DNA from: Methanosarcina sp. DH2
GTDB taxonomy: Archaea; Halobacteriota; Methanosarcinia; Methanosarcinales; Methanosarcinaceae
Assembly (NCBI RefSeq): GCF_020804225.1
Contig: NZ_WJBI01000009.1
Coordinates: 57,427 to 101,407, forward strand
Direction: 5' to 3'
DNA: 43,981 bases
Each line of letters opens with the position of its first letter. The stretch's first letter is position 1. Below are positions 1 through 43,981 of this stretch, piece after piece. The notes under the pieces are model-generated. The model saw only the letters and a program-made list of their open reading frames with translations, was not told the origin of the DNA and did no database searches. The position numbers and the translations under genes are program-made.

Positions 1-577
1 CAGCAAATGTTTTGAGTCCTACGTCTACTCCGATGAGAGTAGCATGAGAAAAAGGTTCGGGTTCTGGTAGTTCTATTCCATCATCCGTTAAGACGCTCAT
101 ATAGTATTTTCCAGTAGGAGTTCTCAATACTGTTAATGTTTTCATCTCTCCTTGAAAAATGTCTCTGTGCATCTTAACTTTTATCCAACCGAATTTAGGC
201 AACTTAATTTCTGACTTTTCTACATTAAGATCATAATGTTGTGGAAGCTGGAAAGAAAAATGATGATCCTTTTTGCTTTTTCTTTGAGGATAACCGAATC
301 CGAAATTGAAAAAGTTTGTGAAAGCTTTATTTAGATTTCGGCTTGCTTGCTGAAGTGCCCCGGCGTTAATCTCTTTTAGCCAGGGATATATTTCTTTTAG
401 AACTAACAAGTGATTATTAAGATCAAATTCAGAAATACTTATTCTACACTTTCTATATAATGTAGATTTAATATTTAGAAGTTTGTTATAGACGAACCGA
501 GTACTACCGAAGTGTTTTTCCATAAGAACTTTTTGTTCTTTGTTAGGGTAAATCCTGTATCGATTTCCTCGTTTCAT
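1..577 (-). CDS. tnpB: IS200/IS605-family TnpB (OrfB), C-terminal part beyond the window
   Basis: RNA-guided nuclease-type accessory protein of IS200/IS605 elements (family knowledge). The minus-strand frame is open from an ATG at 577 to the window edge, about 192 codons. It starts MKRGNRYRIYPNKEQ, the usual TnpB N-terminal region, and near the edge reads GVDVGLKTFA, the first RuvC motif with its catalytic aspartate. The rest of the RuvC domain, the zinc ribbon and any guide-RNA region at the 3' end lie outside the window, so activity cannot be judged. No TnpA transposase gene is visible on the upstream side, so it may be a stand-alone tnpB. Two short hairpins lie about 95-145 nt upstream of the start and may mark the element's left end. 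Confidence 0.9.
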   Translation of the reverse strand, partial: MKRGNRYRIYPNKEQKVLMEKHFGSTRFVYNKLLNIKSTLYRKCRISISEFDLNNHLLVLKEIYPWLKEINAGALQQASRNLNKAFTNFFNFGFGYPQRKSKKDHHFSFQLPQHYDLNVEKSEIKLPKFGWIKVKMHRDIFQGEMKTLTVLRTPTGKYYMSVLTDDGIELPEPEPFSHATLIGVDVGLKTFA

Positions 578-671
578 TAGCACTATATATGTTTTGAAAC
601 TATGTTAAGATTAACAGATTTACTATCTGTAAGATGTCAGAAAGTTGACGGCTTCCATCCCTCACCTGTTC

Positions 672-721
672 GATCCGGTAAACCGGATCTCCTGAGGAGG
701 GGTCATCTCGCCTTACGAGAT
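672..721. other. Two perfect hairpins upstream of tnpB, possible left end of the element
   Basis: GATCCGG-TAAA-CCGGATC lies at 672-689 and ATCTCG-CCTTA-CGAGAT at 705-721. Both stems are perfect. IS200/IS605 elements have subterminal hairpins rather than terminal inverted repeats (family knowledge), and the position upstream of tnpB fits a left end. The exact boundary cannot be fixed without a second copy. Confidence 0.4.
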
Positions 722-1115
722 AAAAACCTATTCGAGCTTTCCTTTTACAGGAGGTGAATGTTTCGCTTCCAGATCATTATCAGACAACCTGAAAACCTGG
801 AAACCTAAAAACCTTAATAAGGAAGTTTAAATTAAAAAACCTATGTCTGGGATTAAAAATTCTAGTAAAAATAGATATAAGTTAGCTGTTCAGAAGCCGG
901 ACATCAGGTTAATAATTTTATTCCATTATAAGCTAGTAAATTTTGGATACATTTTAGAGGTATATAAAGAAATGTAAAATTTCTTTCACGAGGGGCAAAG
1001 TTAGATATAATAGATTTATAAAGTTACAGTACAAATAAGAGAAGATTTTAAATCCATAGCTGAGATACAGGAAGATTTGTAATTTCAGAAATTTATACTT
1101 TCATAACTTCAAGGA

Positions 1116-1163
1116 CCTTGAATCCGTAAATCCTTGGGTCCGTAAATATTTGGATCCGTAAAT
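1116..1163. repeat. Three 16-nt direct repeats upstream of ino1
   Basis: Units CCTTGAATCCGTAAAT, CCTTGGGTCCGTAAAT and ATTTGGATCCGTAAAT occupy 1116-1131, 1132-1147 and 1148-1163, sharing a TCCGTAAAT core. They end 80 nt before the ino1 start, so they could be operator sites or part of the leader. The rest of 730-1243 is AT-rich with no gene that I can see. Confidence 0.6.
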
Positions 1164-1243
1164 TTTGAAGGTTTTGAGAATCTGTCGTTTCGTGCAAGTT
1201 GTGGTTTATGAGAGTCAGGGTATTCATCGGAGAGTAAGCGCTT

Positions 1244-2344
1244 ATGACAAAAATAAAAATAGCAATTGCAGGAATCGGGAACTGTGCAAGCTCTTTGATA
1301 CAGGGCATCGAGTACTATAAAACCGAGGATAAAGATCCCATAGGACTTATGCACAGGGACATCGGAGGGTACAGGCCCGGCGATATCGAAGTTGTTGCTG
1401 CCTTCGACATTGATGCCAGGAAGGTAGGAAAGGATGTTTCCGAGGCCATATTTGCTCCCCCGAACTGCACAGCGGTTTTTTGTCCTGATATCCCTCCCGC
1501 AGGTGTGAAGGTTAAGATGGGCAGGGTTCTTGACGGGGTCTCCGACCACATGAAGAACTACGGGGAAAATTACACGTTTGTCGTCAGCAGGGAGCCTGAA
1601 GCCACAAAAGCAGAAGTTGTAAAAGAGCTGAGAGATTCAGGCGCTGAAATGCTTCTTAATTATCTCCCTGTCGGTTCTGAAGAAGCTGTCCGTTTCTATG
1701 CCGAATGCGCCCTTGAAGCCGGAGTGGCTCTAATCAATAATATGCCTGTTTTCATTGCAAGCAACCCCGAGTGGGCAAAGAAGTTTGAAGAAAAGAATAT
1801 TCCTGTTATAGGCGATGATATCAAAGCCCAGCTTGGGGCAACGATTACCCACAGGGTCCTTGCAGACCTGTTCGAAAAGCGTGGTGTAAAGCTCGAAAGG
1901 ACATATCAGCTGAACACTGGAGGAAACACCGATTTCCTCAATATGCTCAACAGGAACAGGCTTGCTTCCAAGCGTGAATCAAAGACTGAAGCAGTCCAGT
2001 CCGTGCTCTCTCATAAGCTTGCGGATGAAAATATTCACATAGGACCTAGCGACTACGTTGCCTGGCAGAAAGACAACAAGGTCTGCTTCCTCCGAATGGA
2101 AGGAAAGCTCTTTGGAGATGTACCTATGAATATAGAACTCCGGCTTTCTGTGGAAGATTCCCCCAACTCCGCAGGCGTAGTTATTGATGCTGTCCGCTGT
2201 TGCAAGCTTGCTCTTGACCGCGGGATAGGAGGCGTACTATACTCCCCGGCTTCCTACTTCATGAAACATCCGGCTATCCAGTACCCTGATGATGTGGCAT
2301 ATCGCAGAACTGAAGAATTTATAGCTGGTACAAGGGAGCGTTAA
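1244..2344 (+). CDS. ino1: Inositol-3-phosphate synthase (myo-inositol-1-phosphate synthase)
   Basis: Converts glucose 6-phosphate to inositol 3-phosphate using bound NAD, the first step to inositol phospholipids of the archaeal membrane (family knowledge). The 366-residue protein opens with the nucleotide-binding motif [12 protein letters not shown] in the Rossmann fold and has the compact archaeal/actinobacterial length rather than the >500 residues of eukaryotic enzymes. The family stretches [12 protein letters not shown] and [10 protein letters not shown], which bind substrate and NAD, are present. The ATG at 1244 follows a GGAG Shine-Dalgarno about 11 nt upstream. The gene stands alone, converges on radB and is followed by a hairpin terminator. 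No defects are seen. Confidence 0.95.
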
Positions 2345-2426
2345 AGCAGTAGGTAAAAAAATTCCAGAAGGAAAAAGATTCTAGAAGGAAAAAAATTCCT
2401 ATAAAAGCGATTTTAATGCCAGAAAA

Positions 2427-2460
2427 TCCCGGAAAAATCCGGGACTTTTACTTTTTCAGG
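2427..2460 (+). terminator. Hairpin terminator after ino1
   Basis: A perfect 7-bp stem TCCCGGA (2427-2433) / TCCGGGA (2438-2444) with an AAAA loop is followed by T-rich sequence. It lies between the convergent ino1 and radB genes, about 85 nt after the ino1 stop. Confidence 0.65.
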
Positions 2461-2537
2461 ACTTTTATTTTTTCTGTTCAGAAATTTTTTTTATTAAATG
2501 AAATTTTCTACGGAATTCACTCAATCTTTTTACCGAT

Positions 2538-3206
2538 TTAACGAATCCCTTCTGCTGTAATTGTAAATTCTGCGCTTGAGCCTTCAGGACGTGAGCGGTG
2601 TTTATAGAGAATGGCGCGTCTTGTACCTGTACCTGTTTTTTCCAGCTGGATGATTGTCTTTGAAATGTGTTCCAGAGAAGTTCCCCCCAATGGGCGCACT
2701 CCTCCTGCAGTCATGTCTGAATATACCTGATTTGTTATAATTGCGGTAAAACCGTATTTACGAGAAAGGGCATGCAAGAACCCTATCTGGTTAGCAAGTT
2801 CTCTACGGTTTTTTATGCCGGTCTCCTCATCTTCGAGTTCAAACCTGTAATATGAAGTCGCAGAGTCCAGAACCACGAGTCCGATATTCTCACCTGCTAT
2901 TCTCTCCACCTCTCTTACAGCTGCATACTGCTCTTCAAAACTCAGGGGTTCATAGATAATTATGCTCCTGGCTATTTCCTTTGCATTTTCTCCTGCGATC
3001 TGTTTGAAACGAACAGGAGAAAGCCCTTCAGTATCTATGAAAATGACTTTCTGCCCCTGCTTTACACATTCCACTGCAAGCTGGATGCAGATGTTTGTTT
3101 TTCCGGTCCCTGCGGCTCCGAAGACCTGAGTTACGATCCCTCTCTCGAAACCTCCTCCCAGGAGGTCGTCAAGGGGCTTACAACCGGAAGGTAATAGTTT
3201 CTCTAT
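2538..3206 (-). CDS. radB: DNA repair and recombination protein RadB
   Basis: RadB is the archaeal RecA/Rad51 paralogue thought to assist RadA in homologous recombination (family knowledge). The reading gives a Walker A GAAGTGKT, the segment IDTEGLSPVRFKQIAGENA, a Walker B-like region VVLDSATSYYRFE and a C-terminal ...GTRRAILYKHRSRPEG. The helix-hairpin-helix domain of RadA is absent, as expected. The frame has no ATG, GTG or TTG between an upstream TAG and a GTG at 3074, but that GTG lies after the Walker A motif and would give a useless protein. Homologous sequence reads back through LLPSGCKPLDDLLGGGF to an ATA codon at 3206-3204. That codon is preceded at about 7 nt by GAGGTG, a good match to the 16S 3' end, so I place the start there (222 residues). 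An ATA start is inference. Confidence 0.85.
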   Translation of the reverse strand: MEKLLPSGCKPLDDLLGGGFERGIVTQVFGAAGTGKTNICIQLAVECVKQGQKVIFIDTEGLSPVRFKQIAGENAKEIARSIIIYEPLSFEEQYAAVREVERIAGENIGLVVLDSATSYYRFELEDEETGIKNRRELANQIGFLHALSRKYGFTAIITNQVYSDMTAGGVRPLGGTSLEHISKTIIQLEKTGTGTRRAILYKHRSRPEGSSAEFTITAEGIR

Positions 3207-4202
3207 GACGTGACACCTCTTTTTGCACTTGAGAGAGGTATGAAAGACCCATGATATAATGCTTTTTTCGTCACTTTTTGTCTTTTTCTAAAAATAAAGC
3301 TGCGGAGACATAAAAAGGTAAAAGAAACAGGAGAAGAGGAAGATAGAGATAGGGAAAAGAAGAACATGAAATCATAAAAAGAGGAACACTGAACCGAAGA
3401 GTTAAAAAAGAGGGAGTTTAAGAAATGGAGAATTGAAATTCAGGATCTAAATTAGGAAACCCGAAAGATTCAAAGGTTCTATAACGAAATAAAACTATGG
3501 AAGACATATAAAAGAATATGTCATAAAAGAGTCTCTCTTTATTTATAACCATAGTCTTTTGCTACAGGTCACATTTTTTTACGCGGCAAAAATACACTGG
3601 AGACGTCCTTCACTAATATATTATAATGTTCTCAAGGAATAAAGCCATATATATGATATCCATAACTATATCCATTAAAGTGCCTTCCACACCAGATAAA
3701 GTCTTCTGTACTTGAAAATGTTTTCACAAATCAGGCATTTTTTTAAAAACAGAAGCCCTTAAGTTTGTCACCAGATCTGATAACAAATAGCTATCTTTGT
3801 ATACAAAGTAAGAGGGTTATTATATCCAAAGATGGGTTGAAAAACCATTATAAGTAAGATCGGGCATTTAGAATAATTACCTGGAAATAAAGATAACCTC
3901 ACTCAATAGAGTGAAAAATGATATCTAAAGGGCACTCTTTGGAAACTGCATGCCCTGTTCCGATATTGCTGACTAGTTTGGGAGAGTTATTATACGATTA
4001 ATAGGGTTGGCTAAGGAATGGTACCCGTGTGGAGTTTTGTTTTATTGTTGCGATGCTCTGCACCAGCATACTCATTCCCGACACACTGAAAATAAAAGAG
4101 ATATGTCAGAAAGATGCATGTAAAAAACATGCAAGATACGAGAAAAAATGCAAAAATATACTGTACCATAAATACTGTACAATAAATAGAGGGGCGCAAA
4201 GC
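3207..4202. other. Long intergenic region between radB and nrdH
   Basis: About 1 kb, AT-rich. I found no coding frame with a recognisable product and no RNA gene. An open frame runs back from nrdH to 4029, but the good Shine-Dalgarno at 4188 argues against using it. The region should hold the divergent radB and nrd promoters. The only clear repeat is the 14-nt duplication just before nrdH. Confidence 0.5.
4160..4187. repeat. Tandem 14-nt repeat in the nrdH promoter/leader
   Basis: ACTGTACCATAAAT (4160-4173) is immediately followed by ACTGTACAATAAAT (4174-4187), 13 of 14 matching. The pair ends just before the nrdH Shine-Dalgarno, a position suited to an operator or leader element. It does not match the bacterial NrdR box as I know it. 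Confidence 0.5.
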
Positions 4203-4457
4203 ATGGCAAAAATAATAGTATACACAACGGAACGTTGTCCTAAGTGCAATAAATTGAAGAAATTTCTGGAATCAAATTCAGTACCTTTCGAAGTAGCAGA
4301 TATGTCTACACCGGAAGCCCTGACTGAACTGCGCTTCAATGGAGTCTTTACAGTGACAGCGCCTGTTTTACAGATTAATAATGACATGTTCCTGACACAT
4401 GAAGAGCTCTTCCGCGGGGAAGAAGTGGACTCGGAAAAACTCCTGGGAATTGTATAA
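4203..4457 (+). CDS. nrdH: Glutaredoxin-like redoxin (NrdH type)
   Basis: Small dithiol electron carrier of 84 residues with a thioredoxin fold. The active site C12-P-K-C15 lies right after the first beta strand (IIVYTTERCPKC). A cis-proline segment (TVTAPVLQI) follows, typical of NrdH/glutaredoxins. The start at 4203 is chosen because AGAGGGG lies 8 nt upstream; a longer open frame from 4029 has no such site. The stop overlaps the nrdD ATG by one base (TAATG), so translation is coupled. The class III reductase of Methanosarcina barkeri has been shown to take electrons from a NrdH-type redoxin instead of formate, and this arrangement fits that role. Confidence 0.9.
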   Translation: MAKIIVYTTERCPKCNKLKKFLESNSVPFEVADMSTPEALTELRFNGVFTVTAPVLQINNDMFLTHEELFRGEEVDSEKLLGIV

Positions 4458-6922
4458 TGCAGGCATCTGAAAATATAAAAACAATTAAAAACTTTGCAGA
4501 TTCCATCCTATCCTATACAACTGCTGAAGATGAGAAAATGACAGGCGAGATTTTCTTAACCAATGACGAATTATCTGACAGCCAGCCAGTGCAACAGGCA
4601 CTTATCGGGCTCTCTACCTCTTCCCTCCCCAAAAATGACCAGTTATCTGACAATCAGCCCGTACAAAAGACACTTGATGGGCTGTCCGTCTCTCCTCTCC
4701 CCAGAGTCAGGACAACAGAAGGTTTCATTCTTAACTGGGACAGGAATATCATTGTAAGCCAGCTCCTGAAAGAAACAAAATTAAGCGAGATCTTCTATAA
4801 TAAACCCTCAATCACAAAAGAAGAAGCCGTTGATATTGCAAAAGAAGCGGAAAGAATCATCCGAAAGATGAATATTAAGTTCCTGTCAGGGCCTCTTATC
4901 CGTGAAATAGTAAACAATATTCTTCTTGACAGAGGGCATGTGGAATGGAGAAATATAATGACAAGAGTCGGGGCGTCTGTTTACGATGCCTATGAAATCG
5001 ACTCCGGATACGGCTTTGGGGCAAACGATAATGCAAACCAGCTGAACAATGCTGAGACTTCGCATAAAAGAAAAGCCGACAAAATGTCCAAAGAGCAAAA
5101 TCTCCTACTGATGCCAAAAGAGCTTGCAGACCTGCACCTTAATGGCGACTTCCACATCCATGACCTCGAATACATGGGCACAAGACCTTTTTGCCAGGAC
5201 TGGGACCTTCGCTACTTCTTTTATTACGGGCTTATGCCTGACGGAGTAGGAACACAATCAAGTGTTGCAAAACCCGCAAAGAATGCCGAAGTAGCTTTCC
5301 TTCATGCTGTAAAGGCGATGGGCTCAGCCCAGACTAATTTCGCAGGCGGGCAGGGCTTTTACAATTTTCTGACCTTTATCGCCCCTTATCTGGAAGGCAA
5401 GTCCGAAGTTGAGATCAGGCAGCTTATGCAGATGTTCGTTTATGAAATGATGCAGATGATGTGTGCAAGAGGCGGACAGACTGTCTTTTCTTCTGTGCAG
5501 CTTTCCCCCGGAGTTCCGAGGCTCTGGAAAAACATTCCTATCGTGGCCATGGGCAAAGTCTGGGACGGAAAGCAGGCTCCTCTCAGAACCTACGGAGAAT
5601 TCGAAAAAGAGGTCCGTCTCGGGTTCAGGGCTCTTATGGATGTCATGCTTGAAGGAGACGCCTGGGGCAAACCTTTCAGCTTCCCGAAACCAGAAATCTC
5701 TCTCGAACCCGACTTCATGGAAGAGGACGAGAGTTTTAACAGGGTTCACCCCGAGCTTCCGACTTACAAAGAACTTTACAGGATGACCTTTGAACTGGCT
5801 GCCAAATTCGGAACCCCCTATTTTGATAACCAGCTTCCGGAGTACAGAGGCGCAGGAGAAGGAATTTCATGCTACCAGTGCTGTGCCTACCAGTTCTCTG
5901 CAAATCCTACCGACGATAAAGAATTCGGTGATAAGCTTCGTTTCAAGGATGGAAAACATTTCTCCATGGGCTCATGGATGGTCCTGTCTTTAAACTGTCC
6001 CAGGGCAGCATACAGAGCTGAATATGATGACGAAAAACTATTCAATGAGCTCAAGACCCTGATGAACAGAGGTGTGGAAGTCTTCAAGATCAAGAGAAGA
6101 TGGATGAACAGCCTGATCAAGAAAAACAGGATCCCCTTTGCAGCCCAGTGCCCCAAGGACCCGAACACCGGGGAGAAAGGGGCAATGGCTGTGGACTTCG
6201 ACAGCCTTGTGTATACTATTGGAATAGTAGGGATCAATGAGATGGTCCAGTACCACACTGGCTACCAGATCCACGAGTCTCCTGCTGCGTATAAGCTTGC
6301 CATCAGGGCTATGTTCGAAATGAAAATGCATGCTCAGAAGCTCTCGAAGGAAAACGGCATGGAAATTGCCCTTGCAAGGACTCCTGCAGAAACTACAGCC
6401 CAGCGTTTTGCAGTTTCAGACCTCCTGCACAGGGAATACGCTGACAAAGCCGAACTCACAATTAAAGGGGATTTGAAGACCGCAATGAAGGAGTTCAACG
6501 AGACGCGCGATCTGCCAATTTACTATACCAACGGAACTCACATTCCTCCCGGAGCCGATATTTCCCTGCCTGAAAGGATAAAGTACGAACACACTTTCTT
6601 CCCGATAGTAGATGGCGGAAATATCATGCATATCTGGCTTGGAGAAGGGAAACCTGACCCTGACGGCCTGCAGGAGCTTGCCATGCATATAGCAAAGAAC
6701 ACACAGACGGGTTACTTTGCCTTCACAAGGGACATGACAGTATGCACTGACGAGGGATATGTAGCCACTGGCCTGCTGGACAAATGCCCGAAGTGCGGGT
6801 CTGAAAACGTGCAGCACCTCTCAAGGATTACTGGCTATCTCCAGTCCGTAGAAGGCTGGAACAGGGGCAAGCGCCAGGAACTTAAGGACAGGAAGCGCTA
6901 CAACACAGGGGAACTCAGGTGA
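4457..6922 (+). CDS. nrdD: Anaerobic ribonucleoside-triphosphate reductase (class III), NrdD
   Basis: Glycyl-radical enzyme reducing ribonucleoside triphosphates to deoxy forms without oxygen; 821 residues. An ATP-cone allosteric domain covers roughly residues 84-180 (RTTEGFILNWDRNIIV onward). The active-site cysteines sit in ISCYQCCAYQF (C472, C475, C476). The C-terminal radical loop RITGYL carries the glycine at 793, preceded by one CPKC pair (C777/C780) of the zinc site. Start: the ATG overlaps the nrdH stop. Unusually, residues 36-59 and 60-83 are a tandem duplication (NDELSDSQPVQ... / NDQLSDNQPVQ...) inserted before the ATP cone. Cysteines next to the active site suit the redoxin-dependent rather than the formate-dependent subgroup; this is inference from the neighbourhood and family knowledge. 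Confidence 0.96.
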   Translation: MQASENIKTIKNFADSILSYTTAEDEKMTGEIFLTNDELSDSQPVQQALIGLSTSSLPKNDQLSDNQPVQKTLDGLSVSPLPRVRTTEGFILNWDRNIIVSQLLKETKLSEIFYNKPSITKEEAVDIAKEAERIIRKMNIKFLSGPLIREIVNNILLDRGHVEWRNIMTRVGASVYDAYEIDSGYGFGANDNANQLNNAETSHKRKADKMSKEQNLLLMPKELADLHLNGDFHIHDLEYMGTRPFCQDWDLRYFFYYGLMPDGVGTQSSVAKPAKNAEVAFLHAVKAMGSAQTNFAGGQGFYNFLTFIAPYLEGKSEVEIRQLMQMFVYEMMQMMCARGGQTVFSSVQLSPGVPRLWKNIPIVAMGKVWDGKQAPLRTYGEFEKEVRLGFRALMDVMLEGDAWGKPFSFPKPEISLEPDFMEEDESFNRVHPELPTYKELYRMTFELAAKFGTPYFDNQLPEYRGAGEGISCYQCCAYQFSANPTDDKEFGDKLRFKDGKHFSMGSWMVLSLNCPRAAYRAEYDDEKLFNELKTLMNRGVEVFKIKRRWMNSLIKKNRIPFAAQCPKDPNTGEKGAMAVDFDSLVYTIGIVGINEMVQYHTGYQIHESPAAYKLAIRAMFEMKMHAQKLSKENGMEIALARTPAETTAQRFAVSDLLHREYADKAELTIKGDLKTAMKEFNETRDLPIYYTNGTHIPPGADISLPERIKYEHTFFPIVDGGNIMHIWLGEGKPDPDGLQELAMHIAKNTQTGYFAFTRDMTVCTDEGYVATGLLDKCPKCGSENVQHLSRITGYLQSVEGWNRGKRQELKDRKRYNTGELR

Positions 6923-6990
6923 GTTCCCTTAAACTCTTTTTTTACGCAAAATAGAAATCGTAATTATGTAAATTGGAAATGGTAACTGCT

Positions 6991-7773
6991 ATGAAAGTGA
7001 ATTACGCAGGCACTGTCCCGATCTCAACTCTTGACTGGACAGGAAAGGCTGCGATCACCATCTTTTTTCGAGGATGTCCTCTTCGCTGCCCTTACTGCCA
7101 GAACCATCCGTACCTTGAAAGATCGAGTCTGGTAGAACTTGACTTTGTGAAGGAGGAGATTAAAACATCAAAACCTTTTGTAAGCACGGTTGTTTTTTCG
7201 GGAGGGGAGCCCCTTATGCAGGAAGCTGTTATTCCCCTGGCTGAGTTTGCAAAGAGTCTCGGGCTTTTAGTTGGAATCCACACAAACGGCTGCTACCCTG
7301 AAAGAGTGAATGAGCTTGTTGAGCGAAAACTGGTTGATAAGTTATTTATCGACATAAAAGCCCCTCTTGATGATCCAGAGCTCTATGGAAAGGTCGCAGG
7401 ATGGAAGGAATATAAAGGGGCAAGCAGTGTCTTCAAAAAAACTCCAGAGGAGATCATTGTAGCCGTTGCAAAAACGATAGAGACTGCAGATGCCAGCGGC
7501 GTGGAACTGGAGCTACGGACGACAGTAATAAGGGGTTTAATCGGAAGCGAAGAAGACATTGCCAGTGTAGTTGCCTGGATTTCGAAAAACGTGAAAAACA
7601 GGGAAGTTACCTATGTATTGCAGCAGGGAATCCCGGAACACAGCCTTCAGGAGGATCTCAGGAAAATCAGGGTTCTGGAAAGGGAAGAACTTCTAAAACT
7701 TGGAGAAATAGCAAAAGGCTTCCTGGGAAAAGTAAGGATAAGGACAAAAGAAGAAGGAGAAGAAATTGTTTGA
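6991..7773 (+). CDS. nrdG: Anaerobic ribonucleoside-triphosphate reductase activating protein NrdG (radical SAM)
   Basis: Radical-SAM activase that puts the glycyl radical on NrdD. The 4Fe-4S/SAM motif is C29-PLR-C33-PY-C36 near the N-terminus, followed by the SAM-binding FSGGEPLMQ. At 260 residues it is longer than enterobacterial NrdG (about 150) and belongs to the larger archaeal type related to pyruvate-formate-lyase activases. Start: I chose the ATG at 6991 (MKVNYAGTVPIS); an in-frame ATG at 6979 and a TTG at 6973 are alternatives, and none has a strong Shine-Dalgarno. It begins 68 nt after nrdD and is probably in the same transcript. Confidence 0.9.
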   Translation: MKVNYAGTVPISTLDWTGKAAITIFFRGCPLRCPYCQNHPYLERSSLVELDFVKEEIKTSKPFVSTVVFSGGEPLMQEAVIPLAEFAKSLGLLVGIHTNGCYPERVNELVERKLVDKLFIDIKAPLDDPELYGKVAGWKEYKGASSVFKKTPEEIIVAVAKTIETADASGVELELRTTVIRGLIGSEEDIASVVAWISKNVKNREVTYVLQQGIPEHSLQEDLRKIRVLEREELLKLGEIAKGFLGKVRIRTKEEGEEIV

Positions 7774-7782
7774 TTCGATTTG

Positions 7783-7873
7783 GAATCATCAAATAACCTT
7801 ACTCTAATCTGATCATCAAGTAACTTTATCCTGACCTGATCATCAAGCAATTTTACTGGCAGCTGATAATTTA
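7783..7873. repeat. 27-nt tandem repeat after nrdG
   Basis: Three diverged 27-nt units (starts 7783, 7810, 7837) plus a fragment from 7864, built on TGATCATCAAG. They begin 9 nt after the nrdG stop. The rest of the spacer to 8401 is AT-rich with no gene recognised, apart from the inverted repeat at 8281-8313. Confidence 0.55.
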
Positions 7874-8280
7874 CCAGAACTTATTATATATTTATGGTAT
7901 TTTTCGCTGCATTCTACTGCATTTTTGCATTTTTGCTTATATTCTTCTAAACATATTTTGATCCATTAACCCTTTCCACCTTTTCATTGATTCCTATCTC
8001 ATTGATTTTACCTACCAAGTTTTTACCTACAGGTTTCTACCTACCAATTTTTACAGAAAAAGTATGCTTTAGGTTCAAATTCATTTGAAGTTTACAAAAG
8101 TCTTATACATGCCAAAGCATAAAAGACACTGATTAAACCCCTGGTAAAACCCCACTTGCTTGGAATTCAATACACTGTACCGGAAAGTACAGATATCCGG
8201 AAAGTTTCCCTATAGTTTCTCCGGCAATATCCCTTCTGTATTCCTGCATAATACCGAAAACTCCTGTATGCACGCCACCA

Positions 8281-8313
8281 AACTTTTGTGTAACCTTCAG
8301 GGTTACAAAAGTT
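8281..8313. promoter_or_regulatory. Imperfect inverted repeat upstream of thiL
   Basis: AACTTTTGTGTAACC (8281-8295) faces GGTTACAAAAGTT (8301-8313) with a 2-nt bulge. It lies about 50 nt upstream of the probable thiL TATA box, so an operator is possible. There is no T-run after it, so a terminator for nrdG is less likely. Confidence 0.35.
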
Positions 8314-8364
8314 AAATAAAGGAGAGGAACTCAGTCCATTTTAACCCGGAGAAAGGGACGTATC

Positions 8365-8373
8365 TATAAAAAA
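8365..8373 (+). promoter_or_regulatory. Probable TATA box of thiL
   Basis: TATAAAAAA lies 29 nt before the thiL ATG. With the usual archaeal spacing the transcript would start within about 10 nt of the ATG, which explains why no Shine-Dalgarno is seen. Confidence 0.45.
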
Positions 8374-8401
8374 GGAAAGCAGAAGTAATCGCTCCCAAAA
8401 A

Positions 8402-9421
8402 ATGACCATGAAAGAAATAAAAGTATCTTCCGTCGGAGAGCGCGCTCTAATCTCCCGCTTATCTGAGATTTTCAATGCCCCTGAAGGAAAGGATAGAGGA
8501 CAGAAAGGAATCATTATAGGTGCCGGTTCCGATGACTGTGCTGTCCTTGACCTGAAAGGTGAAGACTGCCTGGTTGCTACGACTGATATGCTGCACAGGA
8601 CCACGGATTTTCCGGCAGAGATGACTCCCTGGCAGATGGGCTGGATGTCCGCAGCCGTAAACCTGAGCGATATTGCAGCCATGGGTGCAGAGCCTGCAGG
8701 GCTCCTGATGGCTATAGGCATGCCTGCAGATACTGAGATTGCTTTTGTCGAAGATCTTGCAAGAGGCATACAGGCGTGTGCCGAGTTCTGCGGTACTGCT
8801 GTTATCGGAGGTGACCTCGATACCCATGCAGAACTGACAATTACAGGGACAGCCCTGGGAAGAGTTAAAAAAAGCCAGCTCCTCCTTCGAAAAGGGGCAA
8901 AGCCCGGAGACCTTGTCTGCGTTACAGGATATACAGGGTCAGCCGGAGCCGCCCTTAAGGCGATTCAGTCAAAAAAGTCGGTCAGCGAAACCGTCCTGAA
9001 GGCTCTTTTTGAACCTATTCCCCGAACACAGGAAGCCCGGAAACTGGCTGAGTCGGGTGCAGTCACATCCATGATGGATACAAGTGACGGACTTGCTATG
9101 TCTCTTCATGACCTTGCCAGGCAGAGTAAAATAGGTTTCAAGATAAGGGAAAATGCCCTTCCCATCCTCCCGGAAGTCAGAGAGTTTGCCTCAGGTCCGG
9201 AGGAACTGCTGGAATTTGCCCTTTACACAGGCGGAGACTTCGAACTTATTTTCACAGTTGACCCTGAACGGCTGAAAAAAGTACAAAATATATGTAACTT
9301 GACTATCATAGGGGAATGCACAAAGTATGAAACGGGCATTATGCTCGAATCCCCGGAATTCAGGCTGACAGCTATAGAACAGCGGGGATACCAGCAGCTA
9401 AAAGCTGAAACGGCTAATTAG
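8402..9421 (+). CDS. thiL: Thiamine-monophosphate kinase
   Basis: Phosphorylates thiamine monophosphate to thiamine pyrophosphate, the cofactor needed among others by the pyruvate oxidoreductase further along this window. The 339-residue protein follows the PurM/ThiL (AIR synthase-like) plan: an ATP/metal-binding GAGSDDCAVLD, VATTDMLHRTTDFP, AVNLSDIAAMGAEPAGLL, GGDLDTH, and in the C-terminal half MMDTSDGLAMSL and GGDFELIFT. Two close start codons exist (8402 and 8408). The first is used here, the leader appears very short, and neither has a clear Shine-Dalgarno. It stands as a single gene. Confidence 0.94.
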   Translation: MTMKEIKVSSVGERALISRLSEIFNAPEGKDRGQKGIIIGAGSDDCAVLDLKGEDCLVATTDMLHRTTDFPAEMTPWQMGWMSAAVNLSDIAAMGAEPAGLLMAIGMPADTEIAFVEDLARGIQACAEFCGTAVIGGDLDTHAELTITGTALGRVKKSQLLLRKGAKPGDLVCVTGYTGSAGAALKAIQSKKSVSETVLKALFEPIPRTQEARKLAESGAVTSMMDTSDGLAMSLHDLARQSKIGFKIRENALPILPEVREFASGPEELLEFALYTGGDFELIFTVDPERLKKVQNICNLTIIGECTKYETGIMLESPEFRLTAIEQRGYQQLKAETAN

Positions 9422-9563
9422 CCTTCCTGAATAAACTGACGTTAACCCCCCATAAACTAAAAGCCTGGAGTGAGAGAAGGAAAATTAAAAATTATTGGCT
9501 GATAAAATTCACACGATCACAAAAATAGAACAAACTTCAGGTTAAACTGACTAAATTCGTAAC

Positions 9564-9570
9564 TATATAA
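9564..9570 (+). promoter_or_regulatory. Probable TATA box of the S-layer protein gene
   Basis: TATATAA starts 36 nt upstream of the ATG at 9600. A purine-rich AGAAGGAT between box and start can serve as ribosome-binding site, giving at most a very short leader. Upstream thiL ends at 9421. Confidence 0.4.
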
Positions 9571-9599
9571 TTTATGCACAAGGTTCAGAAGGATAGAAT

Positions 9600-12500
9600 A
9601 TGAAAAAAGCTAGTCTACAAATATTTACAGCAATTCTGGCGCTCGGGCTATTGTTCTGCGGGACTGCAAGTGCAGTTCCAAGTATAGTAGCACCCGCAGA
9701 GAATTCGACTGTGCAAGGGATAGTGGACGAACTTAAAACGTTCAGTATCCAAACAAACGAATCAACAACGATTGAGTGGTTGGTTGGTGGATCCTCGGTA
9801 TCAGAAACCTCATATGATGCTGGAACGAACACTTCTTATCTCGAACATACAGTTCAGACCGGCCCGTACAATATTATAGCCACTGTTCAATCAACTGGCG
9901 AGAGCAGAACTTGGACTATTGAGAACACTCAACTAGAAATTACGAGCACATCTCCTGAGAAAGATAAAAGCACAGGAATAAATGAGTCTCAAGAATTCCG
10001 TGTTGAGACAAATAAGGTCGCTGATATTACCTGGTACATGAATGGAGCCCTCGTTGATTCGGCCACTGGAGTAACATCAGAAACATATCAAAATGTTTCA
10101 TCTTCAGCAGCCACACATAACGTCACTGTTATAGCACAGAATGGTACAGAAACCGCCAGCTATCAATGGACGTGGACAGTAGGTTCTTCAACAAATAACA
10201 TGTCCATAGACTTTAATCCTCAAAATGAAAAAGTTGAGATATCTCAGGGAGCGTCACAGACTTTCTATGCCAACTCTACAACCACAAGCATCTCAAATAT
10301 CAAAGTAGACTGGATTGTCGGTAACGAAACGAAGAAAACAGATAGCGGAAGCGACATAACTTCGTCTTTATATGAATTTAAAGGAGATACTTCAGGCCCC
10401 TACACTCTTAAAGCAGTGGTAACTGACCCCAGCGGTACTTATGCTCCATCGACAAAAACGTGGAATATAACAGTCCAGTCTAAGTACTATTTAAGCGGGA
10501 ACAGGATCTGGGATGAAGACCTTGGGTTATCCACTACATACACATGGAACGCTCAGAGTTACTCAGGCTTCTACTATGACCTTGATACCGGAGAGTCTTC
10601 TGAAGAAATGACCATTACGGGAATAGGCAGAAACATAGATGACGGAGACATCGAGTATACCACAAAACCTACCGAAACTGCGTTTGAATACGGGAGCTGG
10701 GGTTCATACCAGATAATAGGATTCATGGCAGAGAAATATTTCGCAGGTTACAGTAAAACTAACTCCACTGTTATAGGGGAAGATGTAAGCCTGATATCCG
10801 ACGGCGTACTTTCCAAGATCCTGATCGACAGTGATGATAAAGAGTCCGCATATTCAGGAGATTCCTTTGAGCTTGAAGACGGTTATGCCCTGAATATTGT
10901 GGAAGTTGATATCAATGGAAAAAGCGTCTGGGTCCAGCTTGAAAAGGATGGAGACGTAGTAGATGATGATTTCATCACCTCGGATAGTAATTACATCTAT
11001 GAAACCGAAGTAGGAGAATCAGAAGACGTACCCATAATCATTGTCCATTTCGGCACGGTTTTTGCAGGCGCTGAGACCTCTGCTGTCTTCATACAGGGTA
11101 TCTTCCAGGTCTCAGACACCTATATAGAACTTACAAAAGACGATTCCTATGGGGAAATGGAAGTAACGTCCATCAGTAGCAGTGAAATAAGAATGAAGAA
11201 TGAGGATGATATAAGCCTTGATAAAGGGGACACAATCGACCTTATGGGCAAGATACAGATTCAGGTGGCTGATGACAGCAAACTGCGCTTTGCCCCGGTC
11301 CTTGATACCTCGGAAGAAGGAATTTATGAACTGCGCGGGACTGTCTATGATAAAGATGTCGATGGAGACTCTCTTCCAACCTGGACTCCCTACAACTTTG
11401 AAGGCTTCTATTACAACATAGATGAGGGAATAGGAACCGAAAAGCTGGAAATCCAACAGTTAGATGGCAGGGAAATTCCCTCGGGAAAACTTGTCTACAC
11501 ATCCACACCCCAACCTGTTGAATTTGAACATGACCAATGGGGCAATTTCACAGTTGTCGGGTTCATGGCAGAGAAATACTTTGCAGGATATCCTGATAAT
11601 ACCGTCAATGGAGAAATTGATGGTGTAAGCCTCCTCTCGGATAATGTCCTTTCCAAGGTCCTTACAGACAGTGATGACAAAGAGTCCATGTACTCAGGCT
11701 CTGCCCTTGTGCTTGAGGACGGCTATTCTCTGAACATCCTGGAAGTTGATATTAACGGAGAAAGCGTCTGGGTCCAGCTTGAAAAGGACGGAGAAGTTGT
11801 AGATGACGAATTCGTCACCTCGAATGACGACTACATCTATGAAACAGAAGTCGGAGAAGCAGAGGACGTACCCATAATTATTGTCCATTTCGGTACGGTT
11901 TTTGCAGGTACTGAGACCTCTGCTGTCTTCACCCAGGGTATCTTCCAGATCTCGGATGATTATATTGAGATTAATAACGGAGATACCTTCGATGAGATGG
12001 AAATCAGCAGTGTCTCCTCTGAAAATGGCATTACAATGAAGAACGATGATGGCATCGGGCTTGATGACGATGAAACCATTGATATTATGGGCGATGTCAA
12101 GTTCAAGACAGCTGATTCCAACACTCTCAGGTTCTACCCATTCGTTGAAGTTGAAACTGCAAGTGGAGAAAGCAGGGAACTCAAGATAAATTTGCCTGAT
12201 GAGATTATTGTAGGCGACACTTTTGATATTGAAGTGACTGCAGGTGAAAACCCGATAGAAGGCATTACCGTAAAGGTCAACTCAACAAGTACGGGCAAAA
12301 CCAATGCCGATGGGATTGTTGAGTACACTGCCGAAGAGGAAGGAACTTTCAAGGTTACTGCAGAGAAAGATGGGTACACTACAGCAAACAAGAACATGAA
12401 GGTCATTCCTCCGAAAGAGAAAATGAGCCTCAATATCTCTCCTGAAACAGTATATGTGGGAGATGAGATTACTATAGAGGCCTTAAAAACAATCGGAGGA

Positions 12501-13088
12501 GACCCTATTGAAGGTGCAAACGTCTCAATCAATAGTAAAACTCTTGGGAAAACCGGATCCGACGGAAAAATTACGTACACTGCTGAGGAAGTCGGCAAAT
12601 TAAAAATAAGCGCCACCGGAGAGGGTTTTCTTGATAAGAGTGTTGAGGTTAATGTAAAGGACTACGAAGCTGTCTTCGAGTTCTCCAACCTGGTAATCGA
12701 CCCGATAGAAGTCAGAGCCGGGAAGGAAGCAACAATCACTATTGATGCAGAAAATACAGGTAATGCTGCAGGAGAATACGACGTAGAACTGTTTGTGAAC
12801 GGAAGTTCGGTTGATTCGCAGCAGATTTCCCTTGATGTGGGTGAAAGCACAACAGTGACTTTCGAACACAGCGAAGAAGTACCAGGCACCTATACTGTCA
12901 AAGTAGGAGGGCAGGAAGCCACCTATACGGTAAAAGAAAAGTCTTCTATGCTGCTTTATGCCCTGCTGACTATTATCCTGTTACTGGGCGGCGGGATGGC
13001 TTACATGTTTACCAAAGGCGGCTGGACTGTGGCAACCTTGCAGGCAAAGATGAATGAACTTGTTAAATCAGCGAACCTTAAAAAGTAA
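9600..13088 (+). CDS. Large S-layer / cell-surface protein with two DUF1608 domains
   Basis: Secreted, membrane-anchored surface protein of 1162 residues. Residues 1-25 are a signal peptide (ILALGLLFCGTASA). About 30-290 form Ig/PKD-like beta domains. Two Methanosarcina S-layer (DUF1608) domains follow at roughly 294-562 and 575-850, sharing FYYxxDxG, FMAEKYFAGY, DSDDKES and VPIIIVHFGTVFAG. After them come two carboxypeptidase-regulatory/Ig-like repeats (IEGITVKVNSTS..., IEGANVSINSKT...), a CARDB-like domain (about 1020-1110) and a C-terminal membrane helix LLYALLTIILLLGGG followed by a short positive tail. The main S-layer proteins of the genus are shorter, with two such domains and a short tether, so this is probably a minor or conditional S-layer component. 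Many N-x-S/T sites suggest N-glycosylation. Single gene with a strong terminator. Confidence 0.9.
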   Translation: MKKASLQIFTAILALGLLFCGTASAVPSIVAPAENSTVQGIVDELKTFSIQTNESTTIEWLVGGSSVSETSYDAGTNTSYLEHTVQTGPYNIIATVQSTGESRTWTIENTQLEITSTSPEKDKSTGINESQEFRVETNKVADITWYMNGALVDSATGVTSETYQNVSSSAATHNVTVIAQNGTETASYQWTWTVGSSTNNMSIDFNPQNEKVEISQGASQTFYANSTTTSISNIKVDWIVGNETKKTDSGSDITSSLYEFKGDTSGPYTLKAVVTDPSGTYAPSTKTWNITVQSKYYLSGNRIWDEDLGLSTTYTWNAQSYSGFYYDLDTGESSEEMTITGIGRNIDDGDIEYTTKPTETAFEYGSWGSYQIIGFMAEKYFAGYSKTNSTVIGEDVSLISDGVLSKILIDSDDKESAYSGDSFELEDGYALNIVEVDINGKSVWVQLEKDGDVVDDDFITSDSNYIYETEVGESEDVPIIIVHFGTVFAGAETSAVFIQGIFQVSDTYIELTKDDSYGEMEVTSISSSEIRMKNEDDISLDKGDTIDLMGKIQIQVADDSKLRFAPVLDTSEEGIYELRGTVYDKDVDGDSLPTWTPYNFEGFYYNIDEGIGTEKLEIQQLDGREIPSGKLVYTSTPQPVEFEHDQWGNFTVVGFMAEKYFAGYPDNTVNGEIDGVSLLSDNVLSKVLTDSDDKESMYSGSALVLEDGYSLNILEVDINGESVWVQLEKDGEVVDDEFVTSNDDYIYETEVGEAEDVPIIIVHFGTVFAGTETSAVFTQGIFQISDDYIEINNGDTFDEMEISSVSSENGITMKNDDGIGLDDDETIDIMGDVKFKTADSNTLRFYPFVEVETASGESRELKINLPDEIIVGDTFDIEVTAGENPIEGITVKVNSTSTGKTNADGIVEYTAEEEGTFKVTAEKDGYTTANKNMKVIPPKEKMSLNISPETVYVGDEITIEALKTIGGDPIEGANVSINSKTLGKTGSDGKITYTAEEVGKLKISATGEGFLDKSVEVNVKDYEAVFEFSNLVIDPIEVRAGKEATITIDAENTGNAAGEYDVELFVNGSSVDSQQISLDVGESTTVTFEHSEEVPGTYTVKVGGQEATYTVKEKSSMLLYALLTIILLLGGGMAYMFTKGGWTVATLQAKMNELVKSANLKK

Positions 13089-13168
13089 GATTAACAGAAA
13101 GCTGAGAAAGAAAACTGAGAAAGAAAACTGAGAAAACAGGAAGCTCAAACAAAAACGAAATTCAGATT

Positions 13169-13200
13169 CCCGCGTTAACTGAAAAACGCGGGTTTTTTTT
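13169..13200 (+). terminator. Strong intrinsic terminator after the S-layer gene
   Basis: Perfect 8-bp stem CCCGCGTT (13169-13176) / AACGCGGG (13185-13192) followed by eight T residues. It separates the convergent S-layer and regulator genes. Confidence 0.8.
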
Positions 13201-13220
13201 ATTTTAAAAAATATCCGGGT

Positions 13221-13742
13221 TTACTCCATTTTCTTAATCGCACGTTCGATTGCATCTATCAAGCTGTTCTTCGGGGCGATGGTTGTGACGGGTATATTCA
13301 GGATTTTTTCCACAGTAGGGCCCACTATGGGGGCACATACCAGGGCTTTTGCTCCGTCCCTTTCAGCATTTACGGCTGAAATAATTGCTTCTTCCATAGA
13401 GATTGCCGAGTACTCCCTGATGGTTATAAGCCTGCCGCCAATCTTTTTCTTCGTCTCAACGATGTTATCGAGCACCGAGCGGGCAGCAATTACGGCGATA
13501 AAGTCCCCACTATCTGACTCCTTGATATCACGGATCGTTTTTACAATCTGGCGGAGGGTTTTGATGTTAGGGTCCCGGTTCCCTGATAGGATCTTATAGA
13601 GAGTACTCGGAGGGATGTTTGCCTTTTTCGCAAAATCCACGGCAGTAAGGTTAAGATCCTCCTTAATTACAGCGGAAAGTGTTTTCTGAAACACTTCATC
13701 GGATTCGAATGCGGATTTGATGACCTTCTCTGCAACATTCAT
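13221..13742 (-). CDS. Helix-turn-helix transcriptional regulator (COG1709-like)
   Basis: A 173-residue protein with an XRE-type helix-turn-helix at about residues 30-72 (DFAKKANIPPSTLYKILSGN) and a C-terminal domain of about 80 residues (AIISAVNAERDGAKALVCAPIVGPTVEKIL) that resembles the conserved archaeal COG1709 family. The C-terminal domain probably senses something, but its ligand is unknown to me. The start at 13742 has GAGGTC upstream. The neighbour beyond its 5' end is the ABC importer on the opposite strand, sharing about 400 nt of upstream DNA, so it could control that operon; this is speculation from position. Confidence 0.75.
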   Translation of the reverse strand: MNVAEKVIKSAFESDEVFQKTLSAVIKEDLNLTAVDFAKKANIPPSTLYKILSGNRDPNIKTLRQIVKTIRDIKESDSGDFIAVIAARSVLDNIVETKKKIGGRLITIREYSAISMEEAIISAVNAERDGAKALVCAPIVGPTVEKILNIPVTTIAPKNSLIDAIERAIKKME

Positions 13743-14139
13743 TAAAATTCGACCTCTGATCCTGTAAAAAATTTCAATAAATGTTAAGGATCTACGTTTT
13801 ACAGGAGTTTTGTTCCTGAATGAGAAATATCTCCAGATGTATTAATACATTTGGGTTATAATGGAAAGGTATTTGAGAAAATATATATAGTAAATTTCAA
13901 AGAATATTAACGCGTAAGAGACTGACCTTTATTTTCACGGGAATTTTCATTTCAAGCAAGAAATGAAAGAATGGGATGGGATGGCTTTTTTAACAAATTT
14001 ATAAAAAGCCAGCAAAGAAAGGGTGAAAAAACCTGCAGATTTTCCCGAAGAAAACTCAATCCCAGTATATCTTATTTAGCAGGTAAGATCTATTATTGAT
14101 AGAAGAATTGATAGAAGAGGCAATTATTGAGGTGAAGTT
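13743..14139. other. Divergent regulatory region between the regulator and the ABC importer
   Basis: About 400 nt between divergently transcribed genes. It contains AT-rich TATA-like stretches (for example AAATATATATAG near 13880) and, next to the importer, a short repeated GATAGAAGA. No gene is seen. Confidence 0.5.
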
Positions 14140-15162
14140 TTGAGAAAATCAAGCATACTTATCCTTGCTTTACTGCTGATCGCATCTATCTTTGCATCCG
14201 GTTGTGTATCCGAGGATGAAGATACAGATGAAAACGTAACTGGAGAAGCCCCTGCAATTACCCAGCTGAACATCGGTTACCAGCCGAGTACCCACCAGAT
14301 TGCATACATGACTGCCTATGAGAAAGGATGGTGGCAGGAAGATCTTGCACCTTACGGAATTACAAAAATAAACGAATACCAGTTTCCGACAGGCGCTCCG
14401 GAAATGCAGGCAATGATGGCTGGAGACCTGGACGTAGCCTATGTTGGGGCAGCCCCTGTGATTCCAGCTCTTAGCCAGGGACTTGATGCAAAGATTGTTG
14501 TGCCTGTACAGATAAATGGCTCAAGTCTGGTTCTTCGACCAGAGTACGAATATGAAAGTCCTGAGGACTTAAAGGGGCTTAAAATAGCTACTTTTCCACC
14601 AGGAACAATTCAGGATACCGTGCTCAGAGACTGGCTCAGGGAAAACGGACTTGATCCTGAAAAAGATGTTACAGTTCTTGGGATGAGTCCAGGAGATGCA
14701 GTCAGCGCTATCTCAGCAAAACAGGTTGATGCTGTATTTCTGCCTCATCCTTCCCCAACAGTTGTCGAAGAAGAAGGTAACGGGCGTACCATTGTACAAT
14801 CTGGAGAGATGAGTCCGAACCATGCCTGCTGTGTGCTCGTAGTAAGTGGAAAACTTATCAGAGAACATCCTGATCTTGTAGAGCAGATTGTAAAAACCCA
14901 TATTAAGGCAACTGAATACAACCAGGCAAACGAAGATGAAGCCGCCCAGATCTATTCAAACAAGACTACAGAGAATGTGGAAGTTGTTAGGAAATCTATC
15001 GAGGGATGGGATGGAGCCTGGATTACAGACCCTTCACTGATTGAAGACTCAACTGTCAATTACTCAAACATTCAGTATGAGCTTGGGTACACTCAGAAAC
15101 CTCTGACAGAAGAAGAAATATTTGACACTAGCTTCTATGAAGCAGCTATAAACGAGGAATAA
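14140..15162 (+). CDS. ABC transporter substrate-binding lipoprotein, SsuA/TauA/NMT1-like
   Basis: Extracellular binding protein of an ABC importer, 340 residues. The signal peptide ends in a lipobox (FASGC, cysteine 22), so it is lipid-anchored. The body has the pattern of the nitrate/sulfonate/taurine family: LNIGYQPSTHQIAYMTAYEKGWW, GAPEMQAMMAGDLDVAYVGAAPVIPAL, and a lobe-2 region GLKIATFPPGTIQDTVLRDWL. The true substrate is not readable; sulfonates, taurine-like compounds, nitrate-type anions and pyrimidine precursors are all taken up by relatives. The start is TTG at 14140 with GAGGTGA 4-5 nt upstream. An ATP-binding and a permease gene follow in the same direction. Confidence 0.88.
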   Translation: MRKSSILILALLLIASIFASGCVSEDEDTDENVTGEAPAITQLNIGYQPSTHQIAYMTAYEKGWWQEDLAPYGITKINEYQFPTGAPEMQAMMAGDLDVAYVGAAPVIPALSQGLDAKIVVPVQINGSSLVLRPEYEYESPEDLKGLKIATFPPGTIQDTVLRDWLRENGLDPEKDVTVLGMSPGDAVSAISAKQVDAVFLPHPSPTVVEEEGNGRTIVQSGEMSPNHACCVLVVSGKLIREHPDLVEQIVKTHIKATEYNQANEDEAAQIYSNKTTENVEVVRKSIEGWDGAWITDPSLIEDSTVNYSNIQYELGYTQKPLTEEEIFDTSFYEAAINEE

Positions 15163-15191
15163 AAAAGAAAATTAAAATATATTTTTGAATA

Positions 15192-15230
15192 AGTTCAACT
15201 GCCCCTATTGTAGAAAGGGCAGTTTGAACT
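15192..15230 (+). terminator. Hairpin between binding-protein and permease genes
   Basis: AGTTCAACTGCCC (15192-15204) pairs with GGGCAGTTTGAACT (15217-15230) with a single bulge, about 13 bp, 30 nt after the binding-protein stop. There is no T-run. It probably stabilises or partly terminates the upstream message, raising binding protein over permease. Confidence 0.55.
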
Positions 15231-15296
15231 CCAATTTACTTTAAAAACATGAAACATGCCGGAAAGATAAAAAACTAAGAATCCTTTTAATAAGAC

Positions 15297-16085
15297 ATGA
15301 AAATTAATTTCATAAAAACAATCGAAGAAAAAGGCGTTGAAGCATTATCTCTTATATTCGCAGTTGCTATATGGCAGCTTGCAGCGGACAGGATCGTACA
15401 GAACAAATTGCTTCTGCCGAGTTTTTATGACGTGGTAATCTCTTTTTTCGTTATTGTCAAAAACGGATTACTTTATACGGATACCCTGACAAGTTTACTT
15501 CACTTTTCAATTGGTATTGCTGCTGCGTTTATACTCGGAATCCCTCTGGGAATTGTCATGGGATGGTTTAAAGCAGCAAACAGGGCACTAGACCCTATAA
15601 TAGAAATCCTGCGTCCGATTCCTCCTCTTGCCTGGATTCCCTTTGCAATAGTATGGTTAGGGCTTACCCATCGGGCAGCAGGTTTTGTTGTATTTGCAGG
15701 AATGATCTTTCCCATTATCATCAATACCTATACGGGTCTCAAAAATGTACCGAGAGTTTATGTTGAAGCAGCAAAGGTTCTTGGCTGTACCCGAAACATA
15801 GACCTCATCCGGTTTGTTGCGATTCCCTCAGCCATGCCTTCAATTGCTGCAGGGATCAGGATTGCAATGGGCGTAGGCTGGATGTGCCTTGTAGCTGCAG
15901 AGATGTTCGGGGTCAGCAATAGTGGGCTTGGCTACCAGATATGGCACAATTATTATCTGCACAGGATGGATTTTGTACTTGTTTATATGCTCCTGCTGGG
16001 ATTCATAGGTCTTTTGATCGACCGCTTCTTCAGGAATTATGTAGACTCAAAGCTACTCAGATGGAGTTCAGGAACTGTGGTATAA
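15297..16085 (+). CDS. ABC transporter permease, SsuC/TauC-like
   Basis: Integral membrane subunit of the importer; 262 residues with about six hydrophobic segments (for example ALSLIFAVAIWQLAA, FSIGIAAAFILGIPLGIVMG, VYMLLLGFIGLLI). The cytoplasmic EAA loop that docks on the ATPase is present as EAAKVLGCTRNIDLIRFVAIPSA (read from the EAA at about residue 160). ATG at 15297. It ends one base before the ATPase start, so the two are translated together. Specificity is set by the upstream lipoprotein and unknown. Confidence 0.9.
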   Translation: MKINFIKTIEEKGVEALSLIFAVAIWQLAADRIVQNKLLLPSFYDVVISFFVIVKNGLLYTDTLTSLLHFSIGIAAAFILGIPLGIVMGWFKAANRALDPIIEILRPIPPLAWIPFAIVWLGLTHRAAGFVVFAGMIFPIIINTYTGLKNVPRVYVEAAKVLGCTRNIDLIRFVAIPSAMPSIAAGIRIAMGVGWMCLVAAEMFGVSNSGLGYQIWHNYYLHRMDFVLVYMLLLGFIGLLIDRFFRNYVDSKLLRWSSGTVV

Positions 16086-16086
16086 A

Positions 16087-16851
16087 ATGGGTAGAGTAAG
16101 CGTAAAAAACGTTTCACGTATCTTCAGTAAAAAAGAAGATGGATCCGGGACCGAAGCTCTGCATAATATAAGTTTTGATGTGCAGGATGGGGAGTTTATC
16201 TGCCTCCTCGGACCTTCGGGCTGCGGGAAGACAACACTGCTCCGAATAACCGCAGGGCTTGAGACCCTGACCTCAGGAGAGATCACACTCAATGGAGTTC
16301 CTATAACAGGCCCTGACCCCAAAAGAGGCATGGTTTTCCAGCAGTATTCTCTCTTTCCTTGGAGGACAGTTATAGATAATATCACTTTTGGACTGGAAAT
16401 GCAGGGGATAAAAAAGAGTGAAGCCCGGAAACAGGTGGAGAAATATGTAGAGCTTGTGGGCCTGAGGCAGTTCAAAAACAGCTACCCGCATGAACTCTCA
16501 GGGGGTATGCAGCAGAGAGCAGCCATTGCAAGAGCCCTTGCTAACGAGCCTGAGGTTCTTCTGATGGACGAACCCTTCGGAGCTCTTGATGCTCAGACTC
16601 GAAATGTACTCCAGGATGAACTCCTGAGGATATGGGAACAAAAACATGTAACATTCCTTTTTGTAACGCATAGTGTGGATGAAGCTGTCGTCCTCTCTGA
16701 CAGGATAGTGGTCATGACTTCAAGACCTGGAAGAATAAAGGAGATTGTAACTGTGGACCTGCCTCGCCCGCGAAGCCGCACCAGTCAGGAAGTAAACCGT
16801 TTAAGAGACCACGTCCTCAAACTTCTGGAAGAAGAAAGATTCAGCAAGTGA
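16087..16851 (+). CDS. ABC transporter ATP-binding protein, SsuB/TauB-like
   Basis: Cytoplasmic ATPase of the importer; 254 residues, the usual length. Walker A GPSGCGKTT, Q-loop VFQQYSLFPW, signature LSGGMQQR, Walker B LLMDEPFGALD and the switch histidine in FVTHSVDEA are all present, so it should be active. ATG at 16087, one base after the permease stop. It is the last gene of the three-gene operon; a 26-nt tandem repeat follows in the spacer. Confidence 0.94.
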   Translation: MGRVSVKNVSRIFSKKEDGSGTEALHNISFDVQDGEFICLLGPSGCGKTTLLRITAGLETLTSGEITLNGVPITGPDPKRGMVFQQYSLFPWRTVIDNITFGLEMQGIKKSEARKQVEKYVELVGLRQFKNSYPHELSGGMQQRAAIARALANEPEVLLMDEPFGALDAQTRNVLQDELLRIWEQKHVTFLFVTHSVDEAVVLSDRIVVMTSRPGRIKEIVTVDLPRPRSRTSQEVNRLRDHVLKLLEEERFSK

Positions 16852-16910
16852 ATTGTTGAAAAAAGTGCAGGCTATGAAGAGAGTAAGCTGCCGAAAGAGA
16901 GTTACCAAAA

Positions 16911-17014
16911 GAAGTTGTGTAGAAAAAGTAATCAGAAGAAGTTGTGTAGAAAAAGTAATCAAAGAAGTTGTGTAGAAAAAGTAATCAAAGAAGTTGTGTA
17001 GAAAAGTAATCAAA
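16911..17014. repeat. Four-copy 26-27-nt tandem repeat after the ABC operon
   Basis: Units beginning GAAGTTGTGTAGAAAAAG start at 16911, 16938, 16964 and 16990. The copies are nearly identical, so the expansion is recent. There are no spacers, so it is not a CRISPR. Confidence 0.8.
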
Positions 17015-17136
17015 AAAAGAGTTATCGAAGAAGGGGTCCTTCAAAGGAAAGCAGCTGTTAAAAGAAATCTGCTAAAGAGAAATTTTCTAAAAAAAGTAAG
17101 AATAAGTCATTAACATGAGATATAAGCGAACCGAAC

Positions 17137-17565
17137 TCATTGTTCGGCACGAATAATCACTTTTGTTAGCGGCTCTACTCTTTTTACGGCAACTTTTCCC
17201 ACAAGTTCAAGAGTCCCTCCCGCTTTAACTGAACCGAGAGAGCAGCCAGGTCTTACACGGATATCCCCTTCGCAGGCTGCAAAATTTACCTTCGCTCCGT
17301 CAAGAAGGACGAGTTCGGAGACCGTTTCCATACTGCCCAGAATTTTTGCTGCCGCACAAACAAGGGCACTTTCGGCTTTCACATTGCCCTGAACAATCGA
17401 ACCTTTCCCGAGTTCAAGCCTTCCAGACACAGTGAGACTTTTCCAGAACTTTACTTCCTGCCCGACAATAACATTGCCGTCCAGAATAACGTCCTCTTCA
17501 AGAAAAACTTTTTTTTCAATCACGTAAGTGTTGGACCGGGGGTGGTACTTGATAAAGCGCATCAT
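17137..17565 (-). CDS. Bactofilin-like polymer-forming beta-helix protein
   Basis: A 142-residue protein made almost entirely of short beta rungs with regularly spaced hydrophobics and glycines (VILDGNVIVGQEVKFWKSL, VSGRLELGKGSIVQGNVKA). This is the pattern of bactofilins/DUF583 cytoskeletal polymers and, less likely, of left-handed helix acyltransferases without a catalytic domain. Start at the first of two ATGs (17565), with GGAGTGAT 5 nt upstream, a near-perfect ribosome-binding site. No partner gene is adjacent. The assignment rests on repeat pattern rather than on a catalytic motif. Confidence 0.6.
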   Translation of the reverse strand: MMRFIKYHPRSNTYVIEKKVFLEEDVILDGNVIVGQEVKFWKSLTVSGRLELGKGSIVQGNVKAESALVCAAAKILGSMETVSELVLLDGAKVNFAACEGDIRVRPGCSLGSVKAGGTLELVGKVAVKRVEPLTKVIIRAEQ

Positions 17566-17947
17566 TAAAAATCACTCCGGGTTAATGTCCCCGGCTATCG
17601 ATAGAAGAAAGCCGTAAACAACTGATTCTTAAGGCATTTATAAAAACTTTGCCAATTCGATTTCAAAGTATGATTGAATACTTATTATATAATAGCATCG
17701 AATGTTCATTATCAGAAAACCTCAGAAATCCCAACTTAGAGCCTCAGCAAAAGATTGGTAAAGGACTATATATGAATAAAATATGAATAAAAAACCAGCT
17801 CATGAAAATAGGACTGCAGAAAAAGAGATTCCGGCACATCAGGAGGCCGGAAATTATTAAGAATATTTGAAATTAGCCATAAAAAGACTGAAAAATGATT
17901 TATTCATAATTTTTCAGTCCTGTTTTTCTTATTTTAAATTGTCCTGC
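17566..17947. other. Spacer between the bactofilin-like gene and the TRAM array
   Basis: About 380 nt, AT-rich, no gene recognised. It holds the terminator of the TRAM array at 17886-17919 and should hold the promoter of the bactofilin-like gene. Confidence 0.5.
17886..17919 (-). terminator. Terminator of the TRAM array
   Basis: Perfect 11-bp inverted repeat GACTGAAAAAT (17886-17896) / ATTTTTCAGTC (17909-17919). On the minus strand it is followed by TTTTT; on the plus strand also by a T-rich run. It lies about 30 nt after the stop of the last TRAM gene. Confidence 0.75.
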
Positions 17948-18154
17948 TTACTCAACAAGGCTGGCAAAACCGTATTTGGGAAGTACCCTTTCGATTTTGA
18001 TCCTGACTTCGTCGCCTACCTTGGTGCCCGGGACAAAGACTACAAAGCCCTCTATGCGGGCAATGCCGTCTCCCTGGCGGGCGATGTCCTGAATTGTAAC
18101 GTCGTAGACTTCGCCTTCTTCAACAGGAACAGAACCACTTTCTTCTCTGAACAT
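17948..18154 (-). CDS. Single-TRAM-domain RNA-binding protein, copy 1
   Basis: A 68-residue protein that is just one TRAM beta-barrel (VEEGEVYDVTIQDIARQGDG, then IARIEGFVVFVPGTKVGDEV), an RNA-binding fold also attached to tRNA-modifying enzymes. Small stand-alone TRAM proteins of methanogens act as RNA chaperones, some cold-induced (Ctr proteins of Methanococcoides). Start: I use the second ATG (MFREES). An in-frame ATG three codons earlier overlaps the AAAGGA ribosome site, and in copy 2 the earlier ATG is out of frame, so only MFREES is common to all four copies. It is the promoter-distal copy and the most diverged at its C-terminus (LPKYGFASLVE). Confidence 0.9.
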   Translation of the reverse strand: MFREESGSVPVEEGEVYDVTIQDIARQGDGIARIEGFVVFVPGTKVGDEVRIKIERVLPKYGFASLVE

Positions 18155-18213
18155 GAAAACCATTCCTTTAAAGGTTAAAGTTTATTATAACCAGGTAATT
18201 CTCTCAAATGCAT

Positions 18214-18420
18214 TTACTCGACAACGCTTGCAAATGCAAATTTCGGAAGTACCCTTTCGACCTTAATGCGAACTTCATCGCCGACCTTGGTGCCCGGGAC
18301 AAAGATTACAAAACCCTCAATACGAGCGATGCCGTCTCCCTGACGAGCAATGTCCTGAATTGTAACATCGTAGACTTCACCCTCTTCGACAGGGACTGAG
18401 CGACTTTCTTCTCTGAACAT
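18214..18420 (-). CDS. Single-TRAM-domain RNA-binding protein, copy 2
   Basis: 68 residues, same architecture as copy 1, 59 nt upstream of it. The upstream AAAGGAATG is shifted relative to the coding frame here, which fixes the start at MFREES (18420). It shares GTKVGDEVRIKVERV with copy 1 in the second half and its first 38 residues with copy 3. The gene spacing, about 271 nt per unit, shows tandem duplication. Confidence 0.9.
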   Translation of the reverse strand: MFREESRSVPVEEGEVYDVTIQDIARQGDGIARIEGFVIFVPGTKVGDEVRIKVERVLPKFAFASVVE

Positions 18421-18484
18421 GAAAAACCATTCCTTTAATTTACTTTAGTTAAATCTTTAGTATTAATTTAATTCCCTTGCGGAA

Positions 18485-18691
18485 TTACTCGACAACACTT
18501 GCAAATGCAAACTTGGGAAGAACCCTTTCGACCTTAATCTGGACTTCGTCTCCAACACTGGTGTTAGGGACAAAGACTACAAAACCCTCAATACGAGCAA
18601 TGCCGTCTCCCTGGCGAGCAATGTCCTGAATTGTAACATCGTAGACTTCACCCTCTTCGACAGGGACTGAGCGACTTTCTTCTCTGAACAT
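18485..18691 (-). CDS. Single-TRAM-domain RNA-binding protein, copy 3
   Basis: 68 residues from the conserved MFREES start; 64 nt from copy 2. The N-terminal half equals copy 2 and the middle (NTSVGDEVQIKVERV) equals copy 4, then it returns to the copy 2 ending LPKFAFASVVE. This mosaic looks like recombination or gene conversion inside the array. Role as for copy 1. Confidence 0.9.
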   Translation of the reverse strand: MFREESRSVPVEEGEVYDVTIQDIARQGDGIARIEGFVVFVPNTSVGDEVQIKVERVLPKFAFASVVE

Positions 18692-18755
18692 TAAAATCAT
18701 TCCTTTAATTTACTTTAATTAAAACTTGTATAGTAATTAACTTCTCAACCCAAAC

Positions 18756-18962
18756 TTACTCGACAACGCTTGCAAATGCAAATTTCGAAAGTACCCTTTC
18801 GACTTTAATCTGGACTTCGTCGCCAACACTTGTATTCGGGACAAAAACTACAAAGCCTTCGATACGGGCGATGCCGTCTCCCTGGCGAGCGATATCCTGA
18901 ATAGTTACGTCGTAAGTTTCGCCCTCTTCAACGGGCACAGAATTACTTTCATCTCTAAACAT
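18756..18962 (-). CDS. Single-TRAM-domain RNA-binding protein, copy 4
   Basis: 68 residues (MFRDESNSVPVEEGETYDV...), the promoter-proximal gene of the array as preserved. Start again at the second ATG. It carries NTSVGDEVQIKVERVLSKFAFASVVE. Upstream DNA to 19130 contains a decayed fifth copy, so this was once an internal copy. Confidence 0.9.
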   Translation of the reverse strand: MFRDESNSVPVEEGETYDVTIQDIARQGDGIARIEGFVVFVPNTSVGDEVQIKVERVLSKFAFASVVE

Positions 18963-19036
18963 CAGATTCATTCCTTTGACTTCTATTAATCAGCTTACGA
19001 AAGCTCCATCTATAGAACAGAAAAGAGTAAAAACAG

Positions 19037-19125
19037 TACTTAACAGGCCAAACTTGAAAAACCAAATTTAGGAAGTACGCATTCTACTTAATCTATTACG
19101 GTGAACTAGTCCCCAATAGAGCCTC
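19037..19125 (-). pseudogene. Relic of a fifth TRAM gene (3' part)
   Basis: The plus strand at 19037-19125 aligns with the 3' half of the TRAM genes: CAAATTTAGGAAGTAC matches CAAATTTCGGAAGTAC of copy 2, followed by ATTCTACTTAATCT against TTTCGACTTTAATCT of copy 4 and GAACTAGTCCCCAA against GGACTTCGTCGCCAA. It sits about one 271-nt period beyond copy 4. Indels break the frame and no 5' half is recognisable. Confidence 0.6.
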
Positions 19126-19458
19126 GAATAAGTCAATTAATTGGTCATACTCATATCCGCTTGTATATAATATTTTGCTTTAATGCATGGTAAAAAAGAA
19201 AAATAAAAGAGTTAGGAAATTATCTGAAACCCGATTTTCGGAGTTATTAGTTCTTATTTCAAAAACATAATAAGTAGTGGCAAATTAAGAATAAAATAAC
19301 ATGAAAAATAAAACTATCCAGAATAAAATTCAGTTTCACTATAAAAAGCAATTGTTTCAGATGAAAGTAGAATTCTTCAGGACCTCAAAGGAAATACAGT
19401 AAAAGTTCTGTACACATATACTGAAAAACTATAGAGAGTACCCCTCCAGGGCGCAACC

Positions 19459-19468
19459 TATAAATATT
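19459..19468 (+). promoter_or_regulatory. Probable TATA box of tRNA-Lys
   Basis: TATAAATATT lies 58 nt before the mature tRNA 5' end, implying a leader of about 30 nt removed by RNase P. The preceding spacer (19126-19458) is AT-rich with no gene recognised. Confidence 0.5.
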
Positions 19469-19516
19469 TGAAAATACATTCTGAGAGTCGCTCATTAAAT
19501 GAGAACAACAGTGCGT

Positions 19517-19590
19517 GGGCCCGTAGCTTAGTCAGGCAGAGCGATGGACTCTTAATCCATAGGCCGGGGGTTCAAATCCCTTCGGGCCCG
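19517..19590 (+). tRNA. tRNA-Lys (anticodon CUU)
   Basis: 74 nt folding as a cloverleaf: acceptor stem GGGCCCG (19517-19523) with CGGGCCC (19583-19589) and discriminator G. The anticodon arm is TGGA-CTCTTAA-TCCA with CTT at the centre, and the T arm is GGGGG-TTCAAAT-CCC. No intron; CCA is not encoded. A T-rich run follows from 19602. Confidence 0.97.
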
Positions 19591-20023
19591 CTAATCTCAT
19601 CAATTTTTTTCACAATATTCTTTTTTTATAATTTTTTTATTCTAATTTTATTTTCCTATAATTTTATTTTTTCACAATTCTTTTGGAAAACAATTTTAAA
19701 CCTTCATCTGGCTCTTTTATTCAGTCTCAGGCGATTCAGATAACCTGGCTAAAGAATGTTTTGAAACCTGAGCAATGTTTGATGAGAAACCTTATGCTAT
19801 ATGCTCCCCTAATCATTACACAGCTCTCCAGGCATTGTATAACTCTAGCAGATCTTAACTGTTCTAAACAGGCATACTGTTTTAAACGATTTCTGTGAAA
19901 CCCTGTGGTAAAAGAACTGATCAGGTCCAAAAGAGGCGAAGATAAGTTGAAGGAAGAAGTTATCAACCAGGAAAGACAAAAAATTCAAAACAAAGAGAAG
20001 AAAAACAATGGAGTGTAACCCTG
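19591..20023. other. Spacer after tRNA-Lys
   Basis: T-rich to about 19690 (likely termination region of the tRNA), then ordinary AT-rich DNA. No recognised gene except the doubtful short frame at 19905-20018. Confidence 0.45.
19905..20018 (+). CDS. Possible 37-residue charged helical peptide before the RHH gene
   Basis: A GTG-started frame, rich in K, E, Q and R (KRGEDKLKEEVINQERQ), ends 5 nt before the start of the RHH gene and overlaps its ribosome-binding site. That arrangement would couple the two. It has no clear Shine-Dalgarno of its own and no family that I recognise; it may be a chance frame or the tail of a decayed gene. Confidence 0.3.
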   Translation: MVKELIRSKRGEDKLKEEVINQERQKIQNKEKKNNGV

Positions 20024-20194
20024 ATGCCAAAAGTAAGTGTTGAAATCCCACAGGAGCTACTGGATGACCTCAACAGGCATGTAGGAGATAACAAAAAATT
20101 CGTCAGCCAATCTGATGCCATCCGGACTTCTATTCGAAAAATGCTGGATATGATGGATGACATAGACAGAAGGCGTGGAAGGTTGAATGAGTAA
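20024..20194 (+). CDS. Ribbon-helix-helix (CopG-family) regulator, 56 residues
   Basis: DNA-binding protein of the ribbon-helix-helix type. MPKVSVEIPQELLDDLNRHV gives the DNA-contacting beta strand and helix 1, SQSDAIRTSIRKMLDMM gives the turn and helix 2, and a charged tail ends ...RRRGRLNE. GGAGTG lies 8 nt before the ATG at 20024 and supports this start. Many such genes pair with toxins; no toxin gene is visible next to it, so a plain regulator is the safer reading. Confidence 0.8.
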   Translation: MPKVSVEIPQELLDDLNRHVGDNKKFVSQSDAIRTSIRKMLDMMDDIDRRRGRLNE

Positions 20195-20254
20195 ACAAAT
20201 GATGAGTTAATGAATAAACTCATAAAAACTCAAAGACAGAAAGGTATGTAAAAA

Positions 20255-20315
20255 CATAAATAAAACATAAATAAAACATAAATAAAACATAAATAAAACA
20301 TAAATAAAACATAAA
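20255..20315. repeat. 11-nt tandem repeat
   Basis: Five exact copies of CATAAATAAAA plus a partial sixth, starting 61 nt after the RHH gene stop. Perfect copies imply recent slippage. Confidence 0.85.
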
Positions 20316-20457
20316 CTTAACCAGAAACCTTATCCAACCGGAAAAGCGCTGAAAAATGCCGAAAAAGACCACCCCTTTATTTCTACTGTGCTTTGACATC
20401 AGTGGACTAATTTTAGGAAATTCCCATTGTCCAGCAGAATTTCCACTGGAGAGAAAA

Positions 20458-20580
20458 ATGAGGGCTGACCCGGATATAGTTCAGAGAATTTCCGAATATT
20501 TCCGGCTGGACTATCAAAAAGAAATGGTTTCAGGATTAGCAACTTTCCCTGAAATCCCTGATACCCTGCGCAACGTTTGA
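20458..20580 (+). CDS. Possible small hypothetical protein
   Basis: A 40-residue frame (MRADPDIVQRISEYFRLDYQ...) with GGAGAG 4 nt before its ATG. Its last 45 nt overlap the 3' end of the convergent MetE-like gene. A longer frame begins at 20356 without a ribosome site. I recognise no family, and chance is quite possible. Confidence 0.25.
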   Translation: MRADPDIVQRISEYFRLDYQKEMVSGLATFPEIPDTLRNV

Positions 20581-21570
20581 AAGCAGGATAAAAGCTATCC
20601 TCTGGTTAGGCCAGGAGCCCAGACCGCAGTCAGGACCAACATATTTTATCAGGCTGCCAAAACGTCTGTAAGCCAGCCTCAGCCTTTTCTCAATTACAGC
20701 CGGAGTTTCGAGCTGCGTAACAATTTCGGGAAGGTACTGCTGGTCTTTCCAGATATTGGTGCAATATCTCTCATTAAGGATTCCTGCCAGGGAAAAAATA
20801 TCTGTTCTTGCAATCCCAAGCCTCAGAAAAGAATCCGTATCTTCAAGCACTTTTTTGTCAATAAGCTCCAGGTAGGAAGGAGTGCCCGCAGATTCTACCC
20901 CTATCACATTGATCGTAGGGGTCTCGCAGGCAAAATTGTAATAAAGGGCGGAATGAAGGTGTATCTCCACATCAGCCCCTCGCTTACTCGCTGACTTGGA
21001 AGCATCGGTAAGGGCAGAGACGACATCGTTCTCATCAAAGGCAAGTTCAGGGTTTAGCCCTATGCTCGGCTCGTCAATTGAAACCGTTGCAATCTTGAAA
21101 TGCTTTGCAGATTTCATTGAATTCCGGACGAATTTATTTACGTTTTTTGCAAAAAGAGAATATATGTCCGTATACCGTGTACCCCCAAACTCCTTCAGGT
21201 AAAGTTCGGTTGGGCCGGTTACGCAGATCCGGACCTTTAGGGTTTCCCCGAATTTTTCTTTATAGGCTTTTGCGACAGTTTCCAGAGCCTCAAGCTCTTC
21301 AATTCTTGCGCACTCCAGTTTTACCTCAAAGGGACTTTCGGTGCAGTCAGAGTCCCGGATAACCTTCAGGAACTGTTCATTCATGTCCTGGTACTGAGGG
21401 TAAGTAGGGATCTCTACACCTGCATCGATTTTCTGCTGAAAGGCATCGTTGATTACAGTAAAGAGTTTCTCATCTTCTGCTCTCGTTTTAAAGGCATTTC
21501 GGATCCACTCCTTACTAACTCCTTCAGGAAGTGGATAGCTTCCGATATCGTCAAAGATGATTTCTTGCAT
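20536..21570 (-). CDS. MetE-like (cobalamin-independent methionine synthase family) methyltransferase, copy A
   Basis: A 344-residue single-domain protein of the UROD/MetE superfamily, about the length of the catalytic half of MetE. Archaeal relatives of this length make methionine from homocysteine using methyl groups from corrinoid proteins rather than folate. Visible motifs: IGSYPLP at the start, SIDEPSIG (D166, E167), VEIHLHS (H204, H206), GVESAGTP (E226) and GPDCGLGSW (C315). The last two match zinc-site positions of MetE, but the cysteine two residues after the zinc histidine is alanine here; a cysteine occurs further on (C215). Start at ATG 21570; upstream is a weak GAGAG. It lies downstream of a paralogue on the same strand, about 165 nt away. 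Confidence 0.8.
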   Translation of the reverse strand: MQEIIFDDIGSYPLPEGVSKEWIRNAFKTRAEDEKLFTVINDAFQQKIDAGVEIPTYPQYQDMNEQFLKVIRDSDCTESPFEVKLECARIEELEALETVAKAYKEKFGETLKVRICVTGPTELYLKEFGGTRYTDIYSLFAKNVNKFVRNSMKSAKHFKIATVSIDEPSIGLNPELAFDENDVVSALTDASKSASKRGADVEIHLHSALYYNFACETPTINVIGVESAGTPSYLELIDKKVLEDTDSFLRLGIARTDIFSLAGILNERYCTNIWKDQQYLPEIVTQLETPAVIEKRLRLAYRRFGSLIKYVGPDCGLGSWPNQRIAFILLSNVAQGIRDFRESC

Positions 21571-21736
21571 GCTCTCTTAGTAGACCTGTAAGAATTTATC
21601 ATTATTGGAAAGACAATAGAATTATAAAAAAACAGATGAGAAATGCCAGGAGTTATCCTGCTCATATCCCAGGATTATTTATAAGATTATTTATGAGATT
21701 ATTTCCCGAATTATTTTTCAGAGTTATTTTTCAGAG

Positions 21737-22780
21737 TTATTCTTGATTCTTCATTTCTGCATTAAATGCGCTGATGCCTTTTGCCGTGTTTTCAAGCAGC
21801 CTGAAAGCAAGTTCCTGGTCCGGCCAGAATGCCAGACCGCAGTCAGGACTTGCATATTTTATGCGGTCTCCGAGAATAGAAGAGGCTTTTTCCAGTCGTT
21901 TTTTTACGACATCAGGAGTTTCCATGTCAGTAACAATTTTTTGCATATACTCTTTTTCCTTCCAGGCATTGACCCCATAATTCTCGTTAACCATACCTAT
22001 AAGGCTGGAAATGTCAGTCCTCGAAACTCCGAGCCTTATATAAGTGTTTGAATCCTCCAGGACGTCTTTATCCATAAGGTCTATGTAAGAGGGAGTTGCA
22101 GCGTACTCAAACCCGATAACATTAATAGGAGTCTCACAAACGAGTTTGTACTTTAAAGGAGAGTGCAGATGGATCTCCATATCGGCTCCCTGTTTTCGCG
22201 CGTAGGTCGAAGCCAGAGTGAGGGCGGAGATGATATCAGAGTCAGGAAATTGGATTCTATCGTTCATTCCGAGGCTCGGTTCATCCAGAGCAATAATCCT
22301 GATTTTGAAATTCTTTGCAGCTTTAAACGCCTGCTTTATGAAACTTTCGATATCCAGAGCCATTACATGGTATGCATCTGCAAAAGCAGTTGCTCCGAAA
22401 GCCTGAAGGTAAAGGTCCGTAGGACCGGCAATGCAAACTCTCACTCCCAGAGTTTCCCCTGTGTCTTCTCTGTACCTCTTCGCAACCTCATCAATTATTT
22501 CCAGCTCAAGGATTTTTGCATTTTCCTCTTTTACCACATAAGGCTCATAACAATTCTTTTCATCTCTAATAATATCCAGAAACTGCCCGATCATATCCCG
22601 GAACTGGGGATAAGTAGGAACGTGTATTCCAACATCGATTTTTCTCTGGAAAGTCTCCCTTACCAGGGAGAAGAGTTTTTCGTCCTCGTTCCGGTTTTCA
22701 GCTGCAGCTTTCATCCATTCCCTTGTGAGTCCTTCAGGTAAGGGGAGGCTGCCTCCGTCGATAAAAGTGATGTCCTGCAT
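21737..22780 (-). CDS. MetE-like methyltransferase, copy B
   Basis: Paralogue of the preceding gene, 347 residues from MQDITFIDGGSLPLP. It carries the same motifs: ALDEPSLG, MEIHLHS, GFEYAATPSY, SPDCGLAFW. As in copy A, the residue expected to be the first zinc cysteine is replaced, here by proline, and VCET follows eight residues later. The start at 22780 is preferred over an upstream frame to 22855 because all alignable sequence begins here and a TATA-like TTATAATA lies about 28 nt upstream, which would give a leaderless message. The two copies are clearly diverged, so this is an old duplication with possibly different methyl donors or acceptors. Confidence 0.8.
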   Translation of the reverse strand: MQDITFIDGGSLPLPEGLTREWMKAAAENRNEDEKLFSLVRETFQRKIDVGIHVPTYPQFRDMIGQFLDIIRDEKNCYEPYVVKEENAKILELEIIDEVAKRYREDTGETLGVRVCIAGPTDLYLQAFGATAFADAYHVMALDIESFIKQAFKAAKNFKIRIIALDEPSLGMNDRIQFPDSDIISALTLASTYARKQGADMEIHLHSPLKYKLVCETPINVIGFEYAATPSYIDLMDKDVLEDSNTYIRLGVSRTDISSLIGMVNENYGVNAWKEKEYMQKIVTDMETPDVVKKRLEKASSILGDRIKYASPDCGLAFWPDQELAFRLLENTAKGISAFNAEMKNQE

Positions 22781-22804
22781 GTGTGTTATGTAAGACAGAT
22801 CGAG

Positions 22805-22812
22805 TATTATAA
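22805..22812 (-). promoter_or_regulatory. Probable TATA box of the MetE-like copy B gene
   Basis: TTATAATA on the minus strand is centred about 28 nt from the ATG at 22780, matching a leaderless transcript. The rest of the spacer up to 23268 is AT-rich without a recognised gene. Confidence 0.4.
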
Positions 22813-23268
22813 CTATTGGAATTACTCTGGAGAATAAATTAAGAAGAATTGACACTAAGCTTTTTTAATTAAAGAATAGATACTGAGACTTTTTAAAGTA
22901 AAACAACATAAAATATTTTACTTATTAAATATAAAAAGAAATTTAAGGCATTGAAGTTCATATAATGAAAGGAAGTTTCAGGAGCTTATGCCCTGAAAAG
23001 TTCTGAGTGGGAAAAAGATGGCAATTAAAGGGAAATAAATAAAGACTTGATTGGGGGCAAATAGCTGGATAGGACCTTAACTGGTCTAAATTAGAACATG
23101 TGTTACTTCATTAGAAACGCACGACTTTATAGAAAAATAAAAAATCCTCTTGAAATTACTTCTGAGAAATGGATCAAAAAGATTAGTTAGTGTCTGAATT
23201 GACTAAAAAAAGTTCCCCAGAAGAAGGGGTTCCAAAAACTGAGTTTTCCAGAGACTGGACCAGAAATA

Positions 23269-23363
23269 AGATCAAGAGCTAGATTAAAAACTAGATCCAG
23301 AAATAGATCCAGAGTTAGATCCAGAATTAGATCCAGAGCTAGATCCAGAGCTAGATCCAAACT
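23269..23363. repeat. 12-nt tandem repeat, eight units
   Basis: Units of AGATCCAGAGCT and close variants run from 23269 with exact 12-nt spacing, the last being 11 nt. It lies 100 nt before the asparagine-synthetase-like gene, so it may be in its upstream region. Confidence 0.85.
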
Positions 23364-23463
23364 AGAATCTCACACTTTCCAGCCTTTTCCTGATGTTGTT
23401 AAAATAATCCTTAGAATTCAACCAATTACGTTCTGCAAAATGTCCAATTTGGGGGTCTAAACT

Positions 23464-25233
23464 ATGAGAAATGAAATAAAGTTACTGAATGAGTATTATC
23501 CCTGGAGAGAAGTAAAACTTAAGGAAGCCAGATGTTATTTAAAAGGAAACATATTTTTTGAGGATAAACTCCTGAGCGAGGAAAAACTTGCCGAGTTGAT
23601 ATCCCCTTTAATATTTGAAGAGAATCAGGGAAAGGAAAAAGGAACCGGAGATTTTCTCGAAAAGTTAAATGGGGAGTTTGCTCTTGTTGTCGAGACTAAA
23701 AACACTATATTTTGTGCTGTTGATAAAACAAGAAGCATTCCTTTGTTTTACATAAAAACAAAAAGCAGTTTTATTGTATCAGATAGTGCCTACTATTTAA
23801 AAGATAAAATAAATCAGCGCCTGAATGAGAAAAATGCAGCAGAGTTTATGGTTGCAGGATATGTAACAGGCAATGAAACACTCTTTGATGACATAAAGCA
23901 GGTAAGAAACGGGGAGTTTTTAATTTATCAGAAAAATGAAAAGCGTCTGAAATCCTGTTGTTACTTCAGATTTTTACATGGAGACTACTGCGAACTGCCT
24001 GAGACCGGATTAATTGAGATGCTGGACCAGACCCTTGTAAATACCTTCACAAGGCTTATAGAAAGCACCAGCAAGCAGGGAAAGAGGCTAATAGTGCCTT
24101 TAAGCGGTGGGCTTGATTCGCGCATCATTGTTGCAATGCTGAAAAGACTTGGAGTTAATGATGTTATATGCATAAGCTATGGAAAAAAAGGTAGCCGGGA
24201 ATCAGATATAAGCAAACACGTAGCAGAAGCTCTTGGATATGAGTGGCTTTTTGTAGAATATACAGCGAAAAAATGGCGTGAGTGTTATAATTCAAAAGAA
24301 GCGGATTTATTCCGGATATGGGCTGGAAACCTGTCATCTCTCCCGCATATGCAGGACTTTCTGGCAGTAAAAGAATTAAAAATCCAGGGGAAAATTCCGG
24401 AAAACTCAGTATTCATTCCCGGGCACAGTGGAGATATGCTTGCAGGCAGCCATGTTCCTCTATATTGCCTCGATAATTCAGCGGATTTCAGTTCGGAAGC
24501 CTATCTGGAAGCCTCCCTGAAAAAACATTATAATCTCTGGCAGTGGCCTTATGAACAGGGGTTTGAAAGTATCTTCAAACAGAAGATAAGCAAATCAACA
24601 TCAGGATTGGAAATTAAAGATAATGAAACATTTGCAAATGCAATAGAATACTTTGATTTTAATGAAAGGCAGGCAAAATTTATTATCAATTCAGTCAGGG
24701 TCTACGAGTTTTTTAGATATGAGTGGAGAATTCCATTCTGGGACACCGAATTGATTAAGTTCTTCTTAAAAGTCCCGATAAAATATAGAGTAAACCAGTT
24801 GCTCTACAAGAAACATGCCAGAGATTGTCTATTTTTAGGAGATTTGGAGATACTTAGAAAGATAGACTGTACTACTGATATCCTGAACCTCAAAACCCTG
24901 GATAAGCGTTCAAGGTATGAAAGACTCCTTTATTACAGGACATTCGTTCACAGTTACTATGATGAAAGAGTGAATCCCGTATGGGGAAGGTACTTTGAAA
25001 ACCCTCTTATCTCAAGACTTTTAATTAAAGTTTCCAGATATGATAATGAAAATATTAAGGAATATCCACTGCTAAAAACGATTCTGGAATATAGAAATGA
25101 AGAAAAGTATCCAATGTCAGTAAACGGAATAAGTGCTCTGGAATATCTGGCAGGCATCAAAGGAGAAACTTATTCGCCCAGAAGCAAGAAGGTGCTGAAG
25201 CCAGTCGGTTCCCCGGCAAAAAGGCCTCTTTAA
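23464..25233 (+). CDS. Asparagine-synthetase-like protein without the glutaminase cysteine
   Basis: A 589-residue protein with the two-domain plan of AsnB. The N-terminal ~190 residues resemble the class II glutamine amidotransferase domain (LNGEFALVV, DKTRSIPLFYIK), but the sequence opens MRNEIK with no cysteine 2, so glutamine cannot be hydrolysed there. The C-terminal synthetase domain has the PP-loop VPLSGGLDSR (214-219) and PGHSGDMLAG, so adenylation should still be possible. Relatives include surface-polysaccharide and peptide-modifying synthetases; the substrate is unknown. GGGGGT lies 7 nt before the ATG. The gene is isolated and AT-rich compared with the housekeeping genes around it, hinting at transfer, but no mobile genes flank it. 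Confidence 0.8.
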   Translation: MRNEIKLLNEYYPWREVKLKEARCYLKGNIFFEDKLLSEEKLAELISPLIFEENQGKEKGTGDFLEKLNGEFALVVETKNTIFCAVDKTRSIPLFYIKTKSSFIVSDSAYYLKDKINQRLNEKNAAEFMVAGYVTGNETLFDDIKQVRNGEFLIYQKNEKRLKSCCYFRFLHGDYCELPETGLIEMLDQTLVNTFTRLIESTSKQGKRLIVPLSGGLDSRIIVAMLKRLGVNDVICISYGKKGSRESDISKHVAEALGYEWLFVEYTAKKWRECYNSKEADLFRIWAGNLSSLPHMQDFLAVKELKIQGKIPENSVFIPGHSGDMLAGSHVPLYCLDNSADFSSEAYLEASLKKHYNLWQWPYEQGFESIFKQKISKSTSGLEIKDNETFANAIEYFDFNERQAKFIINSVRVYEFFRYEWRIPFWDTELIKFFLKVPIKYRVNQLLYKKHARDCLFLGDLEILRKIDCTTDILNLKTLDKRSRYERLLYYRTFVHSYYDERVNPVWGRYFENPLISRLLIKVSRYDNENIKEYPLLKTILEYRNEEKYPMSVNGISALEYLAGIKGETYSPRSKKVLKPVGSPAKRPL

Positions 25234-25296
25234 TGAAACTCTGATAGAACTTGAAAAATACAGGTAAAGCAAAATCTATTATCAAGTTTGATAAAA

Positions 25297-25320
25297 GGTA
25301 AGCAGAGAAATTTGCTTACC
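25297..25320 (+). terminator. Hairpin after the asparagine-synthetase-like gene
   Basis: Perfect 8-bp stem GGTAAGCA (25297-25304) / TGCTTACC (25313-25320) about 65 nt after the stop, followed by pyrimidine-rich sequence. The spacer on to 25806 holds nothing else recognised. Confidence 0.5.
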
Positions 25321-25806
25321 CTCTTCGATCTCTCTTCTGGCCTGTATACTCTTTTTCTTTGTTTTTTCGTTTAATTCCTTTTTCATCTTCGCTGTTAGTA
25401 GACTCTTTTTCGAATAAACTATCCTTCGTTTACCAATATATACCCTCGAGTTAAAAACTGAAAATTCATTACAAGTAAAAGGTACCAGTCTTCAGCCATC
25501 CAGCTCGATTTTGCTAGAATATATTTTGGAATATTGAAGCAGTATACTTTGGAATAATATACTTGAGAATATATTCTTAATTCCTGAAGATTTTCTTAAT
25601 TTCTGGCAACTCTGGAAAATTTTTGGACCGTTTTCAAAATAACGGAATGGCATACTTTACTGTTTTTTGTTCTGTTAGCTTGGGAACGGGCTTCCCCTGT
25701 ATAAAACCAAAATAAAAAGAAAGGATAAATGGATCAAAAATAAGAGAAACGAAGCAGCTACCTACAGCAGGCTACTTAAAAACAAGCATCTCCTCAGTTT
25801 CCAGAA

Positions 25807-26217
25807 TCAATACCTTTTCCTGTACTTCGCGAGGACTTCGCTATTTGCTTCAAAAGCTTTTTCTTCAATGTAACCCTTTTCCCGGGACCATTCAAAAAAG
25901 CTCTGGAGGACCTTTGCAGCTGTCCCGATGAACTTTTTACCTCCTCCTACTTCAACCACGTAGTCGTCAAGGAAGTCCTTAATTCCGATGGGACTGAGGT
26001 CTTCGGGGCCAAAAACATCAAAGTAACTTTTGTTTTCTCGTTCGGGCCCTGTGGTGTGAAGAGCCCTGTCTTCTTCTGACAGGTAGTCCTCAGCACTGAG
26101 TTCAAGGAATTCCTCGTAAAGAAGAATTACATCTTCACAATCCAGGAAGGCATCAGGCTTTAAACAGGCTTCCTGTTCGCTCAAGAATGTTCGAAAAGCT
26201 TCATTTATTGTGATCAT
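25807..26217 (-). CDS. Hypothetical acidic protein, possible SAM-like core-binding fold
   Basis: 136 residues, acidic, predicted helical. The region IKDFLDDYVVEVGGGKKFIGTAAKVLQSFFEWSREKG (read from about residue 75) resembles the helical core-binding domain of tyrosine recombinases in pattern, but there is no catalytic domain and no R-H-R-Y set. It is therefore not an integrase; a DNA-binding or adaptor role is only a guess. No ribosome-binding site is evident at the ATG. It sits alone between repeat-rich spacers. Confidence 0.55.
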   Translation of the reverse strand: MITINEAFRTFLSEQEACLKPDAFLDCEDVILLYEEFLELSAEDYLSEEDRALHTTGPERENKSYFDVFGPEDLSPIGIKDFLDDYVVEVGGGKKFIGTAAKVLQSFFEWSREKGYIEEKAFEANSEVLAKYRKRY

Positions 26218-26357
26218 ACTTATCGCTGCAACGGTAATTTGTAGAATATTATCAGTTTGCTATAAAAAATCATATATTTTCTGGAAGAAATTAGGTACAA
26301 AATTTTGTCGTTGTTTCTATTTAATAGTGTTTCAAATAACAAACTAAAAAGCAACTT

Positions 26358-26552
26358 AATAACAGGAAATTACTAACAGAAATTAGTAATAAGAAATAAG
26401 CAACAGGAAACTAGTGTCGAGTCCACAGTAACGTGTCGTATAATATCGATTACAACTATTCAGAATCGTTCAATCCTTGAGGATTGACGCGACACTAGTA
26501 ACAGGAAACCAGTAACCGAGAACCAGTAACCGAAAACCAATAATGGGAAATT
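26358..26552. repeat. 14-nt tandem repeat array split by an insertion
   Basis: Eight units of about 14 nt (for example AGCAACAGGAAACT, AGTAACCGAGAACC) occur at 26358-26412 and 26499-26552, interrupted by the element at 26415-26494. The rest of the spacer 26218-26693 is a purine-rich tract then a pyrimidine-rich tract, with no gene. Confidence 0.75.
26415..26494. mobile_element. MITE-like 80-bp insertion with CTAG target duplication
   Basis: The 80-bp insert starts TGTCGAGTC and ends GACGCGACA, giving short terminal inverted repeats (TGTCGnGTC). CTAG stands on both sides (26411-26414 and 26495-26498). Removing the insert and one CTAG restores the 14-nt repeat unit AGTAACAGGAAACC, direct proof of the target duplication. 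An internal palindrome CAATCCT-TG-AGGATTG lies at 26471-26486. Four-base CTAG duplications are typical of IS5-type transposases (YTAR); the parent element is not in this window. Confidence 0.75.
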
Positions 26553-26693
26553 ATAAAAAGAGAGAGGATAAAAAGAAAAAGGAAAGGGGAAAGAATACTT
26601 TATCACTATTTTCCCTTTTTTCTTTTCCATTCTTTCTTTTTCCTTTTTCTCTTTCCTTTTTCTCTTTACCATTCCCGCTTTCCTTAATCTTTT

Positions 26694-28403
26694 TCACATT
26701 GATTCGGGGGCACCTATCCCCAGGGTATCAAGAGAGTTTGCAAGGACAATTCTTGCGCAGTCTACAAGAGCAAGCCTTGCAGCCCTGACATTCTCATCCT
26801 CGGCTGCGATAACCGGGACGAAGCGGTAGAACTGGTTGAAGGCGTCGGCGAGTTCACGGGCATATATGGCAAGAACATGAGGCTTGAGTTCGCGGGCTCC
26901 AAGGTCGATTACACTGTCAAATGTTGCCATTTTCTTGATAAGATCAATTTCACTGTCCTCGATAAGGAGAGACGGATTAATCTCTTCTGCAGGATTCCAG
27001 GCTGCTTCTTCTTTTGCTTTCTCAAGGATGCTGCAGGCACGGGCATGGGAGTACTGGATGTAAGGGGCGCCCTGCTTCTCAAAATCAAGGGCTTCTTTCC
27101 AATTGAAGACTGTGGATTTTTCGGGAGAAACCCTTACAATGTCATAACGGACTGCGCCTACTCCGACCATTTCCGCAACCTGTTTTTTAAACTCGGCTGA
27201 GGTTTCGGGGCGCCGAGTTTCAACCTGCTCAAAAGCGGCTTTAGTGACCCTATCAAAGAGGTCATCTGCACTTATGAACTGGCCGCGACGGGTACTCATA
27301 GAGCCTTCAGGCAGTGAGACGAACTCAAAAATTACGACTTCAGGTTCCTTGATCCCGATTGAGTTCAGTGTAGCCCTTAGCTGGCCGGAAATAAGCTTGT
27401 GGTCGGCTCCAAACACGTCAATTATTCGGTCTGCCTGTTCGGCTTTCCATTCGTGATAGGCGAGATCGCGGGTTGTGTAAAGGGAGGTGCCGTTTGAGCG
27501 CTGGATAACAAGGGTTTTTTCATACCCGTAATCCGAAAGGTCAACCACAAGGGCTCCTTTGTCCATCTTAGTCCTACCGGTAGCCTTGATGCGTTCGACA
27601 ATATCATGCACTGCCCCGGATTTAAGGAAATGCGACTCACTGACGAATTTATCATGAACAACATTCAGACGGAGCAGAGTCTCTTTTATTCCTTCAACAG
27701 CCAGCGAAACTGCCTTATCAAAGCGTTCAATTGTCCTGACATCCCCAGTCTCCACCTTTTCCATGAGGGCATCAATTTCCTTTATATACTCGGGGGTTTT
27801 GTCCAGTTCGACATTGGCTTTGATGTATACGTCAGCAATTGCAGAGTCAGACTTCCTGAAAAGGTCAAGCTCAAAGCGCTCGCATGCCCAGGAAACTACT
27901 GCAATCTGTCTCCCCATGTCATTAACATAGTATTGGACCTCCACATCGTACCCTGCGCGCCTGAGAATGCGAGCAAGGGTATCTCCGATAATTGAGTTTC
28001 GGATATGCCCGACATGAAGAGGACCATTAGGGTTTGCCGAGGTGTGCTCAAGGAGAATCCTATCCTTTGGAGCTCCACAACCGAATTTCTCTTTTTCTCC
28101 CCGTACAGAAGTTACGGTCCTGTCCAGGTAGTGTCTGCCTGCAAAGAAGTTGATGTAAGGACCTGCAGCGCTCACTTTTCCGATATACGAGCCGTCAGGG
28201 ATTTCGATTGCAGAAACGATACGGGATGCAAGCTCTTTTGGGTTTTGTTTGTGAATGCCTGCAAGCCTGAAGGCGGCTCTGCTCGCAAGGTCAGCATGGG
28301 GAGAGGTTTCGAATTGAAGTTCAGAATCTTCAACTTCAAACCCGACCTTTCTGATAGCTTCTTTTAAGATTGATGTAGCCTGCGCTTTGAGTTCCAGGAA
28401 CAA
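26694..28403 (-). CDS. argS: Arginyl-tRNA synthetase
   Basis: Class I synthetase charging tRNA-Arg, 569 residues, normal length. An N-terminal additional domain (Add1) spans about 1-110. The HIGH signature is HTSANPNGPLHVGH (HVGH at 130-133). The KMSKS loop is the degenerate MSTRRGQF common to archaeal ArgS. The C-terminal helical anticodon-binding domain ends ...LDTLGIGAPESM. The start is TTG at 28403, with AGGTGAT 5 nt upstream, a near-perfect ribosome-binding site; no ATG fits. It follows prf1 on the same strand after about 250 nt containing no other gene. Confidence 0.96.
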   Translation of the reverse strand: MFLELKAQATSILKEAIRKVGFEVEDSELQFETSPHADLASRAAFRLAGIHKQNPKELASRIVSAIEIPDGSYIGKVSAAGPYINFFAGRHYLDRTVTSVRGEKEKFGCGAPKDRILLEHTSANPNGPLHVGHIRNSIIGDTLARILRRAGYDVEVQYYVNDMGRQIAVVSWACERFELDLFRKSDSAIADVYIKANVELDKTPEYIKEIDALMEKVETGDVRTIERFDKAVSLAVEGIKETLLRLNVVHDKFVSESHFLKSGAVHDIVERIKATGRTKMDKGALVVDLSDYGYEKTLVIQRSNGTSLYTTRDLAYHEWKAEQADRIIDVFGADHKLISGQLRATLNSIGIKEPEVVIFEFVSLPEGSMSTRRGQFISADDLFDRVTKAAFEQVETRRPETSAEFKKQVAEMVGVGAVRYDIVRVSPEKSTVFNWKEALDFEKQGAPYIQYSHARACSILEKAKEEAAWNPAEEINPSLLIEDSEIDLIKKMATFDSVIDLGARELKPHVLAIYARELADAFNQFYRFVPVIAAEDENVRAARLALVDCARIVLANSLDTLGIGAPESM

Positions 28404-28656
28404 GATAAATCACCTATAAATTATTTGTATAAATATCTGTAAAAAACTAAAAATCCTTAGCGTACTTTTCATGTTAATATTAAAACTGTCAAACTCTGAT
28501 AATCTGTCGAATCCTGAAAGCCTGTCAAATTCTGATCTATTGATGATTGATATAGACTTTATTTACCAGCTTCTGATCCACTGATCTAAAGGACAATTTA
28601 ATTAAAAAAGTATTGGGTAAAAATTACTGGATAGGGGACCTTGCCCCTGAGTAAGA

Positions 28657-29904
28657 TCAGACTCCAGTATTGTACCTCAGGATTGCAGCTATACCTCCGA
28701 AGGCGTTCATGAGCTGGGAACCCTCATCAAAGTCGGTAGACACAAAGACTACCTTTGCATTACTCTTGTCAGCAAGCTCTGAGAATTCGTCCACAACATC
28801 CGTAACATCCGTGACGTCAAGGGAAGAGCCGCATTTAGGACAGTTCCCGGCTGTGGGAGCGGGTTCTCCAGGTTTCCATCGCCGCGTCCACTTATTTTCG
28901 TATTCGCAGACACTGCACTTCGTGGTTACCCTTTCTGCCCGCAGGTCTTCAGAGAGCAGGAGTACATCTACTGAATTGATCTCAAGATTTGCCCTGACCT
29001 GTGCTTCTCCATAGGCCACTTTGCCAGAATCAGCAATCAGTTCCTTGAAAAAGGCTCTGACAGCATTCTTCTGTCCCATGAGCTCAATGTCCTGGAGCTT
29101 GTCCCCTGCAGCATTAACAAGCTCGGAAAGCCCGGATTCGTCAGTATATGCCGTATCAAAGAGCCCAAGGATTTTCTTCAGGAGTTCGTGGTGAAGGAAC
29201 TCCCCTGCATAGAACTCTTCCTTTGTCGGAGAGGGACCTCCTATCAGGACACCTTTAAGGTCTTTATGATCTACACCCATGAAGATCTCACTTGCAGCAT
29301 CTCCTATCCTCTTGTAGAACTCATGAATTGCAATAAGTCTGAGCTGCTGAAAACGGTGCGCACTCTGACCGCCTTTCCTCTGCTTTCCAGGAACTGTTGA
29401 GGTCAGGTTTCGGAAAGCCTGGATTCGGTTTCCTATCAGAAGCCCTACAGTTGCTTCTCTGCGGTCAAGAACCAGAAGCCCGTAGGTGTTCTTATCCTTG
29501 AGCATATCCTCAAGAGGCTCAAGGTAAAAAGATGAGTCACAGTGGTACTTGTAGACAGTAATGGGATCTGGAGGGACAATTACCTCGCTTTCCATACTCG
29601 TCTTATTGGCCCCGATATCCACAGCCCCTGTAAAATACACTATCCCATTCTCAGGTACTTTATCCAAATATCTGAGCCTTGAGAGTAGAGACTCGATTGC
29701 TCCCTGCACATTCGTTCTCGTAAGCTTGGACTTGATGTTCGCAGCCTGTCCGTGCTCGTCTTTTAACTGGTTTGTAACATCGAAAATCTGCTTGTCAACA
29801 GGGATATAAAGGGAAATAAGCTCCGTACTCCTTCCTTTTTTATTCCTGAGGCCTTCAAGCTTCTTTTTAAATTCATATTTTTCATGTGCGGATTGTTCAG
29901 TCAT
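28657..29904 (-). CDS. prf1: Peptide chain release factor aRF1
   Basis: Recognises all three stop codons on the archaeal ribosome and triggers release; 415 residues as usual. NIKS (56-59), the stop-codon recognition motif, lies in domain 1, and GGQ (178-180), which enters the peptidyl-transferase centre, in KQRKGGQSAHRF. A C-terminal zinc ribbon is formed by CSVC and CPKC. In Methanosarcina UAG also codes for pyrrolysine, so this factor must tolerate UAG readthrough; nothing unusual is seen in its motifs. ATG at 29904. A palindrome lies about 35 nt upstream. It is the only aRF1 in the window. Confidence 0.97.
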   Translation of the reverse strand: MTEQSAHEKYEFKKKLEGLRNKKGRSTELISLYIPVDKQIFDVTNQLKDEHGQAANIKSKLTRTNVQGAIESLLSRLRYLDKVPENGIVYFTGAVDIGANKTSMESEVIVPPDPITVYKYHCDSSFYLEPLEDMLKDKNTYGLLVLDRREATVGLLIGNRIQAFRNLTSTVPGKQRKGGQSAHRFQQLRLIAIHEFYKRIGDAASEIFMGVDHKDLKGVLIGGPSPTKEEFYAGEFLHHELLKKILGLFDTAYTDESGLSELVNAAGDKLQDIELMGQKNAVRAFFKELIADSGKVAYGEAQVRANLEINSVDVLLLSEDLRAERVTTKCSVCEYENKWTRRWKPGEPAPTAGNCPKCGSSLDVTDVTDVVDEFSELADKSNAKVVFVSTDFDEGSQLMNAFGGIAAILRYNTGV

Positions 29905-29938
29905 TTTAAAAATTCCCCGATAATAAATTAGTGAGATT

Positions 29939-29951
29939 CGCGATTATCGCG
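29939..29951. promoter_or_regulatory. Palindrome upstream of prf1
   Basis: CGCGAT-T-ATCGCG is a perfect 6+1+6 palindrome 35-47 nt upstream of the prf1 ATG, adjacent to a TATA-like TTTATTATC. In this position it could be an operator. Confidence 0.4.
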
Positions 29952-30227
29952 GTCTGATAGTAAATTGAAATTTGAAATTCGAAATTTGAGATTTCAAATA
30001 AGTAAGCTAATTTTCAAACTAGCAAATCTAAGATCAATGGAATAGATCAATGGTGTAAGGTCAATGGACTTTATCTGTTTAACTTAATTTGCAATTACCG
30101 GATATGGTTAAGGTTTTCAATAAGAAGTTATCAAATCCGACATCATAACAAATTTAGTTATTCAGTGGATATTTGTTTAGCATATCGGTTGCATACAACG
30201 GATAACCGGAGGATTTGATAAGGAGAA

Positions 30228-30400
30228 ATCACACAGTGAGTTCCTGTCTCACCCGAAATCCGGGTATAAAAACCGCCTGGAATGCGAAGAATCTGAGAGA
30301 AGTACACCTTTCAGAAGGCCGGCATCTCAGCAAGCCGCTAAAGTAGTTGCTAAAGCTTGCATTTATGCTGCGCAAACCTGCCAGGTTTCGCATTCTTTTG
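30228..30400 (+). ncRNA. Candidate structured RNA or decayed transposon end
   Basis: In a GC-richer island between prf1 and taw1 several stems nest. GTGAG/CTCAC is at about 30236-30252, sharing its final AC with ACCCG/CGGGT (30251-30265). A TATAAAAA box (30265-30272) follows. Then GAATGCGAA (30280-30288) pairs with TTCGCATTC (30387-30395), followed by TTTT, and inside it CTGAGA (30293-30298) pairs with TCTCAG (30325-30330). The enclosing stem plus T-run resembles a small RNA gene. However, standard TATA spacing would start the RNA near 30294, inside the outer stem, so the promoter reading is not clean. It does not match SRP RNA, RNase P RNA, 5S rRNA or tRNA features that I know. Confidence 0.35.
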
Positions 30401-30666
30401 ATCGCACTAGATATGAGACATAATCTTACTCAGACTGTATATGATAATTAAAGGTTTGTTTAATTTAAGATTGGATTAACCCATGACGGGATCATATCCT
30501 AATTGAAACTTAGGTTTATATTTGTTTCCATCCCCGACTTATTTTATATATTCATAAGACTATAAAAATCTTCCTGTACATGGGTCTCTACTTTAGAGTT
30601 CACCTCCGGACAGAAGAGAAGTAGAGAAAATTAGGGAAAAAGAATATGGAAAAAGCAAGCTAAAAA

Positions 30667-30848
30667 GGTTAGATAAAAAGGTTAGATAAAAAGGTTAAAT
30701 AAAAAGGTTAAATAAAAAGGTTAAATAAAAAGGTAAAATAAAAAAGGTAAAGTAAAAAGGTAAAGTAAAAAGGTTAAATAAAAAGGTTAAATAAAAAGGT
30801 TAAATAAAAAGGTTAGATAAAAAGGTAAAGTAAAAAAAGGTTAGATAA
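30667..30848. repeat. 13-nt tandem repeat, 14 units
   Basis: Units of GGTTAAATAAAAA with variants GGTTAGATAAAAA and GGTAAAGTAAAAA run head to tail and end 8 nt before the 3' end of taw1. Variant types recur in blocks, suggesting repeated slippage. The spacer from 29952 to 30227 is AT-rich with no gene. Confidence 0.9.
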
Positions 30849-30855
30849 TATGCAT

Positions 30856-31902
30856 TTAATCCAAGCAGGAAGCCTTTTTTACAGGAGATTTTTTTCCGTC
30901 CTTTGAGAGGAGAACAACCCGGCTGATTTCGGACTCATCTGCGACCTCGTACCCAAGGTGCTTTGCAAGCTCTTTTGAAAACTGAAGCACCTCTGCATGT
31001 GTCGGCATGGCAGAGCGATCCAGGCGAAGGCGTGAAAAACCAAGATGCATATAGGCTTTTATTTCCACGAAATCTGGGGAAGCTTTTTTGATTAGTTCGG
31101 CGTAACCTTCCGGACCGAACATATTTTCGCCTTTGACCAGCGTAGTTCGGATGACTGTTCTTGAGCATTTCTCTCTCATAATGTCCAGAGACTCGTTAAT
31201 CCTGTCCCAGAGTGCAGGAGATTTTGGCTGGCAGACCCTGAGGTAAGTCTCGAGATCCGGAGCATCAAGGCTCATGTATAACTGGGAAGGGTTGACCTTT
31301 GCAAGCATCGAAGGAACCGTTCCGTTTGTTACCAGAAAGGTAGTAAAACCTCTCTTTTCGTATTCCGCAATGAGTTCCGGAAGGTAAGGGTAAAAGGTCG
31401 GCTCTCCAGACAGGGAGATTGCAACGTTATTGGGTTCATTGCCTTCAAGCCAGCGTTCCCTGAGTGCATTTGGAGAGCCACCGAAGCCCGTAATTAATTT
31501 GCGCTGGCAGGCAATGCTTTCCTCTACTATTTTTTCAGGAGAGTCCCATTCCCCAGGCGCAGGAACCGGTACCTCGGTCGGACGCCAGCAGAAAAGGCAG
31601 CGTTGATTGCACAGGAGAGTAGGAGTCATCTGAAGGCAGCGGTGGGACTGGACTCCATAAAACTTCGATTTGTAACAAAAACCCTCGTCATTCATAGCTT
31701 TTCTGAGCCAGAGGCAGGTCTTTACTGCTGAATGGGAGCCTGCAAGAGCATAGCCCTGTTTCTTCAGGAGAGTTGCAAAGTCAGGGATATCGAAAGGAAG
31801 AGAGGTCTGCTCTTTATCCCGGTTTTTTTCCTGGACTTCCGAAAAACTTTCCCCGAAATATTCCTTTTCTTCTTTCTCTTTCTTTTTTTCTTTAAGAGGC
31901 AT
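30856..31902 (-). CDS. taw1: tRNA 4-demethylwyosine synthase Taw1/TYW1 (radical SAM)
   Basis: Builds the tricyclic ring of wyosine on m1G37 of tRNA-Phe from pyruvate, using SAM and two Fe-S clusters (family knowledge). 348 residues. The radical-SAM motif is C98-NQR-C102-LF-C105 followed by WRP, which is diagnostic of TYW1. Further conserved parts are SLSGEPTFYP, TNGT and a C-terminal VEIKAYMHLGFSR. No flavodoxin domain is present, as expected for archaea. The N-terminus is a lysine/glutamate-rich tail (KEKKKEKEEK). It reads away from DP1 on the same strand with about 190 nt between. ATG at 31902; a TATA-like stretch lies just upstream. Confidence 0.94.
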   Translation of the reverse strand: MPLKEKKKEKEEKEYFGESFSEVQEKNRDKEQTSLPFDIPDFATLLKKQGYALAGSHSAVKTCLWLRKAMNDEGFCYKSKFYGVQSHRCLQMTPTLLCNQRCLFCWRPTEVPVPAPGEWDSPEKIVEESIACQRKLITGFGGSPNALRERWLEGNEPNNVAISLSGEPTFYPYLPELIAEYEKRGFTTFLVTNGTVPSMLAKVNPSQLYMSLDAPDLETYLRVCQPKSPALWDRINESLDIMREKCSRTVIRTTLVKGENMFGPEGYAELIKKASPDFVEIKAYMHLGFSRLRLDRSAMPTHAEVLQFSKELAKHLGYEVADESEISRVVLLSKDGKKSPVKKASCLD

Positions 31903-32091
31903 TTCCCGAATATTAAATCTTTGTGGTATATATAAGGATCGGAAAATAATTTTAGAGAACTTCGCATGGTTGGAGGATTTAGAGAAAAGGAAAATTTCAT
32001 GGACTATAGGACTGATCAGAAGTTTTTGAGACGAACTTGGCTGCCCTGACAGTCGCCCGAATTAACCGGATCTGAATTTTCAGGCCCGGAA

Positions 32092-34062
32092 TTAATCAAA
32101 TGCCAGGATCTTTACATCAAAATCCGCAAGATCCACAACCGGGACCCGGGCTGGCACTGGCATCAGATTCACACGTTTCTGGAACTCTGTCTGAGCCTGC
32201 CAGGTTCCGGAATTAACCAGGAGAACATTTTTGTATCGCTGGACTCCCAGAGTATGGACGTGCCCTGTATGAATGATGTCCGGGACAGGGTCAATTATAA
32301 AGTAATCTTTTTTCTCCGGGGATATGGAAACTCTGCTCCCGTAAGTTGGAGCAAGATGCCTGCGTTTAAGCATCTCAAGGACTGCGCCTGCAGGTTCCTG
32401 GTACGAGACACCGGGAACGCTTGCCACCAGATCGTCAATCGACCTGCCGTGGTAGATAAGGATCTGAACGCCATCAAGATCCACAAGAGCAGGGTTGCCC
32501 ACAAAGGTGACATTCTCCGGAAAGTCCGCGCAGATCCTCTCAGGAAGGGCAGGCTGTGGTTCGGCCTGGCGTACAGCATCGTGGTTTCCAGGGCTTATGA
32601 TCACATGTATGTGCTCAGGCACTTCTCTGAAGTACTCTGCTGCTTTTTTGTACTGTTCATAGATATCCAGGATGTCCAGTTCCATTTCCTGATCAGGATA
32701 AATCCCTATACCATCCACAAGGTCTCCTGCAACAACGAGATAACGGACCTGGGACGCAATCTCCCGCATGTCTTCCGAGTCAGATTCTCCTTTCAAAAAA
32801 TCCAGAAATTCCAGCCAAGAATCTTCCATGAACTGGGAACTGCCCACGTGGACATCCGATATCAGCACGGCTTTTCCGTGGCTCCCTGTTCTGCGCTGAA
32901 CGCTGTTCGGGACATCTGGCTGGATCACCTTTGTGGCAAGCATAAGCTTCCCATCGTTAGTAACCGAGCCTGTTACCCCTATGACTTCGTCCAGAAGAAG
33001 CCGGCAAGCAAGCTCAAAAAGTTCCTTGTCACTGTTTCGGATGAGAACTGAAAAAGAACCTGTCGGGTCTTCAAGAGAAAGGATTTTGTGTCCGTTGGTG
33101 GTGCTGCTGATATCAGAAACCATCCCTATAATCGATAGCTCCTCAGTTTCTCCGCCTGATCCGCGGCGAAAACTCTTCCTTTTCAAACTCTCTATAGGGC
33201 GTGCATTTATTCTGTTCCTGATGATTTCAGAGAGCCTGCTGTACCTGTCCCTGAAATACTGAACAAACTGCATATACTCCCCTACACAGGTCGAATGCCC
33301 GGTAATGTCAGAAAAAACGGTAACCGGGTTGCGGCCTGGAATATACCTGACTCCTTCGTCCCTGGAATTTAAAGGAAAAGCATTCCCCTGGTTTGAAAAA
33401 AGAGAATCTGTACTGGATACACGGTTAGAAGAAGGAACAGAAGGAGAGCCTGGATGTCCGAAAAAAGCGGAGGGGGGCTTTTCTGCACTTCTTGAAGAAG
33501 AGGAATAAACCGGATTGGAAACAGAGCCAGGAACGGGATCAGCGACAGAACCAGCAACAGAGCCAGCAATAGAACCAGTAATAGAAGCAGGAACAGTATT
33601 AGTAATAGAATTAGCAATGGAATCAGGAGCAAAATCTTTAGAAGAAAGGATATTCGGTTCAATCTTCGTATTGGATCCCGATATTTCAAACGCTGAAGCC
33701 GCGTCCGATTCAACTCTTGAGATTAATCCTGATCCTTTAAGTGCATCCAGAGAAGGATCAAAAGCTTTCACCATGTAAGGGTCTGAAGGTTCTAAGGCAG
33801 GAGAGGAAGTTTTACCTGAAGCTATCTGGGAACCTGTCCCGGGAGATGTTCCAGAAACCATCCCGAAAACCGTTTTAGAAGCTTCAAAACCCTTCAGGTC
33901 AACATGTTCGGATTCAATAACGAAAACACAGTCATCAACAGTTGAAAGGATATATTTTAGAAGGCTTTCAGGAGAGTTACTTGATTTGATTAGTTCTACT
34001 GCTTGCGGGCTTATCTGATACCCTTCTTCTGTAACTGCCCGTACAATATCGATTTCATTCAT
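32092..34062 (-). CDS. polB: DNA polymerase D (polymerase II) small subunit DP1
   Basis: Exonuclease/structural subunit of the euryarchaeal replicative polymerase D; 656 residues. The N-terminal ~70 residues form a small helical domain. Residues of about 110-260 are a low-complexity Ser/Pro/Ala/Val linker (for example ITGSIAGSVAGSVADPVPGS) that is longer than usual. An OB fold follows (VSDISSTTNGHKILSLEDPTGSF), then the calcineurin-like phosphodiesterase with DVHVGS, GDLVDG, SPGNHD, IYHGRS and GHVHTLG, all metal ligands in place, so 3'-5' exonuclease activity is expected. The large subunit DP2 is not in this window. ATG at 34062 with a partial AGGTC ribosome site. Confidence 0.95.
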   Translation of the reverse strand: MNEIDIVRAVTEEGYQISPQAVELIKSSNSPESLLKYILSTVDDCVFVIESEHVDLKGFEASKTVFGMVSGTSPGTGSQIASGKTSSPALEPSDPYMVKAFDPSLDALKGSGLISRVESDAASAFEISGSNTKIEPNILSSKDFAPDSIANSITNTVPASITGSIAGSVAGSVADPVPGSVSNPVYSSSSRSAEKPPSAFFGHPGSPSVPSSNRVSSTDSLFSNQGNAFPLNSRDEGVRYIPGRNPVTVFSDITGHSTCVGEYMQFVQYFRDRYSRLSEIIRNRINARPIESLKRKSFRRGSGGETEELSIIGMVSDISSTTNGHKILSLEDPTGSFSVLIRNSDKELFELACRLLLDEVIGVTGSVTNDGKLMLATKVIQPDVPNSVQRRTGSHGKAVLISDVHVGSSQFMEDSWLEFLDFLKGESDSEDMREIASQVRYLVVAGDLVDGIGIYPDQEMELDILDIYEQYKKAAEYFREVPEHIHVIISPGNHDAVRQAEPQPALPERICADFPENVTFVGNPALVDLDGVQILIYHGRSIDDLVASVPGVSYQEPAGAVLEMLKRRHLAPTYGSRVSISPEKKDYFIIDPVPDIIHTGHVHTLGVQRYKNVLLVNSGTWQAQTEFQKRVNLMPVPARVPVVDLADFDVKILAFD

Positions 34063-35019
34063 AATTCCGACCTGACTTTCTCGACCTGACCTTATGACTG
34101 CCAGGGTCTGTTGAATCTTATTTGACCCGAATCAATTAGCCTGAGATCAAAAAGATTTAAGGCAAAAACCCGCTTAAAATATAAAAACTAAACACATACA
34201 AAACTGCTTTGATGCTAACAAAATAATATCATACAGTTTTAGTAAGGTTTTTTGTTTCGAAATCGATTGAGAACTGATGAATATTCTCATGATTACCAGT
34301 TAACTATCAGTAGATTACTGACAATACCCTAATATAGGCATTGATAACACTCTGATAATTATAGACTATACATCATAAGATTACTTATTGACAATTTTAG
34401 AGTTCATGCATCAATATTCATTTAAACTTTATAATTAACTTTTAAAACCTTTCCCTTAAATGCCTGTAGCACTGTTATATTAATCGCAGTGTGATGCCCT
34501 CATAGTGGTTCGTATTTTTCCGGCAATTAAAAAGTTAATTTTGAAAAGTTAATTTAAAAGTGTCTACTATCCTTGATATTACATATTGTTTGCGTGAGAA
34601 TAATCTATCGACAGGACTGATAATTTTATATCTGAATTAACAGCTTATCTTTGTTATTTCCGGATCATGCCAGCAATTAGGCTTCTAAACAACTCATTCG
34701 ACTAGACAATTTACTTGACTAAACAATTTGTTCGAATTCTATAGAATTTCAGACTATTTTTTAAATAGTTGCTCATATAAATATCATAGCCCGATGATAA
34801 ATTGTAAATTAATATAGGATAAAGACAAATCGTATAGGTAAGTATACTGAAAAGAATTTTACAGTAAAACAAAGAGTCCAGTACACTTAAAAATGAGATA
34901 GCGGGATTTATACAAAAATATAAATTGCATAGCTGATGAAGTGCTGGCACAGACAATACAGACCGAATGAAATATAAAACAGTACCGGAAGAATAAGATA
35001 AAGAGAATAAAGGCTTACT
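34063..35019. other. Long intergenic region between DP1 and signal peptidase genes
   Basis: About 950 nt, strongly AT-rich, between divergent genes. I see no convincing gene, RNA or long repeat. A 161-codon antisense frame at 34711-35196 is rejected because it covers the signal peptidase start. Confidence 0.5.
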
Positions 35020-35577
35020 ATGAGCAAAACTAATACACAAAACAGTGCCCAGGAGGAGGAAAGCTTCCTGGTTTCCCTTGGAAAGGATTTGCTGTCGGTT
35101 GCGGCTGTCCTGATAGCCTTTATGGTTCTTTCCAAACTGGCGTTCGGCCTCTGGACACCTATGGTCGCAGTGGAGTCCGGAAGTATGGAACCTCATATGC
35201 AGGTAGGAGATATTATCTTCATCAAAAATATCGATCGAGTTGATCTTGTTACCAATGAAGAAGGAAAAGGTTCAGGCTATGTGACCTTTGGCGACTACGG
35301 GGACGTGATTCTTTATCGACCCTATGGGCAGGAAAGCATAACTCCTATAATACATAGAGCGATGTACAGGGTTGAAGCCGGAGAGCCAATGTGGGAAAAC
35401 GGCCCTGCTGCCCCTTACTCGGGATACATTACCAAAGGAGATAACCCCGTGACCAACAGGCACTATGACCAGGAAGGACAGATAAGCTACTATGTGCCTG
35501 TCAAAGATGAATGGGTAATAGGAGTTGCAAGATACAGGATTCCTTATCTTGGACACATAAGGCTGCTCTTTTCATGA
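35020..35577 (+). CDS. Signal peptidase I (archaeal/ER Sec11 type)
   Basis: Membrane protease removing Sec signal peptides, such as those on the surface proteins in this window. 185 residues. One N-terminal membrane helix spans about 24-46 (LLSVAAVLIAFMVLSKL). The catalytic serine is S55 in VESGSMEPHM. A histidine (H112, IIHRAMYR) replaces the bacterial lysine, and an aspartate follows in TKGDNPVTN (D141); this Ser-His-Asp set defines the Sec11-like branch. ATG at 35020 with AAAGG upstream. The gene is single, divergent from DP1. Confidence 0.93.
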   Translation: MSKTNTQNSAQEEESFLVSLGKDLLSVAAVLIAFMVLSKLAFGLWTPMVAVESGSMEPHMQVGDIIFIKNIDRVDLVTNEEGKGSGYVTFGDYGDVILYRPYGQESITPIIHRAMYRVEAGEPMWENGPAAPYSGYITKGDNPVTNRHYDQEGQISYYVPVKDEWVIGVARYRIPYLGHIRLLFS

Positions 35578-36260
35578 GACTGTTGAGCATATCCATGAGA
35601 TCGTTGAGCATATAACAATCAGTAACTGTCAGGAAATAATATCTTCAAATTGTATGACTAAGGGACATATTCTCTTTAAGTTGTATAACCGTTTGACCTA
35701 TATTCAACTTTAATTAACTACCGTACTCTGCATCAAGATCCTGAACCGGATTTTTAATGCCTGTTCAGTTATCTTACTTTTAATTTATTTTTATTCAAAT
35801 CGTTGTAATTCATTCTTTCAGTTGAATTTGTTTCTCTTTTCTTCGCTTTCATATAGTGTCTTCAAATATTCACCTTCTAATAATCACCCAAAACTTTACT
35901 TTACTAATAGTTACCTGAAATTCATCTTTTAGCAGTCATTCTCCTCAGCAGTCATTCCTCTAAGCAATTATCCCTCTAAGCAGTCATTCTATTCTTTTCC
36001 AGATATTTCTGTGAAATCTTTTTGAACTCCAACAAATCAGGATAGACCATAAATACCAGAGTAGACCGTAATGCAGGTTGCAGGTGAATCTAAATTGAAG
36101 ACGAACCTGGAGAACAGAAGCAAATTAAATACGTGAAGGTAAGAGATCAGAAATAGAAAGTGAATAACGCGAAGAATTAAAAAACGGCTAAAAGTTATAA
36201 ATACAACTAAAAACTATAAAAACGGCTAAAGGTCATAAAACGGTTAAAATAGTAAGAAAT
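35578..36260. other. Intergenic region between signal peptidase and dus genes
   Basis: About 680 nt, AT-rich. It contains four 16-nt units (AGCAGTCATTCTCCTC type) at 35931-35994 and, just before the dus gene, loosely repeated AAAACGGCTAAAAG/GTCATAAAACGG segments at 36180-36248. No gene recognised. Confidence 0.5.
35931..35994. repeat. 16-nt tandem repeat, four units
   Basis: AGCAGTCATTCTCCTC, AGCAGTCATTCCTCTA, AGCAATTATCCCTCTA and AGCAGTCATTCTATTC follow each other without gaps. Confidence 0.8.
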
Positions 36261-37232
36261 ATGAGACTTAAAAAACTGAAAATTGGCAGGACAGAACTTC
36301 CTGGAAACCTTCTCCTTGCACCTATGGCAGATGTAACAAATCTGGCTTTCAGGCTTCTTTGCAGACGGTACGGAGCTGACCTGACATATACCGAGATGAT
36401 CAATGCAGATGCCCTGCTAAATGAGAACAGGAAATCTTTCATTAAAGGGCTGAGTTCACCAGACGATAGGCCCTTCGGGGTTCAGCTTGTAGGAAGTTGC
36501 CCTGAGAAACTCAGGGAGGCTGCGCTTTTTGTTGAAGAAGAATTCAAGCCTGAGGTTATAGACGTTAACGTAGGCTGTCCCTCACGATGCATCATAGGGG
36601 CTGGCTGTGGTTCAGCTCTCCTCAATTCTCCGGAACTTGTCCATACAATAATCTCGGAACTGACAGGCACCCTGAAAACCCCGGTAAGCGCAAAGATCCG
36701 CCTCCTTGGAAGAGAGGAAAAAACTCTTGAAATTGCCCGCCGGATAGAAGAAGCGGGGGCGTCAGCTTTGACCGTGCACGGTAGGACGGCAGCGCAGATG
36801 TATTCAGGCAACTCGGACCTTATGAGTATAAAGGCTGTCAAAAATGAGCTTTCGATCCCTGTCATTGCAAATGGGGACATAAGAAACGAGGAATCGGCAG
36901 AAAGGACGCTGGAACTGACAGGCTGCGACGGGCTGATGATAGGACGCGCGGCGATGGGAAACCCTTTCATTTTCAAAAGGATCAGGCACTATCTGGAAAC
37001 CGGTGAAAAGCTTGAAGTAGATAAGCAGTCCAGGCAACTGGAGGATTTTGACGCTTATGTATCTCTCCTTGAGGAACACAACCTGATCTCATCCATAAAC
37101 CTCAGGATGCACGCCCACTGGTTTACCAAAGGGTTGCGCGGCTCGCGGCAGGTTAGGGAAAAACTTAATGGTTTGAAGGATGGAAAGGCCATAACTGAAC
37201 TGATAAGGAGTTCCTGCCAGGAACAATATTAA
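36261..37232 (+). CDS. tRNA-dihydrouridine synthase
   Basis: Flavin enzyme reducing uridines in tRNA; 323 residues. TIM-barrel motifs in order: LLAPMADVTNLAFR (FMN site), TEMINADAL, VIDVNVGCPSRCII with the catalytic cysteine in GCP, GCGSALL, VSAKIRLLG, ALTVHGRTAAQMYSG, VIANGDI and GLMIGRAAMGNPFIF (phosphate-binding end). Family members usually have a lysine near GCPxxK; here the sequence is GCPSRC, an archaeal variant. The ATG at 36261 has no clear ribosome site. Single gene. Confidence 0.93.
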   Translation: MRLKKLKIGRTELPGNLLLAPMADVTNLAFRLLCRRYGADLTYTEMINADALLNENRKSFIKGLSSPDDRPFGVQLVGSCPEKLREAALFVEEEFKPEVIDVNVGCPSRCIIGAGCGSALLNSPELVHTIISELTGTLKTPVSAKIRLLGREEKTLEIARRIEEAGASALTVHGRTAAQMYSGNSDLMSIKAVKNELSIPVIANGDIRNEESAERTLELTGCDGLMIGRAAMGNPFIFKRIRHYLETGEKLEVDKQSRQLEDFDAYVSLLEEHNLISSINLRMHAHWFTKGLRGSRQVREKLNGLKDGKAITELIRSSCQEQY

Positions 37233-37808
37233 GATCTCCTGAATTTTTAAAAGTGGGCTTTGTTTACATCAACATTAATAAAAAACGTCATCAATAGACA
37301 GGTTAACCTGAAAATAATAATTATAAGACATCTAAAAAATAATTTTGAATTATAAGTATTTATAAACGATTTCTCGACTTTCACCGAAAAACTAATAATA
37401 ATCTACACTATTATCCATGAACTATCAGGCACCAAACGGTGTGAACATATAATTGAAAATATATTATACTCGGGATAACCATGATCCATCAATTATGAAT
37501 ACGTTCAGGTTAACAATCTTGCCGTTCAAAATATTGAATTGCTAAAAATCCGCCTTTGACATTCAGAGGTGCCTGAAGAAAAAGCCAGATCGAACCGTAC
37601 AGGGGTCAGGTGCGGGGTCCTTAATCTGGCGAGAATAAATATAGGATTAACATCAGGTTAACTCAATCAACAGCAGTGTGCCGACAACTAATTATAAGTA
37701 TGCCATACAGACTGCCGAGAACAGCGAAAGTATTAGAAAAACAATAAAAAACGTAGAAAAACGTAAAAAAGCAATAAATAAAAACCGCATTTAAGAAGGA
37801 GAATCCAG
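37233..37808. other. Upstream region of the por operon
   Basis: About 570 nt. GCCAGAT (37584-37590) and ATCTGGC (37624-37630) form a 7-bp inverted repeat around a GC-rich core, followed by TATA-like AATAAATATAGG near 37634. This could be promoter plus operator. No gene recognised. Confidence 0.45.
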
Positions 37809-38357
37809 ATGAAGGAAATCAGAATACACGGTCGAGGAGGCCAGGGTTCTGTTACTGCAGCTGAAATGCTTTCCATTGCAGCTTTTGAAGACGGAAAGTT
37901 CAGCCAGGCCTTCCCCGCTTTTGGGGTAGAGCGTAGAGGCGCTCCTGTGCAGGCATTCACCAGAATCAATGACAATCCAATCAGGCTCCGAAGTCAAATT
38001 TACACCCCGGATTATGTTATTGTCCAGGATGCCACACTGCTTGAAACGGTTAATGTTGCAAGCGGGATAAAAGATGATGGAGTCATCATAATTAACACCA
38101 CAGAAAAGCCGGAGAGCCTGAAGCTTGACACAAAAGCCAGGGTCATGACCGTGGACGCTACAAAGGTGGCAATGGACGTTATGGGCATCCCCATCGTTAA
38201 CACTGTCCTCCTTGGAGCTTTTGCGGGCGCAACCGGAGAGATTAATGTGGAATCCATCCAGAAAGCCATCAGGGCTCGCTTTGCCGGAAAGGTTGGAGAA
38301 AAGAATGCACAGGCAATTCAGAAAGCCTATCAACTTATCAGGGGAGAAGAAGAATGA
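37809..38357 (+). CDS. porC: Pyruvate:ferredoxin oxidoreductase, gamma subunit
   Basis: Subunit of the CoA-dependent enzyme interconverting pyruvate and acetyl-CoA plus CO2 with ferredoxin. 182 residues of the normal gamma domain: [41 protein letters not shown] and the [15 protein letters not shown] region. AAGGAG lies about 7 nt before the ATG. It is first of the gamma-delta-alpha-beta order typical of methanogens and overlaps porD by 4 nt (ATGA). In acetate- or methyl-grown Methanosarcina the enzyme mainly makes pyruvate for biosynthesis. Confidence 0.96.
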
Positions 38358-38686
38358 GCTCTGAAACCGAACAGGACCGCAAGATTCGTCCGGAAGTCCT
38401 GAAAACCGATCAGGAAAAAGATGGCTTAAACATCACACGCTGCAATATTTGTAAGCCCGGCTCAACCCTTAAGAACAAGACCGGAGGCTGGAGAAACTTC
38501 CGTCCTGTGTATATATATGAAAAATGTACCAAGTGCGGAATCTGTGAGATTGTGTGCCCTGACATGTCTGTCAAGCCCAGAGAAGATGGCTTTTTTGAGT
38601 ATGATTATGATTATTGCAAAGGTTGCGGCATCTGTGCAAACGAATGTCCTGCAGATGCAATTGAAATGATTCTGGAGGAGAAATAA
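38354..38686 (+). CDS. porD: Pyruvate:ferredoxin oxidoreductase, delta subunit (2x 4Fe-4S)
   Basis: Ferredoxin-like electron-transfer subunit, 110 residues. Two CxxCxxCxxxC motifs ([12 protein letters not shown] and [12 protein letters not shown]) bind two 4Fe-4S clusters. The N-terminal ~45 residues, which include CNICKPG, form the usual extension. The start overlaps porC; the stop touches the porA ATG directly, so all are co-translated. Confidence 0.96.
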
Positions 38687-39895
38687 ATGATTAACCCGGC
38701 TCATAAGGGGAAAATGGTGGTAGTGGAAGGCTCCTATGCTGTAGCCCATTCAGCAAAAATATGCCGTCCAAACGTCATCTCAGCATACCCGATTACTCCT
38801 CAGACCCATATTGTTGAAGACCTGTCTCAGTTTATAGCAGATGGAGAAATCCCCAACTGTGAGTACATTAACGTGGAGTCAGAGTTCTCGGCAATCTCTG
38901 CCCTGGTAGGAGCATCCGCAGTAGGTGCAAGAACCTATTCAGCTACTACTTCACAGGGGCTTTTGCTCATGCATGAGGTGCTTTTTAACGCTTCAGGAAT
39001 GAGACTCCCGATTATAATGACAGTGGCAAATAGAGCTGTTGGCGCGCCAATTAATATATGGAACGACCATCAGGACTCAATTGCTCAAAGAGATACAGGC
39101 TGGATTCAACTCTATGTAGAAGATGTTCAGGAAGCATCTGACACCCTACCTCAGCTCTACAAGGTTGCAGAAGACAATGAAATCATGATGCCAGGTATGG
39201 TCTGCATGGATGGTTTCATCCTGTCTCACGTTTATGAGCCTGTTGTCCTGCTTGAGCAGGAACTGACCGACAGCTTCCTCCCTGCATTCCAGCCAGAAAA
39301 TGTTCTTGACCCTGAAGACCCAAAGACTTTCGGAGCCTTTGCAGCCCCGGATACCTATGAAGAGTTTAGATACCTGCAGGAGCAGGCAATGCAGAAAGCT
39401 CTTCCGAAGATCGAAGCCGCGGCAAAGGAGTTCGAGGAAGTCTTCGGCAGGTTCCATGGAGGACTTGTTGACGGGTACAAACTCGATGACGCTGAAATTA
39501 TAGTCATGTCTATGGGTTCAATTCTTGGGACTATTAAGGATGTTGTTGACCAGTACAGGGCAAGAGGAGAAAAAATCGGCGTCTTAAAGGTCAGGTCCTT
39601 CAGGCCCTTCCCTGTGGAGCAGGTCCGTGAGGCTATCAAAAATGCCCATGCAGTTGTCGTGCTTGACAAGAACATTTCCATAGGTACAAATGAAGGAGCT
39701 CTCTTTACCGAAACGAAGTCCTGTCTCTACAATAGTAAGATCCGTGTACCTGTAATGGGCTATACTGTGGGGCACGGAGGCCGTGACATCCGCGCGGAAA
39801 GCATTGCTAAGGTTATTGAAGAAACCAAGAAAGCTGCAAAATCCGGAATATCGGTTGAAAGCCAGTTCCTGGACCTCAGGGAGGAGTTGCTATGA
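38687..39895 (+). CDS. porA: Pyruvate:ferredoxin oxidoreductase, alpha subunit
   Basis: 402 residues. Contains the pyrimidine-domain stretch [20 protein letters not shown], the conserved [29 protein letters not shown] (from about residue 62) and C-terminal domain II ([22 protein letters not shown]). GGAGGAG lies 5 nt before the ATG, inside the porD end. It overlaps porB by 4 nt. Confidence 0.96.
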
Positions 39896-40782
39896 GTAAA
39901 CCCGCACCGAAAACATATATTACCTCCGGGCACAGCGGCTGTGCAGGCTGTTGTGATGCCTTTGCTGCAAAGTTCACACTCATGGGCGCAGGCCCCAACT
40001 GTATTGTAGTCAACCCTACAGGCTGCCTTGAAGTGATGTCCACTCCTTTCCCGCTGTCCTCATGGCAGGTCCCCTGGATCCACTCCCTCTTTGAAAACGC
40101 AGGCGCAGTGGCATCAGGTGTGGAAGCAGCCTTAAAAGCCCTTGGAAAGAAAGATGACATTAAGGTTGTAGCAATCGGAGGCGACGGTTCTACTATGGAT
40201 ATAGGAATCAGGTCCCTCTCAGGAGCTTTTGAGCGCGGCCATGATTTTACCTATGTGTGTATGGACAACGAAGCCTATATGAACACGGGAATCCAGCGCA
40301 GCAGCGGAACTCCTTTCGATGCCAGCACCACAACGACTCCCCCTGGAAAATTCTCTTTCGGGAACCAGCGTCCAAAAAAGAATATGGTTGCGATTATGGC
40401 AGCCCATGGGTCTCCATACGTGGCTACAACGTCAATCGGCTACCCGAGAGATATGATGCGCAAGGTGAAGAAAGGCACCGAAATTGTGGGCCCTACTTAT
40501 ATCCACGCCCATGCCCCCTGTACCACAGGCTGGGGTTTTGATACCTCCAAGACCCTGGAAGTTGCCAAACTTGCAGTAGAGACATGTCTCTGGCCCATGT
40601 ATGAAATGGAAAACGGAGAAATCACGCAGGTTAGAAAGGTCAAGGATCCGAGACCTGTAGAGGATTACCTGAGAGTTCAGAAACGCTTCAAACACCTCTT
40701 CACAATGGAAGGCGGCGAAGAAGAAATAAAGAAAATCCAGGCTACCGCAGACTGGAACATAAAACATTTCGGACTTCAGTAA
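39892..40782 (+). CDS. porB: Pyruvate:ferredoxin oxidoreductase, beta subunit
   Basis: Thiamine-pyrophosphate-binding subunit, 296 residues. It has [12 protein letters not shown] and PTGCLEVM with cysteines for the proximal 4Fe-4S cluster, and the TPP/Mg motif [19 protein letters not shown] ending at the conserved NEAYMNTG. The HAPCTTGWG segment supplies the last cysteine. It is the end of the operon; a terminator hairpin covers the stop codon. A decayed sequence like its 3' end lies about 650 nt downstream. Confidence 0.96.
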
Positions 40783-40812
40783 AAAACTGAAGTTCTACTT
40801 TTTAATTTTCTT
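40773..40812 (+). terminator. Terminator overlapping the porB stop codon
   Basis: Perfect 8-bp stem ACTTCAGT (40773-40780) / ACTGAAGT (40786-40793) with an A5 loop containing the end of the TAA, then T-rich DNA. Confidence 0.75.
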
Positions 40813-41009
40813 TAATTTTCCTTTTCAAGTTTTTTATCTCTTCTATTTTTAGCTCGCATGATATTATTTCGTGATGTCACTGTTTTTAGATTTAATCTTC
40901 TTGAAGGTTCCAAATCTTAGGAAATAACGTGATCTAATTAACGTGAGTTCATCTTTTTTGATGCACCCATTTCTTCACAAGTTGGCTACTGTTTAAATTT
41001 GATAAACTT

Positions 41010-41276
41010 ATGAAACAAAAGTCAGAAGCCAGCTGCGACAAGATCACTGGTGTGACGGTAACACTCGGAGGCTCCAAGGTCAACCTTCATGCGGATAATC
41101 TGCCCGCAGCACTTTTACTACTTAGGCATTAAGTATTCTCTAAGTAGCCTGCAGGGCTTTAAGCCAGCAACACCATCGACTATACTTTCGTGGCGTCTTT
41201 CAATGGCAATGTTATCCTTACGAGCGAAGACAGTATTGAGAGCGAAGACAGTATTGACCTTGTACCAAAGAAATAA
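41010..41276 (+). pseudogene. Decayed small gene with three in-frame stops
   Basis: One frame of 89 codons from ATG 41010 (MKQKSEASCDKITGVTV...) to TAA 41276 (...IDLVPKK) keeps protein-like composition at both ends but is interrupted by TAA, TAG and TAA in the middle. An 8-bp inverted repeat CTACTTAG (41118-41125) / CTAAGTAG (41140-41147) surrounds two of them. A hairpin terminator follows at 41304. I do not recognise the family. Confidence 0.4.
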
Positions 41277-41303
41277 ACAGCCCATGTAAAGCATGAAAGC
41301 AGA

Positions 41304-41335
41304 CTCAGGCCCTACCTGAGCCTCTTTTCTTTTAT
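41304..41335 (+). terminator. Hairpin terminator after the small relic
   Basis: CTCAGG-CCCTA-CCTGAG (41304-41320) followed by a T-rich stretch; it supports the idea that a real gene once ended just upstream. Confidence 0.6.
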
Positions 41336-41410
41336 AAAAATCAACTAAAAACTCATGGAGGTCTGATCAGCCATAAGTAATTTTCGTATAGATGGTCTTT
41401 GAACTCCTGG

Positions 41411-41580
41411 GTAAGAAAGGTCAGGTATCCGGGGTCGTCCGGGGCCGTGAGGGATACCTTAGAACCCGGAAGCGCTTCAACCACCTCTTCGCCAGGGAAA
41501 AAGGCGAAAGAAATAAGAAAGACGCGGGAATCAGGAGATTCGGAAATCTTTGCGTATTGGAACATGAAATATGCAAACTT
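41411..41580 (+). pseudogene. porB-like 3' relic
   Basis: Translation across two frames reads VRKVRYPG, then GYLRTRKRFNHLF, then KEIRKTRESGDSEIFAYWNMK. The porB C-terminus reads [36 protein letters not shown]. Order and spacing agree, with two compensating frame shifts and no start, so this is the remains of a duplicated or second 2-oxoacid oxidoreductase beta gene. Confidence 0.7.
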
Positions 41581-41795
41581 TATTAAAAAATAGGATTTTG
41601 ATCTTTAATTTTTCTTTTATTTTTTTATTGGGTTTTGCAGGTCTTTTAGATTTTTATGTTTTCAGCATACTATTTCCAGATAATACTTTTTTGATCATAT
41701 CTCTTTTATATCTCTTATTTTATCCCATTGGGATATTTGAAGAGTTAATATCATTTTTTGGAATTCATGTATTTTTATGCGCAGAATGCTGTTGA
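41571..41795 (+). CDS. Possible small membrane protein
   Basis: A 74-residue AT-rich frame with two or three hydrophobic segments (IFNFSFIFLLGFAGLL, FLIISLLYLLFYPIGIF) ending in CAECC. There is no ribosome-binding site, and it starts inside the porB relic, so it may be a chance frame in T-rich DNA. No family recognised. Confidence 0.3.
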   Translation: MQTLLKNRILIFNFSFIFLLGFAGLLDFYVFSILFPDNTFLIISLLYLLFYPIGIFEELISFFGIHVFLCAECC

Positions 41796-42351
41796 ACTGT
41801 AATAAAATTTTAATGTTTTAGTCTGGAAATTTCATTTAAAAAAATATTTATTTTCTCCTCCATAGACAATGTGAATTAAATTAAGAGCATTTAAGACAAA
41901 AAAAAATACACATAATAAAAAAATGATTTTTTGAAAAACATTAATAAGCTTTAGAAATCAAAAATAAGGGTTTTTGAGCATTAAATAACAGGCTAAATTC
42001 CTTCAAATACTTCCGATTCTAAGATATATATCACTGAGAATCTAATAGTAATATTGTCAGGAGTATTGTACCAGTAAATGCAATAAGTCTGGCAATTAAA
42101 GACTCAATGGGAAGGGAAAAAAGAGTAAAAATTTAGAATTTGTTTATCTCAGGCTTTACGGTTTAAAAAAGCCGAGTTTCCAAATTCATTTACTATCAGT
42201 ATTATTTATAAAATATATTCAATGGGGAGTGGGGGATTAAAGATTGGTATTTGTCCAGCTTAGGTTACCTTTTCGACAAATGCTAATTTTTTTGATTTCA
42301 CTTCTGAAATATGGATTCAAATTTTTGGGGAGGAAATTTGGAAGTGAAAAA
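41796..42351. other. AT-rich region before the DUF11 surface protein
   Basis: Very AT-rich, no gene recognised. TTTATAAAATATATTC near 42207-42222 is a plausible promoter for the following gene. An in-frame extension to a TTG at 42244 lacks a ribosome site. Confidence 0.4.
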
Positions 42352-43152
42352 ATGAGAAAGAATAATACAGACCTTGTGGAGAAGACATTAAAACTGCTGG
42401 ATAGGATTCCAAAAATATTCAATATCACACCAAGGAATACATTGAAGAACAGACAGCACAGGATCGGACAGCCTCTAAAGCGTCAGATATTCTCACTTAT
42501 GTTTTCATTAATGATTTGCATGTCTACTGCAGCTCCGTTTGTGCCAGTAGCAGCAGCTTCTGGAGGCTCATATACATTGAAATGGTCCGCTGCAGACCCT
42601 AAAGCGGGCAAAGCTCCATATTTGCCTACCTATGAGAAGCTAACGCCAGCCCAGCTAGCCTGTCCAGGAAATGATGGGAGATATCCAGATCCGCTTAAGG
42701 ATGCTGTGGCTTATGGACCTACTAACAGTTCTTCTGATTTTGATGCTGTGGCTTCACTGGCACCAGAGTATATGGCTCTCGGACAGATTGTGCCTTTCGA
42801 GGTAGAGATTAATGTCGACGGCAGCATAAGTCCAGAGAACGGTACCATTAATTTCACCGCTGAATGGTTAACAAAAACAACAACAGGTGATGATTTCGGC
42901 TACGACCCAGCATACATGGTGTACTGTGCTTTCGTTGATACCGCAGATGCCGGAACCTATGATCCTGGAGAGAATGCGAAAGTAGATTCTTTCACTTCCA
43001 CACTTGTTAATCCAGGTACATCAAACGAAGCTATACAGGGCACATTTACCGTTTCGGGTCTCGATGATGGCGATAACGTGATCGTTGAGTATGGGTTGTA
43101 CTCAAAGATCAGATCCCCGAAAGGGCCACAGGTAACGTTCAGACAAGCTTAG
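42352..43152 (+). CDS. Cell-surface protein, N-terminal fragment (frame-shifted)
   Basis: Secreted surface protein. From the ATG at 42352, which has GGAAGTGA 4 nt upstream, a basic 40-residue stretch leads to a signal peptide ([23 protein letters not shown]). The mature part includes [20 protein letters not shown] and a domain with [23 protein letters not shown]. The frame stops at TAG 43150-43152, but homologous sequence continues at once in another frame with [11 protein letters not shown]. The real gene therefore runs on past the window end and either is broken or carries a sequencing error near 43129. Confidence 0.75.
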
Positions 43153-43981
43153 TCAGCGCACAAACTGCAACTAACGATACAATACGGACCGGTCAACAGA
43201 CAATTCCTCTTTTGAGAGTACAGGAATTTTTCTCAGCAGATGCCGATGTCTCAGTTACAAAGACCGACAGCCCTGACCCTGTAACCCAGGGAGATCAGCT
43301 TACTTATAGCCTTATAGTTACAAACAATGGTCCTGCCGTTGCAAATAATGTTGTGGTCACAGATACTCTCGATGCCAATACAAACTTTGTTTCAGCTTCA
43401 GGTGCTCCTTACACAATTAGTGGAAATACTATAACCTTCACTGTTGGTTCTTTGAGCCCAGGTGAATCGATGACTCTCACTATTGTCACTACGGTCTCCG
43501 ATACAGCCCCAACTGAGAACGACATATCTACAAACCCGGAGGCAGGTTCTGCAACTCCACCTACTATACCGTATGACCTGCTTAATTTCGTCTCAGTGAC
43601 TGCTATCACCGATGATCCCACTCCTGCTAACAATACCTACTACCAGCCGACGAATGTTTTGTCGGCATTCTTGCCTAATCCGTCTTACACTATTGATAAA
43701 ATAGTGACAGACGTTGCAGGAAACGGACCAACAGGAAATGTGACAAAAGCTGGAGATGTGATCAGCTACCAGATTAATGTAACAAACACTGGAAATGTTG
43801 ATCTGACTAACGTAAATGTTACAGATCCTCTGCTCGGAAATCTTACAGGTCCAGTTGAGTCTCTGAATAACGATAATATTCTTGAAGTTGGAGAAACCTG
43901 GACGTACACTGGAACTTACACGGTAACTCAGCAGGACATAAACAGTAACGGTAATGGAGATGGAGACATCGACAACACAGC
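43131..43981 (+). CDS. Same surface protein, continuation with DUF11-like repeats (partial)
   Basis: Open to the window edge without a stop (283 codons). It contains a DUF11-type repeat ([38 protein letters not shown]) and the start of a second (ITYQ-like [21 protein letters not shown]), modules of archaeal adhesins and S-layer-associated proteins. It has no start of its own and begins right where the first fragment loses frame. Restoring one base in CCACAGGT to CCAACAGGT gives GPTGNV, the same junction found intact near 43726. It belongs to the gene beginning at 42352. Confidence 0.75.

Follow-up and report, generated by a model that had tools for sequence, protein, structure and literature searches.

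An 80-bp element that splits a 14-nt tandem array downstream of argS in Methanosarcina sp. DH2 is very probably a MITE that is not autonomous and descends from an insertion sequence (IS) of the IS630 family; a full-length relative would have moved it in trans, and the target duplication at its flanks, of the form NTAN, would be 4 bp long. The window, by which we mean the whole stretch of 43,981 nucleotides that was analysed, belongs to a 4.6-Mb genome (G000), and the array occupies the spacer between argS and a conserved 136-aa gene; relatives of the latter are encoded at five named Methanosarcina loci, and a Pfam scan of its product gave no match. The features of the locus are as follows.

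25807-26217 (start at 26217), minus strand: conserved 136-aa ORF adjoining argS, from the ORF list
26356-26410, no strand: 14-nt tandem array, left part (Tandem Repeats Finder, 26356-26415, period 14)
26411-26414, no strand: target duplication CTAG, left copy (sequence, copy alignment, register test)
26415-26494, no strand: MITE core, 80 bp (sequence inspection and inverted-repeat search; other copies aligned to the core)
26415-26423, plus strand: left terminal inverted repeat TGTCGAGTC (sequence, IS end comparison)
26486-26494, minus strand: right terminal inverted repeat TGTCGCGTC, read inward (sequence, IS end comparison)
26495-26498, no strand: target duplication CTAG, right copy (sequence, copy alignment, register test)
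26499-26543, no strand: 14-nt tandem array, right part (Tandem Repeats Finder, 26497-26543, period 14)
26694-28403, minus strand: argS (TIGR00456, E 1e-168)

The two terminal inverted repeats pair at 8 of 9 positions and lie within a longer inverted repeat of 14 nt (26410-26423 / 26486-26499, 93% complementary), and no entry in a list of ORFs of at least 80 aa overlaps the element. Short, non-coding, bounded by inverted ends, flanked by a target-site duplication and dispersed in multiple copies, it has the properties of a MITE, as an earlier note had read from this one sequence, and because other copies exist it is not a chance pattern.

Period-14 arrays were found independently on each side of the element by Tandem Repeats Finder. 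When deletions of 76 to 92 bp were placed at offsets of -4 to +4 and lag-14 matches were scored across the resulting joint, only the 84-bp deletion brought the array back into register, with 11-13 of 14 matches (12-13 at the best offsets) as against 9/14 at most for every other length in this range. The insertion into the array that the earlier note had proposed is borne out by this result, whereas its statement that removing the element and one CTAG restores the array exactly was slightly too strong: the register returns, but even when rejoined the array is not perfect, with agreement at lag 14 in 49 of 63 positions. The array units just right of the insertion carry CCAG in place of CTAG. The same note had taken the single sequence as proof of a CTAG duplication; the duplication stands, with CTAG on each side of the core, but a palindromic CTAG in one copy cannot separate a duplication of 4 bp from one of 2 bp (TA), which the non-palindromic sites of other copies can do. 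Over the whole window (1-43981) there are fewer CTAG sites than trinucleotides predict (23 vs 57 expected) and fewer GGCC sites as well (50 vs 104 expected), and six further four-letter palindromes tested there were near expectation. Minisatellites also occur elsewhere in the window, at 30661-30836 (13-nt unit, 13.5 copies), 20251-20315 (11-nt unit, 5.9 copies, 100% matches) and 16908-17014 (26-nt unit, 4.1 copies), and a 271-bp tandem unit at 17948-18977 (3.8 copies, 83% matches) could represent repeated genes.

The length of the duplication was assessed from 136 aligned copies, mostly near full-length, which were chosen among the matches listed and are not all the copies of these genomes. 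We scored 133 of them, leaving out L225 (wrong coordinates) and the truncated L027 and L023; this count takes in L026, a longer copy of 95 bp, and L188, and a 131-copy count was made without both. Five copies (L102-L106) were picked for their ends, all five being also among the matches listed, and the copies are not all independent, L102-L104 being closely related though inserted at different sites. CTAG stood on both sides of 94 of the 133 copies and on one side only of 23. The remaining 16 copies had CTAG on neither side: seven differed between the two sides and nine carried another identical NTAN pair (GTAG twice, CTAC three times, TTAG twice, ATAG and CTAA once each). Identical pairs were far more frequent in this class than in shuffles, whether it was counted as 9/15 (131-copy count) or 9/16 (133-copy count): the shuffle mean was 1.8-1.9 and none of 20,000 shuffles reached 9. 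A wider shuffle over the 38 copies that were not CTAG/CTAG put the nine identical pairs only slightly beyond the chance expectation (mean 5.2, fraction 0.049). One copy, L188, speaks against the reading, as both of its ends are intact and it shows no direct repeat (CTGT / ATAC). Among the full-length relatives, five of six IS copies in genome G009 were CTAG/CTAG and one was CTAA/CTAA; a second IS630 group with eight copies in G002 and a third with six copies in G009 had CTAG on both sides throughout. One transposase of each of these two further groups was scanned, and both belong to the IS630 family.

These counts bear on the strongest competing explanation, in which the element is likewise an IS630 MITE but duplicates only the canonical 2 bp, TA, and itself includes the outer G and C (G-TGTCG...CGACA-C). 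A TA duplication is the standard for IS630 and ISY100, as described in the cited passages (PMC2170065), and at CTAG sites the two models are indistinguishable; moreover, 5 of the 23 copies with one-sided CTAG fit the 2-bp model unchanged, and a single later change would reconcile L167 and L229 with it. This model calls for xTAG on the left and CTAy on the right at sites without CTAG, however, and 0 of the 16 such copies fit it unchanged, whereas nine of them are flanked by identical direct repeats. Eleven of the one-sided copies have NTAN on both sides, and six of them misfit and five fit, as would be expected from later mutation. In addition, the IS copy flanked by CTAA/CTAA differs from its five CTAG/CTAG sisters by only 3-4 of 1200 bp. 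The base beside TA thus follows the target and not the element, and a duplication of 4 bp (NTAN, mostly CTAG) is a better reading than the standard IS630 TA; a TA-only duplication, which we consider improbable, is disfavoured already. The insertion is nonetheless at TA, as in the IS630 family; a study of IS630 has reportedly found preferential insertion at the TA in CTAG.

The family of the partner was assigned from elements that share the ends of the MITE. In G002 an open frame of the IS630 family, which is Tc1/mariner-like, lies between two matching ends spaced 1217 bp apart, and end pairs about 1-1.3 kb apart contain IS630 gene matches. Two open frames, of 167 or 151 aa and of 232 aa (stop to stop), are present in the 1200-bp IS copies of G009 and G001, and in the G009 copy the first of them has HTH domains. 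The second frame of the ~1.2-kb IS, scanned in copy L093, matches NCBIfam NF033545 (E 1.9e-44) and Pfam DDE_3 (PF13358, E 2.4e-29). The overlap of the two frames lies at an A7C run that is kept in all four ~1.2-kb IS copies examined, which suggests programmed -1 frameshifting; the G002 copy, in which no open first frame exceeds 90 aa, is probably dead. The MITE consensus agrees with the four ~1.2-kb copies at 17-19 of 19 bp at one end and 18-25 of 28 bp at the other. For the window copy, 23 (L115), 19 (L113), 17 (L117) or 15 (L116) of the first 28 bp agree with the IS end at which the transposase starts, and 19 (L113), 18 (L116) or 17 (L115, L117) of the last 19 bp with the end at which it stops; the middle of the MITE matched none of the six IS loci compared.

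This assignment runs counter to the mover suggested in the earlier note, an IS5-type transposase elsewhere. Some IS5-family elements do make a 4-bp CTAG duplication, which speaks for such a mover, but the full-length elements found with matching ends code for IS630-family transposases, the end pairs about 1-1.3 kb apart led us to reject an IS5 partner, and we regard this origin as very improbable. Nor does a mover appear to reside in the genome itself: the search for a transposase with the same ends, which the note had proposed, found the partner in other genomes, and G000 has no close one, its two IS630 matches being only 30-31% identical to the partner transposase. Of the 30 genus genomes, 22 gave a transposase match, and G004, G007, G013 and G021 have MITE matches and no transposase match; the link between the MITE and IS630 thus rests on ends found in other genomes. 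In genomes of this kind the MITE may have outlived its mover or arrived with one that was later lost. Two further kinds of element were seen in these searches. L095 (G005:C2:1600927-1601412), 486 bp long, has matching ends and no recognised transposase and is perhaps a longer non-autonomous relative. L099 and L100 (G000:C25 and C16) start with CTAGTGTCGCGACAATTTAATTATT, resembling the ends of another IS630 group, and may be MITEs belonging to it or what is left of its elements.

It is also very improbable that the element is a regulatory repeat or a functional RNA of the spacer that lies in the array by chance, for which a hairpin (CAATCC-TTGA-GGATTG) in its right half might speak, since target duplications flank the copies, folding as single-stranded DNA was no better than that of shuffles (z -0.81, either strand) and no Rfam match reached the gathering score, the weak ones all running from 26488 rightwards over low-complexity sequence; a structured RNA was accordingly rejected.

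The MITE family was matched in 25 of 30 genus genomes, own genome included and among the matches listed, and, at the level of the family, in 30 of 111 genomes from 3 of 14 genera, again with the own genome included. The search for further 80-bp copies that the earlier note had advised thus proved productive: G000 has two copies, and as many as 31 matches were listed for one relative. Its second proposal was to look for empty sites. The element is absent from the six orthologous argS-downstream spacers that were aligned (G011, G008, G022, G010, G001 and G007; the best six after G000 among 30 genomes with a match at the locus), in which the best ungapped identity to the 80-bp core was 35-37 of 80. 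These are not base-for-base empty sites, because the orthologous arrays (L107-L112) have diverged and CTAG is absent or single in five of the six stretches. The 14-nt motif differs between species, apparently homogenised within each, and the array region has been lost in G010; therefore this repeat turns over fast. A search for an orthologous empty site of the second G000 copy returned its own locus and repeat copies. As judged from these alignments, the 80-bp element appears to be mobile. Elsewhere in its argS-downstream spacer, G001 (L111) has a different CTAG-flanked element of 82 bp with similar ends, which is not among the MITE matches listed.

MITE copies were also found next to other elements with one CTAG shared between them. 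Among 130 copies (the window copy left out; end patterns allowing 2-3 mismatches), 28 of 260 MITE sides abutted another element end in this way, compared with 7 of 170 sides in the CTAG background (p 0.018, Fisher's test), a modest excess measured against a background that was taken from element-rich loci and itself includes chain members. The second G000 copy heads the chain CTAG-A-CTAG-B-CTAG-B-CTAG (L101, 1003-1299), where A is the MITE and B another repeat, and G002 contains a head-to-tail pair of MITE copies with one CTAG common to both. Repeat B is a second CTAG-flanked, MITE-like repeat of ~100 bp with two copies at L101 1087-1299 (G000:C34); its ends are TGCWTCGATTCC and TATTGCGATTCCG, and one end motif was matched exactly 14 times in G000. 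Because each insertion copies CTAG, elements would give landing pads to one another. A broader proposition, which we hold to be evenly balanced between true and false, is that an archaeal two-frame IS630 lineage shifted from a 2-bp TA to a 4-bp NTAN stagger favouring the rare CTAG, and that families of MITEs (A and B) and of IS elements (two or more further IS630 groups among them) assemble into chains with CTAG at the joints.

These comparisons of sequence show the family, its ends, the duplication, the absence from the relatives aligned and the agreement of the ends with an IS630 element; from them we infer mobilisation in trans, cut-and-paste chemistry, the frameshift, and the timing and origin of the transposase. 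The MITE would derive from an IS630-family insertion sequence, and its mover would be the transposase of a full-length relative of ~1.2 kb, whose two overlapping frames are probably fused by -1 frameshifting at the A-run. This transposase would recognise the common TGTCG-type ends, cut the MITE out and paste it into an NTAN site, CTAG being strongly preferred, and repair of a 4-bp stagger at the target would produce the 4-bp direct repeat. The target here would have been one CTAG-bearing unit of the 14-nt intergenic array between argS and the small conserved gene.

IS630-derived MITEs are known, and the most unusual trait here would be the 4-bp duplication. A close analogue is RUP of pneumococcus, a repeat of 107 bp with ends like those of IS630-Spn1 that uses TA-containing targets and lands in other IS elements, as described in the cited passages (PMC2229807); the last habit parallels the CTAG chains, whereas RUP is bacterial and its target is described as containing TA, and the present element is archaeal, 80 bp long and CTAG-biased, with a 4-bp duplication. 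For the duplication itself, ISHsp2 of Halomonas is a published bacterial precedent: this IS630-family element of 1078 bp carries an HTH ORF followed by a DDE ORF, with a putative motif for -1 frameshifting at an A-run, and it makes a 4-bp TTAA duplication with a central TA, for which it is called divergent in the part of the source consulted (PMC3606827); it differs in being an autonomous bacterial IS with a TTAA target, and a MITE is not mentioned in that part. Because ISHsp2 is filed in IS630 despite its 4-bp repeat, we filed the partner there by its transposase and not by duplication length. IS630 and ISY100 have in common with the partner the transposase family but, as described in the cited passages, duplicate 2 bp (TA) and have only one transposase gene (PMC2170065). 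Sulfolobus, a crenarchaeon, is described as having archaeal MITEs of other families, SM1-SM4, in tens of copies (PMC10969869). Among the open-licence PMC papers listed, none on the present MITE family was seen, and a name may already exist for the IS and even for the MITE.

The locus provides a natural insertion whose empty state is readable from the split array and which indicates the transposase family, and more than 130 insertions of the MITE and its relatives allow a duplication of 4 bp to be told from one of 2 bp. If this reading is true, the stagger of IS630/Tc1-mariner transposases would be more flexible than the TA rule suggests.
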